This document shows, piece after piece, positions 1-21,135 of a stretch of 21,135 bases of DNA. The stretch's first letter is position 1, and each line of letters starts with the position of its first letter. Source of the DNA: a virus. A program made the position numbers and the translations under genes. The notes below the pieces were generated by a model. The model was not told the origin of the DNA. It ran no database searches and saw only the letters and a program-made list of their open reading frames with translations. Location of the stretch: the IMG/VR virus record IMGVR_UViG_3300025617_000141, positions 1 to 21,135 of that record; one strand, given 5' to 3'.

Positions 1-1
1 G

Positions 2-223
2 TTGGAAGACAAAGATGCACAAAGGGACGCTATTCGTAAGATGGCATGGTTCTCCTTAATCGGTCTTTTAGTATATCCAATAGGTATTGCAATCACATCT
101 GCATTTGGTATGGAAAAGGCATCAGAATTGATTGCTGATATCGCCCCAACATATTTCGCATCGATTGCAGTATTAGTATCTGCCTTCTTCGGCGCGGATG
201 CTATTGCTAACAAGAAGAAGTAA
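2..223 (+). CDS. Small two-helix membrane protein (possibly 5'-truncated)
   Basis: A 73-residue protein with two hydrophobic segments (about residues 14-34 and 48-66), a charged N-terminus and a basic KKK tail. This layout fits a small phage inner-membrane protein; a holin role is possible from size and topology but unproven. The only start inside the window is TTG at position 2, and the frame is open to the window edge, so the true start may lie upstream. The N-terminus (MEDKDAQRD) looks natural, which mildly favours the TTG. It lies 10 bases ahead of the large repeat protein and is probably co-transcribed with it. I recall similar small proteins in marine T4-like phages, without assigned function. 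Confidence 0.7.
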   Translation: MEDKDAQRDAIRKMAWFSLIGLLVYPIGIAITSAFGMEKASELIADIAPTYFASIAVLVSAFFGADAIANKKK

Positions 224-233
224 GGTAAGTTAA

Positions 234-1970
234 ATGAGTATCGATTCTCTTAGAGGTGTAATTGAGCAACTGAATGCTGACCAGACTGAAGGTCAATTGC
301 TTAATGCAGGTCTGAATGAAGAAATCAAGAGCATCTCTACAGAGATCGAGAAAAATACTCTTGACACTGCATTCGCTACCCTAGAAACCAATTCAATCCT
401 AGACAATCTTTTTGAGACGAATCAGATTGCGCAGATGCAAGCGCAAGAAAATATTCGTGAAGGAACTGGTGAAGCGGAAACCGAATTACAACGTCAACAG
501 TCTGCAATGAATGCGTCTGGTGGAGGCGGTGGTGGTCTAGGTGGATTACTGGGTGGTCTTGGTGGTGCTTTGGGTGGTGCAGGTATGGGCGCCCTTGGTG
601 TTGGTGGTGGTATTGCACTTGCAGGTTTAGGTATTGATCTTGCAACCAAAGGGTTGGATCGAGTGCCTGGCATCCTCAGAGACTTGGGTGATGCGTTTAC
701 ATACATCAGCGATGTTGCTGACGATTTCGACTACAAGAATCTAGCAGGTTTTGGTTTAGCACTTGGTGGTATTGGTACTGCCGCACTTCCATTTGCAGTT
801 GGTGGTGTTCTTGCAAACTTCGTTAAGGATGATTTCTTGATAGGGTTCGCAGATCAAATCAAGTACGCATCTGATATGAAACTAGATTTGAATAACCTTG
901 ATACTGTGAAGCAAGGTTTCCAAATGATGGATGAAGCACTTAGTCTTGGGTTCATCGCTAAAGGTATTCTTGCAAACTTTGTTGGTAAGAAATCATTCAC
1001 AGATTTATCTGATCAATTAAAAACCATATCAGAGACTTATATCGATGAGGAAAACTTCGATAAGATTCTAAATGGATTCACCAAACTAGATGAAGCAATG
1101 AGTGCAGGGTTTATCGCTAAATCCATACTAGCAAACTTCATCGGTAGTAATGCTCTCACCGACTTGTCTAATCAGTTAAAAACCATTTCCGAAACTGAGA
1201 TTGATGAAGAGAACTTCGATAAAATCCTTCGTGCATTTGAAAAACTTGATGAAGCATTATCCTTTGGTTTTGTTGCTAAAGGTGTGATTGCTAATTTTGT
1301 TGGTGAGAATGCATTAAGTGATCTTGCAACCCAACTCAAGACATTTGAAGAAATTAACGGTGAAAATCTAGCAGAAGCAGGGTTGGGTATTCAAGCACTA
1401 GGTAAAGGACTTGATGCACTAACTGGTGAAGGAATCACTGGTGCAATTGGTGAAGCAGTGGGATCATTCGTTCAAAGTATCTTCGGAGGTCCTATCGATG
1501 ACATTCTGAAGTTCGCTGACAGAGGTGAAGAGTTAGCACTTGCAGGTAGGGGTCTTTCTGCAATTACTCAATCCATTTCTGCATTTGGAAGTGAAGATGG
1601 TTCAACTACTCAACAAGCGATTGAAGCACTTGGATTGTTTGCAGATAAGGTAGAACCAATCTTTGAAGATTTAGCAAATTCAATTGAACCGATTGATGAT
1701 GTAAATGGTGCAGACATTCTACCTGCTATTGCATCCATTCTCCGTTTAGGAAATGTCGGTTCTGCTGATAGTACTAACCAAGCGTTTATTGGAGCGCAGA
1801 CTACGAATACTACATTATCTGGCCAAGCGAGTGCCGCACCAGTGGTTGCACCAGTTGTCGTTAACCAAGCGAGCAACACAAACAATGCAACTAACGTGAT
1901 GCCTGTCAGACCATCCATCAAAGCAAACACAGGAATGGATAACGCTTCCTTGATTCCTGCAGGAGCATAA
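234..1970 (+). CDS. Putative virion structural protein with 53-residue repeats
   Basis: 578 residues. The order is: a helical N-terminus (1-90) rich in Gln/Glu; a glycine-rich hydrophobic stretch (about 94-130, long GGGLGGLLGG-type runs); four tandem units of exactly 53 residues beginning at Leu193, 246, 299 and 352, each opening with a LANF-like core followed by a DL..QLKT-type helix; a further Ala/Gly-rich helical region; and a disordered C-terminus rich in Ala, Val and Asn. This mix of coiled coil, amphipathic repeats and an Asn/Val-rich tail resembles phage structural or tape-measure-like proteins, but 578 residues is short for a myovirus tape measure and I cannot name a T4 counterpart. 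The start is ATG preceded by AAGGTAAG. It is flanked by a membrane protein and an exported protein, consistent with a late structural cluster. Confidence 0.75.
   Translation: MSIDSLRGVIEQLNADQTEGQLLNAGLNEEIKSISTEIEKNTLDTAFATLETNSILDNLFETNQIAQMQAQENIREGTGEAETELQRQQSAMNASGGGGGGLGGLLGGLGGALGGAGMGALGVGGGIALAGLGIDLATKGLDRVPGILRDLGDAFTYISDVADDFDYKNLAGFGLALGGIGTAALPFAVGGVLANFVKDDFLIGFADQIKYASDMKLDLNNLDTVKQGFQMMDEALSLGFIAKGILANFVGKKSFTDLSDQLKTISETYIDEENFDKILNGFTKLDEAMSAGFIAKSILANFIGSNALTDLSNQLKTISETEIDEENFDKILRAFEKLDEALSFGFVAKGVIANFVGENALSDLATQLKTFEEINGENLAEAGLGIQALGKGLDALTGEGITGAIGEAVGSFVQSIFGGPIDDILKFADRGEELALAGRGLSAITQSISAFGSEDGSTTQQAIEALGLFADKVEPIFEDLANSIEPIDDVNGADILPAIASILRLGNVGSADSTNQAFIGAQTTNTTLSGQASAAPVVAPVVVNQASNTNNATNVMPVRPSIKANTGMDNASLIPAGA
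810..1445 (+). repeat. Four 159-bp in-frame tandem repeats
   Basis: The LANF-type core is encoded at 810, 969, 1128 and 1287, spacing exactly 159 bases each time. The second and third units are most alike (SDQLKTISET / SNQLKTISET, both followed by an IDEENFDKIL element). The first and the second half of the fourth are diverged. The repeats are conserved mainly at protein level, suggesting old duplication under structural constraint rather than recent slippage. Confidence 0.85.
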
Positions 1971-1971
1971 A

Positions 1972-2292
1972 ATGAAGAACACAGTATATGCTATTATACT
2001 GGTTTGGTCAACTGCATTCCTATCAGGATTCGCATTTGGACAAGAACAACAACTACCAATGACTTGTGGTGATGCGCAGAACATCATCAATGGTATGAAC
2101 AATAAGTATGAAGAAAAGATTACTTGGATGTCACCATCCAAGAATTACTTGGGTGACGATCTCTTCCACTCATTGTGGTTGAACCATGAAACTCAAACTT
2201 GGACTTTCTTAGTTCTGAATAAGCAGAAGAGTATCGTTTGTATCATCGCTAGTGGTACAGGTTTTAAACTACTAGATCAAATTGGTATTTAA
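1972..2292 (+). CDS. Small exported protein of unknown function
   Basis: 106 residues with a clear Sec signal peptide: MKN, a hydrophobic core at about residues 4-18, then FAFG before a likely cleavage near residue 23 (G/QEQQ). The mature part is about 83 residues with two cysteines (in the MTCGDA and SIVCII segments) that could form a periplasmic disulfide. The start is fixed by AGGAG at 1961-1965 inside the end of the previous gene, one base after that gene's stop. It ends tail-to-tail with the minus-strand coiled-coil gene, overlapping by 4 bases. I do not recognise a family. Confidence 0.75.
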   Translation: MKNTVYAIILVWSTAFLSGFAFGQEQQLPMTCGDAQNIINGMNNKYEEKITWMSPSKNYLGDDLFHSLWLNHETQTWTFLVLNKQKSIVCIIASGTGFKLLDQIGI

Positions 2293-2780
2293 TTCGCTAG
2301 AGGATTGTCCAACGCTCTTTGCAGTTTCTTGTTGAGGCGATCCTCTAAGTCTTTCAAATCACGTTTAGTATCCGATTGCAATTTATCTTTCGCTTGATCG
2401 TAATCGTTCTGTAGTCCATCGCGCTTATTCTCAAATCGTCCTTCTGCAATTTGAATCTGCTGACGAACACGCTCTTCAGATTCACGAACCATATCTTCAA
2501 CACGGTCTGCTTGCTTCTCGATTGCAAGAATGTCATCGCGCAATCCTTGCTTGATATCACGAGTATATTCAATCGCTTCATCAAGTTTGATTTCAATCTG
2601 TTGCTGACGATTTGCAATTTCTGTTGTGTCGATGTTTGCGATGATTTCTTTCATATCCATGTAGTCCTTGTAGACTTCAAAACCACCCCATGTCGCACCA
2701 CCTAAAGTAGATAGTGCAGTAATGAGTGCAAACATTTTTCCACCAGTGAACTTTACTCCACCAAATTCTACTTCTGCCAC
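2289..2780 (-). CDS. Membrane-anchored coiled-coil protein (possible inner-membrane spanin-like)
   Basis: 163 residues. One N-terminal transmembrane segment (about 15-36) is followed by about 110 residues of charged heptad-rich helix (rows of IEKQADRVEDMV and KDLEDRLNKKL type) ending in ALDNPLAN. With the short N-terminus inside, the coiled coil would lie in the periplasm, the layout of an Rz-type i-spanin. I recall related proteins (FTGGK...GGFEVYKDYMDM followed by a coiled coil) in marine T4-like phages without assigned function. The start is GTG with an AGGAG Shine-Dalgarno that overlaps the stop of the upstream 31-codon gene. It is the last gene of the minus-strand exported-protein block. 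Confidence 0.8.
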   Translation of the reverse strand: MAEVEFGGVKFTGGKMFALITALSTLGGATWGGFEVYKDYMDMKEIIANIDTTEIANRQQQIEIKLDEAIEYTRDIKQGLRDDILAIEKQADRVEDMVRESEERVRQQIQIAEGRFENKRDGLQNDYDQAKDKLQSDTKRDLKDLEDRLNKKLQRALDNPLAN

Positions 2781-2789
2781 TGTAGACTC

Positions 2790-2885
2790 CTATTTGTATT
2801 TAACGTGTTTAGTTTCCCCAGTTTTGGGGTTGAAGAATGTTTTATACCAAGGATTAATTGCTATAAGATACCATTCTTTTGACAT
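2790..2885 (-). CDS. 31-residue micro-protein
   Basis: A short open frame (MSKEWYLIAINPWYKTFF then a Lys/Thr-rich tail) that fills the gap between two genes almost exactly. Its ATG starts one base after the stop of the 80-residue gene, and its TAG overlaps the AGGAG ribosome site of the coiled-coil gene. The aromatic-rich first half (four Trp/Tyr and two Phe) could associate with a membrane surface. Tight packing on both sides is the main reason to call it a gene. I cannot assign a function. Confidence 0.65.
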   Translation of the reverse strand: MSKEWYLIAINPWYKTFFNPKTGETKHVKYK

Positions 2886-2886
2886 A

Positions 2887-3129
2887 TTACAATACCGATG
2901 ATAGTGCCATCACACCAGTGATCAAAGCACCTTTCAGTTGAACATCACTAGAAAGTTCTTCGATTTGTTCTGTGCGAATCAAATCTGTTAAAATTTCTTG
3001 ACCTTGTTCCTTTGTCATAATTCCCTGAGAAACTGCATCTGAAACTTCCAGTGCCATGTTTGCAATGTTAGCGAGTTCTGGTTCATCACACTCTTGTGCA
3101 AACTTCATTAGTTCATTAATCGTATCCAT
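2887..3129 (-). CDS. Small helical protein, unknown function
   Basis: 80 residues, acidic and mostly helical, with a hydrophobic C-terminal segment (about residues 66-80, KGALITGVMALSSVL). The ATG overlaps the TAA of the upstream lipoprotein gene by one base (TAATG), indicating translational coupling. It belongs to the same minus-strand block as the lipoprotein and the coiled-coil membrane protein. I recall similar short proteins next to the coiled-coil gene in other marine myoviruses, but no function. Confidence 0.75.
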   Translation of the reverse strand: MDTINELMKFAQECDEPELANIANMALEVSDAVSQGIMTKEQGQEILTDLIRTEQIEELSSDVQLKGALITGVMALSSVL

Positions 3130-3491
3130 TAGTATCTACCCATTACCGCATCAGCAATGTCTGCTGATTGTTTAACTAAAATTCTTTTCTTCATCTTACA
3201 GAATATTTCGTTATTTGATTTATCCTTGACTAGACCATCAACCGTCTGTCTCATCAATGCTTGCATTTCTCTAATATCATCAGAACCACGAGACTCTGAG
3301 TATAACTCAAAGCGTCTGAGTCTACTGTTGATCAGTAGTACTTGAGGTTCTTGATTTTTATCACATTCAAGTTTATCTACTGCATATCTTACTTCTACTG
3401 CAAGCATACTTTCATTATCATCCCAGAAACTAGGAATCGCTGAACAACCAGAAAGTAGTATGAATAAACTACTTATCAGTAAGGTTTTCAT
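3129..3491 (-). CDS. Small lipoprotein (candidate outer-membrane spanin-like)
   Basis: 120 residues starting at the ATG at 3491. A longer in-frame reading back to 3635 exists but overlaps deeply with the 588-residue gene and would bury the signal sequence. From 3491 the protein begins MKTLLISSLFILLSGCSAIP, a textbook lipoprotein signal with the lipobox LSGC (lipidated Cys16). The mature part is charged and helical with two more cysteines. A short lipoprotein close to a membrane-anchored periplasmic coiled coil is the arrangement of a two-component spanin, but the family is not recognised and the two genes are separated by two small genes. The first 23 bases overlap the end of the upstream 588-residue gene. 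Confidence 0.75.
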   Translation of the reverse strand: MKTLLISSLFILLSGCSAIPSFWDDNESMLAVEVRYAVDKLECDKNQEPQVLLINSRLRRFELYSESRGSDDIREMQALMRQTVDGLVKDKSNNEIFCKMKKRILVKQSADIADAVMGRY

Positions 3492-5235
3492 ATTGCATAT
3501 CCACCATTTTTTCGTGTAGTAATTGTTGTGCCAATCCATTACGCAAACCCCTACGAGATTCTGGAACTTGTGCGTCTGGATATCCTTGCGCATCAGCATA
3601 GTAACCACCATTGATGCTACCCCCATATGTAGCAAAGTTTGGAACGTAAGCGATCAATGCTAAAACTTGTGCTTGTACTGCTTGCTGTGCTTCTAGTGAT
3701 GCGGCATCGGACATTTTCTCAGCAAGAGACTTCGCTCTCGCCGCTACGAGTTTTTTCTTCTTATCTGATTTGCTATCCTGCTTTGAGGATTCAGAATCCC
3801 CTTCGCTATCAGATTCGGAACTGTCTTCGCTTGCTGAGTCTGTTGATTCAGAACTTTCTTCGTTCCCTGTTGAATCCATTGACTCTTCCACATCACCACT
3901 GGACTCTGATACGGTTTCTTCATTTACCGTCTCCTCTGTGGTTTGTTCTTCCGTAGTCGGTTCTTCAGTCGTTGAACTCTCAACTGATGCCACTTCCATA
4001 ACAACAGTTGGAGTAGATACATTTGCTGTTTCCCTTAAAATCGAATCTACCGTTGCGTCTCCTGTGACTGAGACTTGTGCAATTTCTTCTGCACTAGAGA
4101 TCGGACTACTCTCCGTCTGTGTCTCAGAAACTTGCGTCTCCGTACTAGTCGTGTCTTCATTTAAGATATACTTCTGTGCGTATGCTTCACCATATCCAGA
4201 ACACCCTCTGTCATAGAGTGCATCCAATCCACACTGTTGGTCATAGTATGCTTGCGCATATCCATCGCAAGTTGTATCATAGAAAGGGTCAATCGAGCAT
4301 TGCTGATCAAAATACGCTTCTGCATATCCAGTACATCCTGAGTCATAAAGTGGATCGATTGAACATTGTTGATCGTAGTATGCTTGTGCATAGTTTGGAC
4401 ACCCTGAGTCGTAAAGTGGATCATATGAACACTGTTGGTTGTAATATGCTTGTTGATATCCTGGGCAACCAGAATCATACATTGGGTCTGCTTGACATGA
4501 CAAATCATATTGTTGTTGTGCATACGCTTCAGCATAACCAGAACATGATGGATCATATAGTGGGTCAGCGGCACATGGATTTGCTGAGTAGTTTAGAGTA
4601 AGAGAAACATCTCTAACTTCAGGACCGTAGTACCCTGCCCAGAATCCACCGTCTTTTCCTATGATACTCAATGAAATGTTTTGCGGATCGAGATAACTTT
4701 GCGCAAACGTTTCTGTTCCAGATTCAGTATACCAAAAATTCATCATATGGTTTGCACTACTATAATCGTAGACGTATCGTTCAACCTCATTACCAGACGC
4801 ATCTTTCACAGTCACTTCAAACTGTAAGGTATCCCCACCTCTACCATTATTACTGATAGTTCTCCATGTCCATCCATAATTATATCCATCAACTTCTACA
4901 CCACTTTGTTTTAATGCTTGATTGATTGCGATAGTCTGTGTGAGAATATCTTGTCCATACGAAAACATGATAGTATCAGTGGTTGTGTCGTACAACGCAC
5001 CACTACCAGAAATAGACGCACAACAACCGCCTGGATCAGCACCGTAAGTAGCACCGTTCCAGTTATTGTTATTGATTAGGTTTGGTGATGTCTCACTCGA
5101 TGCAGGAGCAGGTGTTGGTGGCGGTGGTGCTACCAACACAGGTGTCGTATCTACTTCACTAGCACTTACATTAGAGTAAGAGAATAAGCAGACCTGCAAC
5201 ACCAAGACCACCAAGGAAACCCTTGCCAGTGTCAT
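3469..5235 (-). CDS. Exported protein with six Cys-rich 22-residue repeats
   Basis: 588 residues. A Sec signal peptide (1-26, ending NVSA/SE) is followed by a Pro/Ala linker, a beta-rich domain (about 55-218), and six repeats with the pattern C-x3/4-D-x2-YD-x2-C-xGY-x2-AY-x2-QQ (221-356). Next come a long Ser/Thr/Glu-rich low-complexity stretch (about 365-495), a Lys patch, and a C-terminal helical and Gly/Tyr-rich domain with SRRGLRNGL and HEKMVDMQYE. I recall the C-terminal segment as similar to the ends of several marine T4-like phage virion or exported proteins. The start has AGGAAGGA just upstream and overlaps the preceding gene by 65 bases. Role unknown; a surface, virion-decoration or envelope-associated function is an inference. 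Confidence 0.75.
   Translation of the reverse strand: MTLARVSLVVLVLQVCLFSYSNVSASEVDTTPVLVAPPPPTPAPASSETSPNLINNNNWNGATYGADPGGCCASISGSGALYDTTTDTIMFSYGQDILTQTIAINQALKQSGVEVDGYNYGWTWRTISNNGRGGDTLQFEVTVKDASGNEVERYVYDYSSANHMMNFWYTESGTETFAQSYLDPQNISLSIIGKDGGFWAGYYGPEVRDVSLTLNYSANPCAADPLYDPSCSGYAEAYAQQQYDLSCQADPMYDSGCPGYQQAYYNQQCSYDPLYDSGCPNYAQAYYDQQCSIDPLYDSGCTGYAEAYFDQQCSIDPFYDTTCDGYAQAYYDQQCGLDALYDRGCSGYGEAYAQKYILNEDTTSTETQVSETQTESSPISSAEEIAQVSVTGDATVDSILRETANVSTPTVVMEVASVESSTTEEPTTEEQTTEETVNEETVSESSGDVEESMDSTGNEESSESTDSASEDSSESDSEGDSESSKQDSKSDKKKKLVAARAKSLAEKMSDAASLEAQQAVQAQVLALIAYVPNFATYGGSINGGYYADAQGYPDAQVPESRRGLRNGLAQQLLHEKMVDMQYENLTDK
4168..4575 (-). repeat. Six Cys/Tyr-rich coding repeats
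   Basis: In the 588-residue gene, units begin at Cys221, 247, 269, 291, 313 and 335. The first is 26 residues and the others 22 (66 bases). Each carries two cysteines ten residues apart, a D-x2-YD core and a GY/NY-x2-AY core. The alternation of Cys pairs and aromatic residues suggests a disulfide-pinned rod in an oxidising compartment. Confidence 0.85.
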
Positions 5236-5713
5236 TGCGTCTTCCTTCCTGTTCGATCTCAGTAGGTTTCAACTCAGGATATTGATCCCAGAGTTCTTTT
5301 GCTTCCTGTCCAATCTTTCCCTCAAATGGACAAGGAGTTCCTGCCATCTCCATAGCAGAAAAGACACGAGGGTCACCACACATCACTGAGACGGCGGCAA
5401 CCTTCATGCCCATATCGTAGAGAGTCTTAGAAAGTTTTAAACGCTCACAATTCATGTCACGCACAGTTGCTCCACCAGATATACCAAGTATCTGTGTTTG
5501 TACTGCACCAGAAACACCGACTGTACATAAGTCTGTATTGCTTGAGTTTATGGATGGTGATATCGCAGATGGAGGTGGCGACTTCACTGTAGTTTCAGTT
5601 TTACCAGTAGTAGTTACCGTACTGTTACTTGTCGAGTCAGTTACGATTGGATCAGCACCAAACGCAAAGGATGTAGTCATAATAAAGAGAGACGCTAGAA
5701 GTACCCTCTTCAT
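5171..5713 (-). CDS. Exported phage protein with hydrophobic C-terminus
   Basis: 180 residues. A signal peptide (MKRVLLASLFIMTTSFAFG/AD) is followed by a Thr/Ser-rich linker (20-60), a core with four cysteines (DLCTVG, MNCER, VMCGD, PCPFEG), and a C-terminal Gly/Leu hydrophobic tail (about 163-180, GKGFLGGLGVAGLLILLL). It would be exported and possibly anchored by its tail. It is the first gene of the minus-strand exported-protein block, 39 bases after a TATAAATA late promoter, so it is probably made late. Its last 65 bases overlap the next gene in another frame. I recall similar proteins in marine T4-like phages listed as virion or hypothetical proteins; function unproven. Confidence 0.8.
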   Translation of the reverse strand: MKRVLLASLFIMTTSFAFGADPIVTDSTSNSTVTTTGKTETTVKSPPPSAISPSINSSNTDLCTVGVSGAVQTQILGISGGATVRDMNCERLKLSKTLYDMGMKVAAVSVMCGDPRVFSAMEMAGTPCPFEGKIGQEAKELWDQYPELKPTEIEQEGRRNDTGKGFLGGLGVAGLLILLL

Positions 5714-5751
5714 TTTGGAATTCCCCTAATGATTAATTTTTACACACGAAC

Positions 5752-5759
5752 TATTTATA
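5752..5759 (-). promoter_or_regulatory. T4-type late promoter
   Basis: TATAAATA on the minus strand, an exact match to the T4 late promoter, in a non-coding gap and 39 bases upstream of the ATG at 5713. It would start the exported-protein block under gp55/gp33/sliding-clamp control. Confidence 0.8.
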
Positions 5760-5789
5760 ATCGGTAACTGTTACAGTTTCTTTAAATAT

Positions 5790-5816
5790 AAAAAAAGGGG
5801 GAAATTTCTTTCCCCC
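5790..5816 (-). terminator. Intrinsic terminator after gp32
   Basis: On the minus strand: GGGGGAAA, loop GAAA, TTTCCCCC, then seven T. The 8-bp stem, tetraloop and T-tract are a strong intrinsic terminator. It lies 25 bases past the gp32 stop and separates the replication block from the late exported-protein block. Confidence 0.93.
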
Positions 5817-5840
5817 TTCGCTACAGTGGCATTGTAGTTA

Positions 5841-6764
5841 TTAGTCTTCTTCTGCTAATTTAGCAAAGTACGAGATTGCATCATCGTCTTCGTCTGCAGA
5901 GACAGACACTGTTTCAGCAACTGGTTCTGGTTCCTTAAAAATCTCTTCTGCTGTAGGAGCAGGAGTAGGTTCTGGAGCAGATACCGTTGTTGGATTTGGT
6001 TTAGACTGAACAGTCTGTACCGCACTTGAATCAAGAACCATGTTCAACTTCGCTTGAAGTTCTTCAAATGACTTGAAGTTAGATGGTGCAGTAAAGTCTG
6101 CAAGTGAGTACTGTGTTTTCCACAGTGATTCAATCTTGTCATCATCACCTTCAAACAATGCTGAAGGAGATTCAAACTCAGACTTGTCGTAGTTGGTATA
6201 ACCTTCCACCTTACGAATCTTCAGTTTGAAGTTACAACCATTCCAAGGATCAAATGGATTGATTGGACTTTCATCTTCAAACGCAGGTTTCATCTGATCC
6301 ATGAGTTTATCAAAGATTTTCTTACCAAACTTGAACAGGAATACCTTTCCTTCGTTCTGTGGATTAGCAGGGTCTTTGACAACCAAGATGTTTGAGATGT
6401 AAGTGAGTCGGCGCTTCTGCTTACGAGCAATCTCTTTGTTCGCTTCAGAACCAGAGTTCCACAACATAGAGTTATACTCAGCAACAGGGTCTTTTTGGTT
6501 TAGTGTGGTGAGAGAGTTCTCAATGTACCACTTACCTGTAGGACCTTGGAAACCGTGAGAGAAGAGACGTACCCAAGGTAGGTCTTCACCTTCACACTCA
6601 GGAAGGAAACGAATAACAGCATAACCGTTACCTGACTTGTCTGTTTCAGCACGCCAGAAGCGATCATCTTGACCGTTATTTGATTGAGGTTTGTCGATCT
6701 TTTCTACTTCTTGGAGTAGACGGTTGAGGTTACCAGACGACTTTTTGAGTTGAGATAGAGACAT
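5841..6764 (-). CDS. 32: Single-stranded DNA-binding protein gp32
   Basis: 307 residues, close to T4 gp32 (301). The basic N-terminal region (LKKSSGNLNRLL) for cooperative binding is followed by the core with GYAVIRFLP, HGF at 70-72, SNILVVKDPANPQNEGKVF and FGKKIFDK, then KSFEELQAKL, a Pro/Ala linker and an acidic tail (DEDDD...LAEED) that in T4 contacts replication partners. It coats ssDNA in replication, recombination and repair. The Cys ligands of the T4 zinc site (T4 C77, C87, C90) are absent: the only cysteines are C57 and C177, although the His (H70) is kept. It has its own near-consensus promoter upstream and a strong terminator downstream, fitting high expression. Confidence 0.96.
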   Translation of the reverse strand: MSLSQLKKSSGNLNRLLQEVEKIDKPQSNNGQDDRFWRAETDKSGNGYAVIRFLPECEGEDLPWVRLFSHGFQGPTGKWYIENSLTTLNQKDPVAEYNSMLWNSGSEANKEIARKQKRRLTYISNILVVKDPANPQNEGKVFLFKFGKKIFDKLMDQMKPAFEDESPINPFDPWNGCNFKLKIRKVEGYTNYDKSEFESPSALFEGDDDKIESLWKTQYSLADFTAPSNFKSFEELQAKLNMVLDSSAVQTVQSKPNPTTVSAPEPTPAPTAEEIFKEPEPVAETVSVSADEDDDAISYFAKLAEED

Positions 6765-6838
6765 ATAATTGTATCCTTTCGTATAGTTGTATAAGTGTAT
6801 ATTTTCTTGTCCACAATATTCATAATATATGAGTATTT

Positions 6839-6866
6839 AGTATACCACAAAAACTCATATTGTCAA
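6839..6866 (-). promoter_or_regulatory. Sigma70-like promoter of gp32
   Basis: On the minus strand, TTGACA (6866-6861), 16-base spacer, TATACT (6844-6839). It lies between gp59 and gp32, leaving a leader of about 70 bases. An AAAGGAT ribosome site precedes the ATG at 6764. A CTATTGCC motif lies 11 bases upstream of the -35. Confidence 0.8.
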
Positions 6867-6885
6867 TAAGAATGTGTGGCAATAG

Positions 6886-7524
6886 TTACAGTTGAGTACT
6901 GTCGTACTCCGCCTTGCGCGATTCGTAGATGGTTTTCATTTTGTCTACGTCAAAACTTAGGAATGGTTGGTATTTGCTGATGCGTCTACCTTCTGCATTC
7001 CAATAGATATCCTCTGCTAGATACTTACTCCAATACTTGTGGTATCCTGTAAGCACATTCAATATCACCATAGTTTCGATATTGATTGCTTTACTAGCAT
7101 GGATTTTTAGAAGAAGTGGATGTTGACCCTTACGAACAATATATGCTTTGTCGAAAATGTCTTCTTCCTCTTCTACTAATTCGTTACAGATGATGTCAAG
7201 ATCATCTTTGAATAATTTAGTCAGACGTTGAATCTTACCCTTCCACACATGGAACTCTTCCATCGCTTCTTCGTAAGAGAACATCCCACCCCATCGATCA
7301 CCTTTACTCAAATTAGAAATAAAGAATCGAATCACATCATCATCTTTTAGATTGTCTGATAGTTTACGAAAGATATGTACATCTTTACGCTTCAGAAAAG
7401 ATTCACGAGTTGCAGTGACTGCACCTTTGGTTTGTGTTATGTCGTAATCATCTTTTGTGAAATGTAGTTTGAATGCGATGTATGCTTTGTAAACTTGATA
7501 CGCTTCCACGTTAGGCATTCTCAT
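6886..7524 (-). CDS. 59: Helicase loader gp59
   Basis: 212 residues (T4 gp59 is 217). The N-terminus (YQVYKAYIAFKLHFTKDDYDI) and the all-helical composition with many Lys and aromatic residues match the gp59 family. This protein binds fork DNA and gp32 and loads the replicative helicase gp41. The order gp33-gp59-gp32 is the conserved T4-superfamily arrangement, which strengthens the call. The ATG overlaps the TGA of the gp33-like gene (ATGA), so the two are probably translationally coupled. A second ATG two codons downstream is an alternative start. Confidence 0.9.
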   Translation of the reverse strand: MRMPNVEAYQVYKAYIAFKLHFTKDDYDITQTKGAVTATRESFLKRKDVHIFRKLSDNLKDDDVIRFFISNLSKGDRWGGMFSYEEAMEEFHVWKGKIQRLTKLFKDDLDIICNELVEEEEDIFDKAYIVRKGQHPLLLKIHASKAINIETMVILNVLTGYHKYWSKYLAEDIYWNAEGRRISKYQPFLSFDVDKMKTIYESRKAEYDSTQL

Positions 7525-7754
7525 ACTGGTAATTGACTTGTACTTGTCTTTGGTAGTAGATTCATTTCTTGAGCATCGATTTCAATTTTTTCTTTCAGTG
7601 GTCTACTGATAAGAGGTTTGCAATCTTCTGGATCAAGTTCATTGTCTTCACAATAAATCAGAACAGCATCAAAGTAAGAAACATCTTTCATCCATACAAT
7701 TTCTTCAATGACTTCTGCAAATTCTGTTGGGGTCATAATATTATTTGAATTCAT
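7521..7754 (-). CDS. 33: Late transcription co-activator gp33-like
   Basis: 77 residues, acidic, with a helical TEFAEVIEEIVWMKDVSYFDAV region, CEDNELDPEDCKPLI, and an ending of the type EMNLLPK. This resembles the short gp33 proteins of T4-like cyanophages, which bridge host RNA polymerase and the sliding clamp at late promoters. Its place immediately before gp59 and gp32 supports this, as do TATAAATA promoters elsewhere in the window. The start at 7754 has AGGATTAG upstream and overlaps the end of the upstream oxygenase gene by 14 bases; a second ATG six codons later is possible. Confidence 0.85.
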   Translation of the reverse strand: MNSNNIMTPTEFAEVIEEIVWMKDVSYFDAVLIYCEDNELDPEDCKPLISRPLKEKIEIDAQEMNLLPKTSTSQLPV

Positions 7755-8280
7755 CTCTAATCCTATTTCTTAGCATATTGAATGCCATAGTTACCCTAAG
7801 TGTATCTTCATTATGATGTGGAACTTCATGCATCAACCAAGAAGGAAAGATGACACACTTTCCCTTTTCTGCTTTCGATTGAAATGGTTCAAAGTTATAA
7901 ACTTGTTCTCTTGGATCGAGAAAATTAGTCTGACCAATATTATCAAAGTACACAATAGCAGAACCCCCATTGGAATTACCATGACGATGTAATGAATGTG
8001 TTACATGCTTTGGTGTATAGTTAGACCAACTATGGGTTATGGTATATCTTTCTTTGAAAAGTTTATGTGAACTAATTTCAATTAGTTGATGAATATTTTT
8101 AGTGAACTCACCAACGATCAATTGATCTTGAACATCATAGTTTGTATAATACGCGGTACTGTAACTTTTGTCAAGAGTTTTTTTATAGTAGTTATCCAAC
8201 TCTGCCCTAGCACCATCAATGATATTTTCAGGTATATTGAATTGATAAATTTCTGTAGGAAAGAGTTGAATAACTTCCAT
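7741..8280 (-). CDS. 2OG-Fe(II) oxygenase-like protein
   Basis: 179 residues from the ATG at 8280. An in-frame start 33 bases upstream is open but would overlap the SleB gene; 8280 lies just past the SleB stop and has AGAGAT upstream. The double-stranded beta-helix signature of phage 2OG-Fe(II) oxygenases is visible: HxH (H98, H100) before a GGSAIVYFDN strand, FPSWLMHEVPHH with the distal His151, and Arg162 in LRVTMAFN for 2-oxoglutarate. Such enzymes use 2-oxoglutarate, O2 and Fe(II) to hydroxylate substrates; many marine T4-like phages carry several whose targets are unknown. It sits between the SleB hydrolase and gp33. Confidence 0.8.
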   Translation of the reverse strand: MEVIQLFPTEIYQFNIPENIIDGARAELDNYYKKTLDKSYSTAYYTNYDVQDQLIVGEFTKNIHQLIEISSHKLFKERYTITHSWSNYTPKHVTHSLHRHGNSNGGSAIVYFDNIGQTNFLDPREQVYNFEPFQSKAEKGKCVIFPSWLMHEVPHHNEDTLRVTMAFNMLRNRIRDEFK

Positions 8281-8281
8281 A

Positions 8282-8773
8282 TTAATCTCTGTAGTAGAAG
8301 ATGTGATCGTCAATCTGAGTTACTTGACGATACTCCAATGCCCAGTTTGGTTTGACGTAAGTTGCATGATAGTAGGTAGCACCTTCAACCATACCTGAGT
8401 ACATACCTGCAACAACTCGCATTGCAATTTCTTTGCAACGAGCAAACTGTTTCCAGTTATAAATTTTGTCAGACTTACCATCACAGTACCAAGAGAACTG
8501 ACACTTGTGTCGAATGGGATTCCCCTTTTTATCTTTTTTCGCTTGGAAGACAACACCGCAGATGGTGTTAGGGAATCGTTTATCGTATACGCGATTGAGT
8601 GTAACTAGACCAACCGCGATTTGACCTGCGAGAGATTCTCCCCTCGCTTCCATGTAGATATTTTTTGCTAGACAGGTGATTTCTTTATCTGTGACATCAC
8701 CACCATTCAGTGACTTACCATGCGCTACAACTGGTGCGAGTACGCACAGTGCTACTAGTAGAAACTTCTTCAT
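8282..8773 (-). CDS. Exported SleB/CwlJ-type cell wall hydrolase
   Basis: 163 residues. A cleavable signal peptide (1-19, VVAHG/K) is followed by a complete Hydrolase_2 domain: NIYMEARGES (conserved Glu region, 38-47), VGLVTLNRV, CQFSWYCDG, and ATYYHATYVKPNWA. The family contains spore-cortex and other peptidoglycan hydrolases, typically lytic transglycosylase-like. Export through Sec rather than a holin would make it a signal-endolysin-type enzyme. It has a dedicated sigma70-like promoter and lies within the replication block rather than with a lysis cassette. Confidence 0.92.
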   Translation of the reverse strand: MKKFLLVALCVLAPVVAHGKSLNGGDVTDKEITCLAKNIYMEARGESLAGQIAVGLVTLNRVYDKRFPNTICGVVFQAKKDKKGNPIRHKCQFSWYCDGKSDKIYNWKQFARCKEIAMRVVAGMYSGMVEGATYYHATYVKPNWALEYRQVTQIDDHIFYYRD

Positions 8774-8803
8774 GTTAGACCTTTCTCTTTTTAGGATGTT
8801 TAA

Positions 8804-8832
8804 AGTATAGTCTAAGGGAGGGAAGATGTCAA
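8804..8832 (-). promoter_or_regulatory. Sigma70-like promoter of the SleB gene
   Basis: On the minus strand, TTGACA (8832-8827), 17-base spacer, TATACT (8809-8804), about 30 bases ahead of the ATG at 8773. It lies just past the nuclease stop codon. It would allow the SleB to gp59 genes to be transcribed separately from upstream genes. Confidence 0.85.
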
Positions 8833-8834
8833 TA

Positions 8835-9494
8835 CTAAATTTTGTATTTTGCCATGTAGTCTGCGCGTAATCCTATAAAGTCATCAATGTAGTTGTCACG
8901 ATCTTCTTCATAGACAAATGGATCGTCACCTTCAACCGCACCGATGATCACGAGTTTCTGAACAGGGATACCAGTGCGCTCTTCAAACATTACTGCATAA
9001 GCAGATGCTTGCATGAAGTAGTTTTTGATCTTGTCTTTGTCTTTTCTGCGGTTTGCAGTTTTGAAATCAATGATAGCAAGTTTACCATCATATTCACCAA
9101 TACAGTCTACTCTCCCTGCGACTCTAAGATGATGTGAGTATAGTGACCCCTCTAACGTGTGAATATTATTTATACGATCAAGGTAAGGTTGGATGCTACG
9201 AAACATTTCTTTATGATTCGGCATCACCTTCTTATTGATATATTCTTCGTTGTTGAGATAGTCTTCACACATCAAGTGTACGCGAGTACCACGGTTTGAT
9301 GCTTGACCAGAAATTTTATTTGCTTGCTCTTCACCGACACGCTTGCGCCATTCCATGATTGCTTTCATGGTGTAGAGAGATGTTACTGTTGTTACTGAGG
9401 GATACTTATTTCCGTCAGGAGTCAGGTAAAAACGCTTACCATTCTCGCTGACGGATTCAAGTTCATCAATCTCAGTTGATACATGATGAAACAT
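8835..9494 (-). CDS. PD-(D/E)XK exonuclease, RecB/Cas4-type
   Basis: 219 residues. Visible nuclease motifs are NRGTRVHL (His73 region), AGRVDCIGEYDG (Asp130), LAIIDFKT (Asp143, Lys145) and QASAY (Gln162, Tyr166), the order seen in RecB-family and Cas4-like nucleases. It probably degrades or processes DNA ends in replication, recombination or host-DNA turnover. It lies 9 bases after the M15 peptidase gene; only a weak ribosome site is seen at its ATG. No Cys cluster for an iron-sulfur site is visible, which separates it from canonical Cas4. Confidence 0.88.
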   Translation of the reverse strand: MFHHVSTEIDELESVSENGKRFYLTPDGNKYPSVTTVTSLYTMKAIMEWRKRVGEEQANKISGQASNRGTRVHLMCEDYLNNEEYINKKVMPNHKEMFRSIQPYLDRINNIHTLEGSLYSHHLRVAGRVDCIGEYDGKLAIIDFKTANRRKDKDKIKNYFMQASAYAVMFEERTGIPVQKLVIIGAVEGDDPFVYEEDRDNYIDDFIGLRADYMAKYKI

Positions 9495-9503
9495 AAATTT
9501 ATA

Positions 9504-9971
9504 TTACTCTGTTACTAATCCATTCTTATATACAGTTTTACCATCTTCTCGCATCGCTGTCAAGACAGACTTACGATTACTGCCATCTGCTTTGTAAGAA
9601 ACATGAACCCAACCAGAGTCAGGAATGCCTGGCGTGTAGAACTCAAGAATCAACTGATCGAAATCTAGATTCTCTTCAATCCATGCCGCAACTTCTGCAT
9701 TAGGTACGCCAGGACATTCGATGTCTGCCGCTTCACCTTTACAGTGCTGAGACTTAGAAGAACCACCAACTGCTTCGTTCAGTTCAGGACCTCGATAACC
9801 AGAGTTTAGTACGGTAGGACCGAAATGATCGCGAACTGGTTGAACAACATTTTCAAACAACGCTTTCGCCGCTTCTAGATGTTCATCATTTGGTGTGTTG
9901 TCAATACCCTTACGTTCTGCAGTCTGAGACTTGGTGAACTCAGCAAGAGTAAAGTTTTTAGATAGACGCAT
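9504..9971 (-). CDS. M15-family zinc peptidase (endolysin-like)
   Basis: 155 residues, a single peptidase M15 domain. SGYRGPELN (Arg60) is followed by SQHCKGEAAD with zinc ligands His76 and Asp83, and by GWVHVSY with the third ligand His123. This is the layout of D-Ala-D-Ala carboxypeptidases and L-Ala-D-Glu endopeptidases of phage endolysins. It has no signal peptide, so it would need a holin, or act from the virion. The start is supported by AAGGAG. It lies between PhoH and the nuclease, 5 bases after the phoH stop. Confidence 0.9.
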   Translation of the reverse strand: MRLSKNFTLAEFTKSQTAERKGIDNTPNDEHLEAAKALFENVVQPVRDHFGPTVLNSGYRGPELNEAVGGSSKSQHCKGEAADIECPGVPNAEVAAWIEENLDFDQLILEFYTPGIPDSGWVHVSYKADGSNRKSVLTAMREDGKTVYKNGLVTE

Positions 9972-9976
9972 TTAAG

Positions 9977-10720
9977 TTAACTCCTTAATCTTTTGTTTTG
10001 TTCATCGAAATTCTCACATTCTTCTAGTTTAGATTTTTCGATGAGATAGTTTCTGACTAATCCGCTTCTGACAATATCATCAATACCCATCTCTACCAAA
10101 TCAAAGTCTTTCATTGCATCCAAGATTCTCATGAACCTCTTTAACCCTGCTTTCTCTGATTCGCGATTCAAATCGGATTGACGATAGTCACCTGCGAACA
10201 TGATCTTGGAATTCTCACCAATACGAGTGATGATACTATCCAATTCGTGGAATGTTAAGTTCTGAGATTCATCAACAATGACGGTTGCATTGCGAATAGT
10301 CAAACCACGAATGTATGAAGTTGGAACAAACAACATCTTCTGTTGAAGTTGCAACATATCAAATGCATTCTCCACATCAGGAAATAGTTCTGCAACTATT
10401 GCACGATATGGTTCTGAGTATACAGATATTTTATCCTCTAAGTCGCCTGGCAAGAAACCGATGTCTCTTGTAGGTACGATTGATCTAACGACATATACCC
10501 TATCAATTGAGGAACGTGGATTTAACATTTCCCTCAATGCAAGGTACAGCAAGATAAATGATTTACCTGTTCCTGCAACACCATGAATCAGAATATTCTG
10601 ATCTTCCTTAAACGATTCCCAAACTTTCATTTGGTTGTCAGTCTTTGGTTTAATATCTCTTCTAATATGAAGATCAACATCTAGTGTAGCGCGAACATCT
10701 TGCTTCTTGCTTCGTGCCAT
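9977..10720 (-). CDS. phoH: PhoH-like P-loop ATPase
   Basis: 247 residues. A PhoH domain is complete with Walker A GVAGTGKS (47-54), the segment RSIVPTRDIGFLPGDLEDK, Walker B VIVDESQN, and a sensor-like KIMFAGDYRQSDL. PhoH ATPases are very common in marine phages; their role is uncertain, with links to phosphate starvation and RNA metabolism. The start has AAAAGGAG upstream. It lacks the N-terminal RNA-binding or nuclease extensions found in some bacterial PhoH proteins. Confidence 0.95.
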   Translation of the reverse strand: MARSKKQDVRATLDVDLHIRRDIKPKTDNQMKVWESFKEDQNILIHGVAGTGKSFILLYLALREMLNPRSSIDRVYVVRSIVPTRDIGFLPGDLEDKISVYSEPYRAIVAELFPDVENAFDMLQLQQKMLFVPTSYIRGLTIRNATVIVDESQNLTFHELDSIITRIGENSKIMFAGDYRQSDLNRESEKAGLKRFMRILDAMKDFDLVEMGIDDIVRSGLVRNYLIEKSKLEECENFDEQNKRLRS

Positions 10721-10777
10721 TAAATGCTCCTTTTTGGTTGTTAGTTAATGGAACATCATTTAGCAATCATCACTTCA

Positions 10778-11842
10778 TCATTTAATGATATCTGTATTAT
10801 TTTCTCCCTTAGTAGTTTTTTTGAGATTCTCTTTCATCTGTGGAATTTTGCGATAGTTATGAGCAGACCCCCAGTTAGAAGTTGTGAAATTATACACGAT
10901 TCTGTTTTCTCTCAACTCATCGGGGGTAGCACTACGAACTTCATATGGTAAGTCTGTACGCTTATACACATTCAAGTGTGCCATAGGAGTTCCGTAAGGT
11001 AGTTCAAATTGACATTGCTTCGCCATAACAAAAAAGAAAATATTCATCACATGATAATTATCAGTATCGAGTAATCCATACAAAGTTCTGATAGGAGCAG
11101 GATTAAAATGATAGTCTGGATTAGTTACCATCATAGAATACCCAGGCGGAGTATAAAATCTCCAAACATTATGGAGTTTACATATTGGTTGCGCCCAGTC
11201 TTCTGGGAACTCTTGAAGCATTCTCTTATACTGATTTGAATGGTGGATTGAGAATTGACCGAACTGCTCTTTCTCTGATGAAAGTTTCATCAAAGTTTTT
11301 AGATCAGCACTTTCCTCACCTCTAAGATTTTGTTGCAGATAACTTTTAATTTCTTCTTCTCTTGCCATTTGCAATTTAACAAAATCTGCGCCACCCATAC
11401 CTTCAGTATTAACACCTGTCAACTCTGGATCGGACAGACTACCATAACCACTTGAATATGTTGATGTTTGAAAAAATACATTCTCTCCTTTCCTGTCAAC
11501 TTCCGCAACTGCCGCACCCCAAAATGGAAGAATGAACCCAGAAGTCATAACATCTTGGAGTCCTGGACATTTCTTAATAGTTCGATTTGTTCTTGTTTGG
11601 AATGACATAGGACAACCAGACGGAAGTTCTCCCCGCGAAATTCTCTGTCCAATACTGCTTGGGAAATCATCTTCTTCTAGTGCAGGTTGTTCCTTAAACC
11701 ATTGAGGTACATATTTCTTCGCAGGAACAATCGGACACCACGACTCTAAACCTTCAACCGTAGATACAAATTTAATTTTTTGTTGATCGTCTTGTTTATT
11801 TCGATTCAACCATTTTTTAAAGTCTTTTAATATTTCACTCAT
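10778..11842 (-). CDS. Conserved marine phage protein, unknown function
   Basis: 354 residues, no signal peptide or membrane segment. It is rich in aromatic residues and Pro. Notable segments are SWCPIVPAKKYVPQWFKEQP near the N-terminus, CPMSFQTRTNRTIKKCPGLQD, VWRFYTPPGYSMMVTNP, and a C-terminal TPMAHLNVYKRTDLPYEVR. The PPGYS segment and the strand-rich layout suggest a beta-barrel, possibly jelly-roll fold like DUF6065-type proteins, but this is a recollection and not verified. The ATG overlaps the TAA of the upstream 102-residue gene (TAATG). Confidence 0.8.
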   Translation of the reverse strand: MSEILKDFKKWLNRNKQDDQQKIKFVSTVEGLESWCPIVPAKKYVPQWFKEQPALEEDDFPSSIGQRISRGELPSGCPMSFQTRTNRTIKKCPGLQDVMTSGFILPFWGAAVAEVDRKGENVFFQTSTYSSGYGSLSDPELTGVNTEGMGGADFVKLQMAREEEIKSYLQQNLRGEESADLKTLMKLSSEKEQFGQFSIHHSNQYKRMLQEFPEDWAQPICKLHNVWRFYTPPGYSMMVTNPDYHFNPAPIRTLYGLLDTDNYHVMNIFFFVMAKQCQFELPYGTPMAHLNVYKRTDLPYEVRSATPDELRENRIVYNFTTSNWGSAHNYRKIPQMKENLKKTTKGENNTDIIK

Positions 11843-12150
11843 TATTTTTTCTCACTTTGCAACTTGCGATGCTTACTAATAATTTGTTCAGTTTTGATTT
11901 GGTTAGTAGATTTCCTACCATAGTCTGATGCGACTTGTGATGTTGGGTTCGCTTCTGCAATACGAGACATCACTTCCTTGAATCCATCAGGACGTTTGTC
12001 TCGCAAAGAAACACCCCCAGAAATTGCAGGCGCACCAACAATAGTTTCAAGATGGGGATTGGATTCCTTGTACTCATCGAGTTGGGAAATTTTGAGAAAC
12101 TGTTCAAACACTTCTCCAGTGTCTTTGTTTCTAAATGTGTAGTTAGGCAT
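11842..12150 (-). CDS. FmdB-like phage protein lacking zinc cysteines
   Basis: 102 residues. The N-terminus MPNYTFRNKDTGEVFEQFLKIS, followed by a VGAPAISGG element, is reminiscent of FmdB-type zinc-ribbon proteins (MPxYEYxCxxC...F). The cysteines are replaced and the protein contains none. The C-terminal half is a basic helix (KTEQIISKHRKLQSEKK). It could be a degenerate FmdB-like fold or an unrelated phage family. It overlaps the upstream gene by 8 bases and the downstream gene by one. Ribosome site GAAGG. Confidence 0.7.
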   Translation of the reverse strand: MPNYTFRNKDTGEVFEQFLKISQLDEYKESNPHLETIVGAPAISGGVSLRDKRPDGFKEVMSRIAEANPTSQVASDYGRKSTNQIKTEQIISKHRKLQSEKK

Positions 12151-12700
12151 ATTGTACCTTCATATTAAACCATTCTGGAATGCTACGCTTTGTCCATTTC
12201 GCAAAGTACGTCTTTTCCTGTATATAGTATTTTTTGTAACTCGCGATAGAGTCACCTTTAATTTTACAGTCGTCAGGCATCGCAGGTGGTGGTTCAAAGA
12301 ACTCACCATCAGGAATATTTATAGGAGTAAAAGAAAGAGCAGATGCAAGTTTCGTAAACGTGGCATGTGTCTTTCCGTAGCGGTGGGTATACTCAAGACA
12401 GAGTTGGAACCACATATCATACATCCATTTATAGTTCGCTTTGGATTGACGAACCCAAATCGCTGATGGATGATTTACATGTGATGCTTTGTAGAACTTC
12501 TGTTCAAAGTGAGGGGATGGGTGCAACCATCGTTTGATACTGCGACCATTCGCAGTCTTATCCAAATACATTTCACCATCGAGCATACGGTGCGCAGTTG
12601 ACATTAACTGCGCGTACTCAATGATCATCTTCACAACATGTTTGTCACAATGCTCTTGCGCACACTTGAGTGGGTCTGAGTCTAGGTAGAACACATTCAT
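12143..12700 (-). CDS. Conserved phage protein with CA..H.DKHVVK motif
   Basis: 185 residues, soluble and helical. The N-terminal signature DPLKCAQEHCDKHVVKMIIEYAQLMSTAH is striking and I recall it in proteins of many unrelated phages. A second cluster is LHPSPHFEQKFYKASHVNHPSAIWVRQS, and the C-terminus has SYKKYYIQEK and KWTKRSIPEWF. The His/Cys/Asp/Lys-rich N-terminus looks like a metal or catalytic centre. A remote link to pyrimidine-dimer glycosylase-like proteins has crossed my mind but I cannot support it. Start supported by GGAG 7 bases upstream. Confidence 0.75.
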   Translation of the reverse strand: MNVFYLDSDPLKCAQEHCDKHVVKMIIEYAQLMSTAHRMLDGEMYLDKTANGRSIKRWLHPSPHFEQKFYKASHVNHPSAIWVRQSKANYKWMYDMWFQLCLEYTHRYGKTHATFTKLASALSFTPINIPDGEFFEPPPAMPDDCKIKGDSIASYKKYYIQEKTYFAKWTKRSIPEWFNMKVQYA

Positions 12701-12719
12701 AATATAACTCCATTACAAT

Positions 12720-13337
12720 TTACTTTGGTACTATACCATAATTAAATGCAATTGACAAGCGGGTTTCTGCATATTTTGGTGGCAAAGGTTGATACTGCAC
12801 ACCATGCTCCATGTAACTTCTAAAGATGACTAACTTTCCTGCTTCTGGATACACACTGATTGCAGGTTTATGAAACTTAGAATTTATAACTGGATGGTGT
12901 GGGTCCATCTGCTGATGAATTGAGTTGGGTGTGAAGAAGTCTAATGGAATTGTTGAGTGTGTTGGAAAATATACTGCTGACACAAATGATCCATAATGAT
13001 TATGTCTTTCCTGCCACATACCTTCACGATAAACATTATACCAACATTCTCTACATTCAAGTTTTTGGTTTCCTTGAAGTAGTCCAATCTGCAAACCAAA
13101 TTCACTCACATACCCATCTACAATTTCACCTAGATTATTTTCTTCGCGGAATAACCTATTGTTTACATCTGGATTGCTGATAGAAGTTATAACATCACAC
13201 TGCCATGATATTTTTGGAGTGGGTTCACCTTTATTAACAGAAGACTCAATAGAACTAATAATTTTTTTATTATCAATTCCTGAGTCTTCGTCAATAATCT
13301 TTTCAAAAAGGGGATGAGGAAATAATTCCCGTATCAT
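12720..13337 (-). CDS. 2OG-Fe(II) oxygenase, PF13759-like
   Basis: 205 residues. The pattern is ECWYNVYREGMWQERHNHYGSFVSAVYF with HxH (H112, H114), then PLDFFTPNS, KLVIFRSYMEHGVQY with the distal His178, and Arg193 in RLSIAFN. This matches the 2OG-FeII_Oxy_5 type common in marine myoviruses, and the residues for Fe(II) and 2-oxoglutarate binding are all present. The substrate is unknown. It is a distinct paralogue from the oxygenase at 7741-8280 (low similarity outside the motifs). Start ATG with AGGATT upstream; the stop lies 19 bases before the next gene. Confidence 0.85.
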   Translation of the reverse strand: MIRELFPHPLFEKIIDEDSGIDNKKIISSIESSVNKGEPTPKISWQCDVITSISNPDVNNRLFREENNLGEIVDGYVSEFGLQIGLLQGNQKLECRECWYNVYREGMWQERHNHYGSFVSAVYFPTHSTIPLDFFTPNSIHQQMDPHHPVINSKFHKPAISVYPEAGKLVIFRSYMEHGVQYQPLPPKYAETRLSIAFNYGIVPK

Positions 13338-13352
13338 TATAAATCCTAGTCT

Positions 13353-13847
13353 TTATTTCTTTTTCAAGTCTCTAATCAAATAGTCTTCAGGGTCAATGCC
13401 TGCCGCTCTGGTGAGAATGTTATACTCATTGAAGTTTTCCAATATAACTTTTTCACCTGCCATAGGACCTACATTTAAAATTCGTACTCTAATTTTTCCC
13501 TTCTCAAAACTCAGTACGCGAGAAACAACACCACGCATTCCTTGGAAATCCCCTTCCTTCAGAATCAATACAGTATGACCCTCTTTGATCACTGCATTCT
13601 TAGGGTGCTTACGACCATTGATGTATTCGTAGTTAACACCTTCATAGTCGTCTGTATACTTCCAACCCGCAGGAAGATTTCCAAATGTTTTTTTAACATT
13701 TTGATAATCTGGGTTTAGGAACTTTGCCGCTCTCTCTGGTGAGTTTTCATCCAATTCATTTTGAACTGGAGATGTTTCTTGCATAATTCCTACACGCTGT
13801 TCACCATCTTGATGAACAACTGTACCATCTGTTTTAACTGTTGCCAT
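13353..13847 (-). CDS. KOW-domain protein
   Basis: 164 residues. The C-terminal half has a clear KOW motif (about 88-112: KEGHTVLILKEGDFQGMRGVV) followed by beta strands, as in NusG/Spt5 C-terminal domains and ribosomal L24/L26. The N-terminal 85 residues are polar with no recognised domain, and there is no NusG NGN domain. A role in binding RNA polymerase, ribosomes or RNA is possible but inferred only from the KOW fold. A late promoter lies 33 bases upstream of the ATG, and GGGGATAG is its ribosome site. Confidence 0.8.
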   Translation of the reverse strand: MATVKTDGTVVHQDGEQRVGIMQETSPVQNELDENSPERAAKFLNPDYQNVKKTFGNLPAGWKYTDDYEGVNYEYINGRKHPKNAVIKEGHTVLILKEGDFQGMRGVVSRVLSFEKGKIRVRILNVGPMAGEKVILENFNEYNILTRAAGIDPEDYLIRDLKKK

Positions 13848-13879
13848 TTCTATCCCCTAGAAAAATTAGTTCGTACTAG

Positions 13880-13887
13880 TATTTATA
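13880..13887 (-). promoter_or_regulatory. T4-type late promoter of the KOW gene
   Basis: TATAAATA on the minus strand, overlapping the thyX stop codon and 33 bases ahead of the KOW-gene ATG. Exact consensus at typical spacing. Confidence 0.7.
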
Positions 13888-14536
13888 CATCTTCTACGAG
13901 TGGGAATATTTTAGCAATCACTTCTGCACACGCTTTCGCAATTTCAATATGCTCTTTCTGTGTACCATTAGCACCACGCAGTTCAATGTAATGAATCCAA
14001 CTGCGGATAGTACCATTCATATACATACGAGATACGGTGTTCCCTTCTGGGAGAACTGCTCTCGCTTGCTCTTTCGCAATACCATTATCAACCGCCCACT
14101 TGTAAGCGTCTCTAGCAGTATTTATGACTGCCTTCTGTTTCTGAACCCACTGCTGATGAAGTTGTTCATCCTCAACCTCAATGGAGTTCTGTCTATTCTT
14201 TTGATCTTGTAGTCTCGCTTCGCGCAGTTCAAAACTCAAGTCTTGTGTTGGATCAGCATATCGTTGTGAGAATTCTTGGAATGAGAAACTACGGTGACGT
14301 AGAATCTGTCTAGCAATGTCACGAGTAGTTTCAATCTCTAAGCAAGCAGATACCATTTCAAAGGGACTCCAGTGCTTATGCTTCGCAAGATAGTTGAGCA
14401 ACTTGGTACTTGTCTCAGAGTTAATCTGATTTGATGGGTTGGATACCCTAGCACAATACGCAACCAAATCTTGAACATCTTCTAGTCCTTCAATTTCACC
14501 TGCAGGTTGGGAGTACGATACGAGTTTTACTTTCAT
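13883..14536 (-). CDS. thyX: Flavin-dependent thymidylate synthase ThyX
   Basis: 217 residues from the ATG at 14536. It carries the ThyX signature RHRxxSxxxxSxR (residues 80-92, RHRSFSFQEFSQR), with HWSPFEM upstream and AKEQARAVLPEGN and GTIRSWIHYIELR downstream. It makes dTMP from dUMP using methylene-tetrahydrofolate and FAD, typical of marine T4-like phages. A GTG two codons earlier (14542) is in frame, but GAGG sits 5 bases from the ATG and overlaps the GTG, so the ATG is preferred. A minus-strand hairpin lies just upstream. Confidence 0.95.
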   Translation of the reverse strand: MKVKLVSYSQPAGEIEGLEDVQDLVAYCARVSNPSNQINSETSTKLLNYLAKHKHWSPFEMVSACLEIETTRDIARQILRHRSFSFQEFSQRYADPTQDLSFELREARLQDQKNRQNSIEVEDEQLHQQWVQKQKAVINTARDAYKWAVDNGIAKEQARAVLPEGNTVSRMYMNGTIRSWIHYIELRGANGTQKEHIEIAKACAEVIAKIFPLVEDV

Positions 14537-14555
14537 GTTCACCTCAAGAAAATTA

Positions 14556-14572
14556 GGGGACGTTGCGCCCCC
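14556..14572 (-). terminator. Hairpin between kinase-like gene and thyX
   Basis: Read on the minus strand: a 7-bp stem GGGGGCG/CGTCCCC (with one G-U pair) and a CAA loop, followed by TAATTTTC. The wobble pair forms only in minus-strand RNA (it would be A-C on the plus strand), which supports a function in that direction. The T-tract is weak, so it may be a leaky terminator or a 3'-end/processing hairpin. Confidence 0.5.
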
Positions 14573-14601
14573 TCATGGTTTATAATTGTATGTAGTTATA
14601 T

Positions 14602-15294
14602 TTATGAACGTTTACGCGCTTCCAGTTCTTTCTCAATCCACTGACGAGCAACTGGATTCTTAACTGGAGATTTGATGTGGTTGGTCACATGCTTGAATGC
14701 TTTCAACAAAACGTCTTCGTTGTACTTACTATTGTCAACGATCATGAAACGTCTACGACCAAACAATGATTGTAACTTACCTTTGTTTGCCTGTACTTCG
14801 TTCCAAGAATCAACTACAATGTCTTCTGGAACTGTGCGATCACGCTTGATGTTGCGCTCTTTAGCAACATCAAGAGTTGTGTCCACAAAGATCATGTAGC
14901 AATCATAACCTAAACCACGCAACATAGCAACTTGTTTTACAATCTTGTCGTAGTCTTTGCCAGTACCATCGATGACCATACCAAGACGACCATCTATATA
15001 ATTAGACTGACGTTGCTTTGTGATTGCTTTTGCTCTTGCACGAACTTCATCACGCGCTTCGGTTTCTGAGTCAGGCATCTTCATAGATAATCCTGCTTTC
15101 TTCAACCCTGCTTCAAAAGCATCATCAGAGTTGACAACTTTTAATCCTGATGGTAGCGCACCAGTTTTCTTAACCACGAATGACTTACCACTGCCAGGAC
15201 CTCCTGCGAGGAAGAACGCTTTAAAGATGCCTGGGTCATAGACACCTTCTGTGATGAGTGACTCTGATCTTAAATCTGAGAATGACTTTGACAT
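14602..15294 (-). CDS. Zeta-toxin/kinase-like P-loop protein with possible capsid-targeting N-terminus
   Basis: 230 residues. A P-loop (GGPGSGKS, 31-38) is preceded by AFFLA and followed by KVVNSDD, a helical region, VIDGTGKDYDKI, and a MIFVDTTLDVAKERNIKRDR strand-helix unit, the layout of AAA_33/zeta-toxin-like and polynucleotide-kinase-like ATPases. The first 17 residues (MSKSFSDLRSESLITEG) precede this fold and resemble T4 capsid-targeting leaders, including an I-x-E/G site that a gp21-type protease could cut. Substrate unknown. It is preceded by both a sigma70-like and a TATAAATA promoter, and its ribosome site is GAGAG. Confidence 0.8.
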   Translation of the reverse strand: MSKSFSDLRSESLITEGVYDPGIFKAFFLAGGPGSGKSFVVKKTGALPSGLKVVNSDDAFEAGLKKAGLSMKMPDSETEARDEVRARAKAITKQRQSNYIDGRLGMVIDGTGKDYDKIVKQVAMLRGLGYDCYMIFVDTTLDVAKERNIKRDRTVPEDIVVDSWNEVQANKGKLQSLFGRRRFMIVDNSKYNEDVLLKAFKHVTNHIKSPVKNPVARQWIEKELEARKRS

Positions 15295-15333
15295 AATGAC
15301 TCTCTACTGTGTTATCTGAAAAATCTATAAAGA

Positions 15334-15341
15334 TATTTATA
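15334..15341 (-). promoter_or_regulatory. T4-type late promoter of the kinase-like gene
   Basis: TATAAATA on the minus strand, 40 bases upstream of the ATG at 15294 and in non-coding sequence. Exact consensus. Confidence 0.78.
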
Positions 15342-15378
15342 AAAGTTCTAATCTAACCTTCAACCGAGGACATCGCGA

Positions 15379-15407
15379 ATACTACACACTTGTCAAGCAG
15401 TTGTCAA
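15379..15407 (-). promoter_or_regulatory. Sigma70-like promoter at head of the minus-strand block
   Basis: On the minus strand, TTGACA (15407-15402), 17-base spacer, TAGTAT (15384-15379). A second TTGACA lies 11 bases downstream (15396-15391) but has no good -10. The -35 directly abuts an inverted repeat ending in TATTGCC. Together with the late promoter closer to the gene, this gives the kinase-like gene two promoter classes. Confidence 0.6.
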
Positions 15408-15428
15408 GGCAATAATGATACTATTGCC
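15408..15428. repeat. Inverted repeat in divergent control region
   Basis: Perfect 7-bp arms GGCAATA and TATTGCC separated by ATGATAC, touching the -35 of the minus-strand promoter and about 20 bases upstream of the plus-strand late promoter. Its position suggests an operator-like site. No T-tract follows on either strand, arguing against a terminator. Confidence 0.6.
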
Positions 15429-15448
15429 CAGGAAGTGTGCAGGTGCAA

Positions 15449-15456
15449 TATAAATA
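15449..15456 (+). promoter_or_regulatory. T4-type late promoter of the first small plus-strand genes
   Basis: TATAAATA on the plus strand, exact consensus, 55 bases upstream of the ATG at 15511, in non-coding sequence between divergent blocks. Confidence 0.78.
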
Positions 15457-15510
15457 CTATACGATGGTCTAATACACCAGAAGCGAATTTACTCCCACAA
15501 GGAAAATTTT

Positions 15511-15681
15511 ATGTTTAGATGGATTGGGCGTTCCAAAAGAATGCGTGATGCTCTTGTTACTCTCTACTATACAGAATACCGTAAAGAATATGAGACGCTA
15601 AAAAAGCACCACCTTCTCAATGACGCGGAAATAGTAAAAATTATTCAAGAGAGATTAAGACAAGATGCAAGCAATATTTAA
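15511..15681 (+). CDS. Small basic protein, 56 residues
   Basis: MFRWIGRSKRMRDALVTL followed by a Tyr-rich helix (YYTEYRKEYETLKKHH) and a charged amphipathic C-terminus. Lys/Arg-rich, probably all helical. An AGGAA ribosome site lies 9 bases upstream, and a late promoter precedes it. Its last 17 bases overlap the next gene, a typical sign of a coupled phage micro-operon. No recognised family. Confidence 0.7.
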   Translation: MFRWIGRSKRMRDALVTLYYTEYRKEYETLKKHHLLNDAEIVKIIQERLRQDASNI

Positions 15682-15838
15682 TTCAGTCAAGCGATTTTTT
15701 ATATCAATGATCTGGGCAATGCAACAAGCAAGACAAGCACAAGCGAATGCGGAGATCAATCGTTACATCGCATCTAGAGCGAGAACTTTAGCAGATGTAG
15801 AACGACTCCAAAAAGAGTTGGATGCAGTAGGTAAGTGA
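15665..15838 (+). CDS. Small amphipathic protein, 57 residues
   Basis: MQAIFNSVKRFFISMIWAMQ at the N-terminus is hydrophobic and amphipathic, followed by an Ala/Gln-rich helix and RYIASRARTLADVERLQKELD. The general layout (short hydrophobic head, basic helix with a LADVERL-like end) recalls DUF1127-like small proteins, but this is weak. It overlaps the 56-residue gene upstream and ends in GTGA shared with a possible next gene. Confidence 0.65.
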   Translation: MQAIFNSVKRFFISMIWAMQQARQAQANAEINRYIASRARTLADVERLQKELDAVGK

Positions 15839-15960
15839 AAGTATCATTCATTCTTGTAATGATATTGGAAACCTCACTCTTAGATGCATCAGCAAAATAC
15901 AGATCAACATTAGACGCAATAACACATAGGAAGATAGATCATGTGGCCATACACAGATGA
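15835..15960 (+). CDS. Possible 41-residue protein with GTG start
   Basis: An open frame starting at GTG that overlaps the previous stop (GTGA), with AGG a few bases upstream. The product begins MKVSFILVMILETSLLDASA, a hydrophobic, signal-like start, and ends in a basic segment. It fills an otherwise empty 100 bases. It overlaps the tiny frame at 15941 in a different frame, so either or both could be real. Confidence 0.4.
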   Translation: MKVSFILVMILETSLLDASAKYRSTLDAITHRKIDHVAIHR

Positions 15961-15985
15961 AGAGTACGATAAATTTTTCTCATAA
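15941..15985 (+). CDS. Possible 14-residue micro-peptide
   Basis: MWPYTDEEYDKFFS preceded by AGGAAG at good spacing. Similar very short WPYTD/E peptides are, as I recall, found next to small genes of other T4-like marine phages. Too short to prove coding from sequence alone. Confidence 0.4.
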   Translation: MWPYTDEEYDKFFS

Positions 15986-16025
15986 GAAATTTAATCTTGA
16001 TAGAAAAATACAATCGAAAAAATGT

Positions 16026-16056
16026 AAAAGGGGGGTTGACTAGTTCGCCCCCTTTT
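16026..16056 (+). terminator. Intrinsic terminator with embedded -35
   Basis: AAAAGGGGG (16026-16034) pairs with CCCCCTTTT (16048-16056) to give a 9-bp stem around a 13-base loop. TTTT forms the 3' side, so the structure is close to symmetric and might work in both directions. It closes the 15511-15985 gene group. The loop contains the TTGACT of the following promoter. Confidence 0.75.
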
Positions 16057-16064
16057 CGTATACT
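16036..16064 (+). promoter_or_regulatory. Sigma70-like promoter nested in a terminator
   Basis: TTGACT (16036-16041), exactly 17 bases, TATACT (16059-16064). Predicted start near 16071, giving a leader of about 24 bases to the ATG at 16095. The -35 hexamer lies in the terminator loop and the spacer includes the 3' stem arm. Confidence 0.85.
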
Positions 16065-16094
16065 GTCTTTGTTGAATTGAGAGAGAGATTAATT

Positions 16095-16295
16095 ATGAAT
16101 TGTTTTGTTGTTACTGTGACTATGAATAACGAGAAGATCATGTTCCCACGCACATGGGCAGATACAAAGACTGATGCATGTATGGACATGCTAGTCTTTG
16201 TTAAAGACTTCTTTAAACTTGATATGAATGCGTTTGCTCAGTTAACAGCAACAGCAAAAGTAAATCGTGATGTGATAAAAGGAGAGTTGTTATGA
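16095..16295 (+). CDS. Small protein of unknown function, 66 residues
   Basis: The start is the ATG at 16095, after a GAGAGAGAT purine tract, not the in-frame ATG at 16077, which lies close to the predicted transcription start. The product, MNCFVVTVTMNNEKIMFPRT onward, looks like a small alpha/beta protein with a helical centre (DACMDMLVFVKDFFKLD) and a basic end. First gene behind the strong 16036 promoter, so probably expressed early. Stop overlaps the next ATG (ATGA). Confidence 0.72.
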   Translation: MNCFVVTVTMNNEKIMFPRTWADTKTDACMDMLVFVKDFFKLDMNAFAQLTATAKVNRDVIKGELL

Positions 16296-16501
16296 TTTTA
16301 CCAGTTTACAAATTCAATGCACACTTCACCAAAGGTTTGATGAAAGGTTTGGTTCTTGAGCAGACCATGACATTCGTGGGTGAAGCAGAAGCACTCGATT
16401 GGGCAGTTCGTGTGAACGACAACAATCGCAAAGGTCACTGTGATTTTTGGGTTGCAGATTTAGAAGCAGACGGATTTAAGGAGATTGCTTATGAAGTATG
16501 A
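16292..16501 (+). CDS. Small protein of unknown function, 69 residues
   Basis: The product opens ILPVYKFNAHFTKGLMKGLVLEQTMTF and continues with an EAEALDWAVRVND helix and a CDFWVADLEADGF strand, suggesting a compact alpha/beta fold. AAGGAGAG lies upstream, and the ATG overlaps the previous TGA. Its end overlaps the next gene by 11 bases. No recognised family. Confidence 0.72.
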   Translation: MILPVYKFNAHFTKGLMKGLVLEQTMTFVGEAEALDWAVRVNDNNRKGHCDFWVADLEADGFKEIAYEV

Positions 16502-16739
16502 TATTGAAGTGTTGAAAAAAATGATTGATGTGTATAATATGAACATCAAGAGTTTTATGAACTATAGTGATGTTGAAGATCGTATTGCTGACATGGTAGC
16601 GAACCGTAGATTGGTTGCCGCTATGATTGAGAATGATGGCGAACCTGTTGTTCCTCCAAAGTTTCGTAACGGTAATGTGTTCTTTGACACTATGTTGTAT
16701 AGTGCGAACAAACCTAATGCGGATACAAGTTGGTGGTAA
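16491..16739 (+). CDS. Small protein of unknown function, 82 residues
   Basis: MKYDIEVLKKMIDVYNMNIKSF, then a helical YSDVEDRIADMVANRRLVAAMI and a Pro/Asn-rich C-terminus ending ADTSWW. The ATG at 16491 is 7 bases after AAGGAG; a TTG six bases earlier is less likely. Last gene of the operon from the 16036 promoter. No recognised family. Confidence 0.72.
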   Translation: MKYDIEVLKKMIDVYNMNIKSFMNYSDVEDRIADMVANRRLVAAMIENDGEPVVPPKFRNGNVFFDTMLYSANKPNADTSWW

Positions 16740-16746
16740 TATTGCC

Positions 16747-16775
16747 TTGACTTTTTTGGGATTTCATCGTATTGT
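16747..16775 (+). promoter_or_regulatory. Sigma70-like promoter
   Basis: TTGACT (16747-16752), 17 bases, TATTGT (16770-16775), with TGTAAT overlapping as an alternative -10. Located just past the previous stop. ATATTGCC abuts the -35, as at the promoter near 15402. Confidence 0.65.
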
Positions 16776-16779
16776 AATG

Positions 16780-16810
16780 CGTCAGAGAATAAATATTAAT
16801 ACCTCTGACG
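16780..16810 (+). repeat. 5'-leader inverted repeat
   Basis: CGTCAGAG and CTCTGACG form perfect 8-bp arms around a 15-base AT-rich loop, beginning within a few bases of the predicted transcription start. The loop contains AATAAATA (16788-16795), one mismatch from the late promoter and 33 bases from the ATG. Likely a 5'-stabilising hairpin or control site. Confidence 0.6.
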
Positions 16811-16827
16811 AACCACAGGAGATACGA

Positions 16828-17076
16828 ATGAGTTCCCAAAGAATCGTTTTTGCAGATGAGTTTTTCAATGACTTGCATGAATTTACAGAGGGTGATAGTT
16901 CAGAACAGCAACTAATTCTAGACTACATCAAAGATCGTTATGAAGCAGGTGATATCCAACCAAACGTAGAGTACATCTTTTCACCAGACACGAAAGAGTT
17001 CCTTGAGATTCCAGATGAGATGTTTGAGAATCATCTTTCTATTGAGGATGACATAGCGAACCGCGTGTACCACTAA
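16828..17076 (+). CDS. Strongly acidic small protein, 82 residues
   Basis: Start at the ATG preceded by CAGGAG; an upstream in-frame extension runs through the previous gene and promoter and is discarded. By count the protein has 21 Asp/Glu against 5 Lys/Arg, spread along its length (for example ADEFFNDLHEFTEGD and FENHLSIEDDIA). Such acidic proteins may mimic DNA or bind basic partners, but no family is recognised. First gene behind the 16747 promoter and its leader hairpin. Confidence 0.75.
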   Translation: MSSQRIVFADEFFNDLHEFTEGDSSEQQLILDYIKDRYEAGDIQPNVEYIFSPDTKEFLEIPDEMFENHLSIEDDIANRVYH

Positions 17077-17091
17077 ATTGAGATTTATATT

Positions 17092-17433
17092 ATGACAAAG
17101 AAAGAACGTGAGATACAAAGACGCAAACGCGCTGAACAAGATGCTCAGATGGAGAAGATTCGGTTCAATCCATTTGACACTCGCCCTAAGACGGCGCGTA
17201 AGGTGCGTGAAGAGAAAAACTACGTCATGCCTATAGACCCACTAGTGTTGGAGAAACTAGACGCTCTGAGCGCGTATAAGAGCGTAGACACAGGAATGGG
17301 TAATACTGATAAGAAAGAGTCGAATAAATACACTGGTGACTTGATCAAGGGAATTGCGACTATGCATAAGTCTAATGCAGTTCCTGTTCTTGGTGAGGAA
17401 GACGCAACTGATATTGCTAGGATGCGTAGATAA
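17092..17433 (+). CDS. Conserved small phage protein, 113 residues
   Basis: A basic N-terminal helix (KKEREIQRRKRAEQ) is followed by NPFDTRP, KNYVMPIDPLVLEKLDALSA and a C-terminal module GMGN...YTGDLIKGIATMHKSNAVPV ending IARMRR. I recall this C-terminal module as well conserved in marine T4-like phages, with no function assigned. Ribosome site weak (TTGAGAT). Stop overlaps the next ATG (TAATG). Confidence 0.8.
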   Translation: MTKKEREIQRRKRAEQDAQMEKIRFNPFDTRPKTARKVREEKNYVMPIDPLVLEKLDALSAYKSVDTGMGNTDKKESNKYTGDLIKGIATMHKSNAVPVLGEEDATDIARMRR

Positions 17434-17594
17434 TGTGTAACATGTTACTCGCTCTTATGCTCACTCTCAGTGAACCTACAATTGATGGTAGTGATACCAA
17501 TGATCAGGGTAGACTGCTAATGTTGAACTTCCTCCAAGAAATAATGTCACTTGAATGTACTCCCCCAGAAAAAGAAGAAGGAACACGAGTGTGA
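17433..17594 (+). CDS. Small acidic protein, 53 residues
   Basis: MCNMLLALMLTLSEPTIDG..., a short hydrophobic start then an acidic, soluble remainder (DTNDQGRLLMLNFLQEIMSLEC). The ATG shares a base with the previous TAA; an ATG three codons later is an alternative start. Ends GTGTGA, overlapping the next GTG start. No recognised family. Confidence 0.6.
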   Translation: MCNMLLALMLTLSEPTIDGSDTNDQGRLLMLNFLQEIMSLECTPPEKEEGTRV

Positions 17595-17731
17595 ATCAAT
17601 CTCTTGTAGAGAAGATGCGGAAGACTTACTTTAAACTGCTCAGAGCATCCGTAAAGCATAAAGAAAGAAAAGCGGCAAAGTTAGAATACAAATTACTGAA
17701 ACAAGAATTGGAAGCGAAAAATAATGACTAG
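17591..17731 (+). CDS. Small basic helical protein, 46 residues
   Basis: GTG start overlapping the previous stop, with AAGGA upstream. MNQSLVEKMRKTYFKLLRAS then a Lys/Glu-rich helix (KHKERKAAKLEYKLLKQELEAK) that could form a coiled coil. Overlaps the zinc-motif gene by 8 bases. No recognised family. Confidence 0.6.
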   Translation: MNQSLVEKMRKTYFKLLRASVKHKERKAAKLEYKLLKQELEAKNND

Positions 17732-17897
17732 AACATTGATGGGTGATGTTGGTAACGGTAAAGGTTCTCGCAAACGTATTGGTGCTGACGACAAAAAGTA
17801 TGCAGATAATTATAATACCATCTTTGGGAAACCTTGTTCAGAATGTGGGATGAAGGGAACCCATAAGATGGACTGTAGTATGAACTGGAGAAAATAA
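17724..17897 (+). CDS. Zinc-knuckle-like small protein, 57 residues
   Basis: The N-terminal half is basic and Gly-rich (TRTLMGDVGNGKGSRKRIG). The C-terminal half has C38-x2-C41-x5-H47-x3-C51 (PCSECGMKGTHKMDCS), close to the CCHC zinc knuckle (Cx2Cx4Hx4C) but with shifted spacing. Such modules bind single-stranded nucleic acids. Coupled to its neighbours by an 8-base overlap upstream and TAATG downstream. Confidence 0.75.
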   Translation: MTRTLMGDVGNGKGSRKRIGADDKKYADNYNTIFGKPCSECGMKGTHKMDCSMNWRK

Positions 17898-18253
17898 TGA
17901 TTGATGTATTGCTACTGAGTTTTGCTATCGGTAGCATTCTGTGTCTTATAGTTTACAATCACATCGGTTGGTACAATATAAGAAACACTTATTCTTTGTG
18001 GTTCATAAAAGAGTATTGGACAAACTACAATATTGTTGAAGCAATCTCTTGGATTGCGAAAGCGATCATCATTGTGCCAGGACTTCTCTTTGGAGTTCAG
18101 GTGTGGTGGTTCTATGTTATATCACTAGTCACATCGGCGATGTTGATCTGGGCGAGTGAGAAAAAACTACTCCCAACACTGGTAGCATTCAACACACTTT
18201 GGATTTACCTATCAACCATCGCTATCGTATCTCACTTTATGATAGAAAATTAA
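17897..18253 (+). CDS. Multi-spanning membrane protein, 118 residues
   Basis: Hydrophobic segments at about residues 3-20, 48-66, 69-86 and 93-113, probably four helices, with short polar loops and many Trp residues. No signal for cleavage. No family recognised; size and topology are compatible with a small phage membrane effector or holin-like protein, but nothing in its neighbourhood points to lysis. Last gene of the operon; its ATG shares a base with the previous TAA. Confidence 0.75.
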   Translation: MIDVLLLSFAIGSILCLIVYNHIGWYNIRNTYSLWFIKEYWTNYNIVEAISWIAKAIIIVPGLLFGVQVWWFYVISLVTSAMLIWASEKKLLPTLVAFNTLWIYLSTIAIVSHFMIEN

Positions 18254-18287
18254 AATCATTATTGCCAAACTTTTTTTCATTTTTCTG

Positions 18288-18315
18288 TTGACAACTGTGT
18301 AACTTTCTGTATAAT
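18288..18315 (+). promoter_or_regulatory. Consensus sigma70-like promoter
   Basis: TTGACA (18288-18293), 16-base spacer, TATAAT (18310-18315), both hexamers perfect. A T-rich tract (18271-18284) upstream could act as an UP element. Start predicted near 18322, 28 bases before the ATG at 18350. Confidence 0.9.
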
Positions 18316-18349
18316 AGGTTATGTAAGTTGATAAGAGAGAGAGAAAATT

Positions 18350-18688
18350 ATGAACGAAGCAATTCAAAACCTCAAAGACCGCATGATCGCTGACTACAAC
18401 GATTGGACTTTCCGTGTTGCTAAAGGTGAGTTGAGCGAACACAACAAAGTGATGATGCAAGAATATGCAGATAAGATCGAGTTCGCTGAAGGTCGCAAAT
18501 ACATCAAAGTCCTTCAGAACCGCACTGCTTGGGGTTTCATTGTCGCGACTGACAATGACAAAGTATTTAAGAAAGGTGACATCCTCATGGCGGCAGGTTA
18601 CAATGCTCCTGCACGAAACAAAGCGCGAGGCAACATCTTTGATCTAGACAATACTCGCGTTCAGTGGACTGGCGCGAACTATCTTTAA
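18350..18688 (+). CDS. Conserved small protein, 112 residues
   Basis: Soluble alpha/beta protein. The N-terminal helical half (NEAIQNLKDRMIADYNDWTFRV, KVMMQEYADKIEFAEG) is followed by a strand-rich half (RKYIKVLQNRTAWGFIVA, KKGDILMAAGY, NIFDLDNTRVQWTG). It is first behind the strongest promoter of the window, with a purine tract AGAGAGAGAG as ribosome site, so it should be abundant early. Function not recognised. Confidence 0.8.
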   Translation: MNEAIQNLKDRMIADYNDWTFRVAKGELSEHNKVMMQEYADKIEFAEGRKYIKVLQNRTAWGFIVATDNDKVFKKGDILMAAGYNAPARNKARGNIFDLDNTRVQWTGANYL

Positions 18689-18703
18689 TTGAAAAGGAAT
18701 ATT

Positions 18704-19303
18704 ATGACATATGCTACAAAAGAAAAAACAATCCTAGTCGATTGTGATGGCGTACTCCTCGATTGGGAGTATGCCTTCCACGGTTGGATGACTCGACACG
18801 GTTACGAAATGTGTCAAGACGGTTTCGACATGTACAAGATTCATGAACGGTATGCGATGGCAAAACCAGAAGCAAAGCGTTTGGTTCGGATGTTTAACGA
18901 GAGCGCACAGATTCGGAAGTTACCGCCTCTGCGTGACGCAATCAAGTATGTGAAGAAGTTACACGAAGAACATGGTTATGTGTTCCATGCGATTACCAGT
19001 TTGAGTAATGATCAGTATGCTCAACACTTACGGACAAAGAATTTGCGTGAGTTGTTTGGTGAGACTGTGTTTGAGAAGTACGTCTATCTCGACACTGGTG
19101 CTGACAAAGATGGTGCGTTAATTGAATATGCTAACACTGAATGTTATTGGGTTGAAGATAAACCTGAGAACGCAAACCTTGGTAATGCATTTGGGTTAGA
19201 TGCAATATTGGTTAACCATCACCATAACGTTGATGCTGAACTGACTGAAGGTGTTACTCGCGTTAACAACTGGAAAGAAATATACGAAATCATTGTTGGA
19301 TAA
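18704..19303 (+). CDS. HAD-family phosphatase (nucleotidase-like)
   Basis: 199 residues from the ATG at 18704, which has AAAAGGAA upstream; a TTG start at 18689 is less likely. HAD motifs: motif I DCDGVLLDW (nucleophile Asp13, acid Asp15), motif II ITSLS (Thr98/Ser99), a possible Lys135, motif IV WVEDKPEN (Glu151, Asp152). Size and the cap-like segment resemble NT5C-type 5'(3')-nucleotidases and other phage HAD phosphatases; it could dephosphorylate nucleotides during host DNA recycling. Substrate not determinable from sequence. Confidence 0.85.
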   Translation: MTYATKEKTILVDCDGVLLDWEYAFHGWMTRHGYEMCQDGFDMYKIHERYAMAKPEAKRLVRMFNESAQIRKLPPLRDAIKYVKKLHEEHGYVFHAITSLSNDQYAQHLRTKNLRELFGETVFEKYVYLDTGADKDGALIEYANTECYWVEDKPENANLGNAFGLDAILVNHHHNVDAELTEGVTRVNNWKEIYEIIVG

Positions 19304-19338
19304 ATAATCTCACCACTATAAAAGACAGGAATAGAATA

Positions 19339-19632
19339 GTGTTCTTTTTATTTGTTGCAGGTGTATTAACTGGTTTAACAGTCAACGCATTCTTGCAAAG
19401 TGGTGGGTTCTTTGATCACTCAATGAACGAGTATGCACTACTAGCAATACTCGCAACTCAACTAGGTTTACTGTTTAAACTTGAATACAGTGAAAAAGCA
19501 TTTAAATTATTTCATAAGATAAGATACTATGGCAACAGCGAAAAAAACAACTGCGAAAACTACCACGACTGCGAGATCATCAACAACGACTCGCACACGA
19601 AAGACAACCCCCAAAGCAAAAGTAAAAACTAA
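19339..19632 (+). CDS. Small membrane protein with hydrophilic tail
   Basis: 97 residues from a GTG start with AGGA 9 bases upstream. Two hydrophobic segments (about 1-20 and 30-46) precede a hydrophilic C-terminus rich in Asn, Lys and Asp. The last 104 bases overlap the next gene in another frame, and the tail read there is low-complexity, so only the first two-thirds is convincing. A GATAAATA late-promoter-like site lies at 19299-19306. Confidence 0.6.
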   Translation: MFFLFVAGVLTGLTVNAFLQSGGFFDHSMNEYALLAILATQLGLLFKLEYSEKAFKLFHKIRYYGNSEKNNCENYHDCEIINNDSHTKDNPQSKSKN

Positions 19633-19798
19633 CGCGCCAGTTCAGGCAGAGTTCCTGATCAAAAGGGCGAACAATGGTTTTGTTCTTGACATCGCATCAG
19701 ACACGGTGTATAGTCAACTAGTCTTCACAGATGCTGAAGGTATCGAAGAAGTCATCAGTAAAATTAACAACACAGTTTTGGAAATGTACAAGGCGTAA
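19529..19798 (+). CDS. Lys/Thr-rich-tailed small protein, 89 residues
   Basis: The first 36 residues are Lys, Thr, Arg and Ala repeats (AKKTTAKTTTTARSSTTTRTR), like histone-H1-type or nucleoid-associated tails. A compact alpha/beta domain follows (VQAEFLIKRANNGFVLDIAS ... EEVISKINNTVLEMYKA). The tail would bind nucleic acids. It overlaps the end of the membrane-protein gene by 104 bases. Ribosome site weak (AAGATAAG). No recognised family. Confidence 0.75.
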   Translation: MATAKKTTAKTTTTARSSTTTRTRKTTPKAKVKTNAPVQAEFLIKRANNGFVLDIASDTVYSQLVFTDAEGIEEVISKINNTVLEMYKA

Positions 19799-19802
19799 TA
19801 TT

Positions 19803-19970
19803 ATGTCATTTCAAAGAGCGCAAGTTCGTAAAGAGAATTTCAATAAGAAGCGAAAGAGTTCAGTAGATAGAACTCTTGAAAGACATGCGAAGTTTGAATA
19901 TAAACAACGCAAACAGGAACTGGAGCAAACTTATGACTACCATACTGAACGAGATAGACATCCTGCGTAA
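19803..19970 (+). CDS. Small highly charged protein, 55 residues
   Basis: Start at the ATG at 19803, with AAGG 8 bases upstream; an in-frame extension from 19731 is inside the previous gene and discarded. MSFQRAQVRKENFNKKRKSS then a Lys/Arg/Glu-rich helix ending ERDRHPA. Strongly basic, possibly RNA or DNA binding. Overlaps the next gene by 38 bases. Confidence 0.65.
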   Translation: MSFQRAQVRKENFNKKRKSSVDRTLERHAKFEYKQRKQELEQTYDYHTERDRHPA

Positions 19971-20121
19971 GAACGTGAATGATCTTCAGAATGAACTTGG
20001 ACAAGCGCGAAAGAAAATCGTTGAACTCCAAGAAGAGAATAAAAAACTTGCAGATCATATTGACGCACTCTCAATTGATCTTGCATTCTACAAAGATGAA
20101 ATCGGTGGAACTGGTGCATGA
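19933..20121 (+). CDS. Coiled-coil protein, 62 residues
   Basis: MTTILNEIDILRKNVNDLQN onward is a continuous heptad coiled coil with leucines or isoleucines at regular spacing up to about residue 54, likely a dimeric rod or zipper. The ATG at 19933 follows AGGAACTGGAGC. Its TGA overlaps the next ATG (ATGA). Partner unknown. Confidence 0.72.
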   Translation: MTTILNEIDILRKNVNDLQNELGQARKKIVELQEENKKLADHIDALSIDLAFYKDEIGGTGA

Positions 20122-20441
20122 GCATACTGATTAAAGATGGAAATGCTCCGAAAGACAAACGAGATTATATTGTCAAAGAGCATGAGATTGAAGTTGGTGA
20201 TTTTAAAATAGAACAACCTAACCCATATGAGGTTGGGGAAATCCTAGACTACCATCCAGACAAAGAATATGATGTTGCTCTAGTCGAAGATACTTGTGAC
20301 ATCACTGGAACAAAGAAGTATTACTGGATCGTTGATAAAGATCACAAACGAATTTCCCAGAACTTCTCAACTGCAGTGCAAGCGAATCAGTGGATGCAGT
20401 CAATGATCATCCATGAACAGGTGAAAAGAAGTAAGCGTTAA
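20118..20441 (+). CDS. Small acidic protein, 107 residues
   Basis: Soluble alpha/beta protein: DKRDYIVKEHEIEVGDFKIE, PYEVGEILDYHPDKEYDVAL, then KKYYWIVDKDHKRISQNFST and a C-terminal helix (VQANQWMQSMIIHEQVKR). The strand-rich central part suggests a small barrel or sandwich. Coupled by ATGA upstream and TAATG downstream. No recognised family. Confidence 0.72.
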   Translation: MSILIKDGNAPKDKRDYIVKEHEIEVGDFKIEQPNPYEVGEILDYHPDKEYDVALVEDTCDITGTKKYYWIVDKDHKRISQNFSTAVQANQWMQSMIIHEQVKRSKR

Positions 20442-20617
20442 TGTATTGGGTTGAGATTGATTTTAGTAACGGTAAGACATTACGCAAAGAAAGTGAACTG
20501 CTGAATGATACCTACCAAGTGTTCTGTAGGTATAACCAAAAGACACGCCGCAATCTGGTGGTAAAAGAAATCCGAGCAGGTTGTGGCAATAATGAAACAA
20601 TGGTATTGACAAAGTAA
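20441..20617 (+). CDS. Small protein, 58 residues
   Basis: MYWVEIDFSNGKTLRKESEL then QVFCRYNQKTRRNLVVKEI and a short tail. It looks like a compact beta-rich basic protein. The ATG shares a base with the previous TAA. Its last codons contain the -35 of the tRNA promoter, so the operon end and tRNA start are interlocked. No recognised family. Confidence 0.65.
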   Translation: MYWVEIDFSNGKTLRKESELLNDTYQVFCRYNQKTRRNLVVKEIRAGCGNNETMVLTK

Positions 20618-20634
20618 TAACCTTATCGTATAAT
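20606..20634 (+). promoter_or_regulatory. Consensus sigma70-like promoter of the tRNA/ncRNA unit
   Basis: TTGACA (20606-20611), 17-base spacer, TATAAT (20629-20634): both hexamers and spacing are perfect. Start predicted near 20641, about 70 bases before tRNA-Asn. No convincing ORF follows, so it is probably dedicated to stable RNAs. Confidence 0.9.
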
Positions 20635-20701
20635 ACCACTATAGTTTTTCATGATGTTTCTCCATTATGAATATCCTGAGTAAGATATCAAACTGCTCAC
20701 T

Positions 20702-20799
20702 TAGAATACTTTGCTGGCGTGTAGTTCAGTTGGTAGAACGGTGGACTGTTAATCCATATGTCATAGGTTCGATCCCTATCACGCCAGCAAAGTGTTTTA
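20702..20799 (+). repeat. 13-bp helix extending the tRNA-Asn acceptor stem
   Basis: Bases 20702-20714 pair with 20787-20799 without interruption (11 Watson-Crick and 2 G-U pairs, including the discriminator G). This directly continues the 7-bp acceptor stem into a 20-bp helix. Possibly a processing or protection structure for the precursor. Confidence 0.7.
20715..20787 (+). tRNA. tRNA-Asn(GUU)
   Basis: Complete cloverleaf: acceptor TGGCGTG/CACGCCA, anticodon loop CTGTTAA with GTT, T-arm ATAGG-TTCGATC-CCTAT and discriminator G. The 3' end is followed by CAA, not CCA, so CCA must be added by the host enzyme. Decodes AAC/AAU. Confidence 0.95.
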
Positions 20800-20810
20800 C
20801 ACTACCGAGT

Positions 20811-20997
20811 TCGCTCTCTGCAGGAGCGATAGGAACGTGACCGAATGCCTGTCGCAGATGGCGGGTAAGGTAGACTCAAAGGGATAGCGTCCACACCCTT
20901 AGCGGGGTTGCGAGTTGTTGGGGGTCTATGTAGAAAGGTACATCTGATCGTACCCCCTTGGTGGTTACCCTAATCCACCCGTTCCGCTTTTATTTTT
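20811..20997 (+). ncRNA. Candidate structured RNA between two tRNAs
   Basis: No convincing ORF. Bases 20811-20816/20824-20829 form a 6-bp 5' hairpin. A 6-bp closing helix GGAACG (20832-20837)/CGTTCC (20980-20985) encloses several further elements. These are a hairpin at about 20840-20866; GACTC/GAGTT (20873-20877/20912-20916) around AAGGG/CCCTT (20879-20883/20896-20900); GGGGGT/ACCCCC (20920-20925/20952-20957) with an inner ATGTA/TACAT; and GGTGG/CCACC (20960-20964/20975-20979). A T-rich stretch (20988-20997) follows. The region is GC-richer than its surroundings. It lies in the same probable transcript as both tRNAs. I do not recognise an Rfam family. Confidence 0.6.
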
Positions 20998-21030
20998 GGA
21001 ATGACTGCGCCACAAAGACAGTCCCATTTA

Positions 21031-21107
21031 CGGTGTGTAGGTCAGTCTGGTAGACCACTCGCTTTGGGTGCGAGATGTCGGTGGTTCAAATCCATCCATG
21101 CCGACCA
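21031..21107 (+). tRNA. tRNA-Pro(UGG)
   Basis: Acceptor CGGTGTG/CATGCCG, D-stem GGTC/GACC, anticodon arm CTCGC-TTTGGGT-GCGAG with TGG, T-arm GGTGG-TTCAAAT-CCATC (one G-U). Discriminator A and an encoded CCA. CCA is a common Pro codon in this window, consistent with a translational benefit. Confidence 0.93.
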
Positions 21108-21135
21108 TATTTAAATTAACTAAAGGTATACACAA

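Follow-up and report, generated by a model that had tools for sequence, protein, structure and literature searches.

The RNA closest to the one analysed here is manA, described by Weinberg et al. in 2010 and since then an unexplained riboswitch candidate, with a published context in the 5' UTR of metabolic genes and a pseudoknot that carries a question mark in the figure legend (PMC2864571). The corresponding Rfam family, RF01745, was revised in Rfam 14.3 (PMC7779021). Other phage RNAs are found in the neighbourhood of tRNA genes: RNAC and RNAD of T4 are genuine late RNAs without a known function (PMC9697503), and GOLLD and ROOL are phage RNAs, likewise of unknown function, that lie near tRNA islands (PMC12286853).

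Our analyses concern a stretch of 21,135 nucleotides (hereafter the window), representing 21 kb of a T4-like phage that encodes gp32- and gp59-like proteins, PhoH and a 2OG-Fe(II) oxygenase. Near its end a tRNA array is seen up to the point where the window stops, 28 bases past tRNA-Pro, and the sequence between tRNA-Asn and tRNA-Pro had been proposed in an earlier note to be a multibranched RNA without a plausible gene, flanked by tRNAs and preceded by a perfect sigma70 promoter. These claims hold: 20789-20998 contains no ORF of at least 40 aa, and the one longer ORF (20667-20840) crosses tRNA-Asn; both tRNAs are recovered by ARAGORN, and shuffling gives a chance expectation of 0.02 exact promoter matches per whole window. 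A second perfect promoter-like site, TTGACA-N16-TATAAT, lies at 18288-18315 on the + strand. The features are given below; pairing and covariation refer to an alignment of 28 distinct window-like relatives, and R1 is a covariance model built from these sequences.

20606-20634, + strand: consensus sigma70 promoter TTGACA-N17-TATAAT, upstream of tRNA-Asn, the manA variant and tRNA-Pro
20715-20788, + strand: tRNA-Asn (GTT), from ARAGORN and Rfam
20809-20990, + strand: manA-variant RNA, whole conserved element, as judged from the RF01745 match, model R1 and covariation
20811-20816 with 20824-20829, + strand: P1 hairpin; double changes in 6/6 pairs, 91.7% of cells paired
20832-20837 with 20980-20985, + strand: P0, long-range closing helix (GGAACG and CGTTCC); 100% paired, 4/6 pairs compensatory
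20838-20872, + strand: conserved core GUGACCGAAU ... GGGUAAGGUA around P2; columns nearly invariant
20848-20853 with 20860-20865, + strand: P2; 100% paired
20855-20859, + strand: pseudoknot 5' strand CAGAU in the P2 loop, from the alignment of relatives and a cross-subtype test
20873-20916, + strand: P3 multibranch arm, from the RF01745 alignment and covariation
20873-20877 with 20912-20916, + strand: P3 stem
20882-20884 with 20890-20892, + strand: P3a
20896-20898 with 20905-20907, + strand: P3b
20920-20957, + strand: P4 arm (20920-20925 with 20952-20957), containing the invariant GAAAGGUAC; 100% paired, 5/6 pairs compensatory
20942-20946, + strand: pseudoknot 3' strand AUCUG, 3' side of the P4 arm; 100% paired, 3/5 pairs compensatory
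20960-20979, + strand: P5 hairpin GGUGG/CCACC; 100% paired, 3/5 pairs compensatory
20988-20997, + strand: U-rich tail UUUUAUUUUU; comparable tails behind most relatives
20998-21025, + strand: spacer hairpin GGAAUGACUGCGCC..AAAGACAGUCCC, recurring 4-7 nt behind tRNAs elsewhere
21031-21107, + strand: tRNA-Pro (TGG), from ARAGORN and Rfam

The structure could not be called from one sequence, since the folding energy of the single sequence was not significant (z = -0.92, with 40 of 200 shuffles equally good), which is the one point in favour of a chance fold in a spacer. The comparative data settle the question and refute this reading, to which we attach a negligible probability: over 45 pairs in the 28 relatives, 98.5% of cells are paired and 30 pairs have changed on both sides, as against 3-7 double-change pairs and 42-58% paired cells in controls in which the structure was slid by 1-3 columns. 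These relatives are metagenomic and mutually related, so that counts over them do not represent independent events. Most of the same helices were recovered by RNAalifold without a given structure, and the P1 stem is highly variable in sequence. The interval 20811-20989 is thus a real structured RNA, and the architecture anticipated by the earlier note is borne out: its 6-bp long-range helix is exact to the base and paired in all relatives, its other helices and its T-rich tail are present, and covariation is found in the homologues.

The pairing between the P2 loop and the 3' side of P4 is kept in 28/28 relatives by strands that include CUGAU/AUCAG, CAGAU/AUCUG, CUCAU/AUGAG, CACAU/AUGUG, CUGAA/UUCAG and CCGAA/UUCGG. 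Across diverse subtypes, matched P2 loops and P4 arms gave a mean of 9.6 versus 7.9 for mismatched ones, a difference equalled in none of 20000 permutations. We equate this pseudoknot by its place with the queried pseudoknot of manA. Two other pairings were considered: a second helix inside P4 in the minimum-energy fold (AUGUA/UACAU) was dropped as it was not kept by the relatives, and an alternative pairing, in which GUUC in the 5' flank joins GAAC from the closing helix, is 93.8% paired but weakly supported and absent from several relatives, and therefore no switch is claimed.

At Rfam gathering level, cmscan reported tRNAs only. Under lax settings, 20811-20989 matched RF01745 with 45.7 bits (E 1.3e-10) over model positions 1-192 of 192; as this lies below the gathering score of 55.2 bits, routine annotation misses the RNA. 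Four other loci among the relatives, which come from a pattern search of IMG/VR, score 43-46 bits against the same model, several intermediate subtypes 62-71 bits and cyanophage manA copies 110-176 bits. In the reciprocal direction, R1 detects cyanophage manA RNAs above gathering score with E-values of 2.5e-13 to 4e-4, which are rough for this model of 28 window-like sequences; the 211.5 bits that it assigns to the window RNA follow by construction, this being a training sequence. The closing helix, P1, P2, P4, P5 and the conserved core of manA are all present in the window RNA, and the manA-type pseudoknot in the subtype. The third hairpin of the P3 multibranch (ACCA) is absent, with 18 model positions deleted in the cmscan alignment.

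On these comparisons of sequence and predicted structure, we consider the window RNA to be homologous to manA, given the full-length match, the reciprocal detection by R1 and the intermediate subtypes, and we classify it as a divergent variant rather than a typical member because its score stays below the gathering level and the third hairpin is absent. The statement in the earlier note that it matches no known family is accordingly corrected. The same sub-threshold score and missing hairpin could be taken to indicate an independent RNA family that merely resembles manA, but this is very improbable and already disfavoured by the full-length alignment, the reciprocal detection, the intermediate subtypes and the common pseudoknot. 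A family search covering the record of the window and four relatives gave no candidate, which we ascribe to its filtering, since cmscan does detect the match. A nucleotide search of isolated phages returned no relative of the RNA itself, and a scan of bacterial genome contigs with a stricter core pattern gave one weak copy only (L082, 31.5 bits). This manA match, at L082:340-535, lies on a contig of a candidate division WOR-3 MAG and may be phage DNA.

The genomic position of the relatives was assessed with ARAGORN and a crude ORF rule, which define all contexts given here. In 21 of the 28 distinct relatives, the RNA begins 1-4 nt behind the 3' end of a tRNA (random placement in the same loci gives 0.05), the distance to the first model position being exactly 2 nt in most cases, and the upstream tRNA is of five identities (Cys, Asn, Arg, Pro and Thr). 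The window departs from this spacing, with 20 nt instead of 2 between tRNA-Asn and the RNA. Promoters with at least 11/12 matches upstream of relatives number 17 on the same strand and 0 on the opposite one; in two relatives (L043 and L077) an 11/12 promoter stands some 70 nt upstream of the RNA, no tRNA is found in between or nearby, and a GC hairpin with UUUU stands behind the RNA. Linkage to tRNAs extends to cyanophages, as the tRNA-Gly of S-SSM7 begins where manA ends, and manA begins about 1 nt behind tRNA-Gly in three further loci (L023, L027 and L028). At L035:185-366 (- strand), a tRNA-Pro-like sequence contributes its 5' part in place of the P1 hairpin, with the rest of the copy intact, representing either a tRNA/RNA recombination or an assembly join. 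Two phage contigs carrying this RNA also carry a permuted tmRNA, at L005:6932-7128 (RF04321, 51.6 bits, cut-off 47) and at L046:2865-3272 (reported by ARAGORN as tmRNA*).

The downstream side is mixed, and the published context of manA is not found at this locus, which has tRNAs on both sides. A tRNA (Trp, Met, Gly, Asn, Ser or Pro) follows within 50 nt in 9/28 relatives, and ORFs follow within 40 nt in 11, these ORFs showing about seven unrelated beginnings. An ORF with a ribosome-binding-like site lies within some 60 nt downstream in roughly half of the relatives, in a leader-like arrangement. Cyanophage manA copies lie within a few tens of bases downstream of gp23, PstS, ferredoxin or unnamed genes. 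It is against this background that the proposal of 2010, a cis-regulatory leader (riboswitch candidate) that would regulate the gene behind it upon sensing a metabolite, has to be weighed. It is backed by the Cis-reg label of the publication and of Rfam (PMC2864571), by cyanophage copies that stand before talC and by the many relatives with an ORF 15-60 nt downstream. We nevertheless find it unlikely for this RNA, as the subtype has no constant downstream gene and in 9/28 relatives a tRNA comes first; in two loci (L008 and P-SSM7/L086) an intrinsic terminator directly behind manA starts after the 3' strand of P0, without overlap or competition with the closing helix; and in three relatives (L019, L030 and L045) the T4 late promoter sequence, TATAAATA, stands between the RNA and the ORF. 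Furthermore, no ligand or function of manA is reported in the literature searched, and the published label fits poorly.

Our comparisons demonstrate the structure, the homology to manA and the linkage to tRNAs across the relatives. That the RNA so regularly stands right after tRNAs suggests that it is produced along with them as a free-standing RNA and is not a switch for the next gene: the fixed side is the preceding tRNA and not the following gene, as expected for an RNA cut from a tRNA precursor. We therefore favour, with a probability of roughly 0.6, a stable and probably trans-acting phage RNA, a divergent manA subtype, that is cut from a tRNA transcript. The sigma70 RNA polymerase of the host would transcribe tRNA-Asn, the RNA and tRNA-Pro as a single precursor, from which tRNA-processing nucleases would cut away the tRNAs, freeing a compact RNA about 180 nt long, presumably locked by its long-range helix and pseudoknot. 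The stable product would then act in trans, its invariant single-stranded core (GUGAC-GAAU / UAAGGU / GAAAGGUAC) most likely serving to bind a protein or ribonucleoprotein of the host or the phage. Counting against this reading are the 20-nt gap behind tRNA-Asn in the window and the leader-like ORFs downstream of about half of the relatives, and the constant spacing behind different tRNAs could have arisen from recombination between tRNA genes.

A constant upstream junction with a changing downstream partner would also be compatible with action in cis on RNA polymerase or RNA decay, either as an antiterminator for untranslated tRNA arrays, like put of HK022, or as a barrier shielding the preceding RNA at its 3' end. 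Untranslated arrays require protection against early termination, and some copies directly precede terminators. Yet the RNA often stands at the end of an array or operon, with little behind it, a modification of the polymerase needs no fixed 2-nt junction behind a CCA end, and the conserved core is more elaborate than a decay barrier requires; we regard such roles as improbable, and retain the trans-acting RNA released from a tRNA precursor as the preferred explanation.

The spacer that follows contains a second conserved element. The hairpin GGAAUGACUGCGCC..AAAGACAGUCCC is found at 20998-21025 of the window, at L046:591-618 and L017:8502-8529, in L094, L100 and L110 and in about 20 further loci; in many T4-like contigs its upstream neighbour is a tRNA or, immediately adjacent, manA, and the next tRNA starts 3-8 nt farther on. 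Copies without tRNAs exist as well, ahead of another conserved stretch, AGAATAGRCAYTCAGGGTTGCGTTCAGTGTGG, for which no Rfam match was found. The hairpin is possibly a processing or punctuation element.

For manA, a subtype that is locked behind tRNAs and has no constant following gene argues that looking for a ligand and a regulated gene may be the wrong approach, and it provides an alternative that can be tested, a trans-acting phage RNA released by tRNA processing. The broader proposal, that manA is a phage-borne, trans-acting stable RNA and not a riboswitch family, with a tRNA-linked subtype released by tRNA processing and acting during infection on a target of host or phage origin, is more tentative, and we place it somewhat short of even odds. 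The Rfam threshold, moreover, hides a manA subtype with strong covariation of its own.

Among the known systems, GOLLD and ROOL share with this RNA their occurrence in phages near tRNA islands; they are far larger and of other structures, and their Rfam models gave no match to the window RNA (for GOLLD, none up to E 10). The RNAs rnaC and rnaD likewise belong to a T4-like phage and follow a tRNA gene directly, in the case of rnaD at 1 nt from tRNA-Arg. They measure 119 and 139 nt and match neither R1 nor manA, for which they were rejected as homologues, and no manA match was found in the T4 tRNA cluster. From the comparison with T4 RNAs C/D and GOLLD drawn in the earlier note, the likeness in position to the T4 RNAs stands. 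The family to which the window RNA is related is manA (RF01745), with which it shares phage hosts, the order of P1, closing helix, core with P2, multibranch P3, P4 with its pseudoknot to the P2 loop, and P5, and the conserved GUGACYGAAU and GGUAAGGU. It differs from that family in its score (45.7 against a gathering level of 55.2 bits), in the absence of the third P3 hairpin (ACCA), and in a place set by the tRNA upstream rather than by a metabolic gene downstream.
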